64,000 nucleotides of DNA, taken from NCBI RefSeq assembly GCF_000814765.1, contig NZ_JWIC01000007.1, forward strand, positions 970,500 through 1,034,499, written 5' to 3'. Positions within the stretch are counted from its first letter, which is position 1, and every line of letters begins with the position of its first letter. This DNA is from Pseudoalteromonas luteoviolacea (GTDB lineage Bacteria; Pseudomonadota; Gammaproteobacteria; Enterobacterales; Alteromonadaceae). Position numbers and translations under genes: made by a program. Of the stretch, positions 1 through 64,000 are shown in pieces. A model generated the notes under the pieces. It searched no databases. It was not told where the DNA came from and saw only the letters and a list, made by a program, of their open reading frames with translations.

Positions 1-1710
1 TCATCACAGTTTTTGATCGAAGGTGAGCCCGGCGTCTGTATTAGAAAAGGCGTTACGATTGCGCAAAATAGCACTGGTGGTGTTCAACTTTTACCAGAAG
101 AGCTACAACAAGATGACACTGCGACAAATATAGGGGGGCTATTTGACTTTATTGCGTTTGGGCTACCTCAAGCTGGTGATAGTTATAGTATTGTTATTCC
201 ACAGCGAAACCCAATACCTTTAAATGCAGTATATCGCAAGTTGAAAGGCGAGCAGTGGGTTGACTTTGTTATAGATGAGCAAAACAAAATTTATTCATCG
301 CTTGGTGAACCTGGCTATTGTGCCCCTCCTGGCAGTGATGTTTGGGTGGAAGGTCTCACTGAGGGAGACTGGTGTGTAAAACTTCAAATCGTGGATGGTG
401 GACCTAACGATGATGATGGCATAGCGAACGGCAGCATTATAGATCCTGGTGGTGTTGCCGTCATAAATAATGGTAATACGTTACCAGTGGCGAGCGCCGA
501 TGAAAAAATAGTTGGATCTGGCCAATCTATTCAGATAGATGTTCTTGCCAATGATACCGATGCTGATGGAGATACATTGACTATTACCAGTGCGTCAGTT
601 GATTTCGGTACTGTGGTTATTGAAGAGAACAAATTACTCTACACACCACCTGAAACTTTTGTTGGTTTAGCTACGATCCAGTACAGCATCACAGATGGGC
701 AAGGCGGTACAGCAAGTAGTACAGTAGCCGTTAACTTAACTGTAAATGCTGCACCTACAACAACGTTAGACCAAGCTTCTACTACTGATAAAGCTTCTAT
801 TACATTAAATGTGCTCGAAAATGACTTTGATGCGGATGGAGATGCACTCTCTGTCATTGAGGCGGTAGCAGAACAAGGTGCCGTGGCTTTAAATTCAGAC
901 GGCACAATTACTTACACGCCGAAACTAGGGTTTGAAGGCGTTGATATCGTTACATATACCGTGGTGGACAGTAAAGGGGCGATATCAAAAGGAGTTGTAC
1001 AAGTGACGGTGACCGCTTACAAAACGATTGCTGTCGAAAATAAATCATCAGGTAGCTTAGGAGGCGGCCTTATTGTGATACTTTCAGCGCTGTTAATTCG
1101 TAGACGTAAATCTATTTTACCGAGTTTTGCCATGATCTCGTTGAGTTGCTTTTTGCCCTCATCTGCTTATGCAGACAATTGGGTTTTAAAAGGGACTATT
1201 GGTGAAGCCCGTGCAGGGGAGAGATTAGATAATAGTTCCGGCCTTCAAATTGAAGATATTGATAATACTAGTGGGTCTTGGTCTGTAAGTAGTTTTTACG
1301 AATTACTTCCAAACTGGCATGTTGGTGTTGGCTATGTCGACTTGGGGCAAGGAAGGGTAAATTTTGTTGGAGAAAGCTTATCGCCGAATGAAGCGCATTT
1401 GGCTGTTTCTCGCATTGCGCCAGTATTACCAGAGGGGTTTACAGTACAGGTAAATTATGACTTGTTTAAATGGCAAAAGCTCAGTGGTCAAGTGTTCATA
1501 GGTGCATTTGATTGGGAATATAAGATTACCAGCACACGAGATACTCGCTTTCTACAAACATATGAGGCTGCAGAAACGAATGCCTTTATGGGCGCGGAGC
1601 TTGGCTACAAATTGAGTGAGCGCATAGAAGTGGGGGCACAATACCGTTATTTTGATATCAGTGAAAATAATATTAATGAGTTTTCGTTGTTTATAGGGGT
1701 TGAGTTCTAA
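1..1710 (+). CDS. Choice-of-anchor U / Ig-like GlyGly-CTERM protein fused to an outer-membrane beta-barrel (5' partial)
   Basis: The frame is open to the first base, so the N-terminus lies outside the window. Numbering from the TTG at 13, residues 1-150 match the choice-of-anchor U domain, with its typical FDF, NAVYRK, GDWC and DGGPNDDDG motifs. Residues about 158-245 and 246-335 are two cadherin/Ig-like repeats, each with an N-D-x-D-A-D-G-D calcium-type motif. Residues 345-366 look like a GlyGly-CTERM tail: SSGSLGGG, a hydrophobic stretch, then RRRK. Such a tail normally ends the protein, and rhombosortase cuts it during export by type II secretion. Here the frame continues. RRRK is followed by a second hydrophobic stretch and a signal-peptidase-like site (SSAYA, cut near 387/388), then about 178 residues of alternating beta-strand pattern ending in Phe, as in small OmpA/OmpW-like barrels. 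An internal ATG at 1132 has no good ribosome-binding site. Domain calls are by eye; the barrel's role is unknown. Confidence 0.8.
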   Translation, partial: SSQFLIEGEPGVCIRKGVTIAQNSTGGVQLLPEELQQDDTATNIGGLFDFIAFGLPQAGDSYSIVIPQRNPIPLNAVYRKLKGEQWVDFVIDEQNKIYSSLGEPGYCAPPGSDVWVEGLTEGDWCVKLQIVDGGPNDDDGIANGSIIDPGGVAVINNGNTLPVASADEKIVGSGQSIQIDVLANDTDADGDTLTITSASVDFGTVVIEENKLLYTPPETFVGLATIQYSITDGQGGTASSTVAVNLTVNAAPTTTLDQASTTDKASITLNVLENDFDADGDALSVIEAVAEQGAVALNSDGTITYTPKLGFEGVDIVTYTVVDSKGAISKGVVQVTVTAYKTIAVENKSSGSLGGGLIVILSALLIRRRKSILPSFAMISLSCFLPSSAYADNWVLKGTIGEARAGERLDNSSGLQIEDIDNTSGSWSVSSFYELLPNWHVGVGYVDLGQGRVNFVGESLSPNEAHLAVSRIAPVLPEGFTVQVNYDLFKWQKLSGQVFIGAFDWEYKITSTRDTRFLQTYEAAETNAFMGAELGYKLSERIEVGAQYRYFDISENNINEFSLFIGVEF

Positions 1711-1722
1711 CACGTTGTAAGT

Positions 1723-1760
1723 GAGGGCACGATAAATTGTATTGTGCTCTCATTTTCTTG
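1723..1760 (+). terminator. Rho-independent terminator after the fusion gene
   Basis: A 12-bp stem with two G-U pairs (arms 1723-1734 and 1740-1751) encloses a 5-nt loop and is followed by ATTTTCTTG. It starts 13 nt after the stop codon. Confidence 0.7.
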
Positions 1761-2257
1761 AATAGTTTCACCATGCTTAGAACGTTTTAGGTCGCTCATT
1801 TTAAAAGTGCAGACTTATAATATCGGACAGTACAAATATCAAGCACTCCTTATCTCTCTTTCCTTCTTTTGAATTTAAAATTTATAGTTCACCTCAATCG
1901 AGAACTAAATAACTAATAACTTAAATTAATCATAACAGATGTATTGTCATAATTTTATCTTGCTAGGTGGGTAAGGTAACTTGGGGTAGTTTTAATTTAA
2001 TTGTATATTTTGCAACCCCGTTCATTTTAATTAACTTTTCATTTACTGCCTTTTGCAGCTGTTATCAAGTTTTTGGTTCTGGCTTTATAACTTTAGCTGT
2101 GCATTTTTATTGCACTGAAAATAATTTGTAACTAAATTATATTTAATAATGAAAAATTTAATATGTTTTTTTTGATGTCGTTTTTTGATTGATTTTAATT
2201 TAGTTAAAGTGTATAAATCTCGTGATTTTTATTTGAGTTTTTATTTAAAGGGAATTA
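1761..2257. other. Intergenic region, no gene seen
   Basis: About 500 bp of very AT-rich DNA with no convincing reading frame on either strand. It presumably carries the promoter of the ligase/collagen operon. I could not single out one promoter among many AT-rich -10-like hexamers. Confidence 0.5.
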
Positions 2258-3922
2258 ATGCGTCTGTTAGCGGATGATAGTTACTTTGAAACCATAAAGG
2301 TTTCAAAGGTAGCGTTATTAAAAGTTGTTCTTATTTTATTCTCATGTGCAATTTCGGTTGTACATATTGAATCATTTTATTACCAGTACAACTATCCTAA
2401 ATGGGTTGTTTTTGATCTCTTTTGTATCTTTCTTATATCTTTATCAGTTTACTTCTCACCTAGAATTAGTGTCAATATTGTTAGTTTACTAGTAGGGTTA
2501 TTGTCTCTATACATGCTCTTTAGTCTAATGTGGGTGCCTAACCGATTCGAAGGCATACAGTTTATTATTAGATTCTTGGCGGCTGTAATATCGATATTTA
2601 CATTAGCATCTTTAATAAAAAAAGAACGCCTAATTGACATACTCACAGAAAGTGTTTTTTACAGCTCTGTTGTATTCTGTGTAGTACTTGCCTACGAACG
2701 TTATTGGCTAGGCATACCATACGGTAATACAAATTTTTCGCCGATTGGCTTTGTTAACTATCTCGGACAAGTTTTAAATATTTGGATCCCCATACTCGTT
2801 CTATCTATATATATTAAGCGAAAGTCCATTGCTCACCTAGTATTGGGTTTGGCTAGCTTAATGTTGCTTATGAACTTGCTAGTTGAGTCAAACACTCGAG
2901 GCACTATTTTGGGGTTGTTAAGTGCCGAAATATTAGTCTTGCTGCTTGTTTTAATTAAAACAAAGAAATTTGCTTTTAAATATCTTTCGATTTCATTCGT
3001 GTTTGTGTTGGCTGTTGGAACTTTCAGTTATTGGAAGAATTCTGGAACTGGAAAGCTAGAAGAGCAAGTTCAATCTATTCAGAATATGGATACTGGTCGA
3101 GATAATATATTTTTAAATACATTAGATATGGTGAAAGACAACCCCTTTGGCGTTGGGGTTAATAACTTTGAGTTTGTTCATCAAAAGTATGCGAAAGCTG
3201 GGACTTCAGAATCATCACCCTATGTATCTAGATATCAAGTATTGCTTTCGCCATACAATATAATTCTTAAATTTTATAGTGAACTGGGCTTAATCGGGGG
3301 AAGTTTATTTGCACTTCTTTATGGTTGGGTTCTATTTAGAGCATTAAGGAATTTACTTAATGGTAATTTTATAGACGCATGGATCTTTATGGCAGTGTTC
3401 TCATTGTCATTTCATGCCATGTTTAGTTCAGTCTATTTAACCCCAGTTAGCTTGTTTTTTTCGGTTATTTTATTCTCTGTCGTTTTTTCAAAAGAGAAGC
3501 CTAATACACAATTTACTTCGATTGGAAAGAGAAGGTCGATATTAATTTTATTACCAGTAGCATTGAGCCTGACTTATCTATCGGTGGTAAAAACAGCTTC
3601 AGGGTATCTGACTGCAAAAGGTGCTCGTTTGGGAGAAACTAGTCTTGTTGAAAAAGCATTAAAGATAAACCCTCAAGATTATTTTGCTGCTGTGCGACTT
3701 TCTGATCTTTATTTATATAAAGAACGTAATAAGGACGCGGCTTTAAAAAGCTTAGAGCATGCAATCAATTTATACCCTTATCATGTGTATCTTTTAATAA
3801 GAGCAGCTGAGCTATCGTTGCAATTAGGTTTAACCGAAAAGGCGAAGAAATATAAGCAGCGAGCCTTAGATATTTACCCAAGTAACTATAGAGCTTCGGT
3901 GATAGATACGGAGGGAAAATAA
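2258..3922 (+). CDS. O-antigen ligase / Wzy-like membrane protein with C-terminal TPRs
   Basis: 554 residues with about ten or more hydrophobic segments. The pattern fits the Wzy/WaaL/PglL superfamily (O-antigen ligase family, PF04932). The SNTRG motif near residue 211 and the following helix are typical, as is the large periplasmic loop around residues 270-330 with TGRDNIF and an NPFGVGVNNF stretch. Family members transfer lipid-linked glycans in the periplasm to lipid A core, to a growing polymer, or to protein serines. Residues about 455-550 are TPR-like helical repeats, a fusion seen in several ligase-like proteins. The start ATG follows a weak AAAGGG ribosome site. The gene lies 81 bp before a lipoprotein gene and then a large collagen-like gene on the same strand, with no terminator between. 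A dedicated protein O-glycosylation role is therefore possible but unproven. No other polysaccharide genes are nearby. Confidence 0.75.
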   Translation: MRLLADDSYFETIKVSKVALLKVVLILFSCAISVVHIESFYYQYNYPKWVVFDLFCIFLISLSVYFSPRISVNIVSLLVGLLSLYMLFSLMWVPNRFEGIQFIIRFLAAVISIFTLASLIKKERLIDILTESVFYSSVVFCVVLAYERYWLGIPYGNTNFSPIGFVNYLGQVLNIWIPILVLSIYIKRKSIAHLVLGLASLMLLMNLLVESNTRGTILGLLSAEILVLLLVLIKTKKFAFKYLSISFVFVLAVGTFSYWKNSGTGKLEEQVQSIQNMDTGRDNIFLNTLDMVKDNPFGVGVNNFEFVHQKYAKAGTSESSPYVSRYQVLLSPYNIILKFYSELGLIGGSLFALLYGWVLFRALRNLLNGNFIDAWIFMAVFSLSFHAMFSSVYLTPVSLFFSVILFSVVFSKEKPNTQFTSIGKRRSILILLPVALSLTYLSVVKTASGYLTAKGARLGETSLVEKALKINPQDYFAAVRLSDLYLYKERNKDAALKSLEHAINLYPYHVYLLIRAAELSLQLGLTEKAKKYKQRALDIYPSNYRASVIDTEGK

Positions 3923-4003
3923 AACCCGACTGTAATTATTTACCCAATACAATTTTGAATACAGACAGTTCATTGATGAACGTTATTTTAATAAAGGAAA
4001 ACG

Positions 4004-4315
4004 ATGAAAATAAAACTACATTGCTTTACTTTGACACTGCTTGCTTGTGTCAGTCTCACCGGTTGTGGTGGCAGTGATGATCAAGCTTCCAATGACTTAG
4101 GCAAGCCTCCTATCACGAAACCAGAACCCAAGCCAGAACCCAAACCTGAGCCAGGGAAAAAAGTCGCTGAGCACAAAATGGAAAAGTCTAAAGTAGGGGG
4201 GGGCCGAGTCCAGAAAGCGACCTCTGGTGCCCATGATTTAGCTGCAACTGTGTCGGTCGTGAATAAAAAATCTAGCTCAGAGAATTTTAGCCTCTCTAAC
4301 GCTGCAACAAATTAA
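4004..4315 (+). CDS. Small proline/glutamate-rich lipoprotein
   Basis: 103 residues. A signal peptide ends in a lipobox, LTGC, with the Cys at residue 21. Gly at +2 gives no inner-membrane retention signal, so an outer-membrane lipoprotein is likely. A KPEP repeat block (about residues 36-52) forms a stiff linker like those in periplasm-spanning proteins. The rest is low complexity, with no domain I recognise. AAAGGA precedes the ATG by a good distance. The gene sits between the ligase-like gene and the collagen-like gene (22 bp to the next start), so the three are probably co-transcribed. It may anchor or help export the collagen-like protein, but that is guesswork from position. Confidence 0.7.
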   Translation: MKIKLHCFTLTLLACVSLTGCGGSDDQASNDLGKPPITKPEPKPEPKPEPGKKVAEHKMEKSKVGGGRVQKATSGAHDLAATVSVVNKKSSSENFSLSNAATN

Positions 4316-4337
4316 TTAAAATCTTTAAAGGGAATAT

Positions 4338-9029
<4,692 letters not shown>

Positions 9030-9043
9030 AGTAGTTTAAAAAG

Positions 9044-9072
9044 AAAAGCCTATTCAGCGAATAGGCTTTTTT
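9044..9072 (+). terminator. Rho-independent terminator of the collagen-like operon
   Basis: Perfect 12-bp stem (9044-9055 with 9059-9070), 3-nt loop AGC, and a T-rich 3' end. It lies 14 nt after the stop codon. Confidence 0.92.
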
Positions 9073-9480
9073 ATTGCTCATTTCTTCAATAGCTCCACAG
9101 TATTTACTTTTTTCGCATACCGTACAGCCAATGTTCCAATTTATTATACAGCGCCATTTTTAAACTTTATCTAATCGGTAATGTTGAAAAGTCTTCCCTT
9201 CGCTTGATGGCTTATTAATTAACGCAATGCGCGCCACTCAAGTATTATTTTGCCTGTAAAGTAATATATCTTGTGCTGTTTAACGTGGTGCTATGATTGA
9301 TGAGGTTCTTAGAAAGTACACATCGTTCGACCGAATTTGTGTGAAGTAAAAGTGTGACAGGACTTAAAATTGGCCATAAGCGCTACTTCACAATGGCTGA
9401 CAGCACAATTTTATCGTCCAGAAGATTTATCTTGTTTGAGCGATGCTTTCAGAAAAGTTGCAGGCTTTTATCTGAGCATT
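9073..9480. other. Intergenic region between convergent genes, no gene seen
   Basis: About 400 bp between the collagen operon terminator and the stop of the minus-strand lipoprotein gene. No reading frame with coding character on either strand and no clear structure. Confidence 0.5.
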
Positions 9481-10242
9481 CTATTGAAATAGTCTGACTT
9501 CAAACTTATCAGAGTAGCGTTCTTGAATGGCCCTTGCGCGGCTACCTTCTGCATATTTATCATTTAGTGAGCTGTATCTGATCCGTTCCATGTAAATGTC
9601 AGCTTCACATGACTTTTTGTCATTCAATGTTTCAGAGTCGAAACCGTCAAGTGATGACAAGTCTACACTGAGGTTACCGTCATCTGTTAGATCAGTATAC
9701 GACTTGGCAATGCTTTCTTCATTGCCATCTTTATTTTTACATCGGATAGTCAGCAAAGCATCTAATCGGGTATCGGTTGCATCGTCAGGTGTCCAGTTGA
9801 TTTCGACCGTCTCTTGCTTGTAATAAGATTGATTCTTTTGCGGTGTAATAATAGTAAATGGTGCTGGTAATACGAGTTCGGTCTGTAGCGTATCGTTGCT
9901 TTCGGCTCTGGTCAGCGTGACAACGAATCTAGTGTCTTTTTCGGCTACGTTAAAGGTGGCTCGATAGTCTATATCTAAAAAACCATCATCAATTTCTAAA
10001 TTTTTGGTGATGCCTGCGGCGGTTGCGTGTAATTTATCCTTATCTGAAAGTTTTATGTTATTCCCGTTTCTTGAACTGACGTTGAGCTCAGCAATAACAC
10101 GGCTATCTTCTCCCTGTGACGTAACATAAATATCAGCCCAAATTGCCTCTGTTTTAACATTTGCTGACTCGGTGGTTTCACTAGAGCAGCCTGCTAATAG
10201 AGAAAGAGATAAAGGAATTGCCGAAAAAGTTTTAAGATTCAT
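9481..10242 (-). CDS. Lipoprotein of unknown function
   Basis: 253 residues. The signal peptide ends in LLAGC with the lipidated Cys at residue 19, and Ser at +2 predicts outer-membrane sorting. The mature part is acidic and beta-rich. The middle holds a strand-rich segment (about 130-165, PAPFTIITPQ and VEINWTP) like a fibronectin/Ig-like domain, followed by a Cys (IRCKN) that could pair with the later KSCEAD. I recognise no family. It is a single gene with its own upstream region, which includes a perfect 17-bp palindrome 43 bp before the start. Confidence 0.7.
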   Translation of the reverse strand: MNLKTFSAIPLSLSLLAGCSSETTESANVKTEAIWADIYVTSQGEDSRVIAELNVSSRNGNNIKLSDKDKLHATAAGITKNLEIDDGFLDIDYRATFNVAEKDTRFVVTLTRAESNDTLQTELVLPAPFTIITPQKNQSYYKQETVEINWTPDDATDTRLDALLTIRCKNKDGNEESIAKSYTDLTDDGNLSVDLSSLDGFDSETLNDKKSCEADIYMERIRYSSLNDKYAEGSRARAIQERYSDKFEVRLFQ

Positions 10243-10670
10243 GAGTGTACCCGTGGTTAAAGTGTGTACCTAATAGTAAAGCTGTTTTAGTTAAACTAAA
10301 ATAACAATTAACACTTTTACACAATTTAAAACAGTTCTTGATTTTGACTGGGTGCAGATAACTGATTTCAGGGTAAAATGATTAAGTTGAACATCCATGT
10401 TCAGGTAAAAATCTAGTTCACTTTATTGGAACAATATGAATATAAAATGGATTTTAATCTATGGCAATGAAAAAAGTTAATTTATCAATATTTACAGGAA
10501 AAAATAGGTTTAATATCACCAAAAACTTATAGATGCTTTTATAAAGGCATTTAGAGATTGAATTTGACGACGCCTTAACAAGTGATTTTAATCCATTTGT
10601 CTTGCTAATAAACTTTATATAAGTAAATAAGTTTGTTTTTTGAACTCGTTTTCAGTGGCTCCATCCATCA
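10243..10670. other. Intergenic region, no gene seen
   Basis: AT-rich 428 bp between two minus-strand genes. Apart from the palindrome at 10285-10301 I see no ORF or strong hairpin. Confidence 0.5.
10285..10301. promoter_or_regulatory. Perfect 17-bp palindrome, candidate operator
   Basis: Arms TTTTAGTT and AACTAAAA around a central A, 43 bp upstream of the lipoprotein start. Its size and position suit a repressor site, but the regulator is unknown and AT-rich palindromes can occur by chance. Confidence 0.35.
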
Positions 10671-12887
10671 TTAATTATGTGACACATTTACAGTGAGTGA
10701 TTTATCGTCTTTTTGTGTATTGTTAAAGTGCGCATTTTGAAAGTGAGGCTGCTTAGGCTGGCCAACATCCGTTCCGCCGTAATCACAAACACCATGTGGA
10801 AAAATTTGCTCTAGGCTCGTAATGTGATCAGATATTTGCACGTTGCCATATAACCCTTGCTCAACCGCTTGTGAAACAGGCATAAGCGGGCATTTGAACA
10901 TAGCGCCATCCCAATCGCCGCCCGCTTCAATTCTGCTAGTACTGAACATGGGAAATCGATTTTGGCACGCCCCTTTACTTTTGTCGTTCCATTTACCATC
11001 AAATACGCCTTCACCTTGAGCGAAAATAGCTCCATCCGGGCTAAAGCAGGTATCATTTAACCCCTCAGGTTTGGCAGCAGCAACATCTCTATGCTTTACA
11101 GAAGCTAGCTTCGTTAGCCACCGGTCCATCATTGCAAATGCGTGTTCAGTTGGGTTAAAGTTTTTGTGCGCAACCCAAATGATGTGGTTGTTACTATTCC
11201 CTTTGCGATTTTCTATACGAAGTCGGCTGTAGAAAGACGCGGACATATGGTGCATATCGAGCTCATTTTCTAAATAGTGTCTTGCATCAATGACAGGAAT
11301 ATCTATATCACCTATGAATACTTGCCCAGATAAGTACGCTTTGTTCATTGCTTTAATGGAGCCAACATGCCTTGGCGCGATCTTATCGATAGGTGTTGTG
11401 ATATTATGATTACCCCATAGGGTTAACCAAATAGGCACTTTATGACCGAGAGGGAGCACTATTTCTTCTTGTTGCATTTGATGTTGGGGCTTCCAAGATC
11501 CGATATTCGCGTTGAGGTGCAGGAATTCATCTATTGAGATTTCTTTGGCTTTTAGAGCATTCAGCCCATATTGTACGCCTACATTGTCCCAAGTACTCAG
11601 TCCATACCCAAATTGGTCAGTGCCGAAGATATGTGACATATCCTGCCAATAGCTCCAGTTAGTTTCTGTTACAACATGGCTGGTAAAGTGCTCTCTGATA
11701 AAGCCTTGTCTTGGATTATTAATGAATGCGGACAAACCAAAGTAACCATTAATGCATTCGCTGCTGCCTTTAGGGAAACTAGGTACAAATCCTGACATTA
11801 ACTGATTAATGGGCTGCAAGAACCCGCCTTTTTGTGGAAAACCATTGATGGCATTCATACCTTCGATGAGACGACGTCGTTCCCAATCACGCCATGATTT
11901 TTTGTTGTCTGCTCTAAACGTAAAATAATTGTTGAGCAAGTCACAGTCTAGTGCATAGGTTGTTTGTGTGATCATGTCAGGATAGCTGTATAGGGGGATA
12001 AGCCCATCTAAAATCCCCTCACTATTTTGAGCTATCAAGTATTGGGCAAGCCCGCCTCCTGACCCCCCAACACCGACAGTGTAAAGAGGTGAGCCGTATA
12101 AACTGGTAAATTGCAGTTTTACTCTGCGCGCGGTGTCTTCAGCCAACAGCATGTTGTATGTGTAGCTCGTTTTGTTACCACTAGAGCTAATGACAGCATA
12201 GCCATCAAGCAATTGCTGCGCTTGACGAGTCATGACCCGAGCGGCTTTTTGCCGACCTTGTCTAAATCCAATTCCAGAGCCGCCATTAAATTGATAGATC
12301 AAGCGATTGTTCCATTTGCTCTTTGCTAAACGGTTGCCTATCTCGGTCTTTGTTATCGGCATAACTATGGTGTAGATAAAACGATTAATAGACCCTTGCT
12401 CTACTCTAAATAGGGGTTGAGTTGTCTTCTTTGCTTTGTCTAAGTCGGTTACTTTGCGGGCTTTAAATGTGTCGCCTTCATTTTCCAATGTGTAATAGTT
12501 TATACGCGTTTTTATTGAACAGTCTTTGCTATAACCGATTATTTTTTTATTTTTATAAACAGGGATCCCGAGCATTTTATGGTTGTCTACTTCAGGTTGG
12601 CCAAGCAAAGAGTCTCGTGTCATACAATAAAAAGGGTATTGATTTGGGCCTGAGTACAGGCTTTCTGTGGGACCTATCTCTCCGATTGATATTGGGAAAG
12701 AAAAGTGCTCTGGAGGTCTTATGATCTGAGAAATGTGAGTATTAAAATCAAGTAAATAGTTATCTTTTGGCTGCGCTTTGTTTTGAACGGCAAAGTAACG
12801 ATCTTCGTTGGTGTAATCTTGATAAAACCAAAATGCGAAACCAGCACTAACTAGTAATAATAAGGCCAACATGAGCTTTTTTAACAT
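10671..12887 (-). CDS. DUF6351 family secreted hydrolase
   Basis: 738 residues from the ATG at 12887. AGAGG lies 5 nt upstream, which favours this ATG over the GTG two codons before. An N-terminal hydrophobic helix serves as signal peptide or anchor. The protein matches the DUF6351 family along its length: GPNQYPFYC, an FNGGSGIGFRQG stretch near residue 200, and VGVGGSGGGLAQYL, a GxSxG-type nucleophile elbow of the alpha/beta-hydrolase fold near residue 270, followed by GLIPLYSYPD. About ten cysteines, several near the C-terminus, suggest disulphides in an exported protein. Substrate unknown; members are usually annotated as hydrolases or tannase/esterase-like proteins. It stands alone. Confidence 0.75.
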   Translation of the reverse strand: MLKKLMLALLLLVSAGFAFWFYQDYTNEDRYFAVQNKAQPKDNYLLDFNTHISQIIRPPEHFSFPISIGEIGPTESLYSGPNQYPFYCMTRDSLLGQPEVDNHKMLGIPVYKNKKIIGYSKDCSIKTRINYYTLENEGDTFKARKVTDLDKAKKTTQPLFRVEQGSINRFIYTIVMPITKTEIGNRLAKSKWNNRLIYQFNGGSGIGFRQGRQKAARVMTRQAQQLLDGYAVISSSGNKTSYTYNMLLAEDTARRVKLQFTSLYGSPLYTVGVGGSGGGLAQYLIAQNSEGILDGLIPLYSYPDMITQTTYALDCDLLNNYFTFRADNKKSWRDWERRRLIEGMNAINGFPQKGGFLQPINQLMSGFVPSFPKGSSECINGYFGLSAFINNPRQGFIREHFTSHVVTETNWSYWQDMSHIFGTDQFGYGLSTWDNVGVQYGLNALKAKEISIDEFLHLNANIGSWKPQHQMQQEEIVLPLGHKVPIWLTLWGNHNITTPIDKIAPRHVGSIKAMNKAYLSGQVFIGDIDIPVIDARHYLENELDMHHMSASFYSRLRIENRKGNSNNHIIWVAHKNFNPTEHAFAMMDRWLTKLASVKHRDVAAAKPEGLNDTCFSPDGAIFAQGEGVFDGKWNDKSKGACQNRFPMFSTSRIEAGGDWDGAMFKCPLMPVSQAVEQGLYGNVQISDHITSLEQIFPHGVCDYGGTDVGQPKQPHFQNAHFNNTQKDDKSLTVNVSHN

Positions 12888-13172
12888 AAACACCTCTATG
12901 ACTCTGCCGTTACTTTAAGTTTAGAATTGGTCTTACTGTTACGTTGTTATATGTTTGTTATTTAAGGTGAACTGAAAAATATTAATATATAAAACATGAT
13001 ATTAAAGATTAATTTTCCATGGGTAATTGATTTTAATAGTATAGATAGCGTGATCAAAAAAACTAAAGTTAACATTATTAATGCGGCTGTTAAAAAATCT
13101 TAAATACTTAAATTTGTATTTATAAAATGTCACTTTGCCTTCAAGTATCATGGTATCTTTATTAGATAAGTT

Positions 13173-13754
13173 TTACGTATGTTCTTCGGGCGAATAAGTA
13201 CCTGCCAATATACTTTCTTGCAATCGTGTCAGTTTGTCCCTCTCAAGCGAAATAGTGTCTACGAGTGTTTGTTTTTCAGAGAGTGTTAACGCCTCAGATT
13301 GGTACACGTCTTTTTCTAGTAAGCTAAGCATATCGGCGCGAACGCCAGCTTCTTTGTACTTTAAAAAATCAATTCCGAGGCTGCTAAACAGCAATGCTTC
13401 GTTGACCTCATCAATCTCGATGTCAACTTTTATTGCAATATCTCTTATCTCGATAACGGCTTCTTCAAAGAGTTGGATTTTTTGGTTTTTTGCACTTTGG
13501 CTCTTATCTACCCGTTCTCTGGCACTAGGTAAGACTTGTTCATAATAGTATCTCCTTGTTTGTTCACTAATGTCATCAAAATTGACATTCAGTGACAGTG
13601 CCATCAACTGATCTGAGTTACTTTGATTAGGCTTTTCTGTTAATACATCTTGCAAGGTTGAGGCAAAACTGGCGTGCTGCGTTAACGTGTTACGCATCGA
13701 ATATTGTTGAGCTTCAACGAAAGGCATGTGTTTTAAAGTTGAAATACTACTCAT
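13173..13754 (-). CDS. Uncharacterised cytoplasmic protein, second of a tandem paralogous pair
   Basis: 193 residues, no signal peptide or membrane helix, strongly charged and mostly helical. It aligns along its length with the product of 13800-14429. Shared features are an HASFAS/HAEFAS segment near residue 30, ISEQTRRYYY/ISDQAREYY, and the best-conserved block NEALLFSSLGIDFLKYKE followed by GVRADMLSL. Helical segments at both ends may form coiled coils. AAGGA lies 6 nt before the ATG. It follows its paralogue after 45 bp and is probably in one operon with it. I do not recognise the family. Confidence 0.7.
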   Translation of the reverse strand: MSSISTLKHMPFVEAQQYSMRNTLTQHASFASTLQDVLTEKPNQSNSDQLMALSLNVNFDDISEQTRRYYYEQVLPSARERVDKSQSAKNQKIQLFEEAVIEIRDIAIKVDIEIDEVNEALLFSSLGIDFLKYKEAGVRADMLSLLEKDVYQSEALTLSEKQTLVDTISLERDKLTRLQESILAGTYSPEEHT

Positions 13755-13799
13755 GGATATCCTTATTTAGTGATTATTTAAAGTATGGTGTTGATATGA

Positions 13800-14429
13800 T
13801 CACGGCTTAAAGTCAATGGCATCAAAACGCTTTTGAATTGCGTCTTTGTGATCTGTATTCTGTTCTAAATAGGTGCCTGCAAGCATTTCTTCTCGTTGCC
13901 GCTCCAATACCTGTCGCCTATCGTTCAGTACGCTTTTGAGCTTTTCTTTATCACTGCTCAGCAGAGTTTGAGAGCTGTTGATGTCTTGTTCCATTAAGTT
14001 GAGCATATCAATACGTACGCCCATTTCTTTATACTTTAAAAAATCAATGCCGAGGCTTCCAAACAAGAGTGCTTCATTGATTTCATGCTGTTCAATTTCA
14101 ACCTCGATGGGCATGTCCATAATTTCAATAGTGGTTTCTTTGTAAAGCTGAATTTCTCTCAAACGTTCATCTTCGAGTTCGGGGTCGACTCGCTCTTTAG
14201 CTATCTCGAGTGCGAGTTGATAATACTCGCGGGCTTGATCTGATATTTCGTCATAATTTCGATTAAGAGACACAGGCATAACGAGATCGGGGTCGGTGAC
14301 TTCAGGTTTGCTATTGATTGTTTTGTTCAACAGTGACGCAAACTCAGCGTGTTTTTCAATGCTTTTATTCATTGCATTGTGTTGGCTTTGAAATGCTCGA
14401 TTTTGATTGATGACAGAGATGATACTCAT
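13800..14429 (-). CDS. Uncharacterised cytoplasmic protein, first of a tandem paralogous pair
   Basis: 209 residues, helical and charged, without export signal. The conserved block NEALLFGSLGIDFLKYKE and GVRIDMLNLME is shared with the downstream paralogue at 13173-13754. This copy has a longer C-terminal tail (DHKDAIQKRFDAIDF). AAGGA stands at proper distance from the ATG. Divergence between the copies is substantial, so the duplication is old. Nothing in the sequence shows a function; a structural or adaptor role is possible from the coiled-coil character. Confidence 0.7.
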   Translation of the reverse strand: MSIISVINQNRAFQSQHNAMNKSIEKHAEFASLLNKTINSKPEVTDPDLVMPVSLNRNYDEISDQAREYYQLALEIAKERVDPELEDERLREIQLYKETTIEIMDMPIEVEIEQHEINEALLFGSLGIDFLKYKEMGVRIDMLNLMEQDINSSQTLLSSDKEKLKSVLNDRRQVLERQREEMLAGTYLEQNTDHKDAIQKRFDAIDFKP

Positions 14430-14596
14430 TGATATATCCTTATAAGCGGCAACAGTGATAAAAACCTTAATTTTTTAGCAAGTTATAGGCCAGTTTATGC
14501 GGATATAAAGAAGTAATATGCTTTTATTATGCAGTTCAAAGAACGGTATAGTCTGATAGGCTTTATAGATAAAGCGAATGACAAACGCTGTGATAT

Positions 14597-14624
14597 AAAA
14601 AAGGCGGCAAGTGAATTTGCCGCC
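14597..14624 (-). terminator. Rho-independent terminator of the TonB receptor gene
   Basis: Read on the minus strand: an 8-bp GC-rich stem (GGCGGCAA with TTGCCGCC), a 6-nt loop and a run of six T. It begins 20 nt after the stop. Confidence 0.92.
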
Positions 14625-14643
14625 GATTAAATATTTAAAATAT

Positions 14644-17115
14644 TTAGAACTGGTAGTTGAACGTGAGCTCAGCGTTGCGTTCGTTAGCAGGTAAACCGCC
14701 TAAGAATAGCGCTTTACTGTAGTGTGTGCCGTCAGTTAAGTTCTCAATATTTAGCTGGAGGTGATAATTGTCAAAGTAGTAAGCTGCTGACATATCCCAA
14801 CGGGTGTAGCCATCGATTTTCGCCGTTGGCAAACCAAATGAAGGGTGGTTTACGGTACGTTCACCCACATATTGCATGCCTAAACTGAGTTCCAGATCAC
14901 CACCAAATACTTGATTAACAGTGTGTGTTAACCAAGTGCCAGCCATTTTTTCAGGGATCCCTTTTTTGGCTGCTTCTCTTTTGTCTGGATCTGATTCCTG
15001 GTGATGAATGGATAATGCTTCTTGATATGTTGCATTCACGTTTAGCTTCCATGCTTCGGCAAGTGCTAGGTTCAAGTCAAATTCGACACCTTTAGTCGTT
15101 TCATTGTTGTCGTATTTGAACTCAGGAATACCTGCGTTAAACTCAGCGCCTTTTTGCTCATCATACTCAGGGTTGCTATAACGTAAGTTAGTACGTTTAG
15201 TGTCAAATATAACAATTGAACCAAGTAGATCTTCGTCAAATGCAGTAAAGCGGATACCAATATCTAGAGTCTCTGATTCTGAGTCAGGTTGATTCGGTGT
15301 TTCCACGCCATTTGTGATTGTAGATAAAATACCGAAAGCTGTGCGGCCTTTACCAACGTTCACAAATGCCGAAACTTCAGGGATGATTTGATAGTTAATA
15401 CCAAGTGAATAGGTCAGGCCAGAATCATCAGTATCATATTCAGGCCTCATCCCTTTGACTCTATCAGTACCTAGGTGCTGATATTCTTGCTTAATTGTGG
15501 TGTAAGCAACGCCAGCTCGCGCAGTTAGTGCGTCTGTTAGATACAAGACTTCTTGAGCGCTAATACCGTATGCAGTAAGTGATTTATTGTAGTTACTTCT
15601 TACACTTGGGTCGTAATCCATAAAATCACCCGCGCCCCAGTTTGGATTACGAATGTCTAAAATATATGGGATTGCATTGCTAGACTTATTACCATCAGCA
15701 TCATAGGCAGACCATTGCTTAAATGACATATCGCGTTGTTCGTAGTTTGCACTGATAAGGTGTTCACCGCTGATATCACCATAGCTCCATCCAAGCTGCA
15801 AGTCCGCAAAGTATTGCCATGTTTGTTCATTAGAAATAGCACGTCGGTATTCTTGGCGACGCGCTGCATAAGGGTGTAGCTCACCATCGTCAGTGACTAA
15901 CGGAGCGCGCGGGTTCGCGTTGATGATTGAACCATGCGCGCGGTCTGAGCGGTTCCAGTAAACATAGTTGTAAGCACCTGTTTGACGTACCAAATCTGAA
16001 TCATATTCGCGCCACAGAACTTGCTGAGTTAACGTCGACTCTTCACCCAAGTGCCAATCATGGCGAAGTTTAAAGCGCAATTCTTGGCCGTCGTTAGGCG
16101 TAGATAACGGAGAAATGAGGCTTGAGTCACCTAAATCAATCGGTCGTAGACCGTCTGTTGTATTAATAGAGGCAGCAAGTTGTTCACGTTGCGCTTCGGT
16201 TAATTGAACACCTAAGTACTCAATGTCGCCTGTTTCGTTAGTGATAAACTTCGGGTCATTTGGTACATCTGCGCCTGTAAGCTTTCTTGGATCACCATTA
16301 ATACTGTCCCAGTTAACGATTCGTACCGGATCGCCTACGGAGTCAACTTGCATGGCATCATCAACATACGCCGCTGAGAACAACAGTGAATGATCTTTAG
16401 ATGCTTCAAACTTCAGGCTCGCATATACTTCATCGCGGTCTTGTTGCAGGTCACGGTAGCCATCGCTGCGCTCATGATTCAGTACCACGCGATATGCTAA
16501 GTCATCAGTGATTGCGTTGGTTGCATCTAGCATGAGTCCATAGGTATTCCAGCTACCTACTTTTGCACTCAGCGCATAAGCTTCTTCAAACTGAGGCTTT
16601 TTCTCAATTAAGTTAACTACACCACCCGCTGCGCCAATACCATATAGACCTGTTGCTGGGCCTTTTAACACTTCCATGCTTTCAATATTTGTCATAGAGC
16701 GAGTCGGATTATAACTGTTACCCAAGCTCGCACCGCCGTACATACCGTCGTATGTATAGTTGACACCTAAACCTCGGATCGCAAGGTTATCGCCAATACC
16801 ATAGTTGTTACCGGCTTGTGTAAAGCCACTCACATTTCTGATAGCGTCTTGTAGTGTAATTGCAGATTGAGAATCTAGTAATTCTTTATCAACAACCACG
16901 ACTGCAGCCGGAGTTTGCATCAGGGCCATGTTTGATTTGGTGGCTGTACCTGATTCTAAAATCAGAGCATTGTGCTTGTTATAAACGCTGATGCGCTCGA
17001 TGTCATCTTGGGCTTGTTCTGCAGCCTGAGCTGTTGCGACAACGCCGCCTAGTAAAGCAACTTTAATCGCAGTTGCAAGAACACTTTTTGAATTTAGTGA
17101 ACGAGAGAATTGCAT
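14644..17115 (-). CDS. TonB-dependent siderophore receptor
   Basis: 823 residues from the ATG at 17115, chosen because GGAG lies 6 nt upstream and the signal peptide then starts normally (MQFSRS to TAQA). The plug domain spans about residues 45-165: QTPAAVVVVDKELLDSQ, LQDAIRNVSGF, AIRGLGV and VLKGPATGLYG, the pattern of TonB-dependent siderophore receptors. The rest is a 22-strand-type barrel ending in NAELTFNYQF with the terminal Phe needed for outer-membrane insertion. It takes up a ferric siderophore, probably using TonB-ExbBD encoded elsewhere. The ligand cannot be told from sequence. A Fur-box-like palindrome lies 65 bp upstream, so iron repression is likely. No siderophore synthesis genes are in the window. 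Confidence 0.9.
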   Translation of the reverse strand: MQFSRSLNSKSVLATAIKVALLGGVVATAQAAEQAQDDIERISVYNKHNALILESGTATKSNMALMQTPAAVVVVDKELLDSQSAITLQDAIRNVSGFTQAGNNYGIGDNLAIRGLGVNYTYDGMYGGASLGNSYNPTRSMTNIESMEVLKGPATGLYGIGAAGGVVNLIEKKPQFEEAYALSAKVGSWNTYGLMLDATNAITDDLAYRVVLNHERSDGYRDLQQDRDEVYASLKFEASKDHSLLFSAAYVDDAMQVDSVGDPVRIVNWDSINGDPRKLTGADVPNDPKFITNETGDIEYLGVQLTEAQREQLAASINTTDGLRPIDLGDSSLISPLSTPNDGQELRFKLRHDWHLGEESTLTQQVLWREYDSDLVRQTGAYNYVYWNRSDRAHGSIINANPRAPLVTDDGELHPYAARRQEYRRAISNEQTWQYFADLQLGWSYGDISGEHLISANYEQRDMSFKQWSAYDADGNKSSNAIPYILDIRNPNWGAGDFMDYDPSVRSNYNKSLTAYGISAQEVLYLTDALTARAGVAYTTIKQEYQHLGTDRVKGMRPEYDTDDSGLTYSLGINYQIIPEVSAFVNVGKGRTAFGILSTITNGVETPNQPDSESETLDIGIRFTAFDEDLLGSIVIFDTKRTNLRYSNPEYDEQKGAEFNAGIPEFKYDNNETTKGVEFDLNLALAEAWKLNVNATYQEALSIHHQESDPDKREAAKKGIPEKMAGTWLTHTVNQVFGGDLELSLGMQYVGERTVNHPSFGLPTAKIDGYTRWDMSAAYYFDNYHLQLNIENLTDGTHYSKALFLGGLPANERNAELTFNYQF

Positions 17116-17179
17116 ATTACACTCCATACTTCGCAATATGATTGTTTATTCGCAGAGGGGGCGCATACTAACAGTGATG

Positions 17180-17204
17180 GCAAATGATAACAACTCTCAT
17201 TTGC
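17180..17204 (-). promoter_or_regulatory. Fur-box-like palindrome upstream of the receptor
   Basis: 25-bp imperfect palindrome with perfect 8-bp outer arms (GCAAATGA and TCATTTGC) and a TGATAAC core resembling one half of the Fur 7-1-7 motif. Position and neighbouring gene support iron regulation. Confidence 0.55.
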
Positions 17205-17393
17205 GTTTAATAAAAGTTGCCAAAGTTAATCAATGTAGCAAGTTTGTTTATTTGTTTTTTATATGTGTTTTATGGGTTTTTTAATTGTTTTTATTTGTGT
17301 TTTTATCGTTTTTTATTTGGGAGGAGGATGTTTGATTTGTTGCAGTGATTGCGTTGTTGGTTACTGGTCTTATAAGAATGAAAATTGCACAAC

Positions 17394-18086
17394 TTATTGT
17401 TTACATTGCGCTGAGCGAACAATCTCAATGTAGTGCGCCATGCTTTTTGTCTGCTCGAACAAAAAGGTTTCTTCTTTTTTCTCCACGGCTTTTATTCTAT
17501 CCAGTCTAAACTCACGATATGCATTGCGCAGTAAACAGAAGGCAATAATGGTCCATTTTCCTCCCCAATAGACCAACCCGAGCGGTTCGATATCTCGTGT
17601 ACTTTGCACTTCATGGGCATCTTCGTAATATAAACAAAGTCGATTTCTACTCTCTATTGCTAAGCGGATTATCTGGCTATGATTTTGATCTTTCTCACCA
17701 TGAGCGTAGCCTACTGCAAGAAAAGGTAGGTTATCGTTAAGCTGCTTGAGGTGAGGGGGTAAAACGGCATCAATTTTAGCAATGGCAGATTGAGCGTGTT
17801 GTGATAATTGTGGGTCAGTCCACGCCTTTATCATTTGGCTGCCGATAAGCAAAGCTTGAAGCTCTTGAGGAGAAAACATCATCGGCGGTAAATCATAGTC
17901 TCGGATTAAATACCCAATACCAGCCTCGCCCTCTACGGGGACGCCAGAAGTTTGTAGATTTTGAATATCTCGGTAAATCGTGCGCTCAGACACTGCCAAT
18001 CGCTCGGCTAGCTGTTTAGCGGTCACTGCTACTTTGCGACCTTTTAAGTGATTGACGAGTTGAAACAATCGTTCTGATTTGTGCAC
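17394..18086 (-). CDS. YafY-like transcriptional regulator (HTH + WYL)
   Basis: 230 residues. An N-terminal winged helix-turn-helix (about 6-60, AKQLAERLAVSERTIYRDIQNL) is followed by a linker and a WYL domain (about 135-215, RLCLYYEDAHE to YREFRLDRI). WYL domains sense small ligands or nucleic acids. The gene starts 19 bp after the stop of the ABM-like gene, so both are probably one transcript. This pairing is common for YafY-type regulators and small oxidative-stress or detoxification proteins. Target genes are not evident, though autoregulation of the pair is likely. Confidence 0.85.
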   Translation of the reverse strand: MHKSERLFQLVNHLKGRKVAVTAKQLAERLAVSERTIYRDIQNLQTSGVPVEGEAGIGYLIRDYDLPPMMFSPQELQALLIGSQMIKAWTDPQLSQHAQSAIAKIDAVLPPHLKQLNDNLPFLAVGYAHGEKDQNHSQIIRLAIESRNRLCLYYEDAHEVQSTRDIEPLGLVYWGGKWTIIAFCLLRNAYREFRLDRIKAVEKKEETFLFEQTKSMAHYIEIVRSAQCKQ

Positions 18087-18105
18087 GATTTACTCCACTA
18101 ATAAT

Positions 18106-18423
18106 TTAAGCAGTACAGTCACTTTGTGATAGCACCGAGTGATGGCTGATCCCAACTGACTCCGAATCAACTAACGCACAATATGCCTGACATACAGCTG
18201 TTTCTTCAAACGCCAGTTGCATGTGTTGACAGTCTTCCATGGTTTGCCAATAACTAATATCAACGAATGTATCTGTATTGGCTTGCTGTGCTAATGAGCG
18301 ATAGATAAAGCCAGGTTGTTTGGCCACAAACTCTCCAGATGCAGTACTCTTTTCCATTAGTTGCTCTAGCGATACGCCTTTGTTCAATGTGAATGAAACG
18401 ATTTTAATGACATTTTGATTCAT
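18106..18423 (-). CDS. Small ABM/dimeric alpha-beta barrel protein
   Basis: 105 residues. The pattern fits the dimeric ferredoxin-like barrel superfamily (antibiotic biosynthesis monooxygenase / NIPSNAP-like): a strand VIKIVSFTL, helix, QPGFIYRSLAQ, then FVDISYWQTMEDCQHM with the W and helix typical of the family. The reaction is unknown. AAGGAG lies 9 nt upstream of the ATG. First gene of a two-gene unit with the WYL regulator. Confidence 0.7.
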   Translation of the reverse strand: MNQNVIKIVSFTLNKGVSLEQLMEKSTASGEFVAKQPGFIYRSLAQQANTDTFVDISYWQTMEDCQHMQLAFEETAVCQAYCALVDSESVGISHHSVLSQSDCTA

Positions 18424-18631
18424 AATAGCTTGCTCCTTATTGTTGGTCTCACAATTAGAGCAAAGGGCAGTGTCAGGGAACGTCAGTAGCGTGGCATTTT
18501 ACGTGATACCGGCTCATTTTATAAAAGCTAACTGCGGCATATCTCACCGTATATTATCACGCCAAGTCATAGTCTCAATTTGTAAAGCTTAGGTTCGTGG
18601 ACTTTATTGTAGTGACTTGATAGCAAGGCGA

Positions 18632-19621
18632 TCATTTATTGCTCGGATAAAGTGTACCGTTTGTCTTAATAATTTGAAGCCATTGTTCAACCATCGCATC
18701 AGCATACTCTATCTCTTCTTCAGACATGTTTAGGTACTGCTTTTGTTCATAAAAACTGTAACGGTTGTATATATCGTCATTGTCCGTTATTTCCATGATG
18801 AGTTTATTTAAGGCATAAGACTTGGCAAAGCTATGTTCATCACTTTGTTGTTGTGTGTAGTATAGGTTTGACAATGCCATTATGGCTTTTTCACTGCCAT
18901 GCTGACTTGCGTGTTGTAAAAATTCCAATCTTTGCTTTTTAAATTTATCTCGTGTCGCAATATACAGAGCTCTATTTTCCGTCGTTATATTTTGTGATTT
19001 CATAAAAAACTCAGCATGTATATTGGCAAAAGTTTCTTGTGCTGGCACAAATCCATTTCTCGCAGCATCTTCAAGATAAGCGTAATAGGCTTTTGTTTCA
19101 TCATCGCTTAAACCTTTGCAGTAGCTAAACTGATTTAAAGCTGTATCTATGGATATACTTGCATCACTAAATTGTGTTAGCTGCTCTAACTTAGTATTCA
19201 ATTGGTCATCATTCTTGGGTGAGAATAAACAGTACTTGAGGTTTTGGGCAATAATATACTTTGATTCTAAATTGCCGCTTTTCGACTTTTCGAGCAGTTT
19301 TTCAAAATGCGTTTTGAAATTGCCCTCTAGTCGCCAGGTGGGCTTACTCTTAACTAACAGTCGTGGATGACTCTGAACGACTGTGTGGGTTAACTCAATT
19401 GGAAGTTGTTGATTTTGCATGGGGCTAAGCGCTGCTTCGCCTTGGTTTTTCGAGCATAAGTCGTCGCTACTGAAACGGGCGTTGTATTGAATGTGTTCAG
19501 CCTGCGTATTCGATTTATTATAAAAATGATATGCGGTTAGTAAAAGGGCGAAGAAAAGCAATAAGCTCAATAATATAATTCGTTTATTTTCTGCAATAGG
19601 CTGTGTATGGCGCTTGTTCAC
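18632..19621 (-). CDS. Membrane-anchored Sel1-like repeat protein
   Basis: 329 residues if started at the GTG at 19621. The open frame extends upstream to 19762, but that stretch holds an intrinsic terminator (19688-19718) and a TATGAT -10-like hexamer, so the longer start is unlikely. From the GTG, a positively charged start (NKRHTQP, ENKR) precedes one hydrophobic segment (about residues 15-33), giving a single inner-membrane anchor with a periplasmic body. Helical pairs around DAARNGFVPAQETFA and HASQHGSEKAIMALSNLYY resemble Sel1/TPR-like repeats, which bind proteins. Partner unknown. It stands alone. Confidence 0.6.
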   Translation of the reverse strand: MNKRHTQPIAENKRIILLSLLLFFALLLTAYHFYNKSNTQAEHIQYNARFSSDDLCSKNQGEAALSPMQNQQLPIELTHTVVQSHPRLLVKSKPTWRLEGNFKTHFEKLLEKSKSGNLESKYIIAQNLKYCLFSPKNDDQLNTKLEQLTQFSDASISIDTALNQFSYCKGLSDDETKAYYAYLEDAARNGFVPAQETFANIHAEFFMKSQNITTENRALYIATRDKFKKQRLEFLQHASQHGSEKAIMALSNLYYTQQQSDEHSFAKSYALNKLIMEITDNDDIYNRYSFYEQKQYLNMSEEEIEYADAMVEQWLQIIKTNGTLYPSNK

Positions 19622-19687
19622 AATGTAAACTTTATCTAGAAAAGTTACGGTATCATATAGCGTTTTTACTATACTTAATAGTTTAAT

Positions 19688-19718
19688 TGTAAAAGGCTTG
19701 CTGAAGCGGCAAGCCTTT
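19688..19718 (-). terminator. Rho-independent terminator on the minus strand
   Basis: 10-bp stem (19692-19701 with 19709-19718), 7-nt loop, T run on the minus strand. It probably ends transcripts from the TonB-C-like gene, and it separates them from the Sel1-like gene. Confidence 0.7.
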
Positions 19719-19976
19719 GCAAGGAAATTAAATGATTTTCTTTTACTCGATATGTGTAACATAAAATCAGATGAGAATAGCTTTATCCACCATGATCATT
19801 AATAAATAACGGCTATATTTTAGGTAAATAACACCTTTAAAGAAATTACAGGTGTTTTTATTGCGTCATTGAATGCGATTGGCTATTTAATGGTGGTTAA
19901 TTAATTTTAATAAGTGGCTTTCTTAATTTGTAGATGAGCTAACCTTCAAGATAATTAGCCCATTGATTTAACGAGG

Positions 19977-20270
19977 TTATTTGTCCGTGATTTTGAAGTC
20001 CAGTTGTGCTTTTTCACCTATTTTTTTTACCGGCTTACCATTGATCATTTTTGGCTTATACTGCCATTTTTTGATCGCTTCAATGGCCTTTTTGTCAAAA
20101 AAACCATTATGACTGGAGTCGATAACAATGATATTTTCTGTGTGTCCTTGTTCATTGACATCAAAAGAGAGTTGTACATAGGCATCTCCTGACATGAGCT
20201 CGTCTTTTGTAGGGGTAGTTGAGCATGCTGTTAAGAATAGAAGCGGTATTAATGTGAGAATTTTTTTCAT
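19977..20270 (-). CDS. TonB C-terminal-domain-like lipoprotein
   Basis: 97 residues. A signal peptide ends in LTAC (Cys16). The mature part is essentially one TonB C-terminal domain: YVQLSFDVNEQGHTENIIVIDSS, FDKKAIEAIKKWQYKP and a final strand. In TonB this domain contacts the receptor TonB box, but here the transmembrane helix and proline linker are missing and the protein is lipidated, so it cannot transduce energy in the usual way. Such short TonB-family lipoproteins are common in Alteromonadales and have no assigned role. It follows the putative peptidase gene by 47 bp. Confidence 0.75.
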   Translation of the reverse strand: MKKILTLIPLLFLTACSTTPTKDELMSGDAYVQLSFDVNEQGHTENIIVIDSSHNGFFDKKAIEAIKKWQYKPKMINGKPVKKIGEKAQLDFKITDK

Positions 20271-20317
20271 AAAAGTATTCGTTTTATTATTATTAATATT
20301 TGATAACTGTTAGTCGT

Positions 20318-20851
20318 TTACCAGTCTTCACTATATTTTTTATTGGCTTTAAAGGCTTCAACTTCAAGTGGCGAGTCATTGTAACCATATTTTGCTAAAT
20401 CAGAGAAGTGTTGTGTCACAATGGTATCTAGATTAGAGCGCTCAATTTGTAAAACATGCACTAATTCATGCGCAAGTTTTGGGCGATTCAGGTCAAACCC
20501 TTTCCTAACATAAATTGAATAGCCAAACACTTGTGCGTTGTTAATGATGCCGTCTCCGATAAAGCCGAGCGCTTCACCTAAGGTTTTTAGTGCGAAATTT
20601 TCACGCGGGAAAGGGACTTCATCAACATACACAATTCTGACTTTTTCAGGGTGGCGTATGCCTATTTGGGCGGCTAGGGTAAGCTCTCTATTATTTAAAG
20701 GCTCGCCCGCTTTCACACCTTCCTTTTCGATACCATGAGCCCATACAATGTATTGAGGTAGTAACACCACGGAGATGACTTTTTGGTAATTGTAAGCCGT
20801 AATGGCGATAGCTATGACAGTCAAAAGTAACGTCATTTTTATAATTTTCAT
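20318..20851 (-). CDS. Small membrane-anchored putative zinc peptidase
   Basis: 177 residues from the ATG at 20851, preferred over a further upstream start because the N-terminal helix (MKIIKMTLLLTVIAIAI) then lies at the beginning. One N-terminal membrane segment is followed by a soluble domain containing HELVHVLQIER, an HExxH zinc motif, with a Glu/Asp-rich stretch after it (SPLEVEAF) where a third ligand may sit. It resembles the DUF4157-like group of small metallopeptidase-fold proteins. Substrate unknown. Probably co-transcribed with the TonB-C-like lipoprotein. Confidence 0.6.
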   Translation of the reverse strand: MKIIKMTLLLTVIAIAITAYNYQKVISVVLLPQYIVWAHGIEKEGVKAGEPLNNRELTLAAQIGIRHPEKVRIVYVDEVPFPRENFALKTLGEALGFIGDGIINNAQVFGYSIYVRKGFDLNRPKLAHELVHVLQIERSNLDTIVTQHFSDLAKYGYNDSPLEVEAFKANKKYSEDW

Positions 20852-20994
20852 TGTTAAAATTGCCTGGTTAGTTATTGTTCTAATGGCTGCTAATTGGGCA
20901 CTTTCAACCACTTTGCTATTTTTTAAACACAAAAGTAAGGCTTATTGAAGCACCCAGATACGTTGATGTAAATATCCTTTTTTCATTGCGTTAT

Positions 20995-21027
20995 GAATAC
21001 GGTGATCATTAAGCCATCACTGTATTC
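20995..21027. promoter_or_regulatory. 12-bp inverted repeat between divergent genes
   Basis: Arms 20995-21006 and 21016-21027 (GAATACGGTGAT with ATCACTGTATTC, one G-T pair) around a 9-nt spacer. No T run follows on either strand, so it is not a terminator. It lies 90 bp upstream of the LysE-type gene and 144 bp upstream of the peptidase gene, fitting an operator. Confidence 0.45.
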
Positions 21028-21116
21028 GATGAAAAACTGACTGTAGTGCAATTTTTTATTCACATTGAGTCGGTAACTTAGGTAAACTCGCCGCCTGAAG
21101 TTTTCTGGAGGTAATG

Positions 21117-21743
21117 ATGGATTTATCAGCGTGGCTAAGTTTGGCCTTGATCTGTACATTAGGTGCGATGTCGCCTGGCCCGAGTTTAGCAGTGGTACTG
21201 CGTCATAGTATTAATAGCGGCCCTAGCGCTGGCATTTCTGCAAGTGTTGCGCATGCATTAGGCGTAGGCAGCTATGCTGCGCTATCAATATTAGGGCTAG
21301 CCAGCTTAATTGCGCAATTCCCGGCGGTGTATACGTTTCTTTTGTATATTGGCGCTGCTTACTTAGCCTATTTGGGCTATAAAATATTGACAAGTAAACC
21401 GGCAGATGGGGGCGACTCAGCCGAATCTCCCAGTGCTAGCGCCGATTGGATTATTGCCGCAAAAGAGGGGTTTACAGTTGCATTTGTAAACCCAAAAACA
21501 GCCATCTTTTTTGTCGCATTGTTCTCTCAGTTTATTGACCCTGAGGCAATGACTTTTACACTCGCGTTTTTAATGTGTTTTACCGTGTTTATCATAGATG
21601 CTGTGTGGTTTATTGGTGTGTCTATTGCCGCCTCTACTGCAAAACAACGCTTTAACTTACAGTCAAAGCAGGGCTTTATTTCTAAAGTGTTGGGCATTGC
21701 ATTCATCCTGCTGGCTGTGCGTGTTTTATATCAAACGATATAG
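21117..21743 (+). CDS. LysE/RhtB family amino-acid exporter
   Basis: 208 residues from the ATG at 21117. GGAGG stands 5 nt upstream, which fits better than the ATG three bases earlier. About six membrane helices. The N-terminal GAMSPGPSLAVVLRHSINSGPSAGISASVAHALGVG pattern is the hallmark of the LysE/RhtB superfamily (its conserved Pro-Gly-Pro is in helix 1), and FVNPKTAIFFVALFSQF is the typical second-half motif. These inner-membrane proteins export amino acids or their derivatives; the substrate is not predictable here. Confidence 0.9.
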   Translation: MDLSAWLSLALICTLGAMSPGPSLAVVLRHSINSGPSAGISASVAHALGVGSYAALSILGLASLIAQFPAVYTFLLYIGAAYLAYLGYKILTSKPADGGDSAESPSASADWIIAAKEGFTVAFVNPKTAIFFVALFSQFIDPEAMTFTLAFLMCFTVFIIDAVWFIGVSIAASTAKQRFNLQSKQGFISKVLGIAFILLAVRVLYQTI

Positions 21744-21755
21744 TATTGCTCATTA

Positions 21756-21779
21756 TCAGCGGCATAAAAATGCCGCTGA
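21756..21779. terminator. Hairpin between convergent genes
   Basis: Perfect 9-bp stem (TCAGCGGCA with TGCCGCTGA) and 6-nt loop, 12 nt after the LysE stop and 6 nt before the end of the convergent gene. The T tract is interrupted (GATTTTCATATTTT), so efficiency is uncertain. Confidence 0.7.
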
Positions 21780-21785
21780 AGATTT

Positions 21786-22415
21786 TCATATTTTAGATTT
21801 GAGATAATGACTGAGTATGAGCAGCTTTAACATCGGATTTTCTCTTGTGTGATGATTAAACTGTAGCGCAATATAGTCTTGATTACGTGCTATAGCGCGC
21901 TCTACATAGACATGGATATGTAAGTTGTCAGAAAGCTCAAGGTATGCATGTTTATTAGTAAAGTATTTCACATGCGCGGATCCACTCAAAGGAAATGAGG
22001 CAACACAGGCTCCTGACAACGATAGACTTTGTACCGAACAAATAATTTTTGGATAGGTCAGAGAAAATGTAATTGAGGGCGATGGATAAAAACGCCAGCT
22101 TCTTGGGCCTTTACTCGTATCCATAATATCTGGGAGCTTATTGATAAGCGTCAAAAGCGTTGTGATTTTATGCGCGTTTATATCATCGCGATATGTCTCT
22201 TCTCCCAACAAAATACGGTCGATATAAGATTTGTTCGCGAAGTATTGATTGTGCGCTAAATAAAGCGCGAGGGGTTCCACTAACCATAATTGGTATATAC
22301 GCTTTTTTAGCTGTTCTAGGCTGTGCTTTTGCTGCGCAAAGCTGTCGTACTCATCAAAGTGGTTTGTCTCTACTTCATGGAGTAATTTGAGCTCTTCAGG
22401 TGTTAGTTTCATCAT
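21786..22415 (-). CDS. PilZ-like domain protein
   Basis: 209 residues from the ATG at 22415. The longer frame to 22508 overlaps the terminator of the upstream gene and is rejected. The N-terminal half is helical (LTPEELKLLHEVETNHF, a long charged helix), then a C-terminal beta-rich part with IICSVQSLSLSGACVASF, resembling the SLSGA strand of PilZ domains, which bind cyclic di-GMP. The Arg-rich RxxxR motif usually found before that strand is not clear (RSWRFYPSP is a weak candidate), so binding may be lost. Function unknown; possibly a PilZN-type fold plus PilZ. Confidence 0.5.
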   Translation of the reverse strand: MMKLTPEELKLLHEVETNHFDEYDSFAQQKHSLEQLKKRIYQLWLVEPLALYLAHNQYFANKSYIDRILLGEETYRDDINAHKITTLLTLINKLPDIMDTSKGPRSWRFYPSPSITFSLTYPKIICSVQSLSLSGACVASFPLSGSAHVKYFTNKHAYLELSDNLHIHVYVERAIARNQDYIALQFNHHTRENPMLKLLILSHYLKSKI

Positions 22416-22474
22416 AGCAAGCAACCATCCATTGTAATTACATAAAACTAAGCAAAATACGTACCTGTGCTGCA

Positions 22475-22505
22475 TAAAAAAGCGCGACTTATATGGCCGC
22501 GCTTT
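22475..22505 (-). terminator. Rho-independent terminator of the large lipoprotein gene
   Basis: 8-bp stem AAAGCGCG with CGCGCTTT, 11-nt loop, then six T on the minus strand, 18 nt after the stop at 22523. Confidence 0.85.
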
Positions 22506-22522
22506 CACTTGGGTTCGTTTAT

Positions 22523-25500
22523 TTAACGACGCATGCTGCCGCTGAATCTAGAGTGATTATCTGGACTGTCATTGTCAGTAGAATCAAGAGGATGTTCTAG
22601 TTTAATGACATCGACGTTCCAACCATCATCAAGCATGCTAGTCGGTGTAATAACGTAGGCCTCTACTTGTAGCCCTGCACTTGGAGTGACTGCTGTTAGA
22701 TGGAGTTGTCCAAGTACGACTTTCCATGTGAATGAGCGAGTTTGTCCATTACTGACAAAGTCTGCGGTTCCATCCACTTTAAAATCAATGTAGTAGGTGT
22801 CGTCACCATTAATTAGAGCAAAGCGCTCATATTCAATTTTATGGCTATCAAAATAGGGTTGTTCACTATTTGATTTGGTACGAACGACTGCACCAACCTC
22901 ATCCATGTCTTTCCAGTGAATCACATCAGGGCCCGCTTGATACATAAAGAAGGAAATATCGTCAGTATTTAGCTGATTCACTTCAAAAGTCAGCGTTGCT
23001 AATCCTGTTTCTTCATTATAGCTGTAGGCGCCATAATTAATGCCTGGGCCGTCAGAGTTGGCCGGGTCGTACTCAGCTTCGAAAAACTTATTGCCAGGCA
23101 AAAATACTGACACCCAGACTCGACTGGTTGTAAGAGGGTATTCTACAAAGCCGCCTACTCTTGGGTCGTTTTCGTCTAACAAGCGCTCAAAGGTGATTGG
23201 AGACTCGCCCTCAACCTCTAGTGTCATGGTATTCCCATTCACGGTTGCCTTATGCGCTAAGTTTTCATCAAATCCGTATACGCCATTGGTGTCTACGACC
23301 TTGTTCACTAGCAAGGTGCCGGTTGATTCATCCCAGCTCAGAGAGCCAATTTCCAAACCGGCAAAACCTTGCGGGTCATTGTCAGTTTTGAGCTCCATAT
23401 GCACCCAAGTGCCATCTCTAATGACGATGACAAATTCTGGTGAATTGGGTTGATACCAAGCACCATCAATAGCATATTGCATTGGAGCAGGCGGTGTATA
23501 CATGCTTCTTGAAGCGATATTGGGATCAACGAAGAGGTTTCTGACTTCGCCAAGTTCACAGTTTGTGCCTTCAAAGTAACCACAGACTTTGAAGTAATCT
23601 CTATCAAATTCTTGGATCTCTGTCACACCGACAGACCCCATTTGGTCAATCAGTAATTTACCTTCTGAAATCGAATAATCAGCAATATCCCCAGTTCCTA
23701 ATTTTACTTTGCGTGACGTTGAGCCATCATCATTTTGGCTTTCAGAGAAGAAGTTATCTAAAACTTGTTGGTTCTCGACAAAATAAAGCGTTCTATTTGG
23801 CAACCAATAATATTCAAATTTATCAACGGTAGACGCTGATTTTTTGTACTGTTGAACATAAGAGCCACTGGTTGTATATGAGTTATCAGTTGGGTAACTT
23901 TCTCTTACATACCAAGTGTCACCATTTTGTGCAATTACCTCAAGTTTTTGTGTCCAGTTGACTACACACATATCAGCACTTGCGCCTTCAGGGCATTGGT
24001 GTACCAAGGGGCGAGGAAAAGTTGGGCCATAACCTAGTGATTGCATACTAAGCGTTCTGCCTGATTGCGCCCACGTACTCATCGTTTTATACATGAATCT
24101 GTAGGATGTACCGTTAATATAATTGTCCACAAAGAAGTTTTGAGGCTCGGCGACACCTTGATACGCTCTAAACCGACCTATGACATCATTATTTGTCAAT
24201 GTAACCGCTTGCTCAGGGACCATTAATCCCGAACGCCTTCTGTAATGCTCGGTATCGGTTTTGTCTGTGGTTGCCCAGAATTGATAACCTGAATCAAGAC
24301 TTCTTATGAGCCAGTATTTAAACGTCTTTGCTACCATTAGGTCTGTTTTATCAAGCGTGAGATTTAAGATGTTATCTGTTATTGACCAAGTGAGTGAACG
24401 AGACGTGTCGTCAGGCATTTGCGCACTGCCTGTACCATCTTGATTAAATGTTACCTTACTTGCAAAACTACCTGAAACAGAGTAGTAAAGCGCATTAATA
24501 TACCAATCTCCGCTCAACTGGCTTTGCAATGGGGTAATGGTTTGCGTTTTACCAATCATAGAGAGATCATGGTTACGACTTACGTCACTATTTACGATCA
24601 TTTCATTACCAGTACTGTCCATCGTGAACTCATCACCGATGAATGTAATACTGATGGCTTTGGCAATGGGGTTTTCATCATAGATAGAAAATGAACCACT
24701 TTTGTATCGATATTGGCAATCATACTCTTGATCACTCGCACCTTTACATCTATAGGTTTTGCTCATAATACCTGATTCAAAAACCAAGGAGACTAAGCCT
24801 TCTTCGTTTTGTGACCAAGTCATGCCACCGCTGGAGTAATCGGCAAAAGTTCCGGTATTATCCTGATTAAAAGAAGCCTCGTAAAAGAGTTGAGAGAAGA
24901 CTTTTGTTGACCCAATTAAGTAATCCCCAATGATGTTGGATTGACTGTTATCAACCAAATCATCGTCTTCTTTTATATTATTTTTTGTGCTGTCGATTAG
25001 GGTCGGGTTTTTGTCATTAATGGTATCGGTGAGCTCGGTCACTGCTGTAGGGGTTGATACCAACTCAAATGTTGAGTTCACCCCTTCAGGTAAGCTAAAT
25101 GCATTATCTCCCTCACCATCAACGACGATTTTTATTAAAGCCGCGAGTGTTAATTTTTCATCGGCATCAATACCTACAAGGGCGTTGTTAAGTGATGTTT
25201 CGCTTTGTGGCGTACCTACCTCTCGGGTGATCAAGGCATACTCAGAAGTGGTTACATTGGTGATGTTAACACCAAAATTGTCGTCTTTATTTAGAATACC
25301 ATCTTCGCCGGCTTGGGTTTCTATTGATGAAAAACTGGGCAGTTGAGAGTAAAACTCCACTTCAGATTGCGAACTGCCCCCTTTTGCTCTGATCCTGACT
25401 AAATCGTCGACCATGGAGTCATCAATATCTAGTGTGTAATTATAGGTGCCAGTTTCATCAGCAGATAACTCAAAACTTTGATCGCCAATAAATATAGTGA

Positions 25501-25969
25501 GTGCGGCATTTGGAATTGGTTCGTCTGTTACTAGGCCAGTAATGGTCACTGATTTTACAATTCTGGTTATGTTTAGGTTGAAGTTTGCATTTGCGGTGGC
25601 TCCGTCATCATCAGTCACCGTGACACGCAGAGTCATTGCGGTGTCTTCTGTGACATCAGGTGCTGTAAATGTCACCGTATTGGTTGCTGCGTTAGAGAGC
25701 GCAGCTGAAGGGCCTGAAACGATTTCCCAAGCAAACGCGTTTACCGTGCCGTCGCTATCGGAAGCCTGTGCTGTTAGCGAAATTTGCTGCTTCTCTTGAA
25801 TTGAGTTTTCACCGCTGACAGTAACAGTTGGTGCGCTATTTTGAGGTGTACTTGGGTTGGACGGCGTTGAAGGTGAGCCACTGTCTGAGCCGCCACCGCC
25901 GCACCCAACCAGTGAAATACCTAGCACCCAAGCGTATAGAAGGTGCATCCGTTTACGTGAATAAAACAT
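22523..25969 (-). CDS. Large multidomain surface lipoprotein with PKD/Ig-like domain
   Basis: 1148 residues from the ATG at 25969, chosen for GGAGG 9 nt upstream. The signal peptide ends in LVGC (Cys23), followed by GGGGSDSGSPSTPSNPSTPQ, a flexible linker. Residues about 45-135 form a PKD/cadherin-like domain (APTVTVSGENSIQEKQ, ASDSDGTVNAFAWEIVSGP). The next domain looks like a carboxypeptidase-regulatory Ig fold (VTGLVTDEPIPNAALTI). The remaining 800 residues hold several related beta-rich units with a common F-x-x-DGTG or NQDGTG strand, a W and L-x-L strands (for example around 26 kb minus coordinates 24.9, 24.5 and 22.8 kb). I know no enzyme motif in it. Likely an outer-membrane surface protein; function unknown. 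Confidence 0.7.
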   Translation of the reverse strand: MFYSRKRMHLLYAWVLGISLVGCGGGGSDSGSPSTPSNPSTPQNSAPTVTVSGENSIQEKQQISLTAQASDSDGTVNAFAWEIVSGPSAALSNAATNTVTFTAPDVTEDTAMTLRVTVTDDDGATANANFNLNITRIVKSVTITGLVTDEPIPNAALTIFIGDQSFELSADETGTYNYTLDIDDSMVDDLVRIRAKGGSSQSEVEFYSQLPSFSSIETQAGEDGILNKDDNFGVNITNVTTSEYALITREVGTPQSETSLNNALVGIDADEKLTLAALIKIVVDGEGDNAFSLPEGVNSTFELVSTPTAVTELTDTINDKNPTLIDSTKNNIKEDDDLVDNSQSNIIGDYLIGSTKVFSQLFYEASFNQDNTGTFADYSSGGMTWSQNEEGLVSLVFESGIMSKTYRCKGASDQEYDCQYRYKSGSFSIYDENPIAKAISITFIGDEFTMDSTGNEMIVNSDVSRNHDLSMIGKTQTITPLQSQLSGDWYINALYYSVSGSFASKVTFNQDGTGSAQMPDDTSRSLTWSITDNILNLTLDKTDLMVAKTFKYWLIRSLDSGYQFWATTDKTDTEHYRRRSGLMVPEQAVTLTNNDVIGRFRAYQGVAEPQNFFVDNYINGTSYRFMYKTMSTWAQSGRTLSMQSLGYGPTFPRPLVHQCPEGASADMCVVNWTQKLEVIAQNGDTWYVRESYPTDNSYTTSGSYVQQYKKSASTVDKFEYYWLPNRTLYFVENQQVLDNFFSESQNDDGSTSRKVKLGTGDIADYSISEGKLLIDQMGSVGVTEIQEFDRDYFKVCGYFEGTNCELGEVRNLFVDPNIASRSMYTPPAPMQYAIDGAWYQPNSPEFVIVIRDGTWVHMELKTDNDPQGFAGLEIGSLSWDESTGTLLVNKVVDTNGVYGFDENLAHKATVNGNTMTLEVEGESPITFERLLDENDPRVGGFVEYPLTTSRVWVSVFLPGNKFFEAEYDPANSDGPGINYGAYSYNEETGLATLTFEVNQLNTDDISFFMYQAGPDVIHWKDMDEVGAVVRTKSNSEQPYFDSHKIEYERFALINGDDTYYIDFKVDGTADFVSNGQTRSFTWKVVLGQLHLTAVTPSAGLQVEAYVITPTSMLDDGWNVDVIKLEHPLDSTDNDSPDNHSRFSGSMRR

Positions 25970-26272
25970 GTTCTTGTTCCTCCGCAACACACGATACAAA
26001 CTGTGCAGGTTTTGAGAATATTTATTGGGTTCAGTAAGCATAGTAAAAGGATGAAATTCGTACAGCTTAATTACTCTGTGTATGTGAAAAAGTAATGCTT
26101 GATAGGGAAATTAAGGCAGATAGATTGTGTTAGAGCTCGTTTTATCTGCGCAGTGACTATGGCAAAAATGCGCGATTGATAATTGACAGAGTGAACTGAC
26201 TAGATTAGTTTAAAATTCAATGTTTTGTATTGAAAATAAATATAACCATTAAGATTAAAACAGGAATGTTCG

Positions 26273-27313
26273 ATGTTGTATCCTTCTCCAATAAAACCTG
26301 GCAGTTGTATCGCGGTAACTGCCTTTTCCTCCGGTGTGCCAAGCATATATCACGCTAGACTAGATTTTGTGCTTGATGGATTGGCTCAGCGTGGATTCGA
26401 CGTTATTGAGGGGCAATGTTTGAGGGATAATCACCTGCATGTAAGTGCGCCTGTTCATGCCCGTGCGAAAGAGCTTATGGCATTTCTGTGTGATGACCGT
26501 ATTGATGTGATTATGGCGCCATGGGGCGGGGAAGTGGCGATGGACGTGTTGCCGCTGCTTGATTGGCAACGTTTGGAAACAGTTAAACCCAAATGGTTCA
26601 TGGGGTTTTCAGATATTAGTACGGTGTTGAGTGCAATTAGCTCTAAGCTTGGCTGGGCAACTTGTCACTGTACAAACTTGATGCAGTTGGGGCTGAATCA
26701 ACAGGATAGCTTAACTTCTAAGGTATTTACCTATTTGGCAACCCCAGCAGGTTCAGAGTTTAAGCAAAGCGCCGCAACACATTATGAGTCGCAGCATGCG
26801 GATTATAGTAAACATCCTAACGCGGTATTTAATTTAACAGAGCCGAGTTATTGGAAAGCACTCAATACAAATTGTATTAACGCCTCTGCTCTTGAATTTT
26901 CAGGACGTTTAGTGGGCGGGTGTTTAGATACACATATGGTGTTATATGGCACAGACTATTTTGCTCCCTATGACAGACTGATAAATGAGTTTGAACCAAC
27001 GATTTATTACTTCGAAAATGGCGAACTAACCCCAACACAGTATTTTCGCGCATTGCAAAGTTTAAAGCTCAAAGGTGCATTCAAACATGCCGCTGGTATT
27101 TTAATCGGCCGCAATATTGCAGCACAGGGCAAGCGGGGCGAAGGCTTTGATGATCTCATGGCGTTAAACCTATCGCTAGGAGATCTTGATATACCTGTAT
27201 TATATGATGTTGATATTAGCCATCAAGCACCTAATTTGACCCTGATTAACGGTGCAATGGCGAATGTTAAGTTCATAAATGGTATGGGCGAGATAACTCA
27301 AAAGCTCATTTAA
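26273..27313 (+). CDS. S66 family peptidase (LD-carboxypeptidase / MccF-like)
   Basis: 346 residues, cytoplasmic. The N-terminal half carries IKPGSCIAVTAFSSG and the catalytic Ser in GFSDIS (near residue 115), preceded by IMAPWGGE. The C-terminal half has YYFENGEL with the Glu and DISHQAPNLTLINGA with the His of the S66 Ser-Glu-His triad. The family includes LdcA, which trims murein tetrapeptides, and MccF, which cleaves microcin C type aminoacyl-nucleotides. The longer spacing and the ENGEL motif suit the MccF branch better than LdcA, but this needs a tree. AGGAA precedes the ATG. Not part of a recycling operon here. Confidence 0.85.
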   Translation: MLYPSPIKPGSCIAVTAFSSGVPSIYHARLDFVLDGLAQRGFDVIEGQCLRDNHLHVSAPVHARAKELMAFLCDDRIDVIMAPWGGEVAMDVLPLLDWQRLETVKPKWFMGFSDISTVLSAISSKLGWATCHCTNLMQLGLNQQDSLTSKVFTYLATPAGSEFKQSAATHYESQHADYSKHPNAVFNLTEPSYWKALNTNCINASALEFSGRLVGGCLDTHMVLYGTDYFAPYDRLINEFEPTIYYFENGELTPTQYFRALQSLKLKGAFKHAAGILIGRNIAAQGKRGEGFDDLMALNLSLGDLDIPVLYDVDISHQAPNLTLINGAMANVKFINGMGEITQKLI

Positions 27314-27476
27314 TCATCATATTTAAAGGGTGAAGATAAAAATATATTAGTTATTTTTTAGTCTTAATGCGCATATTGGTTATATATCTCAAATGTGTGC
27401 TATTTACCTCATGCCTTTTTAATTTGTCATTTTAAACAGATAAAATAACAAAAATTTTTTATTTTTGAGGTTTTGG

Positions 27477-28682
27477 ATGACCGATTCAAAGAAAATACTG
27501 GCAGTTATTTTATTTACACTTTTTTCCTTTAATACTTTAGCGCAAGAAGGCGAGCAAAGTGTTGTATTATTTTCTCTCGATGGCTTTCGTTGGGACTATA
27601 TTGAAAAGCATGATGCAAAAAATATTGCAATGATAGCAAAAAGCGGCGCACGAGCGAGCCATATGCGTCCCGTTTATCCGACGAAAACATTTCCCAATCA
27701 TATTTCAATCGTCACCGGTCTATTGCCGTCAAATCATGGCGTTATTGATAACTATTTTTGTAATAAGCGCCGTCAAGAGTGCTATAAAATGGGTCAAGGT
27801 GGCAAAGACAGCACTTGGTTAAGTGGCGTACCGCTTTGGAATTTGGCCGAGATGCAGGGGGTGAAAGCCGCAACCTATTTTTGGCCGGAATCTGAAGCGC
27901 GTTTCAATGGTCGGACACCCAGTTATTATATGCGTTACGCCAAAAAAGGCAGTTATCAAAAGCGGATAGATCAAATTATTGATTGGCTAAAGCTTGAAAA
28001 GTCACAAAGGCCAAGATTTGTGGCTGGTTACTTTTCACTGGTTGATGATATGGGACATGATTTTGGTCCAGATGCAATAGAGACTTATCAAGCTGTGCAA
28101 GAGGTAGATAAGTTAATTGGTCAGTTGTGGAGTAGACTTAAATCTGAAGTGGATCATGACGTGAATCTAGTACTTGTTTCAGATCATGGCATGGTGTCTG
28201 TTGACCCCGAAAAAACCATTATTTTAGATAAACTTGGCTTTAATTTGGAGCTTTTTCATGTCAAAAATGGCGGCACTCGCACACATTTATATAAAAAACC
28301 AAATTCTGAGGTAGATGTTGCAGGCTTGAAGTTATTGTTGAGTGAGCAAAGTAAGGGGCGTTTTGAAGTGCTAGATGATACGGTTTTGGCGTCAAGAGGC
28401 GTTAAGATTGATGACACAACGGCAGACATCATTATTGAAGCTTTTCCACCGTATGCGTTTGGCACGCATGAGAAAATAGATTACGTTGGCGCGCACGGAT
28501 ATCCTTACTCAAAAGATTTAGCCGCAACCTTTGTTGCCATTGGACCTGCGTTTAAACAAGGGGTTAAACTTCCTGAAGTCAACAACTTAGATATTTATCC
28601 CACCATTGCTAACATTCTAGGGTTGAAATTGATGTCCAAGGTGGATGGGGATGGAAAAACGTTAAGGTCGGCACTGAAATAA
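27477..28682 (+). CDS. Ectonucleotide pyrophosphatase/phosphodiesterase family protein
   Basis: 401 residues from the ATG at 27477 (GAGG 7 nt upstream). Sec signal peptide ending NTLA/QEG. The body is an alkaline-phosphatase-fold phosphodiesterase of the NPP family. Metal ligand Asp lies in LFSLDGFRWDY, the nucleophile Thr in YPTKTFPNH, and the remaining ligands in DDMGHDFGP, VSDHGM and GAHGYP. All six zinc-binding positions expected for NPPs appear present. It hydrolyses phosphodiester or pyrophosphate bonds of nucleotides or phospholipid head groups in the periplasm or outside; substrate undetermined. About 400 residues is usual for bacterial NPPs. Confidence 0.9.
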   Translation: MTDSKKILAVILFTLFSFNTLAQEGEQSVVLFSLDGFRWDYIEKHDAKNIAMIAKSGARASHMRPVYPTKTFPNHISIVTGLLPSNHGVIDNYFCNKRRQECYKMGQGGKDSTWLSGVPLWNLAEMQGVKAATYFWPESEARFNGRTPSYYMRYAKKGSYQKRIDQIIDWLKLEKSQRPRFVAGYFSLVDDMGHDFGPDAIETYQAVQEVDKLIGQLWSRLKSEVDHDVNLVLVSDHGMVSVDPEKTIILDKLGFNLELFHVKNGGTRTHLYKKPNSEVDVAGLKLLLSEQSKGRFEVLDDTVLASRGVKIDDTTADIIIEAFPPYAFGTHEKIDYVGAHGYPYSKDLAATFVAIGPAFKQGVKLPEVNNLDIYPTIANILGLKLMSKVDGDGKTLRSALK

Positions 28683-28800
28683 ACGTTTTCCTATACGTCA
28701 ACGTATATAACACGTCGATATTTTATATGTGAAAAGCGGGTTTTCGTAACATGAGTATTACACCCTAACACCATAATTAGATTATCGTCCGTTAGATTAG

Positions 28801-28835
28801 TGAGTTTGTCGCAATTTATGCGTGAGGCAAACTCA
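28801..28835. promoter_or_regulatory. Nested inverted repeat upstream of the RND operon
   Basis: Outer arms TGAGTTTG (28801-28808) and CAAACTCA (28828-28835), with an inner CGCA/TGCG pair. It lies 45 bp before the adaptor start and has no following T run. It may be a repressor site for a local or distant regulator. Confidence 0.45.
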
Positions 28836-28880
28836 TTCAGTGTATCTTGTTTAAAAACAATTATCATTTGAGGTGTAAAA

Positions 28881-29960
28881 ATGCGTTGTATGCCTGCGTT
28901 TGTATCCGTTGTTGCTATGTCCGTATTTGCGGCATGGTCAACACCAATTTGGAGCGCACCAGTAGAAGTCGCGGTTTTTCAAGCCAAGGATCTTCAATAT
29001 AAAAATAAATTAGCGTTGAGTGGTACTGTTGAGGCATCCCAAAATGCAACCCTTGCTAGCCTAGAAGCAGGCGTAGTGAATGAATTAATGGTGGAAGTCG
29101 GTGATGTAGTTAAGCGTGGTCAGGCGTTACTGCGACTTGACCCAACTTTAGCAAAGCTCGAGTTGGAACAAAGTGAAGCGTCTGTCTCGGCTGCAGAGGT
29201 TGCGCTCTTGGAGGCAAAACGACAGCTAGAAGAAGTAGAATCGCTGTCTAAAAAGCAGTTTGTTGCGCCAACCTTGTTGGCTGAGCGACGTGCGAGTGTG
29301 GCTGCCGCCAAAGCTGAGCTTGCAAAAACGAAAGCAAACTTGGCAGTTAACAAAGAGACATTGAGAAGGCAGACGCTGTTCGCGCCATTTGAGGGCGTAG
29401 TGATGCAGCGTAATGTGGATTTAGGTGAATGGGTAACCACTCAGACACATACTTTCACCTTGGTTTCTGCAGAAGATTTAAGGCTCAATGTTGCTGTGCC
29501 CCAAGAGTACATCAGCGCTTTTTCAAACGATCAAATCCAATCGCTCAATATTATCCCAGATCATGATCAAAGTAAGCTAGTTGAAGGTCAAGTTCAGGCG
29601 GTTGTCCCAGTGATCAATGCGGGAACTCGCAGCTTTGTGGTACATATAGCAGTGCCACAGCACGCTGGATTTGTCGCAGGCATGTCTGCGCAAGCTGAAT
29701 TTGAATTACCAAGTACCGGCACTCAGGCTGTTTGGGTGCCAAAGTCGGCACTTAAATATCATCCAGATGGTGCACTGAGTGTATTTGTTGATAATCAGGG
29801 CAAAGCGCAAAGACACACGGTAAGACTATTAGAGCAGCGTGGTGAGCAAGTGCTGATTTCCGCAGTATCTGGAAACAGTCGTGTATTAACCTCACCCATT
29901 ATTACAACAGCTGTGCAGTTGCTTAAAAATGGCAGTGAAATTTCTGTGAATAAGGGTTAG
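28881..29960 (+). CDS. RND efflux periplasmic adaptor (HlyD/MFP family)
   Basis: 359 residues. Sec signal peptide cut near WSAP (about residue 25). The order is the usual one for membrane fusion proteins: a first beta/lipoyl half (LSGTVEASQNATLASLEAG), an alpha-helical hairpin at about 85-155 rich in Ala, Glu and Lys, the second lipoyl half (LFAPFEGVVMQRNVDLGEWV), then the beta-barrel and membrane-proximal domain (AVWVPKSALKY). It bridges the RND permease to an outer-membrane channel. GAGG is 7 nt before the ATG. The permease starts 5 bp after its stop. No TolC-like gene follows, so an outer channel must come from elsewhere. Confidence 0.92.
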   Translation: MRCMPAFVSVVAMSVFAAWSTPIWSAPVEVAVFQAKDLQYKNKLALSGTVEASQNATLASLEAGVVNELMVEVGDVVKRGQALLRLDPTLAKLELEQSEASVSAAEVALLEAKRQLEEVESLSKKQFVAPTLLAERRASVAAAKAELAKTKANLAVNKETLRRQTLFAPFEGVVMQRNVDLGEWVTTQTHTFTLVSAEDLRLNVAVPQEYISAFSNDQIQSLNIIPDHDQSKLVEGQVQAVVPVINAGTRSFVVHIAVPQHAGFVAGMSAQAEFELPSTGTQAVWVPKSALKYHPDGALSVFVDNQGKAQRHTVRLLEQRGEQVLISAVSGNSRVLTSPIITTAVQLLKNGSEISVNKG

Positions 29961-29965
29961 TCGAT

Positions 29966-32900
29966 ATGATTGAAAGCGCCGTAAAGCGTGGCACGTTGGT
30001 TGCCGTCATCTCTTTAATCATATGTATTTTGGGTTTGGTAACTGCGCTTAAAATTCCCGTACAGATGATCCCTGATCTAGAAGTTCGAACCATTACCGTT
30101 CAGACTGGCTGGCCTGGAGCGACCCCTCAGGATGTTGAAAAAGAAATCCTCGTAGAGCAGGAGCGGTATTTACGTAGTCTGTCTAACTTAAAGCGCATGG
30201 TGTCATATTCGCAAATGGGGTCGGCGAGAATACAACTAGAATTTCCATTTGGTGTTGACGTTAACGATGCGCTAATTAGAGTCAATAATGCCTTGAGCCA
30301 GGTGCCTGGTTATCCTGAAAACGTAGATCAACCTAGGCTTTACTCTAGTTCGTTCTCTTCTAATGCATTCATGCATTTTGTACTTAAACCTCAGAAAGGG
30401 AATCCACTTGATCTTGACGTAGATATGTTGCGTGACTTTGCTGAAGATTTTGTTAGACCGCGAATGGAGAGTGTTCAAGGCGTCTCAGAAGTGGGTGTTG
30501 GTGGCGGTGCTGCCAGACAAATTCAAATCAATGTTGATCCGAGCCGATTAGCACAGCGAGGCTTGAGTGTGACTGATTTAAGAAGTGCAATTCGAGCGCG
30601 TAACCGCGATGCTTCGGCGGGCGACATTGAAAGCGGCCCGAGCCGATATTTATTGCGTATGGTGGGTCGTTTTGAGCAGCTCAATGAACTCGAAGATTTA
30701 ATCATCTCAGAGCAAGGTGGGATCACCACTAAACTTAAAGATGTGGCGGTTATTTCACTCGATCACTTTGAACTTCGTGGCATTTCCTATTCTGACGGTG
30801 AGCGTACGCTTAGGTTATCTGTACGTCGTGAAAGCGGCTCAAATGTGATTGATATCAAACAGCAGATGTTACCTGTGATTGAGCAAATTAATCAGGAGCT
30901 GTTGGCACAAAATGGTCTAGAGCTTATCTTGATGAGTGACGATGTTCAGTACGTTGAAAGCTCACTTAAAAATGTGTGGACTAACCTCGCTTTGGGCGCT
31001 TTACTTGCGACCTTGGTGATGTTTTTATTCCTGCGTTCAGGGCGGGCTACACTTGTCGGAGTGATTGGTATTCCCATCTGTACCGTGGCAGCATTTTTAG
31101 GTTTAACGCTGTTTGAACGCACTATTAACGTAATTTCATTAGCCGGTGTGGCATTTGCTATTGGTATGACGGTAGATAACACCATTGTCGTACTTGAAGC
31201 CATTGTACAAGCGAATAAACGCGGTACCAGTAAGTTACATGCTGCCATTAAAGGGGTGAAGGAAGTTTGGCCTGCGGTATTGGCGTCCACGGCGACGACT
31301 GTCTTGGTGTTTGCACCGATTTTATTTGTTGAGCAAGAAGCTGGGCAGCTTTACTCGGATATTGCCATCGCGGTGTCTTCCGCGATTATCGCTTCAATGT
31401 TGGTGGCTATTTTCATTGTTCCGACGACACTGGCTAACTTACCTAATCGCAAAGAAGAAATGAAAACGGTTACCTTGTCAAAGCGTTGGCTGGCTTTGGT
31501 GTCTTTTTGTGTTGCATCCAAAGCGCGCGCGACCGGTATTACCGTAGGCTTCGTCGTTGTCATTTTAGGGGCGGCTTATGCTTTGATGCCAGCAGCTGAA
31601 TATTTGCCGGAAGGTGAAGAGCCAAAAGCGTTTTCTATGATGATTGCGCCGCCTAGCTACAACCTATCTGAAATGAAAGAGATTGGTGATGAGCTGAGAG
31701 TGTATTTTAACGGTCATATCAACGCGCCGAGTGACGCATTTGATAACGGCGAGACGGATATGCCACCATTGGCATACTACTCGATGTCTGTGTCAATCGG
31801 CCGTATTTGGTTTTTAAGTGCACCGACCGACCCTGATAATATTCAAGCGATGATGGATGCGATTACCGCTAAGTTTAGAAGCTATGACAATATGCGTGCG
31901 TTCTCGGCAAGGGGCTCAATTATCTCCAGTAATGATGGTGGTACCAGAGCGGTTGCAGTCGATATCGCGGGGAGTAATTTAACCGATTTATATCGTGCAG
32001 CTGAAGCGGTTTACGATCAGGCACAAATCACGTTTGATAATCCTCAAATTAACTCAGATCCGCGGGCGCTGAGCTTAGATCAGCCTCTGATTGAGATTAA
32101 ACCCAAATGGCAAAGACTGGCTGAGCTTGGTATTAGTTCAAATGAGTTTGGCTATACAATTTCATCGCTCAGTGATGGCGCTTATGTTGATGAGTTTATT
32201 CTGAATGATGACAAAATAGATATGTTTATCTTTAGTCATCAAAAAGAAAAACAGACCATTGAACAGCTAGCGACGTCGCCTATTGTCACACCGTCAGGTG
32301 ATGTATTGCCATTGAGCGCCTTAGCGGATTTAGTAGAGAGTAAAAACAGTGATAGTTTGCGTCGAGTAGATGGCAAAAGAACCGTGACTGTTTATATTAT
32401 TCCACCAAGAGATGTGGCACTTGAAACCGCTGAAGAACTCGTCCGTACTGAGTTACTGCCAACTTTATGGCAGCAAGGTAAAATCGCCCAAGGGACCAAG
32501 TTGTCTATCAGTGGTGCGGCGGATCAGCTAGAAGCAACTCAAGCATCTTTGTCGAGCAACTTTATCGTTGCGCTTGTACTGAGCTATTTGCTGCTGGTGG
32601 CTATCTTCACACACTGGCGTTATCCGTTGTTTATTCTGGCTACAGTACCGCTTGGTATGGCTGGCGGCTTGTTAGGGTTAATTTCTGTGAATGGCGTTAA
32701 TGCGCTATTAGCTAATTTCGGCATGACCCCTTTCCATCAACCTTTTGATATGATCACCATGTTGGGCTTCTTGATTTTATTGGGTACGGTGGTAAATAAC
32801 CCAATCTTAATTGTTGATCAAACCCGCAAGTTGATTGTTGATCAAGGGATGGAAGTTGTCACCGCGGTCAAACAAGCCGTAGCAACGCGATTAAAGCCAA

Positions 32901-33088
32901 TTTTGATGTCGACAGCGACCACATTATTTGGTCTTGCGCCACTGGTCTTTATTCCTGGTGATGGCACTGAGTTATATCGCGGTGTAGGTATTATTGTACT
33001 GTGTGGCATCGTATTCTCAATGTTACTTAGCTTAACTTTCTTACCAGCTCTGTTGGTCAGTGTACTGAGTAACAAGCGGGCCAGATAG
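29966..33088 (+). CDS. RND efflux permease (HAE-1/AcrB-like)
   Basis: 1040 residues, the normal length. Twelve predicted membrane helices in two repeats, each followed by a large periplasmic domain. The start MIESAVKRGTLVAVISLI and the porter motif WPGATPQDVEKEI are typical. In helix 4 the motif reads GMTVDNTIVVLEA: the first of the two AcrB aspartates (D407) is kept and the second (D408) is Asn. In helix 10 the position of AcrB K940 reads Asn (VVNNPILIVDQ). This VDN/NN pattern occurs in other RND branches, so proton coupling may differ in detail. It is translationally coupled to the adaptor gene. The drug or metabolite exported is unknown. Confidence 0.92.
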   Translation: MIESAVKRGTLVAVISLIICILGLVTALKIPVQMIPDLEVRTITVQTGWPGATPQDVEKEILVEQERYLRSLSNLKRMVSYSQMGSARIQLEFPFGVDVNDALIRVNNALSQVPGYPENVDQPRLYSSSFSSNAFMHFVLKPQKGNPLDLDVDMLRDFAEDFVRPRMESVQGVSEVGVGGGAARQIQINVDPSRLAQRGLSVTDLRSAIRARNRDASAGDIESGPSRYLLRMVGRFEQLNELEDLIISEQGGITTKLKDVAVISLDHFELRGISYSDGERTLRLSVRRESGSNVIDIKQQMLPVIEQINQELLAQNGLELILMSDDVQYVESSLKNVWTNLALGALLATLVMFLFLRSGRATLVGVIGIPICTVAAFLGLTLFERTINVISLAGVAFAIGMTVDNTIVVLEAIVQANKRGTSKLHAAIKGVKEVWPAVLASTATTVLVFAPILFVEQEAGQLYSDIAIAVSSAIIASMLVAIFIVPTTLANLPNRKEEMKTVTLSKRWLALVSFCVASKARATGITVGFVVVILGAAYALMPAAEYLPEGEEPKAFSMMIAPPSYNLSEMKEIGDELRVYFNGHINAPSDAFDNGETDMPPLAYYSMSVSIGRIWFLSAPTDPDNIQAMMDAITAKFRSYDNMRAFSARGSIISSNDGGTRAVAVDIAGSNLTDLYRAAEAVYDQAQITFDNPQINSDPRALSLDQPLIEIKPKWQRLAELGISSNEFGYTISSLSDGAYVDEFILNDDKIDMFIFSHQKEKQTIEQLATSPIVTPSGDVLPLSALADLVESKNSDSLRRVDGKRTVTVYIIPPRDVALETAEELVRTELLPTLWQQGKIAQGTKLSISGAADQLEATQASLSSNFIVALVLSYLLLVAIFTHWRYPLFILATVPLGMAGGLLGLISVNGVNALLANFGMTPFHQPFDMITMLGFLILLGTVVNNPILIVDQTRKLIVDQGMEVVTAVKQAVATRLKPILMSTATTLFGLAPLVFIPGDGTELYRGVGIIVLCGIVFSMLLSLTFLPALLVSVLSNKRAR

Positions 33089-33094
33089 TAGTAC

Positions 33095-33120
33095 AAAAAG
33101 GAGCTTCGGCTCCTTTTTTA
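33095..33120 (+). terminator. Rho-independent terminator of the RND operon
   Basis: 10-bp stem with UUCG tetraloop (33095-33104, 33109-33118) followed by T residues. Also usable by the convergent gene ending at 33138. Confidence 0.95.
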
Positions 33121-33137
33121 ATGGCTGATCAGCCCTG

Positions 33138-33926
33138 CTAAGTGTTGCCATTATTGGACTCAGATTGCTTGACTGCTTCAAGGTAGCGACTTTCAATAAA
33201 TTGGTTTTCTTTGGTTAGGTGCTTAATTTTTTGCTTGGCTTGTTGTAATTCCGTTTCGAGTGCTTTGGTATCTGCCCCCCCTGTGGGTTCGGGTAAATCC
33301 ACTGAGAGTTGATCAATAAGTTGGTTTTGCTCTGCGATTTGTCGTTCATATTGTTGCACTAAGGCTTGGATTTCTTGCTCGTTTGGTGACTGTTCACTGA
33401 CTTGTACAGACTTCATTTGTGTTTTTAATTGCTCGATTTCTTTTTGTAAATCGGTGTTTTCTTGTTTGAGACTACCTACCGATTGAAACTGATCTTCTAA
33501 TTTCGTTTTTGCATATTTGAGTTTTTTACCACTGATATCCAAATCCCCTTTGAGTCGTTTAATGAGTTTTTGTGAGCGGGAGAGTTTTTTATTGAGCTCG
33601 TTAATAGAGGCTTGCTCTTCTTTAGTGATATGGTCTGCGGTTGAGGCACGGATCTGGGCGAGCTGGTTTTCAAGATTTGCTTGTACATGAAGGAGTTCAG
33701 TGATGGTTTGCTCATGTTGGTTGTTAAATTGTGTTGCCCGATCTACTGAGTCTTTACACAAAGCCATCACCTCATTTGACTCAGGGTTGTTTGCTTGATT
33801 ACTCATGAACACGCCTGCGAATTTTCTAAACTCTCTTAATATCAATAACAGAATATAAAACCATGCCGCTAAAATAAGCAGGCCGAAATTTAAGGCAATA
33901 TATTGGTAAACTTCTATCGGCAGCAT
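33138..33926 (-). CDS. Inner-membrane coiled-coil protein
   Basis: 262 residues. One N-terminal membrane helix (about 8-32, LNFGLLILAAWFYILLLIL) then a long cytoplasmic coiled coil from about residue 60 to the end, rich in Lys, Glu and Gln heptads, interrupted near 210-220 (LPEPTGG). No enzyme motif. Orientation by the positive-inside rule (REFRK after the helix) puts the coiled coil in the cytoplasm. It is divergent from the response regulator gene (100 bp between starts), so the two may be related in function. Family unknown to me. Confidence 0.7.
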   Translation of the reverse strand: MLPIEVYQYIALNFGLLILAAWFYILLLILREFRKFAGVFMSNQANNPESNEVMALCKDSVDRATQFNNQHEQTITELLHVQANLENQLAQIRASTADHITKEEQASINELNKKLSRSQKLIKRLKGDLDISGKKLKYAKTKLEDQFQSVGSLKQENTDLQKEIEQLKTQMKSVQVSEQSPNEQEIQALVQQYERQIAEQNQLIDQLSVDLPEPTGGADTKALETELQQAKQKIKHLTKENQFIESRYLEAVKQSESNNGNT

Positions 33927-34026
33927 GTTGGCTTTTCATCGCATCATTGATTATCAATAGGATAAGTTTAGTTTTACTGCAAAATTCTGCCTATACTGAA
34001 TATGAAAATTTAATATTGAGGTGAAA

Positions 34027-34923
34027 GTGAAAGTACTGATAGTGGATGATAGCCATGCAACATGTGAAATTATCAGGCGTGCACTTCAACAGTTTACGTA
34101 TCGCAAGTTATTTATTTCTTGTTCAAATAGTGTTGATGATGCACTTGAGCGCATTGAATTGTGGCAACCTCAGATTATATTGACGGATTGGCATATGCCA
34201 GATAAAACGGGCATTGAACTACTTCAAGTGGTTGGCACAGCGTACCCTGAGATCCTAATTGGTATGATATCCACGGTGGATGAAGAAGAACAAATCAATT
34301 ACGCCAAGTCTATGGGTTGTGCTTTCTTCTTATCTAAACCTTTCGCTGACAGCGAGCTAAGAAAAATCATGATGCCGCTTGTTAAGGATTTAGAAGCCAA
34401 AGAGTTTATGTTGGAGCAAGAGGTACCAATAAAAGAAGGGCTCGCACTCCCCAAAACAGATTTTTTGGAGCGCTTAATGCAAAAGAACATCAGTGAATCG
34501 CTGACACTAAAACCCATTCGCGCTCAATCTTTAGATGAAAGTAAATTACCTTGTGTCATGGTGGTGTATGCAGAGAGGGGGAGTCAAAAGGTTCGCGTGA
34601 TCTGTGTATTGGATGTTTACGCCACTTGTGTGTTAGCAAGCAGCGTAGAAGTGATCCCAGAAGATGAGGCGCAAAGAGCCATACACATGAATCAAATAAA
34701 TTCGCATATCATGACTGCTTGTAAAGAGGCGCTAGGTAAAACTGCATACGCATTTTTAGACAACCAGAGCAAAATGAGCTTGTTTGTCAGAAGCTGCAAG
34801 TGTGTTTACACTCATCATCCAAAACTAGAGCTCATGTATAAATACCCCTTAGACAGCCGCATCGACTTAAGTTGCGAAAGAGAGGGGATGGCACAAGGTA
34901 AAATGTTGATTGTGGGGGTATGA
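34027..34923 (+). CDS. Response regulator with an unassigned C-terminal domain
   Basis: 298 residues from the GTG at 34027 (GAGG 5 nt upstream); a GTG six bases earlier is the alternative. Residues 1-125 are a CheY-like receiver: acidic pair DD in VLIVDDSH, phosphoacceptor Asp in ILTDWHMP, Ser/Thr in GMISTVD and Lys in FLSKPF. Residues about 165-298 form a second domain (LPCVMVVYAERG, RVICVLDVYATCVLASSVE, NQINSHIMTACKEALG) with five cysteines. It has no DNA-binding helix-turn-helix and may be a CheX/CheC-like or unknown output domain. No histidine kinase is adjacent. It is convergent with the AraC gene, only 5 bp apart. Confidence 0.8.
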   Translation: MKVLIVDDSHATCEIIRRALQQFTYRKLFISCSNSVDDALERIELWQPQIILTDWHMPDKTGIELLQVVGTAYPEILIGMISTVDEEEQINYAKSMGCAFFLSKPFADSELRKIMMPLVKDLEAKEFMLEQEVPIKEGLALPKTDFLERLMQKNISESLTLKPIRAQSLDESKLPCVMVVYAERGSQKVRVICVLDVYATCVLASSVEVIPEDEAQRAIHMNQINSHIMTACKEALGKTAYAFLDNQSKMSLFVRSCKCVYTHHPKLELMYKYPLDSRIDLSCEREGMAQGKMLIVGV

Positions 34924-34928
34924 CACAC

Positions 34929-35972
34929 TCACTCCTTCGCTGTTTCTTGCTGTTTACTCTTTCTATATTTTGCAGGCGTGGTATCTGCAAACTTCTTAAA
35001 AGCGATATAAAAAGTGGACTGGTTGTTGTAGCCACATAATTCAGAAACTTGCTTCAAACTCATTTTTTTATTTTCATGCAATAGGGTTTTCGCCAACTCT
35101 ACTCTATGATGATTTATATAGGATGTGAATGAAATCCCTAGGTTATCATTTAATATTTGAGATAGCTGAGGTACTGAGACATTCAATTTTTCAGCGACTA
35201 GAGATAAAGACAGGTTAGGGCATTTAAAGAGTTCGTCTTCTATCATTAACTTATCCAGTTTAGTGAGAATGGGTGTTGCGGTGACTTGAGAAATTTTCTT
35301 GCTGGCATATTTTTCAGGCTTTTTATTCTTAAGAATGGATTGAATAATAATGATATTGAAGTAAATCGGCGCGATAAAACAAAGTACCACGATTAAGTAA
35401 GAGGCATATGAGGTGAAAATATAGGCTAAGAAAAGTGCAATTGATGTGCATAACACGATAATAGCATTTAAGACATTTTGGTCTTTTGATAAATCGAAAC
35501 TCTTGTTGATTAAGACTGGATAGACTGAAATAAGTGAAGCTAATAAATAGGCAAACCAGCTATAAACAATAACCGTAGAGATATGGATATTCCACAGTGC
35601 TGGGAAGCTAGTGTAAGGCCAAGTTACGCCGACTATCACGGCAAGCCCTATTGGTGGAAGTAAGTGTGCTTTCCAGTTGATATTTTTTGCTGTTTTTATT
35701 TTAAATGACTGTTTTATATAAGAATAATGTAGCGGTCCGGACAGGAAATTAGCTGTGAGTGCTAATTGTAAGTAGGTCTTAGTCCACTCTGGGTATAAGA
35801 AAAAACTACTTGATTTACAGATCCGTATGAAGGTCAGAAAAAGAAAAGCAGCCAGCAGCTTATTAACTAGATTAGCGCCACGAAAAGTAAAAAAATATAG
35901 GCTTAAAAAAAGTGTATTTATTGCACCAACAATACTTAACACAAACCAAAAATAAGCTGAATCAAAAACCAT
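34929..35972 (-). CDS. AraC-type regulator with N-terminal membrane domain
   Basis: 347 residues from the ATG at 35972, where GGGAG lies 4-5 nt upstream; the longer start lacks such a site. Residues about 1-220 contain seven or so hydrophobic helices. Residues about 245-340 are an AraC DNA-binding domain: LSLSLVAEKLNVSVPQLSQILNDNLG for the first helix-turn-helix and MSLKQVSELCGYNNQSTFYIAFKKFADTTPAKYRK for the second. Membrane-bound AraC proteins of this layout are common in Bacteroidetes and Alteromonadales and probably sense a membrane or periplasmic signal. Target unknown; its own upstream region is AT-rich. Confidence 0.85.
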   Translation of the reverse strand: MVFDSAYFWFVLSIVGAINTLFLSLYFFTFRGANLVNKLLAAFLFLTFIRICKSSSFFLYPEWTKTYLQLALTANFLSGPLHYSYIKQSFKIKTAKNINWKAHLLPPIGLAVIVGVTWPYTSFPALWNIHISTVIVYSWFAYLLASLISVYPVLINKSFDLSKDQNVLNAIIVLCTSIALFLAYIFTSYASYLIVVLCFIAPIYFNIIIIQSILKNKKPEKYASKKISQVTATPILTKLDKLMIEDELFKCPNLSLSLVAEKLNVSVPQLSQILNDNLGISFTSYINHHRVELAKTLLHENKKMSLKQVSELCGYNNQSTFYIAFKKFADTTPAKYRKSKQQETAKE

Positions 35973-36220
35973 GAGACTCCCTACCACATAATACATACTA
36001 TTTTATGGCTAGCGATACACGCTTTTCAATTGCAAAAGTTGCATAAGAGTAGGGGTTGATTTTGATATTTTATTTGTTCAAATAAAACTATCGTAGGCAT
36101 TTTACTTTATTGAAATAAAGCTTGTTCAGTTAAATTTTTAAACTAAATATATAATATTTAAAGGTATGTGATGTGGAGACCTCTATCTGCCACATCACTA
36201 TTTTCAAGCCGAAGCGTAAT

Positions 36221-37621
36221 TTACTGATTTACTTTTCTGGCTCTAAAGTGACGACCTTTCATTTTACCTTCGGAAATAATCTTCAATGCTTTATTGGCAA
36301 GCTTACGCTCAATCGCAACATAAGAGGTAATGGCTGTCACTTTAATCTTACCAATTTGAGTACCTTGGATTGACTTATCAGAGGTCAGTGCACCAAGAAT
36401 ATCACCAGGGCGTAATTTTGATTTCTTGCCACCATCTATTTGCAAGGTGACCATAGGCGCTCTGGCAATTTGATTGCCAAAAACATCGTCATTTGGCAGT
36501 GGCGTTGGCTCTATTGTCTGGGCCAAGTAGTCTTCTAAGGCGTTTACTTTATGGGATTCTTTGTAGCTCATAATTGAACAGGCCGTGCCTGTATTACCTG
36601 CTCGTCCAGTACGACCAACACGGTGAACATGCACTTCAGGGTCATGGGCTATATGATAGTTCAAAACCATATCTACATGGTCAACGTCAATGCCTCGCGC
36701 CGCGACATCTGTTGCGACTAATATAGTTAAGCTTTTATTGGCAAAGCGCACAAGGGTACGGTCTCTGTCTTTTTGGTCTAAGTCGCCGTGTAAGGCTGCA
36801 CTATCAAAGCCAAGCTGTTTAAGGTTATCACAGACCGTTTGGCACTCAGCTTTTGTATTACAAAAAACCACAGCTGACGTTGGTTGAAACTTGAGTAATA
36901 GCTTTTGCGCTGCCACAAGTCTTGCGTCATTGTCCGGCACTTCGTAGAAAAACTGCTCAATGGAGCTATGGTCGTGTGTTGTTTCAACTGTGACCTTTTC
37001 GGCATTGTGCATGATATGTTTTGCTAGCTGCTCAATACGAGGTGGGTAAGTTGCACTGAATAAAAGGTTTTGTCTATTGTTAGGACAGTGATCTAGGATA
37101 CATTGAATCGCATCTTCAAAGCCCATTTCTAGCATTCTATCTGCTTCATCTAATACAAATGTATTGACCTCATCTAGACACAGCCTACCTTTACGTAAGT
37201 GCTCTTCAATTCGCCCAGGTGTGCCAACGATAATATGCGCACCATGTTCGAGAGAGCCAATTTGTGGACCCATAGGTGCGCCACCACATAGTGCCAGCAC
37301 TTTGATATTGTGAATAGCTCTGGCTAGCTTACGAATTTCAACAGCCACTTGGTCAGCCAGCTCTCTCGTTGGACACACAACTAATGCTTGTACACGGAAA
37401 CGCTTAACATTGAGGTTGTGAAGTAAACCCAGAGAAAAGGCAGCGGTTTTACCCGAGCCTGTTTTTCCTTGACCAATCAAGTCTTTACCTGCGAGGATTT
37501 TTGGCAGTGTTTGAGCTTGAATCTCTGTCATGGCAGTGTAGCCAAGCGAGTTAAGGTTATCTATTAAAGTACTTGAAAGTGACAAACTAGAGAATGACGG
37601 CTGAGACAAAACGAGTATCAT
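36221..37621 (-). CDS. dbpA: ATP-dependent RNA helicase DbpA
   Basis: 466 residues. All DEAD-box motifs are visible: Q motif (TEIQAQTLP), motif I (GKTGSGKT), Ia (PTRELADQ), II (DEAD in VLDEADRM), III (SAT), V (ATDVAARGID) and VI (HRVGRTGR). The last 75 residues (RPGDILGALTSDKSIQGTQIGKIKV to GRHFRARKV) are the DbpA RNA-binding domain that recognises hairpin 92 of 23S rRNA and directs the helicase to late large-subunit assembly. No strong ribosome site precedes the ATG. A long perfect hairpin lies just upstream (37664-37711) and could affect expression. Confidence 0.93.
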   Translation of the reverse strand: MILVLSQPSFSSLSLSSTLIDNLNSLGYTAMTEIQAQTLPKILAGKDLIGQGKTGSGKTAAFSLGLLHNLNVKRFRVQALVVCPTRELADQVAVEIRKLARAIHNIKVLALCGGAPMGPQIGSLEHGAHIIVGTPGRIEEHLRKGRLCLDEVNTFVLDEADRMLEMGFEDAIQCILDHCPNNRQNLLFSATYPPRIEQLAKHIMHNAEKVTVETTHDHSSIEQFFYEVPDNDARLVAAQKLLLKFQPTSAVVFCNTKAECQTVCDNLKQLGFDSAALHGDLDQKDRDRTLVRFANKSLTILVATDVAARGIDVDHVDMVLNYHIAHDPEVHVHRVGRTGRAGNTGTACSIMSYKESHKVNALEDYLAQTIEPTPLPNDDVFGNQIARAPMVTLQIDGGKKSKLRPGDILGALTSDKSIQGTQIGKIKVTAITSYVAIERKLANKALKIISEGKMKGRHFRARKVNQ

Positions 37622-37663
37622 CTATTGAGAAATAAAGCACAATTATAACACGAGCTACGGAGT

Positions 37664-37711
37664 GTGAGTATCATTACAATCGTCATCGTGCTCTATTGTC
37701 ATGATACTCAC
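37664..37711. promoter_or_regulatory. 48-nt near-perfect hairpin upstream of dbpA
   Basis: Outer arms of 11 bp (37664-37674 and 37701-37711, GTGAGTATCAT with ATGATACTCAC), a single mismatch, then 5 more pairs (ACAAT/ATTGT) around a 14-nt loop. No T run on the minus strand, where both flanking genes lie. It sits 43 bp before dbpA and 27 bp after the preceding gene's stop. Confidence 0.6.
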
Positions 37712-37737
37712 TGTTTACTGGGCTTTTAAAGGGCCAT

Positions 37738-38700
37738 TTAGAGTGAATGATTGTCTTTTTTCTGTTTTAATTTCGACTCAATTGAGCTGATAAAATGCCT
37801 AGGGTTGTCGAGGCCTATATAAATTGTTTGTGTATTACCAATTGGCTTTTTGAGTTCAATGACTACGTTTGGTACGCCAGAGTAGTTTAAACGCTTTATA
37901 TGTTTTTCGCGCTTAATAAATTCTGCGTTGTCTTTTAGCCGAGCGATATTGTTAACCGGGATATGAATTGGTTGGTAAAGGCCATATCGAATGTGTAAAA
38001 CGCCATCGCAAAGAGAAATTGGTCTCCTATCTATAGCCCTATATTCCGCTATAAAAAAGATTAAGCTAAAAACAGTAAGAAGCGTAACGATATTGGCGGC
38101 CATTGGTGACCAAATAAAGTGAAGCAACAAATGCACAATAGGTATTTCGAAAGCGATTAAAATAATGAAGCCTAATAGATTGCTTTTAGCCCCGTCTTTT
38201 TCATGATAGCTAAAGTGAGTATTGCCATGAAAATGAGTTGCTTTAATCTGTTTAGCAAACAGGGCAAATGTCCACATACGAGTTTCAAAGCACAGTAGTG
38301 TTGCAACAGCACTCTTGCCAACATAACGTGTTATAGCTCTCTCAATAGCATGGTCAGGGTCTAACTTTTGTTGGAGTGCAACGCTTATTGCCAAACACAC
38401 AGTCAATAAGGCTATGATTTCAAAAAGGATGATGAAAGAGACAACAAAATAGCGGCCTTGTTCAAAGTACGGCCAAAGTACTTTATGTTGCTCAGGAATA
38501 ATATAGCTACCAATAAAAATCGCTAAGGTGGTTAATACAAGCAGTTTGAGTAATGCCTGTTTTCTGTTTTTTATACATATAAAACAAATTATGGGCAGTA
38601 CTATAAATACATCAATAAGAAATAACCACTCCCATTTAGCATTTCCATAATTATTCCAAGCGCTTTCAGTGTTGTAATAAAAGAACCATAGTGTAGACAT
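37738..38700 (-). CDS. Polytopic membrane protein of unknown function
   Basis: 320 residues. Six or so hydrophobic segments in the first 230 residues (for example FIVLPIICFIC, LVLTTLAIFIGSYI, FIILFEIIALLTVCLAI, LLGFIILIAFEIPIVHLLLHFIW). The C-terminal 90 residues are soluble and beta-rich (PISLCDGVLHIRYGLYQPIHIPVNNIARL, VVIELKKPIGNTQTIYIGL), resembling a bacterial PH-like (YdbS/YcxB-type) domain. No catalytic motif. The dbpA gene follows on the same strand after 116 bp that contain the long hairpin. Confidence 0.65.
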   Translation of the reverse strand: MSTLWFFYYNTESAWNNYGNAKWEWLFLIDVFIVLPIICFICIKNRKQALLKLLVLTTLAIFIGSYIIPEQHKVLWPYFEQGRYFVVSFIILFEIIALLTVCLAISVALQQKLDPDHAIERAITRYVGKSAVATLLCFETRMWTFALFAKQIKATHFHGNTHFSYHEKDGAKSNLLGFIILIAFEIPIVHLLLHFIWSPMAANIVTLLTVFSLIFFIAEYRAIDRRPISLCDGVLHIRYGLYQPIHIPVNNIARLKDNAEFIKREKHIKRLNYSGVPNVVIELKKPIGNTQTIYIGLDNPRHFISSIESKLKQKKDNHSL

Positions 38701-39168
38701 GCAAGCGAGAAAAGTGAGGGGGGAGCTTTGATTTTATTGAATGCTTCATTATCTCATCCTGTCAAAACGATAAAATTAATATTCTAAGTATTATACTGGG
38801 AAAGTGTTTTTTAAGGGGGTGGCTTTAAAATTTTGTTGTTATTTTATCATTGGTTTGTATTTTAGTAAAATGCTTGGTTAAACATTTGTATTATATATTA
38901 ATTAGCTCTATTTAATCGATAGTTAGATTTTATAGTTAAGGATAAGCCAGATAATTCATTGTTGAGTTTTTGGGTATTAATTATTTTATACAGATGTTTT
39001 CAAGTTTTCAGTGTTAATTTATCTTGAGAAAAATTCAGTTTATAAGCTTTTTTTGTAAGTAAAAAGTATTGAAGTGATCATTAAATGCGCAGATAATGCG
39101 CCTGCTCTTAAGTCTTATAGTTTATAACCGACTTACGAGTATAGGACGAATTTTAAAAAGGAAGATAA
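38701..39168. other. Intergenic region between divergent genes, no gene seen
   Basis: About 470 bp, very AT-rich. No reading frame with coding character. It should contain the promoters of both flanking genes; a GGAAG ribosome site precedes 39169. Confidence 0.5.
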
Positions 39169-39534
39169 ATGAAAAACTTACTCATCATATTTTTTACCAC
39201 ATTTATTTTAGCCGCTTGTAGCAGTACTCAAAGTGGCAAAGACTTTGATATGGATGTCGTTAAGTCGTTTAAAAAAGGTGAAACAACTCAAGCAGATGTA
39301 AGAAAGGCCATTGGAGATCCAAGTGGTATGGATGACTTGGTAGATGGTGAAACTGCATGGCAATATTATTTCCATGAAAATAAAAGTAGTGGTCTAAATT
39401 ACGTACCAATTGCTGGTGCATACGCTGGTGGTTCCAAAGGAACGAGTAAACACGTCACTATCCGCTTTGGCAAAGACGGTATTATGAGCGGTATGTCATT
39501 CAGAGAAATAGAGAGTGGATCATCGCACTTTTAA
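39169..39534 (+). CDS. SmpA/OmlA (BamE-like) domain lipoprotein
   Basis: 121 residues. The signal peptide ends in LAAC (Cys16). The mature region has KKGETTQADVRKAIGDPS and a later ETAWQYYF strand and VTIRFGKDGIMSGMSF, the fold of the SmpA/OmlA superfamily. BamE is the best-known member, but this protein has a Gly-rich insertion (AYAGGSKG) and lacks BamE's flanking context, so it is a paralogue of unknown role. Single gene with its own terminator. Confidence 0.75.
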   Translation: MKNLLIIFFTTFILAACSSTQSGKDFDMDVVKSFKKGETTQADVRKAIGDPSGMDDLVDGETAWQYYFHENKSSGLNYVPIAGAYAGGSKGTSKHVTIRFGKDGIMSGMSFREIESGSSHF

Positions 39535-39552
39535 GTTTTTAATTGACTATTC

Positions 39553-39587
39553 TCGTCGTTTGATTTGCTGTTCAAACGACGATTTTG
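39553..39587 (+). terminator. Rho-independent terminator of the SmpA-like gene
   Basis: 11-bp stem (39553-39563 with 39572-39582), 8-nt loop, then TTTT, 18 nt after the stop. Confidence 0.88.
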
Positions 39588-40046
39588 GTTTTTGAAACTC
39601 GACGTATACTCATGTTAACCATTTATTTTTCTTGTTTGGTTTAGTGGTGGGTTTGAGTTTTATAGCCGTAACAATAAACTCTGAGTTTAAGGGTAATGTC
39701 ACTATTACCATATCTGAACGTTTATCTTATCTCGCATTTTTTCTACTCTAATTGGTGTCTATTTTTAGCAGACTGTACTGATGTTAAAAAGCAGGAAGTA
39801 TTAATTGTTGTGCAGGGAGTTCCTATGACGAGGGTTATTAAGCTCATACCTTATAAATGTGATGGCTTTTTAACAGCACTCGATGACATATGGTAGACCG
39901 TTGCTAACGGCTAAATTCAAAGTAACCAATGTGTATTGCGCAGCCTACAGCAACGGGCTGGTTCTAACCGGTGTGAGGTCAAGTACCTAAAATTAATTAG
40001 CGCATGGCGCCATGAACAGATGAAGTAAATGGCGCATTTTACATTG
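39588..40046. other. Intergenic region, no convincing gene
   Basis: A 66-codon plus-strand frame at 39696-39896 has no ribosome site, domain or codon signal and is not called. The stretch has small inverted repeats: CCGTTGCT (39898-39905) with AGCAACGG (39949-39956), and GCGCCAT/ATGGCGC just after the DUF805 stop, which may act as its terminator. Confidence 0.45.
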
Positions 40047-40412
40047 TTAGACGGGGGCTTCCCCTTCGTTAAAGTATTTTGGATTTGGGCCATAGTTATT
40101 TTCGCTCACATCGCCTTCCAAAGAAGCAAATATGATCAGTGCAATGCTGCCAATTACAGGGATTATTGCAATGAATACCCACCATCCAGAGCGATTAGTG
40201 TCATGTAAACGTCGGACACAGACTGCGAGGCTAGGTATAAAAACGACGACTGCATAGACAAAACCTAGCAATGACGTGCCTAATACGTAATCGCATAAGC
40301 TTAATCCGATTGAAAAAATAACGTTGAATAAAGAGAACATCCAAAACTCTTTTCTTCTCGCTCTTCCTTCGAATACTGCGTAACTTTTTAAGACCGATAT
40401 ATACCATTCCAT
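40047..40412 (-). CDS. DUF805 inner-membrane protein
   Basis: 121 residues with three to four membrane helices. The N-terminal WYISVLKSYAVFEGRARRKEFWMFSLFN and the later VRRLHDTNRSGWW are the signature motifs of DUF805 (YhaH/YhaI family). Function is unknown even in E. coli. A single gene; GGAACC before the ATG is a weak ribosome site. Confidence 0.92.
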   Translation of the reverse strand: MEWYISVLKSYAVFEGRARRKEFWMFSLFNVIFSIGLSLCDYVLGTSLLGFVYAVVVFIPSLAVCVRRLHDTNRSGWWVFIAIIPVIGSIALIIFASLEGDVSENNYGPNPKYFNEGEAPV

Positions 40413-40758
40413 TGTAGGTTCCTTAAATTTAATTATTATTTCCTATTTTGGGAAAAGAGGCGTTGCTTGGTCAGCCTCTGTGCATATTGTTGTAAATATG
40501 AGCAAGCACTTTGTGTTGTCCCTATGCTTAAAAGTAAATCAATCGAATCGTTGCCACAAGAGTTCGTTTAGAAAAATTAGGGCATTGTGTGAAAGCTCAT
40601 CGCAGAGGTATTAAATCATCAAGGTTGTTGCAGATGCTGGGGCATAAGGTCGCGAAACTACTTCTGTTTGTTTCACAGTTTGACTTTTTCACATGCGTTT
40701 CACGTCACTTATTCGACACTAAAGCCATAAATTAGCTTAAATGTATTAAGGAGTGAGC
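40413..40758. other. Intergenic region between divergent genes
   Basis: About 345 bp. A short plus-strand reading (RVRLEKLGH near 40560) recalls a receiver-domain start, but it lacks start, stop context and length, so it is at most a remnant. A GGAG ribosome site for the ABC gene closes the region. Confidence 0.4.
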
Positions 40759-41409
40759 ATGGGTGTTAAATTGGATGTCTTCAATTTGGAGCACACGATT
40801 AATCTGGTCAATGGTGATGCATTACATCTTTTAAAGGATGTTTCAATGTCAATTGAGGCCGGGGAGCATGTTGCTATTGTCGGTGCATCCGGCTCAGGAA
40901 AATCAACTTTACTTTCATTGCTTGCCGGCCTGGAAGCCATACAAACAGGCCAGATCAGTTATAAAAAACAAAATCTAACACTTGAGAACATTCATTGTGT
41001 ATCAGGCTTTGTTTTTCAACATTTTCACTTATTACCTGAACTAAATGCCTTGCAAAATGTGGCGTTACCGCTGTTGCTACGGGGAGAGAAAGATGCAGAG
41101 CAACGTGCATTTGAGAAACTCAAATTGGTTGATTTAGCAGTGCAAGCTAAGCAGCCTGTCACAAAGTTAAGTGGTGGAGAGCAGCAGCGTGTTGCTATAG
41201 CACGTGCGTTATGCAATGAACCACAAATTTTATTTGCGGATGAGCCAACAGGAAATCTCGATCATAAGACCGCTGATCACGTGTTTGAGCTTATGCGTCG
41301 AGGCGCTAAAGCGGCTGGTACCACCATGATTGTTGTAACGCATGATTTGAACTTAGCCGCCAAATTAGACAGGACATTTGATTTAGAAAATGGAGCGTTG
41401 AAATTATGA
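40759..41409 (+). CDS. ABC transporter ATP-binding protein (YbbA/LolD/MacB type)
   Basis: 216 residues from the ATG at 40759 (GGAG 5 nt upstream). Walker A is GASGSGKST, the Q-loop lies in [12 protein letters not shown], the signature is [15 protein letters not shown], Walker B is [12 protein letters not shown] and the switch His is in VVTHD. Residues DEPTGNLD and the short length place it with the LolD/FtsE/YbbA group that powers FtsX-type mechanotransmission rather than ordinary transport. The stop overlaps the permease start by ATGA, so the two are coupled. Confidence 0.92.
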
Positions 41410-43937
41410 TTGACTCAGGCACACCACATAAAACTGAAAAACAGTGCCAGCTTGGTGCGACAAGTAAGGTGCTTGTGAAACTGTTATTGATACAAGTGAA
41501 ACAAGGTAAACACCTGATCACATTATTAAGTTTGGCGTTATTATTTTTGTATTTAAGCTTAACCAGTCTACTTGGACAGGGCGTTGACACATATCTAAAT
41601 CATAACCTACAAACAATGCTCGGTGCAGATACGCAATTAACCGCGACGCGTGCTTGGCACAATCGGGAGTCGCAATGGATACGCCAGCACGCAAGCTCAC
41701 AAAGTTATATTAACAGCTATGAAGTAACATTAAATCACGGCGAAGCGTATAGCCATACGAAGTTAAAAGCCGTCGATCAAAATTATCCACTTAACGGTCA
41801 AGTCACTATATCTAACAATGAATTACTTTCACCTTCGAAAGTGTCAACTGGTCCAAATGTGGGCGAAATTTGGCTTGAACCGCACTTAGCACGGGCACTT
41901 AATGTAAAAGTCGGTAATGAAATATATTTAGGTCGCGAGTTATTTTTGGTCAGTGCTTTTCTGTTGAATGAGCCCGACAGGATCATTCAAGGCTACAGCA
42001 GCGATAGGCGCGCGATGATTGCACAAGAAAGCTTAGCTAATCTGTCTTTGTCACCTACCGAATATCAAGTGTTACTTAATCACCGCCATGGCTTCAAGCA
42101 GGGTGAGTTAAATCAGCTGCAAATAAACAGTGCAGACCTAAAAGTGATCAGTAAATTACTCGATAATTACCCAATGGCACATGCTTGGAAGCGTGTACAA
42201 AACTTTATGGGTCTAATTAGCTTTGTGATTGTGTTACTCACATGTTTGTGTCTTTGGCTCAGTCAAAGGAGCCATGTAGAACCTTTGCAAATGGCGCTGG
42301 CTGTGATGTTAGCAAATGGCGTTAAACGTGAACAAGTTCCGATACTGGTGTTTGTGTTAATGGCGAGTATCCTGTTTATTAGCTTTGTTCCTGCTGTTTT
42401 TATTGCTATCGGTATTTCGATGATTCTGGAGCAGGTTATCCAACAACGTTTTTTTGCGACGTTTGAGTTGATGTGGGATATGACAGGCGTAGGGCAAGCT
42501 CTTTTGATGAGCGTACTTTTGTATAGCTTGTTGACTATACCGAGCTGGATCCGATTGATCCGCAGCAATGTAAGAGATTTACTGGAAAAGAGAGAAGATG
42601 GCGCCATAGCATTTATTATTAGTGGTTTATGCCCACTACTGTCACTATCGATTGTTGTTGTTTTTAATACGGATAATTGGGTGTTAACTGGGCTTTTACT
42701 GTCCGGTCTTGGTGTGTGTTTATTCTTATTGTTGATACTTGCATGGGGTGGGTTGAGCATTGCCAATAAAACGCTGGCCGGTAAAAGTGGTATTTTGGCT
42801 TTTGTTTTGTTACTGATGAAGCAACGTATGCGCGTCAAGACAGTACAAATACTGGCTTTGGGGTTAAGTGCGACACTGCTGCTCCTATGCTTGCGAGTAG
42901 GACAAGATGTGAGTGAGGTGCTTGATAGGGCGCTGTTTGCAGATCAAGGAAATGTTTTTGTCACACAAGCGACTTTCGCTCAAAAAAAGGCATTGACCGA
43001 GTTTACATCACAGCATAGTGGAGATGTGAAGCAATTTAAGGCCTTTCAAAGCGCCAGAGTCACGCATGTTAATGGTGTTTTATTGACTGATATAGATGCC
43101 CCATCGAGCGACTCCAAGTCTCGCCTTGAGAGAAATATCAATCTCCATTGGCAAGCGGCGCAACCCGACAATATAAATGTGATAGCAGGCCAATGGCAGC
43201 AAAAAGTGGAGAGTGACATGCCTGCCATTTCAATGGAGCAAGAGGTATTCGATGAGCTGAACCTCGAACTAGGGGATGTGCTCACGATGCAGGTAGGCAA
43301 TACGAGTCAAGAATTCTACATTGCTACAGTACACCATTATCGTTCTGGCTCAGACATGATCACATTTTGGTTTGTAGTTCATCAATCGAGTGTCCCTGTG
43401 GCAAGTGAGTCAACTTATTTTATGGGAAGCGTCGATTTGCCTGAGCAAGGGTTAGCAAAACTCGGGGAGATCTGGCAGGCACACCCAGATATTCGCATGC
43501 TACGTGTCGAGGAGTTAATTGCCCGAGTGCGAAGTTCTGTTCAAACGTTCATTTATTTGACTTTAGCGTACGGAATATTTATCGCTTTGATGAGTAACTT
43601 ATTAGTCATTGCTTCAATTCAAACACATTTGCAGCGAGATAAACTCAAAAATGGCTTGCTATTGAGCTTTGGGCTGTCAGAAAAGCAAAGTCGAAATATG
43701 TTAATAGTCGAATGGACCATTTTGACAATGATACCAGTAGCGTGCGCATTGGCGTCGATTTATTTATTCATTGGGCAGATTTACCAAGAAGGTTTTGGTA
43801 TGCCATACAGACCAAACAATTTCATGCTTTTAGTTGAGGCCATCACTATCGTTGCGGTCATAGCGTTGGGTGGGATTTTCTTAAGCCGCAAGCAACTCAA
43901 GCAAAATGTGGTGACCTTGCTTGAACAGCGTGGATAA
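41406..43937 (+). CDS. ABC transporter permease, FtsX-like (YbbP type)
   Basis: 843 residues with about ten membrane helices: one near the N-terminus, three after a large periplasmic domain (about 285-390), two in the middle (about 400-460), one near 470, and three at the end (about 705-840). The two FtsX-type three-helix blocks and two periplasmic loops match YbbP-like permeases, single-chain relatives of LolC/E and MacB. With the preceding ATPase it probably forms a homodimer-like complex moving lipids, lipoproteins or hydrophobic compounds out of the inner membrane; the substrate is unknown. Confidence 0.88.
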   Translation: MIDSGTPHKTEKQCQLGATSKVLVKLLLIQVKQGKHLITLLSLALLFLYLSLTSLLGQGVDTYLNHNLQTMLGADTQLTATRAWHNRESQWIRQHASSQSYINSYEVTLNHGEAYSHTKLKAVDQNYPLNGQVTISNNELLSPSKVSTGPNVGEIWLEPHLARALNVKVGNEIYLGRELFLVSAFLLNEPDRIIQGYSSDRRAMIAQESLANLSLSPTEYQVLLNHRHGFKQGELNQLQINSADLKVISKLLDNYPMAHAWKRVQNFMGLISFVIVLLTCLCLWLSQRSHVEPLQMALAVMLANGVKREQVPILVFVLMASILFISFVPAVFIAIGISMILEQVIQQRFFATFELMWDMTGVGQALLMSVLLYSLLTIPSWIRLIRSNVRDLLEKREDGAIAFIISGLCPLLSLSIVVVFNTDNWVLTGLLLSGLGVCLFLLLILAWGGLSIANKTLAGKSGILAFVLLLMKQRMRVKTVQILALGLSATLLLLCLRVGQDVSEVLDRALFADQGNVFVTQATFAQKKALTEFTSQHSGDVKQFKAFQSARVTHVNGVLLTDIDAPSSDSKSRLERNINLHWQAAQPDNINVIAGQWQQKVESDMPAISMEQEVFDELNLELGDVLTMQVGNTSQEFYIATVHHYRSGSDMITFWFVVHQSSVPVASESTYFMGSVDLPEQGLAKLGEIWQAHPDIRMLRVEELIARVRSSVQTFIYLTLAYGIFIALMSNLLVIASIQTHLQRDKLKNGLLLSFGLSEKQSRNMLIVEWTILTMIPVACALASIYLFIGQIYQEGFGMPYRPNNFMLLVEAITIVAVIALGGIFLSRKQLKQNVVTLLEQRG

Positions 43938-43960
43938 AAATTGTTCTGAGATAAGATAAT

Positions 43961-43982
43961 AAAAGGACCACGGGGTCCTTTT
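43961..43982. terminator. Bidirectional terminator
   Basis: 9-bp stem AAAAGGACC with GGTCCTTTT and a 4-nt loop between convergent genes, with T residues on both sides. Confidence 0.9.
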
Positions 43983-43998
43983 ATTTAGATGTTAGCAA

Positions 43999-45696
43999 TT
44001 ACTGCATCTGTGCCGTTATTTTTTTAAATTGGTAACCCAGTGCTTTTAGTTTGTCTGGTTCTTGAAAATCAAACACGGTGCCAATCCCGCGCCCATACCC
44101 TTGAACTTGAAGCAGGTTTTCGTCAACTACTTTCAAAGCGCGTACAAATCCATGTTTGACAGACACGGCTAGCAGCGCTTGAAACTCTGGTGAATATCTT
44201 AACTCAATATCACCTATCTCAGGGTTGGTAGTTTCAACTTGGTAATAGCCCAATAACTTTTCTAGCTCAGGAGTTAGTTTTGTTGTTACGAGTTTGCTAA
44301 AAACATTGGCTGAGTCTTTACCGTTGTAAGTAAAGCGAAACCCATCAATAGCCTGAGTCAGCTTGATCCTTACATCGCCTTCTTCACCGATAATTTGGTA
44401 GCTGTCTGAATCAACTTGTTTGAGCTGTTTAATTGCTTGCCCTGGAGTGAACATGACGAACTCCCCGTTAGGCGTTTTCTCAATGAATATGTTGCGTCTA
44501 CCAGCATAAAAACCAGCTTCTAGCGTTTTCGATTGGGGTGGCTGAGAAGAAGATGTTTGAGTGTTTTTATTGTCTAAAAATGGTCCTTTTACGGACTGAG
44601 TGACCATGTTTGTCACCATGTCGGCGATATCGAAAACCGTATCGTCGCCGTCTCTGTTATTCGTTGTGACAAATACGCCAAAGTTCAGTTCGGGCACGAT
44701 ATACATCATGCTTTCGTAGCCTTGATAACTACCATCATGACTAATTGCAATGTGACCATTAAAATGGTCAATGAAGAAGCCTAATCCCATTTCGTGGTCA
44801 CCATCCAACTGGATATGACCATTTTGCAAATTACGAACTTGTTTAATGAGCTGAGATGGTAATATCGCGTGGCTGTCATAGTTCCAACTATCCAATATTG
44901 CTTGCATGTAGCGAGCCATATCATTGCCTGTCGAGATGATACCGCCAGCAGGTGTGAGCAAAGAGGCAAACTTAGGCTCTTGCGTATTACCATCATAGCT
45001 TTGTGCCATGTGCTCTGGCAGTGGGCCGTTTGGTAAATGACTCAAGGTATTATGCATTGCGAGCGGCGTGAAGAACTCCGATTGCAAGTAATCCTGCCAG
45101 TTTTTCCCGCTTACTCTGGAGACCAATAAACCTGCTAATCCAAATGCATTGTTATTGTACGCAGAAATTGTTCCTCTGTTCCAAACTAGGTAGTCGTTGC
45201 TGAGTAACGTTGTCAGTGAATTAAGGTCTTCAATAGGTGTCGTAGTTGGCTCATCACCACGGTACCAACCCGTTGGGATACCACTTTGATGGGTTAAAAG
45301 GTCTCGAACAGTTAATTGGCCATTGTTATTGGGAAGAATTTTTGGTTTAAAGTCAGATAGGTATTTGTAGACACTGTCATCAAGAGAGAGCTTTCCTTCG
45401 TTAACTAGCTTCAAAACAGCCAATGTGACAAAGGTCTTTGTGATAGAGGCAATTCGAAACTGGGTATCTGGGGTCACAAGTTGCTGTGTGTCTACATTCG
45501 CAAGTCCAAAGCCTTTTAATATGATTGGCGTATTGTCTTTCACCACTGCGATAGATATACCGGTCGTTTCCCCTTCAGTTAAGCGCTGTTCGATGTGTTG
45601 AGAGATCGTTTGTATATCAGATTGGTCCAAAGCAAACGTATAACTGCTCAGTGATAATCCTGCGATTAAGCTTGCAAGCAATGTGATTTTTTTCAT
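43999..45696 (-). CDS. Secreted class C beta-lactamase-like serine hydrolase
   Basis: 565 residues. Sec signal peptide ending YTFA/LDQ. The catalytic Ser-x-x-Lys is SITK (Ser84, Lys87), the second motif is Y-N-N in AYNNNAFG near residue 175, and a third motif HDG lies in AISHDGSYQGY near residue 320. This is the beta-lactamase/transpeptidase-like family (PF00144), which includes AmpC, DD-peptidases and esterases. A C-terminal extension of about 180 residues (AGFYAGRRNIFIEK onward) is beta-rich, a lipocalin-like domain typical of EstB/Pab87-type enzymes. Substrate unknown; the class C name does not imply antibiotic resistance. Confidence 0.88.
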   Translation of the reverse strand: MKKITLLASLIAGLSLSSYTFALDQSDIQTISQHIEQRLTEGETTGISIAVVKDNTPIILKGFGLANVDTQQLVTPDTQFRIASITKTFVTLAVLKLVNEGKLSLDDSVYKYLSDFKPKILPNNNGQLTVRDLLTHQSGIPTGWYRGDEPTTTPIEDLNSLTTLLSNDYLVWNRGTISAYNNNAFGLAGLLVSRVSGKNWQDYLQSEFFTPLAMHNTLSHLPNGPLPEHMAQSYDGNTQEPKFASLLTPAGGIISTGNDMARYMQAILDSWNYDSHAILPSQLIKQVRNLQNGHIQLDGDHEMGLGFFIDHFNGHIAISHDGSYQGYESMMYIVPELNFGVFVTTNNRDGDDTVFDIADMVTNMVTQSVKGPFLDNKNTQTSSSQPPQSKTLEAGFYAGRRNIFIEKTPNGEFVMFTPGQAIKQLKQVDSDSYQIIGEEGDVRIKLTQAIDGFRFTYNGKDSANVFSKLVTTKLTPELEKLLGYYQVETTNPEIGDIELRYSPEFQALLAVSVKHGFVRALKVVDENLLQVQGYGRGIGTVFDFQEPDKLKALGYQFKKITAQMQ

Positions 45697-46225
45697 GGTA
45701 ATCCTTACTTATTGATTTTGGGTCGTGGTGACATTTGTTATTAAAAAGGCGTGTCACTCGATCAGTAGACGATAAAGGTACGATTAAAATTAATGCAATT
45801 ATCTCAACCTTGATGCACTACCTGAGTTGACAAAAGAATGAGTAGGAAAGTATTTGGCTTTGTTTTTTGCATTTTAGGAATCTTTTTATTTTGCGAATTG
45901 CAATTTGCAAAATGAAAAAATGGTTAATCACGCCGAGAATCAGTGAGCAATGCGCTAAAAATGAGATGTGTGAAATATATAATTATTCTATTCAATGCTT
46001 TAGTGCTTTTTGACTGAGGGGGTTTACACGTTTTTAGGTTGCTTGCTGTTCTGACATAATTTTGTCACTAACAGGGTCGTTCATTTTATTTTTCAGTGAC
46101 ATAAGCCAATTAATAATGAGGTTGAAATAAAATACCCATAGCTATCAAAGAGGTGTGAAAAATATTATTTTTACGGTGTAATTATTGCATGAGTACGTCT
46201 AACTTACTTAAACAATGGTGTATTC
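45697..46225. other. Divergent promoter region, no gene seen
   Basis: 529 bp between divergent genes with no coding frame. It contains one strong palindrome, listed separately. Confidence 0.5.
45888..45913. promoter_or_regulatory. 26-bp palindrome, candidate operator
   Basis: Near-perfect palindrome with outer arms ATTTTGC and GCAAAAT and an inner AATTGCAATT, one mismatch pair. It lies 192 bp upstream of the serine hydrolase and 313 bp upstream of the propeller gene. Confidence 0.45.
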
Positions 46226-47434
46226 ATGACAAGAACACAGAACAAAGCAACTAAGTTGGGTGCAGCAGCACTTGCACTTACAGCCAGTTTCTCTGTATTA
46301 GCTGACGATAACGCCTGTTTAGAAGGACTTTTTGCAATTGACAGGTTCGCAGCAGATGGGCAGAGCGCGATTTTTCATATCGATACGAGTACTAAAACGA
46401 GCCGAGAGGTACCCGGCGCATCTTTCGCTTCAAGTAACTTAGCTGGGTCTGGTGCAAAGCTGTATGCAATGCAACGTTTAGACAGCGAAACAAATGCTTC
46501 GAAATTGTACGAATTTGATATGCAAACCATGCAGCAACGCGAAGTGGCCAACACGATAAGCTATCCCATAAAGCGCTCAGCAGTTTCCCCCTCCGGTGAT
46601 TTTCTTCTGGCTACAAGCCAAACCTACATGTATCAATTTGATCTGACAACAGGCGAAAAAACAGTGCTTGGAAAAATGAAGTCAGACGATGCAAGCTATG
46701 ATGACTTCGATCATGGCGATATTGCTTATTCGGCAGATGGTAATTTGATATATGTTCTCAATGGCAAGGCGTTATATGTTCTAGACGAAGCGTCTATGTC
46801 GCTGACTGAAATAGGTGAGCACAATCTAAACTGGGCTTCGGGTCTTGCTGTGGACGAAAACGGTGTGATTTACGTCTCTGCGAGAAACAGCGGCGAGACA
46901 GCTAAAATATACACGCTAGATACACAAACTGCGCAGGCCGCCTACTTGATGGATGGGCCGGACCATATTGCTGATTTAACTTATGTACAGGGGTGTGGAA
47001 ACACCTTGCCCGTTATTGCAAATGCGTTACAGCAAGAAGTTAATAAAGCCAATCAGTATTGGCGAGGTGAGGCTATAGAGGACAAAGTCGCAAACTTGAC
47101 TGGATTCAAAGATGGTACCTTTAACTTTAATGCGGAGGGCTTTCCAGTCGAGTCAAAAGATAAGCTCAATAAGCACAACAAATTCACTAAAAACCCCAAC
47201 GCCAACCGCTGTGCGCGGATGTGGAATAACATGCTAGACCATCAGTATGTATTAAACCGCAATGGGAAAGGCCGGAAAAAAGCTGATGGTAGCACAAAAT
47301 GGTATTTCTCTACTGCCGATGGCGAGTATAAAGTGGTTAAAGCAAGCAAAGGCATATGCCATTACGGCTATGCGTCAGGTGAAGCGGGTCGTATTATCTA
47401 TAACACAAAAACAGGTGCAGTAAGCGTTCAATAA
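46226..47434 (+). CDS. Secreted beta-propeller-like protein with unknown C-terminal domain
   Basis: 402 residues. Sec signal peptide ending VLA/DDN (about residue 26). Residues about 30-255 contain repeating YAMQRLDS, YQFDLTTGEKTVLGKM, YVLDEASMSLTEIGE, YVSARN and YTLDTQTAQAAYL strands, a propeller pattern close to DUF6923. A lone Cys pair (residue about 29 and QGCG near 256) may close the ring. The last 140 residues form a separate domain with three cysteines absent from the propeller (NRCARMWNN, GICHYGY) and basic stretches; I do not recognise it. No operon partner. Confidence 0.65.
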   Translation: MTRTQNKATKLGAAALALTASFSVLADDNACLEGLFAIDRFAADGQSAIFHIDTSTKTSREVPGASFASSNLAGSGAKLYAMQRLDSETNASKLYEFDMQTMQQREVANTISYPIKRSAVSPSGDFLLATSQTYMYQFDLTTGEKTVLGKMKSDDASYDDFDHGDIAYSADGNLIYVLNGKALYVLDEASMSLTEIGEHNLNWASGLAVDENGVIYVSARNSGETAKIYTLDTQTAQAAYLMDGPDHIADLTYVQGCGNTLPVIANALQQEVNKANQYWRGEAIEDKVANLTGFKDGTFNFNAEGFPVESKDKLNKHNKFTKNPNANRCARMWNNMLDHQYVLNRNGKGRKKADGSTKWYFSTADGEYKVVKASKGICHYGYASGEAGRIIYNTKTGAVSVQ

Positions 47435-47455
47435 ATTAAGTTTTCAGCTTCAACC

Positions 47456-47486
47456 AAGCGCGGCCAATTGGCTGCGCTTTTTATTT
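47456..47486 (+). terminator. Rho-independent terminator of the propeller gene
   Basis: 10-bp stem (47456-47465 with 47470-47479, one G-T pair), AATT loop, then a T-rich tail, 21 nt after the stop. Confidence 0.9.
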
Positions 47487-47592
47487 TAAACTCGATGCAA
47501 CCATTTACCTGTTTATACCGTCTAAGTGTTCATATTTATGCAAAGTGCTATAATATTTATTTTAATTAAGTATGTGAATATTTAGGAAAGTA

Positions 47593-47946
47593 ATGAAGTT
47601 TTATTTGGTAATGTTTATATTGTTGAACGCGACTTACTCGCTGAAAAGTATTGCCTCAACAGCGGCTGAAATACAGCATTTATTGACCTTCATTGAAATG
47701 TCTCATTGCCAATACGAGCGCAATGGCTCACTACATTCGGCATATGATGCCAAGCAGCACATTAGTAAAAAGTATCATTACTATCAAGATGATATCGAGT
47801 CGGCGGAAGATTTTATAAGATTAACGGCTTCCAAAAGTAGCTTGTCTGGTAAGCCTTATCTTATTCATTGTCGTAATAGTAAACCAACCAAGAGTAGTGA
47901 GTGGTTACTCTTGGAGCTCAAGGCGTTTAGAAAGCAAAAAAAATAG
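47593..47946 (+). CDS. DUF5329 family protein
   Basis: 117 residues with a cleavable signal peptide (about 1-22). The mature part matches DUF5329: EIQHLLTFIEMSHCQYERNGS, AKQHISKKYHYY, AEDFIRLTASKSSLSGKPYLIHC and a C-terminal WLLLELKAFR. Two cysteines (SHCQ and IHCR) probably form a disulphide in the periplasm. Function unknown. AGGAAAG precedes the ATG. Confidence 0.85.
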   Translation: MKFYLVMFILLNATYSLKSIASTAAEIQHLLTFIEMSHCQYERNGSLHSAYDAKQHISKKYHYYQDDIESAEDFIRLTASKSSLSGKPYLIHCRNSKPTKSSEWLLLELKAFRKQKK

Positions 47947-48242
47947 TACAGAGCAAAAAACGATAACTTATACAGTGAAGGGTTATTCTCACTTAATTTA
48001 TAATTCTTTTTTATTATTATTTTCCATTTTTTTATTTTTTGAAATAGGTGCAATGGCTTTGTAACTGTACCTATTACAACTATTTATCATGCAACAAGTT
48101 ATATATGGGAAGCTAAAAATTGCTTTTCTAAGTTAATCTTTCTGATCCTTTTATGATCAGTTTTTTATGTTTTATAGTAATTTAATAACATAAATATATA
48201 AATGTTAATAATTAAATTATTCCAACTTTGCTTTGCTTAAAT

Positions 48243-48456
48243 TATAATGAGCCCTCAATTAAGCACTTGTATACATAAGTATTTTAATAAAAGGGCACTT
48301 CAATTCGTCAGCAAAGAACTGTATTACTTTGCGGACCTATAAGCTAAGTCTCATACGTTTCCTCTGGTACATACACCTGGAGGTTAACACTCATATTTAT
48401 TCAAATATCTCACAACCAGTAAAGAGCAAAATCTTAACGCTTTCTACTGGTTTTTG
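48243..48456 (+). promoter_or_regulatory. Structured 5' leader with internal terminator before the chemoreceptor gene
   Basis: A consensus TATAAT at 48243-48248 opens the leader, with only a weak -35. Three hairpins follow: GCAAAG/CTTTGC plus GTC/GAC (about 48309-48338); CCTCTGGT with ACCTGGAGG (48361-48383, one bulge); and CCAGTAAAGAGC with GCTTTCTACTGG (48416-48450, one mismatch), the last followed directly by TTTTTG. The third is a plausible intrinsic terminator 43 nt before the chemoreceptor start. The region behaves like a regulated leader or a separate small RNA of about 200 nt. I could not match it to a known riboswitch family, including cyclic-di-GMP-I. Confidence 0.5.
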
Positions 48457-48498
48457 TGCTTTACGGTAATCATTAACTTAGGGATTTATAAACAGCAT

Positions 48499-50127
48499 AT
48501 GGCACTTAAAGACTTGTCTATTTCAAAGCAAATTGGGTTGAGCTTTGCGTCGATTTTTATGGTTTTTTTCGGGGTAAGCCTGATGACCTACAATGGTTTA
48601 AAGGGGATTAATGATGACCTTGAACTGATTGTACAAACTAGCATTCCATCGGTTGAGATAGTAAAAGATCTGCAAATTGAGATGGCAACCATTCGAAAAG
48701 ATGAGTTTTTGATAGTTACGAATTCAGATCACCCAGATATCAATGAATGGATAGTTGATTTAGGTGGTTTGAAATCTGGCTTAGATAATAAGATCCAAGC
48801 ATACAGTAGTTTAAGTGTTTCAGACCAAGAGCGTATACAGTTTCAAGCTTTTGAACGTGCTTGGCGCAAGTATGCATCGGCAACATCAAGCTTTGATAGA
48901 CTAGTAAGAAGTGGCCAAGTTAGTGAAGCTAACTCAATTGTTTTAAACAGCTATAACTTCTACTCAGAAGCGATGGATGAACTGAGCAAGCTGAACAAAA
49001 TTAACAGTGATAATGTGGGTATGGCTGAGACTTCAGCAGTGCGTGCAGTAAAAACAGTGATCACAGTGATAGTTGTTTGTATATTTATATCTGCTGTGAT
49101 GATTGCACTTATTTGTTTTGTGTTAAGTGGTGCAATTAGAAAACCATTGGAAAAAGCAAAAGATCTTGCAGGTAGCATTGCTAATGGTGATTTGAGTTCA
49201 AGAATTGATACCCGAAGCGTTGGGAATAACGAATTGGGTGTCTTGCTTATCTCTTTGGATAAAATGCGTGCGCAGCTCAATGGTCTTGTTGTTAAGATAA
49301 ATGACAGCGCTATCCAGCTGACGACAGCAGTTGAAGAGGTCAATATGATCTCGGCGCAAAATGCCACAGGTATGCAACAGCAACAAAATGAATTACAGTC
49401 AGTAGCATCTGCCATGACGCAAATGCAAGCAGCTGTGTCAGAAGTTGCAAAAAGCACAGAAATGGGCGCTGAGTCTGCAAACCAAGCGAATGTAAAGTCT
49501 CGAGAGGGAAGTGCCGCGCTGAAGAGCAATATTGTTCAGATTTCGAGTGTGGCAGATACAGTGTCACATGCAGGAGATCTTGCATATAACCTTGAAAAGA
49601 ACTCACAAAATATCAATGTCGTGGTGGATGTTATTCGTGAAATTGCTGAGCAAACGAATCTATTAGCATTGAACGCGGCAATTGAAGCTGCACGAGCAGG
49701 TGCACAAGGGCGCGGCTTTGCTGTTGTTGCCGATGAAGTGCGCTCTCTTGCGCAGCGAACGCAAGACTCGACCACTCAAATTGTCGAGATTGTTAGTGAC
49801 TTGCAATCTAAATCAAAAGAGACTGGTGAAGCGACAAGAACGTGCCAAAAGGGCATCGATATTTGCGTGCAGCAAACAGAGACTGTCAGCGATACCATTA
49901 TTCAAATTGAGCAAGAGATAGACAGCATTGCTGCAATGAGTACGCAAATAGCAGCGGCATGTAATGAACAGTCTGTCGTATCTGAAGAACTTAATCGCAA
50001 TATTGAAAATATCAATGTTGCCGCGGTTGAAATGACTGAGGGCGCGAATCAAACGTCACAAGCTTGTCATGAGATCAGTGAGCTTGCCCATGGGCTAAAA
50101 GCAAGTGTTGAGCAGTTTAAGCTATAA
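48499..50127 (+). CDS. Methyl-accepting chemotaxis protein
   Basis: 542 residues from the ATG at 48499. A TTG further upstream would add an odd tail overlapping the leader terminator. Order: short cytoplasmic start, membrane helix 1 (about 11-30), four-helix-bundle ligand domain (about 35-175), membrane helix 2 (about 180-203), HAMP (about 204-258), then the signalling domain. The hairpin tip [38 protein letters not shown] is intact and binds CheA/CheW. Methylation helices are present (Gln/Glu pairs such as [10 protein letters not shown]). No pentapeptide for CheR docking at the C-terminus. The ligand is not predictable from sequence. Expression may be governed by the leader. Confidence 0.93.
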
Positions 50128-50192
50128 ACTACACAGTTTGATTACCTAAAATGGGTTAATTTAAACTTTTTAAGTTAATAGACTAGTATTTT

Positions 50193-50224
50193 AAAAGCGG
50201 GCCATAGTATGGTTCGCTTTTTTA
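50193..50224 (+). terminator. Rho-independent terminator of the chemoreceptor gene
   Basis: 11-bp stem with two G-U pairs (50193-50203 with 50211-50221), 7-nt loop, T run. Confidence 0.88.
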
Positions 50225-50403
50225 TTATGTACTCAAATTTTTAATATTGATGGCGTTTAATAGATGTTTAGTAACAATATTTAGCTTTATAGTGAGTGCT
50301 TCTTAATGGTTATTTTATTTTAATAAAATGGATTATTTTTCTTTTTGTATTATTCGATTTTTATTAATTTTATTGAATATTTCAATTAAATCAAGGGTGC
50401 AGT

Positions 50404-51066
50404 GTGGTTAGGTGGGTATTTGTATTATTTTTAATTAGCTTTTCTTTTGTTATAAATGCAAAAAACTCTCAAAAAATCGTATTAAACGTGCCCTTGGTTG
50501 AGCAAGGGAAAAAGCTTTGCGGCCCTGCAACCATTGAAATGATTTTTAAGTATTGGGGAATAAAAGGCTATTCACAATATGATATTGCGGAGTCTCTTTT
50601 AAACCAGTACGAAGACATGCCAATTTTTGTTCGCTCAGGTGTATTAAACAATTACCCACGTAATTGGGCAGATTATCCAGGCACTAAGGTGACTTATTTA
50701 CAAGGTTTTTTGCAGCGCTTTGGCAAAACACGCAGCATTACACTAGACAAAGTGCGTGATAATGCTGACGATATTGATGAAAAGCGTGCGCAATTGTTCA
50801 ACCATATCAAGGCTTATATTGCCAGTGGTATTCCTGTTATCGTTTTTCAATATTGGGAGCTACCAAAATCCCAAAGTCATTACCGCGTTGTTGTTGGTTA
50901 TGACGAAGCTAAACGGCTTGTATATTTAAATGATGCTAAGGGCGCTCGACGTGTAGTGCAAACGTATGAAGAGTTTTTAAATTTATGGAATGTGGAACAC
51001 CCTAGGTTGCGATATTATGCCGTGGCATTTAATACTGAGCGTAAAAAAATTAATATTGAGCTTTGA
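50404..51066 (+). CDS. C39-like cysteine peptidase family protein
   Basis: 220 residues starting at a GTG, with signal peptide MVRWVFVLFLISFSFVINA. The papain-like core has the catalytic Cys in KKLCGPATIEMIFKYWG (Cys39) and the His in SQSHYRVVVGYD near residue 160, with an Asp in VYLNDAKG after it: the Cys-His-Asp triad of peptidase C39-like proteins (PF13529). C39 peptidases of exporters cut leader peptides, but this one has no ABC transporter and is exported itself, so it is a free periplasmic or secreted member. Substrate unknown. Confidence 0.8.
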   Translation: MVRWVFVLFLISFSFVINAKNSQKIVLNVPLVEQGKKLCGPATIEMIFKYWGIKGYSQYDIAESLLNQYEDMPIFVRSGVLNNYPRNWADYPGTKVTYLQGFLQRFGKTRSITLDKVRDNADDIDEKRAQLFNHIKAYIASGIPVIVFQYWELPKSQSHYRVVVGYDEAKRLVYLNDAKGARRVVQTYEEFLNLWNVEHPRLRYYAVAFNTERKKINIEL

Positions 51067-51117
51067 GCATATAGACAGCGTGAGTGATTGAGAAAATGTG
51101 CTGCAATGAGGAGATGT

Positions 51118-51539
51118 ATGGTTAGAAAAGGTCTTACATCTGACATTTGCGTGGCTTGTTGTGTCTTAACAAGTCTTCATTTTGTGCCAGAGCGCTTTTG
51201 GCGCGGTAGCCTCGATACTCTGCGACAAGGGTATTTGCCCAGCTCAGATCATTATGTGTATTTGGATAATCAAGAAATCATCGGTTTTTATGCTTGGTAA
51301 AAAACACCCTTGCGGCAATTTTTGTTTTACCAGAAAAACAAGGCCAAGGGGTAGGTAAGCAGCTAATCACTGATGCAAAGTCTCGATGCAATACCTTGGC
51401 GCTTTCTGTATATCAGCGCAATGTTGCGAGCGTGGCATTTTATCAGCAGCAAGGTTTTGAAATTATTGCACAAGACGAAGATCCGCTTGCAGGGCAAGCG
51501 CAATATATTATGAGTTGGCAAGATAGGCAGACCGCATGA
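51118..51539 (+). pseudogene. GNAT N-acetyltransferase, frameshifted
   Basis: The gene begins at the ATG at 51118 (GAGGAG upstream). The first part (FVPERFWRG, DTLRQGYLPSSDHYVY, QEIIGFYAW) runs to a TAA at 51298. The second part continues in the -1 frame from 51297 (NTLAAIFVLPEKQGQGVGKQLI, LALSVYQRNVASVAFYQQQGFEII), giving the GNAT acetyl-CoA motif. Adding one G to the GG at 51296-51297 restores a smooth join. The N-terminal region also looks damaged: residues expected there (AWL, before FVPE) appear in another frame, near 51150-51170. Two lesions argue for true decay rather than one sequencing error. Related intact proteins acetylate small amines or peptides. Confidence 0.75.
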
Positions 51540-51623
51540 TGGGGTTTTTTAAGCCCTTACTTAAGTGATGAATAAGAAAGAATAAAAAGCTGGGTGTTTT
51601 TTAAACTGTTTTTGTAAAAAAGC

Positions 51624-51651
51624 TCGACAAAACAGAATTTCAGTGTATCCT
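51624..51651 (+). promoter_or_regulatory. Candidate sigma-70 promoter of the cold-shock gene
   Basis: TCGACA (51624-51629) and TATCCT (51646-51651) with 16-bp spacing. It would give a leader of roughly 135 nt, the usual length for csp genes that use mRNA structure as a thermosensor. Confidence 0.45.
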
Positions 51652-51791
51652 ACGCAGCGTATGAAGATATTTGATTTATTTGTTGTTGTTTGCTTAAGTT
51701 TCTGTTTTTGTCATAAAACCTAATTTTAGCCACTCACTTTACTTCCGATACTGTACACATTTTTTTTAATTTTTATATAAATAGGTAATTT

Positions 51792-52001
51792 ATGTCTCAA
51801 GTAACAGGCACTGTAAAATGGTTTAACGAGTCAAAAGGTTTTGGCTTCATTGCACAAGAAAACGGTAACGACGACGTTTTTGTTCACTTCAGAGCTATCC
51901 AGTCTGAAGGTTTCCGTACTTTGACTGAAGGTCAAAAAGTAAGCTTTACAGTAACTCAGGGCGCTAAAGGTCCTCAGGCTGAAAACGTAACTGTACTTTA
52001 A
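51792..52001 (+). CDS. CspA-family cold-shock protein
   Basis: 69 residues, the standard length. One OB-fold cold-shock domain: [15 protein letters not shown] contains RNP1 (KGFGFI) and DDVFVHF is RNP2. It binds single-stranded RNA/DNA and melts mRNA structure. The paralogue letter (cspA, C, E) cannot be settled by eye. The untranslated leader (about 51658-51791) is long and T-rich. A stem-loop follows the stop. Confidence 0.95.
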
Positions 52002-52013
52002 TCAGTTATGTCT

Positions 52014-52036
52014 AGGTGCGGCATCAAGCTGCACCT
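52014..52036 (+). terminator. Hairpin after the cold-shock gene
   Basis: 9-bp stem (52014-52022 with 52028-52036, one G-T pair) and ATCAA loop, 12 nt after the stop. The T tract is poor, so termination is likely but not certain. Confidence 0.55.
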
Positions 52037-52124
52037 TGCTATTTCATACTCTCTTCTAATTTTTTACTTTCCTCTTTTTACTTTGTCTTAGTTCTACCAC
52101 CTTCAATTTAAATCATTTTTACTG

Positions 52125-52690
52125 TTAGCTTCTTAGCCACTCCATTTGCATATGTTGGCCCATTATATAACGCTCGTTTTCAGGTGGAAGTGCCTTAATT
52201 TGTGCCATACCAGAGCCTATTTCTAGAATTTGCCTGCCAATCGCGTTAGCAGAAGAATTTGATATCCATACTTTAATTAAGCCAGTTCGCTTTATTCCGA
52301 CAATGAGGTAGGGGATCCTGTAATCAAAGTATTCACCCGTAGAACGAACAATCACAGGCTTCATTTTTTGTATAAACTCGTATCCAGCTTTGTTATCTAT
52401 TTTTGCTTCGCCTACCCTGAATAGGTCGGTATCCATGTCATACCATGCAACAATGACTTTGCTTGGAAATGGTACATCATAAACAAAAGCTCTGGCTCCG
52501 CCATCTCCCCAGCATCAACCTATTGCACCAGCTGGTACACTCCAAGATTCATCCAGTGTTACTTCTCCAACCATGAGTATTGGGCCTTTTCTGCTCCAAT
52601 CCCTATGCTCATTTCCTCGACTTGATAACTTGAACTACAGCCCATGATTAATAACAAGATACCAATTGAGATAATTATTCTTTCAGCCAT
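52125..52690 (-). pseudogene. DUF2931-like lipoprotein, copy 4 of the array, broken
   Basis: Starts ATG at 52690 with a good signal peptide and lipobox (IMGC). After GIGAEK the frame is lost. A run of A is four long where copy 2 has five, giving an early stop. Downstream, a Cys codon of the conserved CCW motif has become TGA. From 52436 to the end the frame is open again (MDTDLFRVGEAKID to the C-terminus) and ends with an extended tail, RYIMGQHMQMEWLRS, not found in the other copies. Two independent lesions make this a pseudogene. Its DNA from 52371 to about 52680 is nearly identical to copy 2. Confidence 0.85.
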
Positions 52691-52724
52691 TCTATGCCCC
52701 TTCCTTGGAGTTTACTTTTTATCT

Positions 52725-53249
52725 CTAACGTTCGTCTTCAGGTGGAAGTTCCTTAATTTGTGCCATGCCTGAGCCTATTTCTAGAATTTGCCGGCCAATA
52801 GCTTCCGATGATGAGTTTGATATCCATACTTTAATTAAGCCGTTTCGCTTTATTCCGACAATGAGGTAGGGGGTGCTGTCATCAAAGTATTCTCCTGTAG
52901 AACGAACAATTACAGGCTTCATTTTTTGTATAAACTCATATCCTGTTTTGTTATCTATTTGTGCTTCACCGACCCGAAAGAGATCGGTATCCATGTCATA
53001 CCATGCAACAACAACTTTACTTGGGAAGTTGACTCCATCTACAAATGACAGGACACCAGCATCTTTCCAGCAACATCCTACAGAGCCTGCAGGTACAGAC
53101 CAAGCGTCATCAAATAGTACGGTGCCGACCATTAAGTCAGATTTATCCTCTGCGGCGATTCCAACAATCATTTCTTTGACTTGATAACGTGAACTGCAAC
53201 CCATGAGTAAACTCAAAGCACTAATCAAGATAATTATTCTTGCAGCCAA
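52725..53249 (-). CDS. DUF2931-like lipoprotein, copy 3 of the array, intact
   Basis: 174 residues, starting at a TTG (53249) in the place where copy 1 has ATG. Signal peptide and lipobox LLMGC (Cys18). The mature part has VGTVLFDDAWSVPAGSVGCCW, VVVAWYDMDTDLFRVGEAQID and YLIVGIKRNGLIKVWISN, the pattern of DUF2931. Its middle (DKSDLMVG, KDAGVLSFVDGVN) diverges most from copy 1, so it may have a different partner specificity. AAGGA is present upstream. Probably an immunity protein against the adjacent lipase or a relative, sitting in the periplasm where such lipases act. Confidence 0.8.
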   Translation of the reverse strand: MAARIIILISALSLLMGCSSRYQVKEMIVGIAAEDKSDLMVGTVLFDDAWSVPAGSVGCCWKDAGVLSFVDGVNFPSKVVVAWYDMDTDLFRVGEAQIDNKTGYEFIQKMKPVIVRSTGEYFDDSTPYLIVGIKRNGLIKVWISNSSSEAIGRQILEIGSGMAQIKELPPEDER

Positions 53250-53276
53250 TGTAGGCTTCTTCCTTGGTGTTTATCG

Positions 53277-53799
53277 TTAACGCTGGTCTTCAGGTGGAAG
53301 TTCCTTAATTTGTGCCATACCGGAGCCTATTTCGAGACTTTCTCTACCTATAGCATCGGCAGGGGAATTTGATATCCAGACTTTGATTAAGCCATCGCGT
53401 TTTATACCAATGATGAGGTATGGCAGCTCATAATTAGAATACTCTCCTGTTGAACGAACAATTACAGGCTTCATTTTTGTATAAACTCGTATCCAGCTTT
53501 GTTATCTATTTTTGCTTCGCCTACCCTGAATAGTTCGGTATCCATGTCATACCATGCAACAATGACTTTGCTTGGAAATGGTACATCATAAACAAAAGCT
53601 CTGGCTCCGCCATCTCCCCAGCAGCAACCTATTGCACCAGCTGGTACACTCCAAGATTCATCCAGTGTTACTTCTCCAACCATGAGTATTGGGCCTTTTT
53701 CTGCTCCAATCCCTATGCTCATTTCCTCGACTTGATAACTTGAACTACAACCCATGATTAAAACAAGATACCAATTGAGATAATTATTCTTGCCGCCAA
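53277..53799 (-). pseudogene. DUF2931-like lipoprotein, copy 2 of the array, broken
   Basis: Two single-base losses relative to copy 1. In the signal peptide, the TTATTAATC of copy 1 reads TTTTAATC, which creates a TAA after GIL. Further on, an A run before MKPVIV is one shorter than in copies 3 and 4, shifting the frame after EFIQK. The central 94 residues (MGCSSSYQ to EFIQK) are open in one frame and the last 65 (MKPVIV onward) in another. The upstream TTG at 53799 matches the start of copy 3. Otherwise the sequence is well kept, so decay is recent. Confidence 0.88.
53480..53790. repeat. Recent direct repeat of 52371-52680 (copies 2 and 4)
   Basis: The two stretches, about 1.1 kb apart and in the same orientation, differ at only about five positions over some 310 bp by my reading. 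They are much closer to each other than to copies 1 and 3, which points to a recent duplication or gene conversion. Confidence 0.75.
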
Positions 53800-53826
53800 T
53801 ATGGGCTCCTTCCTTGGTGTTTATCG

Positions 53827-54351
53827 TTAACGTTCGTCTGCAGGTGGAAGTTCCTTAATTTGTGCCATGCCTGAGCCTATTTCGAGACTTTCTCTACCTA
53901 TAGCATCGGCAGGGGAATTTGATATCCACACTTTGATTAATCCATTTCTTTTCATACCTACAATTAAATATGGCAGCTCATAATCAGAATACTCTCCTGT
54001 TGAACGAACAATTACAGGTTTCATTTTTTTTATAAACTCATATCCTGTTTTATTATCAATTTTTGCTTCGCCTACCCGAAAGAGGTCTGTATCCATGTCA
54101 TACCATGCAACAATGACTTTGCTTGGAAATGGTACATCATAAACAAAAGATCTGGCTCCGCCATCTCCCCAGCAGCAGCCAATAGACCCCGCAGGTACAG
54201 TCCATTGGTCATCAAATAATACGGTACCAACCATTAAGTCAGCGCTACGTTCAGCGCCAATTCCAACACTCATTTCCTCGACTTGATAACTTGAACTACA
54301 GCCCATGATTAATAACAAGATACCAATTGAGATAACTATTCTTTTCGCCAT
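53827..54351 (-). CDS. DUF2931-like lipoprotein, copy 1 of the array, intact, probable lipase immunity protein
   Basis: 174 residues from the ATG at 54351. Signal peptide with lipobox LIMGC (Cys18). Mature motifs are LMVGTVLFDDQWTVPAGSIGCCW, VPFPSKVIVAWYDMDTDLFRVGEAKID and LIKVWISNSPADAIG. The start codon lies inside the end of the lipase gene (16-nt overlap), so translation is coupled, which is the classic effector-immunity arrangement. Immunity proteins to Tle1-type lipases must act in the periplasm, and a lipoprotein fits. DUF2931 genes are often found beside DUF2235 lipases; that link is from memory and not tested here. Confidence 0.85.
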   Translation of the reverse strand: MAKRIVISIGILLLIMGCSSSYQVEEMSVGIGAERSADLMVGTVLFDDQWTVPAGSIGCCWGDGGARSFVYDVPFPSKVIVAWYDMDTDLFRVGEAKIDNKTGYEFIKKMKPVIVRSTGEYSDYELPYLIVGMKRNGLIKVWISNSPADAIGRESLEIGSGMAQIKELPPADER

Positions 54352-56426
54352 TGTGGATTGACTCCTATGTTGTAGACCTGCCAACGCCCCTGACTGGATA
54401 CGCTGTTGCTTGGGGTGTTATAAAAGATTTCCCGAATTCCATTGTCGGCGACAAATTCCGCATCATCTTCCACCGAATAAGCAATGGTGTCGACAAAGCC
54501 GGCATACTTATGGCTGTGGTGAATATAATATTGATATAGCCACTGCCAATCTTGGCTGTTGATTCCGCCACGCATAGCAGACTCGACCGTCGATTTTAAC
54601 TCAGCGGGTAATTCATATTGATAGGTACGCTTTCCATCCGGTTGGTATATCTTTGCGAGTCGGCTTATGTCATTAAAGGGCACACCATATTTAACAGCCT
54701 GTTCATACATGGCGTGCAGTGCATAGTGGGGCAGTTGGTTATTGACTTGACGGTACCAACGGGGCTTGTACGTGGTGACCACGGTATTCTCAGGGCGTTT
54801 TTTAAGACGTTTATTTTTGTTTAATCCCGTGCCCATTTTTACAAAAGTAATGTCTATGCCTGGCCAGTGATATTTTTGCTCAAGCTCCGCTTTTTTTGCG
54901 GCGAGGCGGGCATCATGATGTGGGTGTGATGTGTGCCCTTCTATATATTGTCGTGGGTACTTTATGGTGGTGCTATGGTGGCTGTAGCCTCCGCCGACAT
55001 CCGCATGGGCACCGGGCAGCGTAATCTCTTGTATATTGCTGGCGGTATTGCCATCTGGTGTTTTTAAGCTATGCAAGGGAAAGCTGTCGCGGCGCTCATC
55101 ATAGGCAACGGGATGGTAGACAAAGCCGGCAGAGTGCTCGTTAATATCTAAATTTACCGGATAGTCCAGCTTTTGCTTGGCATAATACTCGTTGTGGTGG
55201 TCGTCTCCATCCCCTCCTATGGAAGACACGGTATCAAAAGGCCCTAAAAACCGTATCATGGGGGTAATACCGCCCCAATAATTTGGGTTATCGCGGGTGA
55301 TCTCATGAACTTGATTGACAAAGCAGCGCGCAGCGGTGGCTCCGCGGCTAAAGCCAAATACGTCAATATGTACAAGTTGAACCAATTTGGGAAGCATTGT
55401 ATTGGTGTACTTTTTTACTTCATCTAAGCCTCGCTTTACCTTGTCATCAAAGCTAAGCGCTAAGGCCAAGTCCATGGTGTTATCGCTTTTATTATCTCTT
55501 GTTCCTATTCCTTCAACATAAGCTCGTTGAACAAAACTTTCATCGTACGGATACAACTCATATAACTTGGTGACATTGGTTGGCTCTTTATCATCACCAA
55601 TCACTTTATTGTCATTGGTGCGGTTGTTGCCGGTGCCATCAAAAAAGAGCCCAAAGCTGGGTGGTTCACTGAGAAGGCTAAGTTTGACATGGCCTTCGCT
55701 GGTGACTTGGTGGTCAAGTAGCTGCACACCACCGTGCTTACCAATATTGAGGGCTTTTAATTTATCTAGGCTTTTAAAGTCCTTGAATGCCATATTGGGG
55801 ATCAATACTTGTTCAGGGACGCCGAGTATTTTGGCGCTGAGACTGTAATGTGTATCATCTTCAAGGCGTGGAAACAGCAGTTGATCTTGTGCAAGGCCAT
55901 TATTGCTTCGAGACAAAACGGTTGGACCACCGCGCATCACTATACTGACGGGGGTTTTTCCTTCAATCGTCACGATAAGGCGTTGATCGTTTAAATCAGG
56001 TGACTGAGTGTAATCGACGGGCACATGGGCTTGTGTATCTGGTGTAGCCGACGTGTCATGATAACTGAGTGCCCCCGCGCTGCCTTGCAGTGCTTGTGCT
56101 CTGGGCATTGCGGTGGCTTTTTTCAGTACAATGAGTTCATCTTTGGTGGTGGCGTGCTTGGCATGGGCAATGAATACATGGCCTTTTTTTTCTTTTAAAA
56201 CCAGTTGAGTATCATGCGTGCTTCTCAGTTCACGCCATGTTTCTGGGGTTTTGATCACAACCCAACTGCTGGCATGGGGCTTGAGCGCTTGACGAATATC
56301 TCCGGGTAGTTTGGTGGCTGAATAGCGCTCAGTCACCTTATCGCCTTTAGGCTTGTCAACGGCTTCTAGTTTTGTGATCAGATCTTCGATTTGTGATTGC
56401 GTATCAACGCGAGGTTGCGCATACAT
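54336..56426 (-). CDS. Tle1-like (DUF2235) lipase, probable type VI secretion effector
   Basis: 696 residues, no signal peptide. The C-terminal part from about residue 255 is the DUF2235 alpha/beta-hydrolase (PF09994): LFFDGTGNN (261-268), nucleophile Ser360 in VFGFSRGATAAR, candidate acid Asp398 in FLGPFDTV, and His474 in LPGAHADVGGGYSH. Family members are Tle1 phospholipases delivered by type VI secretion that attack membrane lipids of rivals. Residues 1-250 are a separate N-terminal region with no recognised marker (no PAAR, MIX or VgrG), probably for loading. AAGGA stands before the ATG. The four DUF2931-like genes follow on the same strand. No VgrG, Hcp or sheath gene is in the window, so this is an orphan effector island. 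Confidence 0.88.
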   Translation of the reverse strand: MYAQPRVDTQSQIEDLITKLEAVDKPKGDKVTERYSATKLPGDIRQALKPHASSWVVIKTPETWRELRSTHDTQLVLKEKKGHVFIAHAKHATTKDELIVLKKATAMPRAQALQGSAGALSYHDTSATPDTQAHVPVDYTQSPDLNDQRLIVTIEGKTPVSIVMRGGPTVLSRSNNGLAQDQLLFPRLEDDTHYSLSAKILGVPEQVLIPNMAFKDFKSLDKLKALNIGKHGGVQLLDHQVTSEGHVKLSLLSEPPSFGLFFDGTGNNRTNDNKVIGDDKEPTNVTKLYELYPYDESFVQRAYVEGIGTRDNKSDNTMDLALALSFDDKVKRGLDEVKKYTNTMLPKLVQLVHIDVFGFSRGATAARCFVNQVHEITRDNPNYWGGITPMIRFLGPFDTVSSIGGDGDDHHNEYYAKQKLDYPVNLDINEHSAGFVYHPVAYDERRDSFPLHSLKTPDGNTASNIQEITLPGAHADVGGGYSHHSTTIKYPRQYIEGHTSHPHHDARLAAKKAELEQKYHWPGIDITFVKMGTGLNKNKRLKKRPENTVVTTYKPRWYRQVNNQLPHYALHAMYEQAVKYGVPFNDISRLAKIYQPDGKRTYQYELPAELKSTVESAMRGGINSQDWQWLYQYYIHHSHKYAGFVDTIAYSVEDDAEFVADNGIREIFYNTPSNSVSSQGRWQVYNIGVNPQWRKE

Positions 56427-56605
56427 AACAGTCCTTGTTAGCTAATGATTTAGTATTATGCTATCACCGGTTGGGGACGGCTGTAAATATTTTACAATAT
56501 TTGTTAATTTCTGGTTTTGGATGGGGCGTTTCATTCACAGGTGTATTCTTATACTGTGGATTCAGGTACAGTCATGGTTTAAGTATTATCAAGGAGATAA
56601 CCATC

Positions 56606-57406
56606 ATGACCCAATTACCCATCTTTGTGGTTGATGCATTCACAAATACGCAATTTAAAGGTAATTCTGCCGCAGTCGTGCCACTAAATGCTTGGATAAG
56701 TGATGAGCTCATGCAGCGCATTGCTGCTGAAAACAACCTCTCAGAAACTGCCTTCTTAGTTAAAAGTACGTCAAACAGTTATCAGATCCGTTGGTTCTCT
56801 CCGTTGACTGAAATCCCGTTTTGTGGTCATGCTACTCTTGCCAGCGCATTTGTTTTGTTTAACAAACTTGGCGTCTCTGAGCGTGTCGAATTTACCACGC
56901 AAACGGTAGGTAGCTTAACTGTAACGCAAACGGCTGAGTCGAAGTTAGTTATGAACTTTCCGATGCAAATGCCTGAGCCTATATCAAACGTGCCCAATGC
57001 GCTGCTAAAGGGCTTATCAATCTCACCAAGTCAAGTACTTAAAAATCGCCAAGCGTATTTTGCGATTTATGACAATGAAGTCGATGTGCATCAAGTGGCT
57101 TATGACGCGGCACAATTAAAGCAATTGGCGCCTTTGGATGTGGTGGTGAGTGCGCCGGGTGCTGAATATGATTTTGTTTCTCGGTATTTTTGGCCCGCGA
57201 ATGGGGGCGAGGAAGATCCGGTTACCGGCTCAATTCATACTGGTCTTGCGCCGTTTTGGTCAAAACGTTTTGATAAGCAAGTACTCAAGGCCTACCAAGC
57301 CTCAAAAAGGGGTGGACAGTTAGCGTGTGAGGTTGATTTTAGTACTGAGCGAGTCATTATAACCGGCGAAGCTGTAATGTACTTACAAGGCCATATTTGG
57401 GTTTAG
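56606..57406 (+). CDS. PhzF family isomerase/epimerase
   Basis: 266 residues from the ATG at 56606, where AAGGAG is well placed; longer readings upstream are not coding. Two-lobed PhzF fold: FVVDAFTNTQFKGNSAAVV, NNLSETAFLVKS with the family Glu (residue 47), WFSPLTEIPFCGHATLASAFVL, and a second-lobe EEDPVTGSIHTGLAPFW. PhzF catalyses an isomerisation in phenazine synthesis, but most single genes like this one belong to other, unassigned branches. No phz operon is nearby. Confidence 0.93.
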   Translation: MTQLPIFVVDAFTNTQFKGNSAAVVPLNAWISDELMQRIAAENNLSETAFLVKSTSNSYQIRWFSPLTEIPFCGHATLASAFVLFNKLGVSERVEFTTQTVGSLTVTQTAESKLVMNFPMQMPEPISNVPNALLKGLSISPSQVLKNRQAYFAIYDNEVDVHQVAYDAAQLKQLAPLDVVVSAPGAEYDFVSRYFWPANGGEEDPVTGSIHTGLAPFWSKRFDKQVLKAYQASKRGGQLACEVDFSTERVIITGEAVMYLQGHIWV

Positions 57407-57447
57407 CCTAACGGGTCAGTTAAACGTGCTTTATTAGGGAGTAGTCA

Positions 57448-57915
57448 ATGGATAAAAAGCAAAAGTTTGCGATATGGGGTTTAGTTTTTGTTTCGGTGAT
57501 GGCGGCTGTTACCGTGGTTGCACATATGTCTTGTATCTGGCTCGGAGAGGCCTGCTATCGGGCGCAATTAGCGCCAAAAGAGCTGGTGGAGTCTGCTAAA
57601 AATGGCACCTTGCTTGCGCCAATTGCCACGGTGGGCATCTCGTTTTTGTTTGCTGTATGTGGTGCATATGCACTTGCAGGCGCAGGGATCATCAAGCGCT
57701 TACCTCTGACTTACATAGCACTGTGGGTCATTGGCGTGTTATGTACCTTACGGGGGATAGTTGGCATTGGCTTTAGCCTAGTTTATGTTGATATGGTAAC
57801 GGTGTATTCTTTTGTCGCTACCATTATTTGGCTTATTTGCGGGGTTATAACGTGCTTTGCCATCAAGTGGGTGCCGACATGTGCGCAGGCACCCAATAAG
57901 TCGGCACTGAACTAG
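57448..57915 (+). CDS. Small four-helix membrane protein
   Basis: 155 residues with four hydrophobic segments (about 8-30, 58-80, 85-110, 115-140). Family not recognised. One cytoplasmic or periplasmic stretch carries CIWLGEACY. GGGAG lies 7 nt upstream of the ATG. It follows phzF by 41 bp on the same strand, and the convergent acyltransferase stop is 2 bp away. Confidence 0.6.
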   Translation: MDKKQKFAIWGLVFVSVMAAVTVVAHMSCIWLGEACYRAQLAPKELVESAKNGTLLAPIATVGISFLFAVCGAYALAGAGIIKRLPLTYIALWVIGVLCTLRGIVGIGFSLVYVDMVTVYSFVATIIWLICGVITCFAIKWVPTCAQAPNKSALN

Positions 57916-57916
57916 G

Positions 57917-59092
57917 TTATAGGTATTTGAGCAGCGGACTGTGATGGGTTCGCTTAATGGCCAAGTAATGTTTGCAAGGCACGTATAAAGCCAAGGTGAT
58001 CCCAAGCCATGCGATATAAGCAAGTATTAAACTGGGTTCATAGCGACTTGGCCACTCCTCTGGGGTGCTGAAAAAGTGTATTGTTTGCCCATAGACTAGC
58101 CAGCTATAAGCTTGTGCGCTGAGGTTTATCGCTGGAATGTGCAGTAGGTAATAAAATAGTGGAACCCCACCTAAGATCTTAAACCCATCTAACAAAGTCA
58201 GTTTAAATCCACGATTTTGTAAATACTCTAAGCAGGCCAAAATCAGCAAACCTGGGCCTAAAGTCATTAACAGATAAACGAGGGACGGTGGGTACTTGCT
58301 GTTATTCAGTAAAGACATGACAGAGGCTGCGAACGACGATTCAGGTGTAAACAAATTCGGTTCCCCATAAATATTGCCTAATTTGAGCAACACAAACAGT
58401 ACCACGGCTAGAGTGCCAAATAACGCAAAGACCTTATATCTATATTGCGGACTGAGCTGAAACAAGTATCCGCAGCAGTAACCTAAAGACATAACTGCAA
58501 ACCAAGGGATCAAAGGGTAAAGGGCAAACACGTCAAGCTTCTGTGTTAAAGCAAATGTGGTCGGACTATGTAAAATATGCCATACCCAAGCAAAGTTTGG
58601 TCCAAACCAGTTTAATATGGACTGATCCGGTAAGGCATTGTGCGCGCTGATCACCACAATTGACAAAAAACAAACCCATTTCATAGGTAAATAAATCAGT
58701 GCAGCCAAAATAATCATTGACCATCCAATGGCCCAAATGACTTGTAAAAACACCACGTCATAACCAAACTGCCAACTAAAGTTAATCACAGTCAGCTCTA
58801 AGAAAATCAACCAAAGCCCCCGACTGAGCAGGTAGTTGCGCACTTTTGCAGTTGAGCGCACTTTATCAGCATACAAGTAAGCGCCTATGCCAGTTAAAAA
58901 TATAAATAAAGGAGCGCAAAAGTGGGTCACCCAACGGGTTAAAAACCATGCCAGTGTCGTCTGATCGAGATCAGTGGGTGAAAAGGGTGTTTCTGCCCAG
59001 TAGCGCCGAGTATGATCCAGCGCCATGAGCACAATAATGAAGCCTCTCAGTATATCAAGAGAATAAAGCCGTTTTGTTTTGACCACGCACAT
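57917..59092 (-). CDS. DUF1624 / HGSNAT-like membrane protein
   Basis: 391 residues with about ten membrane helices. The N-terminal RLYSLDILRGFIIVLMALDHTRRYW carries the LD-x-x-RG and DH motif of the DUF1624 family (PF07786), related to the heparan-alpha-glucosaminide N-acetyltransferase, whose catalytic His lies in that motif. These proteins probably transfer acetyl groups across the membrane; the bacterial acceptor is unknown. ATG at 59092 has only a weak ribosome site; the GTG two codons on is an alternative. Confidence 0.85.
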   Translation of the reverse strand: MCVVKTKRLYSLDILRGFIIVLMALDHTRRYWAETPFSPTDLDQTTLAWFLTRWVTHFCAPLFIFLTGIGAYLYADKVRSTAKVRNYLLSRGLWLIFLELTVINFSWQFGYDVVFLQVIWAIGWSMIILAALIYLPMKWVCFLSIVVISAHNALPDQSILNWFGPNFAWVWHILHSPTTFALTQKLDVFALYPLIPWFAVMSLGYCCGYLFQLSPQYRYKVFALFGTLAVVLFVLLKLGNIYGEPNLFTPESSFAASVMSLLNNSKYPPSLVYLLMTLGPGLLILACLEYLQNRGFKLTLLDGFKILGGVPLFYYLLHIPAINLSAQAYSWLVYGQTIHFFSTPEEWPSRYEPSLILAYIAWLGITLALYVPCKHYLAIKRTHHSPLLKYL

Positions 59093-59179
59093 ATCTTTGT
59101 AAAATTAATGTTAAATCTAAAATTTAGTTGTAAAATAAGATACTGGCCAGTTAGCGCATAAAAAAGAATACAACTTTAG

Positions 59180-60151
59180 TTATAGATGAACGAGTTGCTC
59201 TCGAAAAGCAGCGACTGATTTACCAAAATGTCGCTTAAATTGTTTTGCTAATGCTTGATGATCCTGATACCCAACGGATAGTGCAATGTCAGCAAACCGC
59301 TGATTTGAGTAAATCAGTAATTCTTTGGTTTTTTCCAGTCTAAGTAAACGGATATAGTCAAATGGTGTCATGCCGACTGACGACTTAAAGCGTCTGATGA
59401 GAGTACGCTCGGAAACACAGGCTAAACTGGCGAGCGACTTTAGTGTAAATGGTTGACGCAACTGTGCTTTGATATGAGTCTGCACGGTATGCACCGTAGC
59501 GTCTTGGTGAGCATCTAGCGCACTACTGGTGATGAACGCTGTTTGCGATAGTTGTGGTTCAGGTATCGCTAACCAACTCACTACTTGCTCGGCAACATCA
59601 GTGCCGATTTGCTGTTTAATTAAAGCCAGCATCACATACATATAGCTATGTGCAGCTCCTGCGGTGTAGAGCTTTTGATTACAAAGGTAAATCGGTGAGG
59701 TGTCTAACTCTAATTGTGGAAAGTAACGATTAAAAAATGCTTCAAGCCACCAACTGGCGGTAATGCGTTGCTTGTCCAAAAGGCCAAGCGCTGCGGCATA
59801 AGCAACGCCGCAACATCCTGCAACCAGAGTAGGAGACGTACTTATTTTTAGTTTTTCACTCAGTAGCGGAGCATAGCGGTTTAACTTTTGGCACGTTTGC
59901 CACAGGTGCTTGTCTCCTTGATATTGACTCCCAATGATGATCAGTACATCAATTGGTTGTAGGTCTTTAAGTTGGCAGTCGACCTTAAACGCTGCACCTT
60001 GACTACTGATAACCATCTCCTCTTTCAAAGAGACAATTTGCCATTGGTAGAATGCTGTTCTCATGACTTGATTGGCGACATTTAACACATCGATGATCCC
60101 TGTTAACGCACTTGCCATCACACCTTGTTGGCATAAAATTGCAACTTTCAT
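59180..60151 (-). CDS. GlxA-type AraC family regulator with DJ-1/PfpI domain
   Basis: 323 residues. Residues 1-165 are a DJ-1/PfpI-like domain (VAILCQQGVMASALTGIIDVLNVAN, then VAGCCGVAYAAALGLLDKQRITASWW with the Cys at the nucleophile-elbow position). Residues about 225-320 are an AraC DNA-binding domain: FTLKSLASLACVSERTLIRRFKSSVGMTPFDYIRLLRLE and FADIALSVGYQDHQALAKQFKRHFG. It is divergently placed to a MAPEG gene with 95 bp between starts, so it probably controls that gene. Ligand unknown. Confidence 0.92.
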   Translation of the reverse strand: MKVAILCQQGVMASALTGIIDVLNVANQVMRTAFYQWQIVSLKEEMVISSQGAAFKVDCQLKDLQPIDVLIIIGSQYQGDKHLWQTCQKLNRYAPLLSEKLKISTSPTLVAGCCGVAYAAALGLLDKQRITASWWLEAFFNRYFPQLELDTSPIYLCNQKLYTAGAAHSYMYVMLALIKQQIGTDVAEQVVSWLAIPEPQLSQTAFITSSALDAHQDATVHTVQTHIKAQLRQPFTLKSLASLACVSERTLIRRFKSSVGMTPFDYIRLLRLEKTKELLIYSNQRFADIALSVGYQDHQALAKQFKRHFGKSVAAFREQLVHL

Positions 60152-60246
60152 GTCACTTTCACCTTAAAAATTGTCAATAGTGACACTGTAGTGGGGTGTG
60201 ACGCTACTGTAAAGTGGTTGCATATTCATTGAGTAAGGAAATTTAT

Positions 60247-60663
60247 ATGTGGATCCAATACCCTATTTTCGCATTGGTACTTTTATTCTTGTGGCTATGG
60301 CTTGCAACGGCTTGCTTACGCATAAAGGCAGTTCGGCGTGGTGAATTATCACTGCAAGCGGTCAATTTTGTGCTTAAAGATCAGATGGCTGAACGCACTC
60401 GGCTATATGGCAATAGCTATGATAACCAGTATCAGCAGCCGGTCTTGTTTATCTGTCTGTTAGCCCTTTTACATATTGAATCCGTGTCTGGAATTGGCTG
60501 GTATGCACTCGCTTGTGTGTTCGTTGTTGCGCGTTATTGGCACTGCTATGAGCATATTCGCTCAACCAATATTAAAAGGCGTACTATGGCATTTGCCTTA
60601 TCGAGCGTTAGTTTATTTGGAGGCTGGACTGCGTGGTTTACAACCATGACTTTAGCTCAGTAG
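60247..60663 (+). CDS. MAPEG family membrane protein
   Basis: 138 residues from the ATG at 60247 (AAGGAAA upstream). Four membrane helices with the MAPEG features: a first helix, then RIKAVRRGELS, an NSYDNQYQQPVLF stretch with the conserved Asn-Gln-x-Pro-x-x-F pattern, then WYALACVFVVARYWHCYEHIRSTNIKRRTMAF. Family members include microsomal glutathione S-transferases and eicosanoid synthases; bacterial ones are mostly uncharacterised. Likely a target of the divergent GlxA-type regulator. Confidence 0.88.
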   Translation: MWIQYPIFALVLLFLWLWLATACLRIKAVRRGELSLQAVNFVLKDQMAERTRLYGNSYDNQYQQPVLFICLLALLHIESVSGIGWYALACVFVVARYWHCYEHIRSTNIKRRTMAFALSSVSLFGGWTAWFTTMTLAQ

Positions 60664-60680
60664 ATACACAACTTAAAGAC

Positions 60681-60707
60681 TAAAAAAGCAAGGCATAGCC
60701 TTGCTTT
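60681..60707 (-). terminator. Rho-independent terminator on the minus strand
   Basis: 10-bp perfect stem AAAGCAAGGC with GCCTTGCTTT, ATA loop, then six T on the minus strand. It ends the esterase gene (67 nt downstream of its stop) and may also serve the MAPEG gene. Confidence 0.85.
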
Positions 60708-60773
60708 GGTTGGTATCATAATTTGCCACAAATTAACTGTTGTGGCTCAGCGAGAGTGCTTTAATGGCTTTGA

Positions 60774-62243
60774 TTACTTTAACCACTCAATCATATTGGT
60801 CATCAAGGCTTGCGCTGCAACTAAACCGTCTTGTCCACCGACATCACACAAACCTAAGCCACAGCCATCAAAGTGATGCTCGGCTTTTTCTAGTAAATGT
60901 AATTCGCTGCCGTCGCGACATTGAACTTGAGCATATTGCTTGTTAAAGACAAGACTATTTGCTTGTGCAGGACCCGTTGCAATACTGCCTGACAGGGCAT
61001 TACACAGTCTCAATGACTGACTTGGCGAAACAATGGTGTCTGCCATACCGTGGCTGATAAACATCTCTGGGGCTTGGGCAGGTGCGTGTTCGATGGCTTC
61101 TAGTAAGCTATTGTTTAGCACAACAGGCTCATTACCCGTTAAATCTTGCCAGTGGGCTTTACCTGATAAAATGGCGATCATGCGTTCAATGTACCCATGT
61201 ACATAAGTACCGTCTTGTACTTCTTTTAACTGATGTGCAAAATCAGCAACAGGGAACATAGGGGCGATTTTATCGACTTTATTCGGGAATTGCTGAGATA
61301 ACCATACAGCCATGTGTCCGCCAGCTGATTGTCCTGTAATTCGCACTGATTTATCGCTGTTGGTATAGTTAGCATTGTTTGCCTGCACCCACAAAAATGC
61401 ATCGCGAATATCTTGTTTGCTGTCTTCAATATTGACCTGATTACAAGCAGGACCGGCTTCTCTGTCTTCCACCAAACGGTAATATGGCATATAGACCACA
61501 AACCCAGCATCAGTGAACTGTGCAAGTTGAGCCTCAGCAGTACGTGCTGTGCCGAGCCTTTCTAACCAGCCTCCTCCGTGGATCATCATAATAGGTATGG
61601 CATTGTGGTTATTGGCATTTTTGTAAACACGCATTTCTAAATGACATGCACCGCGCTCGTTAAACGTGGTTTTATAGGTGGTGCGCTGCACTAAAGGGAT
61701 CTCGGCAAAGCTTTGTGGCTTAGTGGTAATAGGCAAAGTTGCCGTGTAACCTGGCATCCACGCATCTTGAACGAAATTTAAGTCTTCGCTGTTACCGTAT
61801 CGCTGTGCCTTGTAATCAAACTCTCTTAAGCAAAACTCGGTGTCAGACTCATTTTTGTATTCAATGGCTGTTTTACATTGAGGATCTGTGTAATACCAGT
61901 TCCTTTTTGCTAAAGCAGTGTCTATCGCATTGCATTGACCGTCTTGACTATACAGTGTTGGTAACAAGCTTGGAGATGGTTTACTCGCAACGGCAGCAAA
62001 GCAATAGCTGGCACCTGTCACAATGCTTTCTATCTCAGCAGAGCCACTGTTTAGCATGTCCTTAAGTGCGGCGTCATGGTGAGCAAAATATCCCATTGAT
62101 GCAGCTAAAGCTGGGTTTCCTTCAGTTGGTTTTCCTTGCAGATAGTGTGCAAGCAGCGCCTGTGGATCTGGAAATATTGATGCACTTGCAACAGCTGACA
62201 TCGATAATGCGAGACAACTAAGCAGGTTTGGTAGATGTTTCAT
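60774..62243 (-). CDS. Secreted alpha/beta-hydrolase (carboxylesterase-like)
   Basis: 489 residues. Sec signal peptide ending AVASA/SIF (about 21). The HSL/BD-FAE type oxyanion motif HGGGW lies in MIMIHGGGWLERLG near residue 220 and the nucleophile in RITGQSAGGHMAVWL near residue 310. The acid and His are probably in ISHGMADTIVSP and EKAEHHFDGC near the end. The N-terminal 190 residues form a separate region with several cysteines that I do not recognise. Probably hydrolyses an ester outside the cytoplasm. Divergent from the subtilase gene. Confidence 0.85.
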   Translation of the reverse strand: MKHLPNLLSCLALSMSAVASASIFPDPQALLAHYLQGKPTEGNPALAASMGYFAHHDAALKDMLNSGSAEIESIVTGASYCFAAVASKPSPSLLPTLYSQDGQCNAIDTALAKRNWYYTDPQCKTAIEYKNESDTEFCLREFDYKAQRYGNSEDLNFVQDAWMPGYTATLPITTKPQSFAEIPLVQRTTYKTTFNERGACHLEMRVYKNANNHNAIPIMMIHGGGWLERLGTARTAEAQLAQFTDAGFVVYMPYYRLVEDREAGPACNQVNIEDSKQDIRDAFLWVQANNANYTNSDKSVRITGQSAGGHMAVWLSQQFPNKVDKIAPMFPVADFAHQLKEVQDGTYVHGYIERMIAILSGKAHWQDLTGNEPVVLNNSLLEAIEHAPAQAPEMFISHGMADTIVSPSQSLRLCNALSGSIATGPAQANSLVFNKQYAQVQCRDGSELHLLEKAEHHFDGCGLGLCDVGGQDGLVAAQALMTNMIEWLK

Positions 62244-62538
62244 AAAAGGTCCTTGTTGGTGTACTGATGGTAGTGACGTGTCTTTAATTCGGATATTTAG
62301 ACGTTTTTTACTATTTTATTTTTTGTAATTGTTTGTAACGGCTTGGTGCTTGCCAAGGTGAATGAAATAAGTGCAAATTACTGAATAAAAAACTATAAAT
62401 TCTCAAGAATGACAGTCATCAAAATGACACTTTGGTAACTTTTTTGTTTTTTAGGTGTTATTTTTTGGTGTTTTTTATGTTTATATAAAATACGAGTTTT
62501 TGGGTACATACGTTAAAATAAAAAGTAAGTAGCGATTT

Positions 62539-64000
62539 ATGAATATAAAAATAACAAAACTAGCATTGGTTGTTGCAGCATCATTGTCTGCAAACGCATT
62601 TGCAAATATTGAGTATCCGCTGATGCCAGGTGATCCACTAGTCGATCAGCAATGGCACCTTAAAAACACAGGTCAAGCCGCTTTTTCAGACAGAGGTGGT
62701 AAAGCTGGTGAAGATATGAATGTGTCTTTGGCACATGCCATGGGCATCATGGGCGCAGGTGTGACAGCTGCTGTTATTGATGGTGGTGTAGAAGTACAGC
62801 ATCCAGACTTAATCGATAATGCTCGTCCTGGTTCTTGGAACTTTACAACCAATAGTCCTGATTTAGCGCCAGGTAGCCCAACGGACAGACACGGTACTGC
62901 GGTAGCAGGGATCATAGCATCAAGCGCTTTTAATGGCATTGGTGGTCGTGGTGTAGCACCAAGAGCGGGTTTGGTTGGTTTTAACTATCTTGTATCAGGT
63001 AACCAAACTACGGCGAATTGGCTTCAATCTCATGGTATGTACTCAGATGGATTTGCGAGACAATCCTTTGATTTCCCTCGTGTATTTAACCAGAGCTACG
63101 GCCGTACTTTATCTTCACCCAGAAGTTTTGACTATGAAGAATCACCATGGCTGAAAACATATGAAGATGCTCAAGAAGAAATCACACGTACGACCCATGG
63201 TGGACGTGGTGCAATTTTTGTTAAATCAGCAGGTAATGGCTATGAAAGACAAACGTTTACACATAGTGAGTTAGGCCGTGGTTATCTGTGGTTTGACAAC
63301 AAGAACCATGGTTTACCACTGCAAAATGTAAACCTTGAGCGCATGGATACCAGTTTCTGGAATCTGGTTGCTTCAGCATACAATGCAGACGGTGAGCTTT
63401 CATCATACTCTACTGTTGGCTCGAGTGTATTTGTTTCAGCACCTGGTGGTCAGTATGGTACAACTTCACCAGCTATCATCACAACGGATGTGTCAGGCTG
63501 TAGTGCAGGTTATAACCCGCTTTGGCTTCGCAATGACTTACACGGCGGCCATCCACTTGATCCAAACTGTGATTACAGTGCCAGATCGAATGGTACTTCT
63601 GCGGCAGCGCCAAACGTTGCTGGTGCAATTGCTGTCATTATGTCAGCAAACCCTGCGCTTTCATGGTTGGATGTAAGAAATATCCTTGCGACAACTTCAC
63701 GTCGTATCGATGCAGATCACCCAGGTGTTGCATTGTCATTCAAAGACTCAGAAGGTAAGCAGGTAAGCTACCAAGCAATTGATAAGTGGCAGACGAATGC
63801 GGCGGGTTATCAGTTCCATAACTTCTTTGGGTTTGGCGCTGTTGACGTCGACGCTGCTGTTAACCTAGCGCGTTTCTACGACAAAAACCTAGGTGAGTTT
63901 GTTAAGACTGACCGAGTGTTAGTAACAGCTGATGCAGAAATTCCTGATGGTCACTTAAGTGGTGCACAAAGCACATTTAATAATGAACAAACGCTCACTG
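62539..64000 (+). CDS. Kexin-like S8 subtilase, 3' partial
   Basis: The frame runs from the ATG at 62539 past the window end (487 full codons seen). Sec signal peptide ends ANAFA/N (22). The subtilisin triad is Asp81 (VIDGGVEVQHPD), His118 (RHGTAVAGIIA) and Ser354 (NGTSAAAPNVAGA), with an oxyanion Asn in KSAGNGY. The mature enzyme begins with LMPGDPLVDQQWHLKNTGQ almost at once, with no room for a propeptide. That recalls Aeromonas ASP/KexA-like proteases, which instead use a separately encoded chaperone; such a gene could lie beyond the edge. The last residues (TDRVLVTADAEIPDGHLSG) look like the start of a P/Homo-B domain. Secreted endopeptidase by inference. Confidence 0.93.
   Translation, partial: MNIKITKLALVVAASLSANAFANIEYPLMPGDPLVDQQWHLKNTGQAAFSDRGGKAGEDMNVSLAHAMGIMGAGVTAAVIDGGVEVQHPDLIDNARPGSWNFTTNSPDLAPGSPTDRHGTAVAGIIASSAFNGIGGRGVAPRAGLVGFNYLVSGNQTTANWLQSHGMYSDGFARQSFDFPRVFNQSYGRTLSSPRSFDYEESPWLKTYEDAQEEITRTTHGGRGAIFVKSAGNGYERQTFTHSELGRGYLWFDNKNHGLPLQNVNLERMDTSFWNLVASAYNADGELSSYSTVGSSVFVSAPGGQYGTTSPAIITTDVSGCSAGYNPLWLRNDLHGGHPLDPNCDYSARSNGTSAAAPNVAGAIAVIMSANPALSWLDVRNILATTSRRIDADHPGVALSFKDSEGKQVSYQAIDKWQTNAAGYQFHNFFGFGAVDVDAAVNLARFYDKNLGEFVKTDRVLVTADAEIPDGHLSGAQSTFNNEQTLT

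Follow-up and report, generated by a model that had tools for sequence, protein, structure and literature searches.

The window analysed here is the whole 64,000-nucleotide stretch of Pseudoalteromonas luteoviolacea DNA, read on the forward strand and numbered from its first base. Positions 1-1710 (+ strand) are the 3' end of a 5599-codon (16.8 kb) open reading frame, recognized by ORF calling and by matches to Big_9, Cadherin_4/5 and tand_rpt_95. No stop interrupts the frame between window base 1 and the TAA at 1708-1710, and its start lies outside the window (whole frame, L002:3010-19809). It encodes a giant Ig/cadherin/tandem-95 adhesin followed by a sorting signal, a signal peptide and a barrel. 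The N-terminus of the adhesin reads by eye as a signal peptide, as do those of relatives whose start is complete (e.g., P0002, P0009, and P0012), and a choice-of-anchor U domain lies at 133-462 (+ strand; NF041766, 38.7 bits, cut-off 32; coordinates converted from L002). Near the adhesin gene, a 554-aa ORF (2258-3922) resembles by eye an O-antigen ligase/polymerase-like membrane protein with a C-terminal TPR-like part, a 1563-aa ORF (4338-9029) has collagen-like GEKGD repeats followed by other long repeats, and two ORFs upstream of the adhesin gene (L003:11365-12399) are by eye phage-tail-collar or microcystin-dependent protein-like.

The junction between adhesin and barrel is compact and lies entirely on the + strand. 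A GlyGly-CTERM-type sorting signal, consisting of an SSGS motif, a hydrophobic helix and the basic cluster RRRK, occupies 1045-1110. This signal, SSGSLGGGLIVILSALLIRRRK, matched TIGR03501 with 15.6 bits within the 241-aa tail and 18.4 bits within a 65-aa piece (cut-off 15.5). The predicted rhombosortase cut falls between SSG and SLGG (1051-1056), by analogy to the cut between G383 and S384 of VesB (PMC11389362). The codons of the extra Gly-Gly contain AGGAGG, a Shine-Dalgarno-like sequence (1059-1064), and 10 nt past it is a GTG (1075-1077), the proposed in-frame internal start. The stretch from this GTG to 1173 would give the barrel a signal peptide of 33 codons if translation began there, as judged from the sequence and from a model helix. 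The RRRK (1099-1110), with at least two Arg/Lys at this place in 75/75 homologous tails, is the basic end common to both signals. The predicted signal peptidase I site, AYA (1165-1173, cut before 1174), was placed by residue conservation in the same 75 tails. Profiles, a structural model and Foldseek identify the remainder (1174-1707) as an OmpA-like transmembrane beta-barrel with a C-terminal Phe. A first-pass annotation, made from the letters of the window, had described a sorting tail that runs in frame into what reads as another signal peptide and then a barrel of 178 residues with Phe at its end; each of these elements was found where that annotation had put it, the barrel comprising exactly 178 codons.

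The AlphaFold2 model, built from 20 aligned tails, has helices at residues 25-40 (sorting signal) and 45-55 (second signal) of the 241 residues and then a barrel. Its mean pLDDT is 77, and 11 of the 19 ten-residue blocks from residue 61 onward have means above 90. Foldseek ranked E. coli OmpA first (9fzd, E 1.4e-8, TM 0.75 by target), and the top three hits were all OmpA (E 5.5e-9 to 1.6e-8). A profile search of PDB sequences also placed OmpA first (E 0.0023). The barrel in the window scored below the cut-off for PF13505 (OMP_b-brl; 21.3 vs. 28.7 bits), and barrels of relatives exceeded the cut-offs for PF13505 and for PF01389 (OmpA_membrane). Some relatives encode a complete OmpA with a peptidoglycan-binding domain, separately in L127, L129, and L133 and as the tail of fused genes, PF00691 included, in L110 and L121. 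Close relatives of the barrel that stand alone as proteins of 98-311 aa were sought among 5.8 billion proteins by a method that needs shared words and to which nested products are invisible; none of its 51 candidates had E <= 0.001. Two other identities for this region were discarded. Cys is common in the second hydrophobic stretch, which raised the question of a lipobox, but a lipobox is missing in a number of members that retain the AxA (by eye). Type V autotransporters have a C-terminal translocator of about 12 strands to which the passenger is joined directly; the barrel here is too small (178 residues, OmpA-like) and a signal-peptide-like stretch lies between passenger and barrel.

The fused arrangement is conserved throughout the genus. 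The 241-aa tail was searched in 108 Pseudoalteromonas genomes and matched at 77 places in 66 of them. At 75 of these places, in 64 of the 108 genomes, the tail belongs to an open frame of 1103-7208 aa with no internal stop, a set that is defined by its long frame. The other two places (G023 and G056) are separate, diverged barrel genes upstream of an adhesin gene. The computed conservation of the junction extends to every element in the 75 tails: a Ser/Ser-or-Gly/Gly (SSG) motif, the helix, at least two basic residues, the second hydrophobic stretch and the signal peptidase site. The motif is present in 73-75 of 75, depending on how two Ser/Gly swaps are counted. Ala precedes the proposed signal peptidase cut in 72/75, the unbiased count (a search restricted to Ala at -1 gave 75/75, partly by construction), and the third-last residue is Ala, Val or Thr in 73/75. 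Mean hydropathies are 3.00 for the sorting helix and 1.97 for the second stretch (best 11 residues), and the best for the barrel is 1.32. The last residue is Phe in 74/75. Motif, helix, basic cluster, second stretch and AxA are kept in fused tails down to about 25% identity. The database relatives that bear a name (22 proteins) are all Pseudoalteromonas except one Psychromonas; most are annotated as a "tandem-95 repeat" or "Ig-like domain-containing protein." Because the databases list one such protein, a separate outer-membrane protein would go unseen. The first-pass annotation had asked whether the fusion is conserved, and named as its refutation close relatives in which a stop or separate genes occupy this junction. 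That outcome did not occur: the two signals proved to be conserved together, and split junctions sit in more distant genomes. Because this junction recurs in 75 tails from 64 genomes and in 22 named loci outside the genus, a sequencing error, frameshift or pseudogene at this place is out of the question for practical purposes.

The sorting signal was compared with the terminal GlyGly-CTERM ends of the genus, 30 loci (L161-L190) taken from the longer match list in 40 genomes, of which 29 could be parsed; L168, L173, and L175 were wrong frames, and about 26 of the 29 are valid. These ends mostly have an SGS signature, not SGGS, and therefore SSGS is taken as the canonical part of the signal in the window. 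The GlyGly motif of the first-pass annotation is thus present at 1045-1110, with the refinement that the LGG after SSGS is extra. The work defining GlyGly-CTERM places it at the extreme C-terminus of proteins with no transmembrane segment besides the signal peptide (PMC3237569). The tail in the window has the motif, the helix and the basic cluster, is followed by 199 residues after RRRK, and has an additional hydrophobic stretch (hydropathy 1.97 vs. 1.32 in the barrel), which would be cut off if it is a signal peptide, as proposed. According to the VesB study (PMC11389362), RssP cuts VesB after the second Gly of GG, tolerates Ala-Ala there, and requires a Pro 12 residues past the cut. By analogy, these cut data suit cleavage between SSG and S; the Pro requirement does not, as Pro at the VesB-type position is absent in 74/75 fused tails and present in most parsed terminal ends of the genus, which mostly have it in the helix. 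A 2026 study, in its available part, describes GlyGly-CTERM as an independent motif and places it at protein ends (PMC13393428). Its position sets the tail apart from standard members of the family, whose mode of action it appears to share.

Both partners that the first-pass annotation had suggested looking for, rhombosortase and GspD, are encoded in the genome. The rhombosortase (G000:C6:642739-643194) scored 164.6 bits (cut-off 84) and has a GLSG motif by eye. Rhombosortase exceeded the cut-off in 106 of 107 genus genomes; the exception, G070, is among the genomes without a tail match, and the survey did not extend to G082, whose tail matched. Because nearly all genomes have the enzyme, its presence in the genus says little by itself. 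Outside the genus, rhombosortase was detected in 35 of 37 genomes with a fused gene, 11 of 11 with a split pair, the one with an unpaired barrel (G278) and 17 of 30 without a tail match. The two fused genomes without a match over the cut-off were G210 (40.7 bits; L103, 99% complete) and G272 (80% complete). This comparison is confounded by kinship, given that all 11 controls of the same family were positive; outside the family the counts were 39/41 vs. 6/19 (G278 omitted), and some controls may hold unseen fused genes because only the best 6-7 candidates per genome were scored. In G804 a rhombosortase gene (L223:845-1450; 138.3 bits) and a 691-aa fused gene (L223:1492-3567), both on the - strand, are neighbours, 41 nt apart with the fused gene in front, the latter combining a secreted part that is lectin-like by eye with GlyGly-CTERM, signal peptide and barrel. 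This looks like a dedicated enzyme-substrate pair, and Haft and Varghese (PMC3237569) described dedicated rhombosortase-substrate pairs as gene neighbours.

The fused form recurs in other Gammaproteobacteria, as read from their sequences. An order-wide search of 394 genomes, in nearly all of which the best 6 candidates were scored, gave 35 fused loci outside the genus with at least 40 bits, lower-scoring loci being left out of the count. The junction was complete by eye in 31 of the 35; L134 has one hydrophobic stretch, and L123, L137, and L138 have no clear motif in the stretch inspected. All 22 named loci from Shewanella, Rheinheimera and metagenome-assembled genomes were fused, in a search that was keyed on a pattern beside the motif and in which several organisms overlap the order set. 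In other orders, a class-wide search (best 6-7 candidates) yielded 29 inspected loci, the locus in the window excluded, of which eight were by eye fused with both signals and four were split; the others were separate barrels, direct joins or unrelated sequences, and many ordinary OmpA proteins matched. The fused junction of L094 has a long linker, with a whole classical signal peptide and its own Met after RRRN, and resembles a recent stop loss.

Relatives that encode the two halves as two genes were found as well. A split pair consists of an adhesin with a GlyGly-type tail and a stop, followed by a barrel gene that has an ATG and a signal peptide of its own (by eye). In the 12 pairs measured, the distances from stop to start were -4, -7, -4, -4, +1, -1, -8, -1, +27, +14, +26, and +195 nt; seven pairs therefore overlap by 1-8 nt, and 11 of the 12 barrel starts lie between -8 and +27 nt of the adhesin stop. 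The adhesin of G023 has a terminal RGGS...RR tail, and in the genome analysed here a paralogous adhesin with similar last domains ends directly after HRRR, with what looks by eye like a terminator behind it. A tree of 69 barrels (57 labelled fused and 10 rows labelled split; loci below 60 bits excluded) had six changes of form, at least three of them forced by well-supported branches. Labelling L111 and L126, which have no adjoining adhesin frame, as split also gave seven changes, again with at least three forced. L123 was scored as fused both for the tree and for the rhombosortase comparison despite having no clear GlyGly motif in the stretch inspected. These relatives, the paralogue and the tree indicate that the halves can exist as separate proteins, and on the sequences compared the fused form has the same two signals as the separate proteins do.

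The codons of the sorting signal carry a second layer of information. Within the 16.8-kb frame, AGGAGG and GGAGG each occur once, at 1059-1064, with GTG 1075 downstream. Each of the 75 tails was randomly recoded with its own codons and scored for at least 5 nt of AGGAGG with an in-frame ATG, GTG or TTG 4-10 nt on. This combination was present in 53/75 tails vs. 5.9 expected (8.6 with the other background), and in 0-6 of 75 in eight other 30-codon blocks, two of which, overlapping and upstream of the junction, were above expectation (6 vs. 1.8 and 6 vs. 0.9). The start is usually a GTG or TTG 7-10 nt past the Shine-Dalgarno sequence; in 13 of the 53 the sole start is at 4 nt, which is short, and the 10 nt of GTG 1075 is long. 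In most tails the Shine-Dalgarno sequence falls in the extra Gly-Gly. The glycine codon concerned (Gly47) is GGA in 55/71 tails, a fraction that ranges from 0.03 to 0.38 in 25 other glycine columns (next highest 25/65). It underwent eight third-base changes on a tree built without the junction, vs. 14-29 in 15 other glycine columns. Start codons were in excess 7 nt (33 vs. 16.3) and 10 nt (24 vs. 13.1) downstream and not at 1, 4, 13, or 16 nt; columns 63 (z 2.9), 71 (25 vs. 13.8, z 3.5), and 83 (z 2.6) have a further, unexplained excess. The GGA preference held when the tails were thinned to less than 90% identity (35/42 vs. 7.6) and to less than 60% (10/13 vs. 2.2); the start excess was 26/35 vs. 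12.7 and, weakly, 6/10 vs. 3.5. Among terminal GlyGly-CTERM ends of the genus, GGAGG was found in none of the 29 parsed (about 26 valid), and the only Shine-Dalgarno sequence with a start was that of the wrong-frame L175. GGAGG is missing at this place in 20/75 genus tails. Outside the genus the combination is weakly represented (7/35 vs. 2.2 expected, at least 5 nt matched), and mRNA folding round the start was uninformative, slightly weaker than in shuffles (z 1.19). A second AGGAG, with GTG 1003, lies at 990-1005 in the last Ig domain upstream of the junction.

These computed patterns show, at the level of sequence, that silent sites in the genus are under selection for a Shine-Dalgarno sequence at a usable distance from a start codon, and what is new is that this sequence is formed by Gly-Gly codons of a sorting signal. 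The first-pass annotation had considered an internal start at ATG 1132. That codon is not conserved: the column holds ATG in 1/75 tails (this one only), GTG in one and TTG in 23. The 25 start codons in the column of 1132-1134, vs. 13.8 expected, lie too near the cut for a signal peptide. The same annotation had offered double cleavage and internal initiation as alternatives; the data are better explained by the two in combination, with initiation at GTG 1075 downstream of AGGAGG, and the natural two-gene relatives make the very halves that double cleavage would release.

From these patterns we infer a topology, two cleavages and an internal initiation by which a single gene would give two envelope proteins, and we consider this combination fairly probable. 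The full product would be exported by Sec through its N-terminal signal peptide. Its GlyGly-CTERM helix would cross the inner membrane from out to in, leave RRRK in the cytoplasm and be followed by the second hydrophobic stretch from in to out, forming a hairpin in which the stretch from RRRK would serve as the n-region of the barrel signal peptide. Rhombosortase would cut between SSG and S, releasing the adhesin for anchoring at the surface via the type II system; signal peptidase I would cut past AYA and free the OmpA-like barrel, which the BAM machine would insert by its C-terminal Phe. In Pseudoalteromonas, the Shine-Dalgarno sequence and GTG/TTG in the codons of the sorting signal would yield extra barrel alone, here with a 33-residue signal peptide. 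Two products from the fused gene, double cleavage and, in Pseudoalteromonas, an internal start are each likely, and two end products are the best reading because relatives encode the halves as two genes with the adhesin stopping after its sorting signal. The recurrent pairing suggests that the barrel is probably an outer-membrane partner of the adhesin, holding it at the surface.

Several observations weigh against double cleavage combined with an internal start: 74/75 tails are without the Pro needed by VesB, G210 and G272 have a fused gene without rhombosortase over the cut-off, and the rhombosortase comparison is confounded by kinship. The Shine-Dalgarno sequence, moreover, is nearly confined to the genus, where 20/75 tails are without GGAGG, with a start excess that is weak below 60% identity and is seen at other columns too, and with spacings that are short at 4 nt and long at 10 nt. 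In a rival reading the halves are made by double cleavage alone and the Shine-Dalgarno-like codons do something else, such as pausing the ribosome while the helix inserts. Cleavage alone must suffice outside the genus because 28 of the 35 fused genes there have no Shine-Dalgarno sequence with a start (at least 5 nt), and a conserved GGA could slow ribosomes. Three findings count against this reading: within 16 nt downstream, start enrichment is confined to 7 and 10 nt; close relatives differ in having GTG or TTG at the Val/Leu position (L004 vs. L005-L008); and terminal GlyGly-CTERM ends, which must insert too, have GGAGG in 0/29 parsed cases. We regard cleavage alone as possible, with perhaps one chance in a few of being right, and we take the pattern as internal initiation, probable on these sequences, that Pseudoalteromonas added to an older polyprotein, with pausing as its main rival.

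The strong silent-site selection in the genus could also be read the other way round, with the working barrel coming from internal initiation and the full-length protein being a side product that loses its barrel end to degradation, so that its adhesin half alone would be of importance. A stop after RRRK would then be easily gained, and it is present in the split relatives and in the paralogue, yet it is absent in 75/75 tails (a set defined by its long frame), and GGAGG is missing in 20 of them; this reading is unlikely. An old gene fusion with one product, another suggestion of the first-pass annotation, is less likely than two products. In such an uncut protein the barrel would anchor the adhesin covalently and the hydrophobic hairpin would be a linker. 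In a few distant loci (L221, L233, and L234), possibly uncut relatives, the OmpA-like barrel directly follows a repeat or another domain, and neither a helix nor a signal peptide is visible. Within the genus, however, the signal peptidase site is kept in 72/75 tails and the SSG motif in 73-75/75, a hairpin of two hydrophobic stretches would lie in the inner membrane, and two-gene relatives exist. The N-terminus of an OmpA-type barrel is periplasmic, so a 5000-residue adhesin left uncut would end on the wrong side. The uncut fusion is accordingly quite improbable.

By definition a GlyGly-CTERM signal closes its protein, and here one seems to be functional in the middle of a frame. If the proposal is true, the adhesin is a bacterial polyprotein processed by two different inner-membrane proteases, and the junction is a clear instance of codons for a protein-sorting signal that also spell out a ribosome-binding site and a start codon. 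A broader statement has, in our estimation, an even chance of holding: that about 40 codons do four jobs, as sorting signal, signal peptide of the next protein, Shine-Dalgarno sequence and nested start, giving a sorted adhesin and its OmpA-like partner through two membrane proteases with extra partner by internal initiation, and that evolution has repeatedly moved between the fused gene and two overlapping genes. Two overlapping genes, a fused gene, and a fused gene with an internal start form a natural series in which the function of the OmpA partner of such adhesins can be tested directly. An internal GlyGly-CTERM followed by a signal peptide was not described in the literature searched, a scope outside which most subscription papers lie and which is weak evidence of absence.

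Several known systems share parts of this arrangement. Like the GlyGly-CTERM/rhombosortase (RssP) substrates, e.g., VesB of Vibrio cholerae, as described in three reports (PMC3237569, PMC11389362, and PMC13393428; see also PMC6219818), the adhesin has a Gly/Ser motif, a helix, a basic cluster and an N-terminus resembling a signal peptide in a genome with rhombosortase and a type II secretion system. Unlike in them, its signal is internal, with another signal peptide and the barrel coming after it in the same frame, the Pro is nearly always missing, and a Shine-Dalgarno sequence lies in the codons. The barrel shares its fold and C-terminal Phe with the OmpA transmembrane domain and small OmpA-like barrels (PF01389 and PF13505), some relatives being full OmpA with PF00691, but it differs from these in being the tail of an adhesin with no preceding stop and no conserved ATG of its own. 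FbcH of Bradyrhizobium is a precursor cut by signal peptidase into two proteins, with one protease and inner-membrane or periplasmic products. It resembles the adhesin gene in having one frame, an internal signal peptide and two products, here proposed, and differs in that two proteases and two surface proteins are proposed here. In-frame internal starts give nested, N-terminally shortened products such as short CheA, where, as here, a Shine-Dalgarno sequence and start lie within a longer frame; the start proposed here sits in a sorting signal and would yield the last domain alone with a signal peptide. Finally, translationally coupled genes overlap by sequences such as ATGA or TAATG, which recalls the 1-8 nt overlaps in 7 of the 12 split relatives, whereas the fused form has no stop and holds both genes in one frame.
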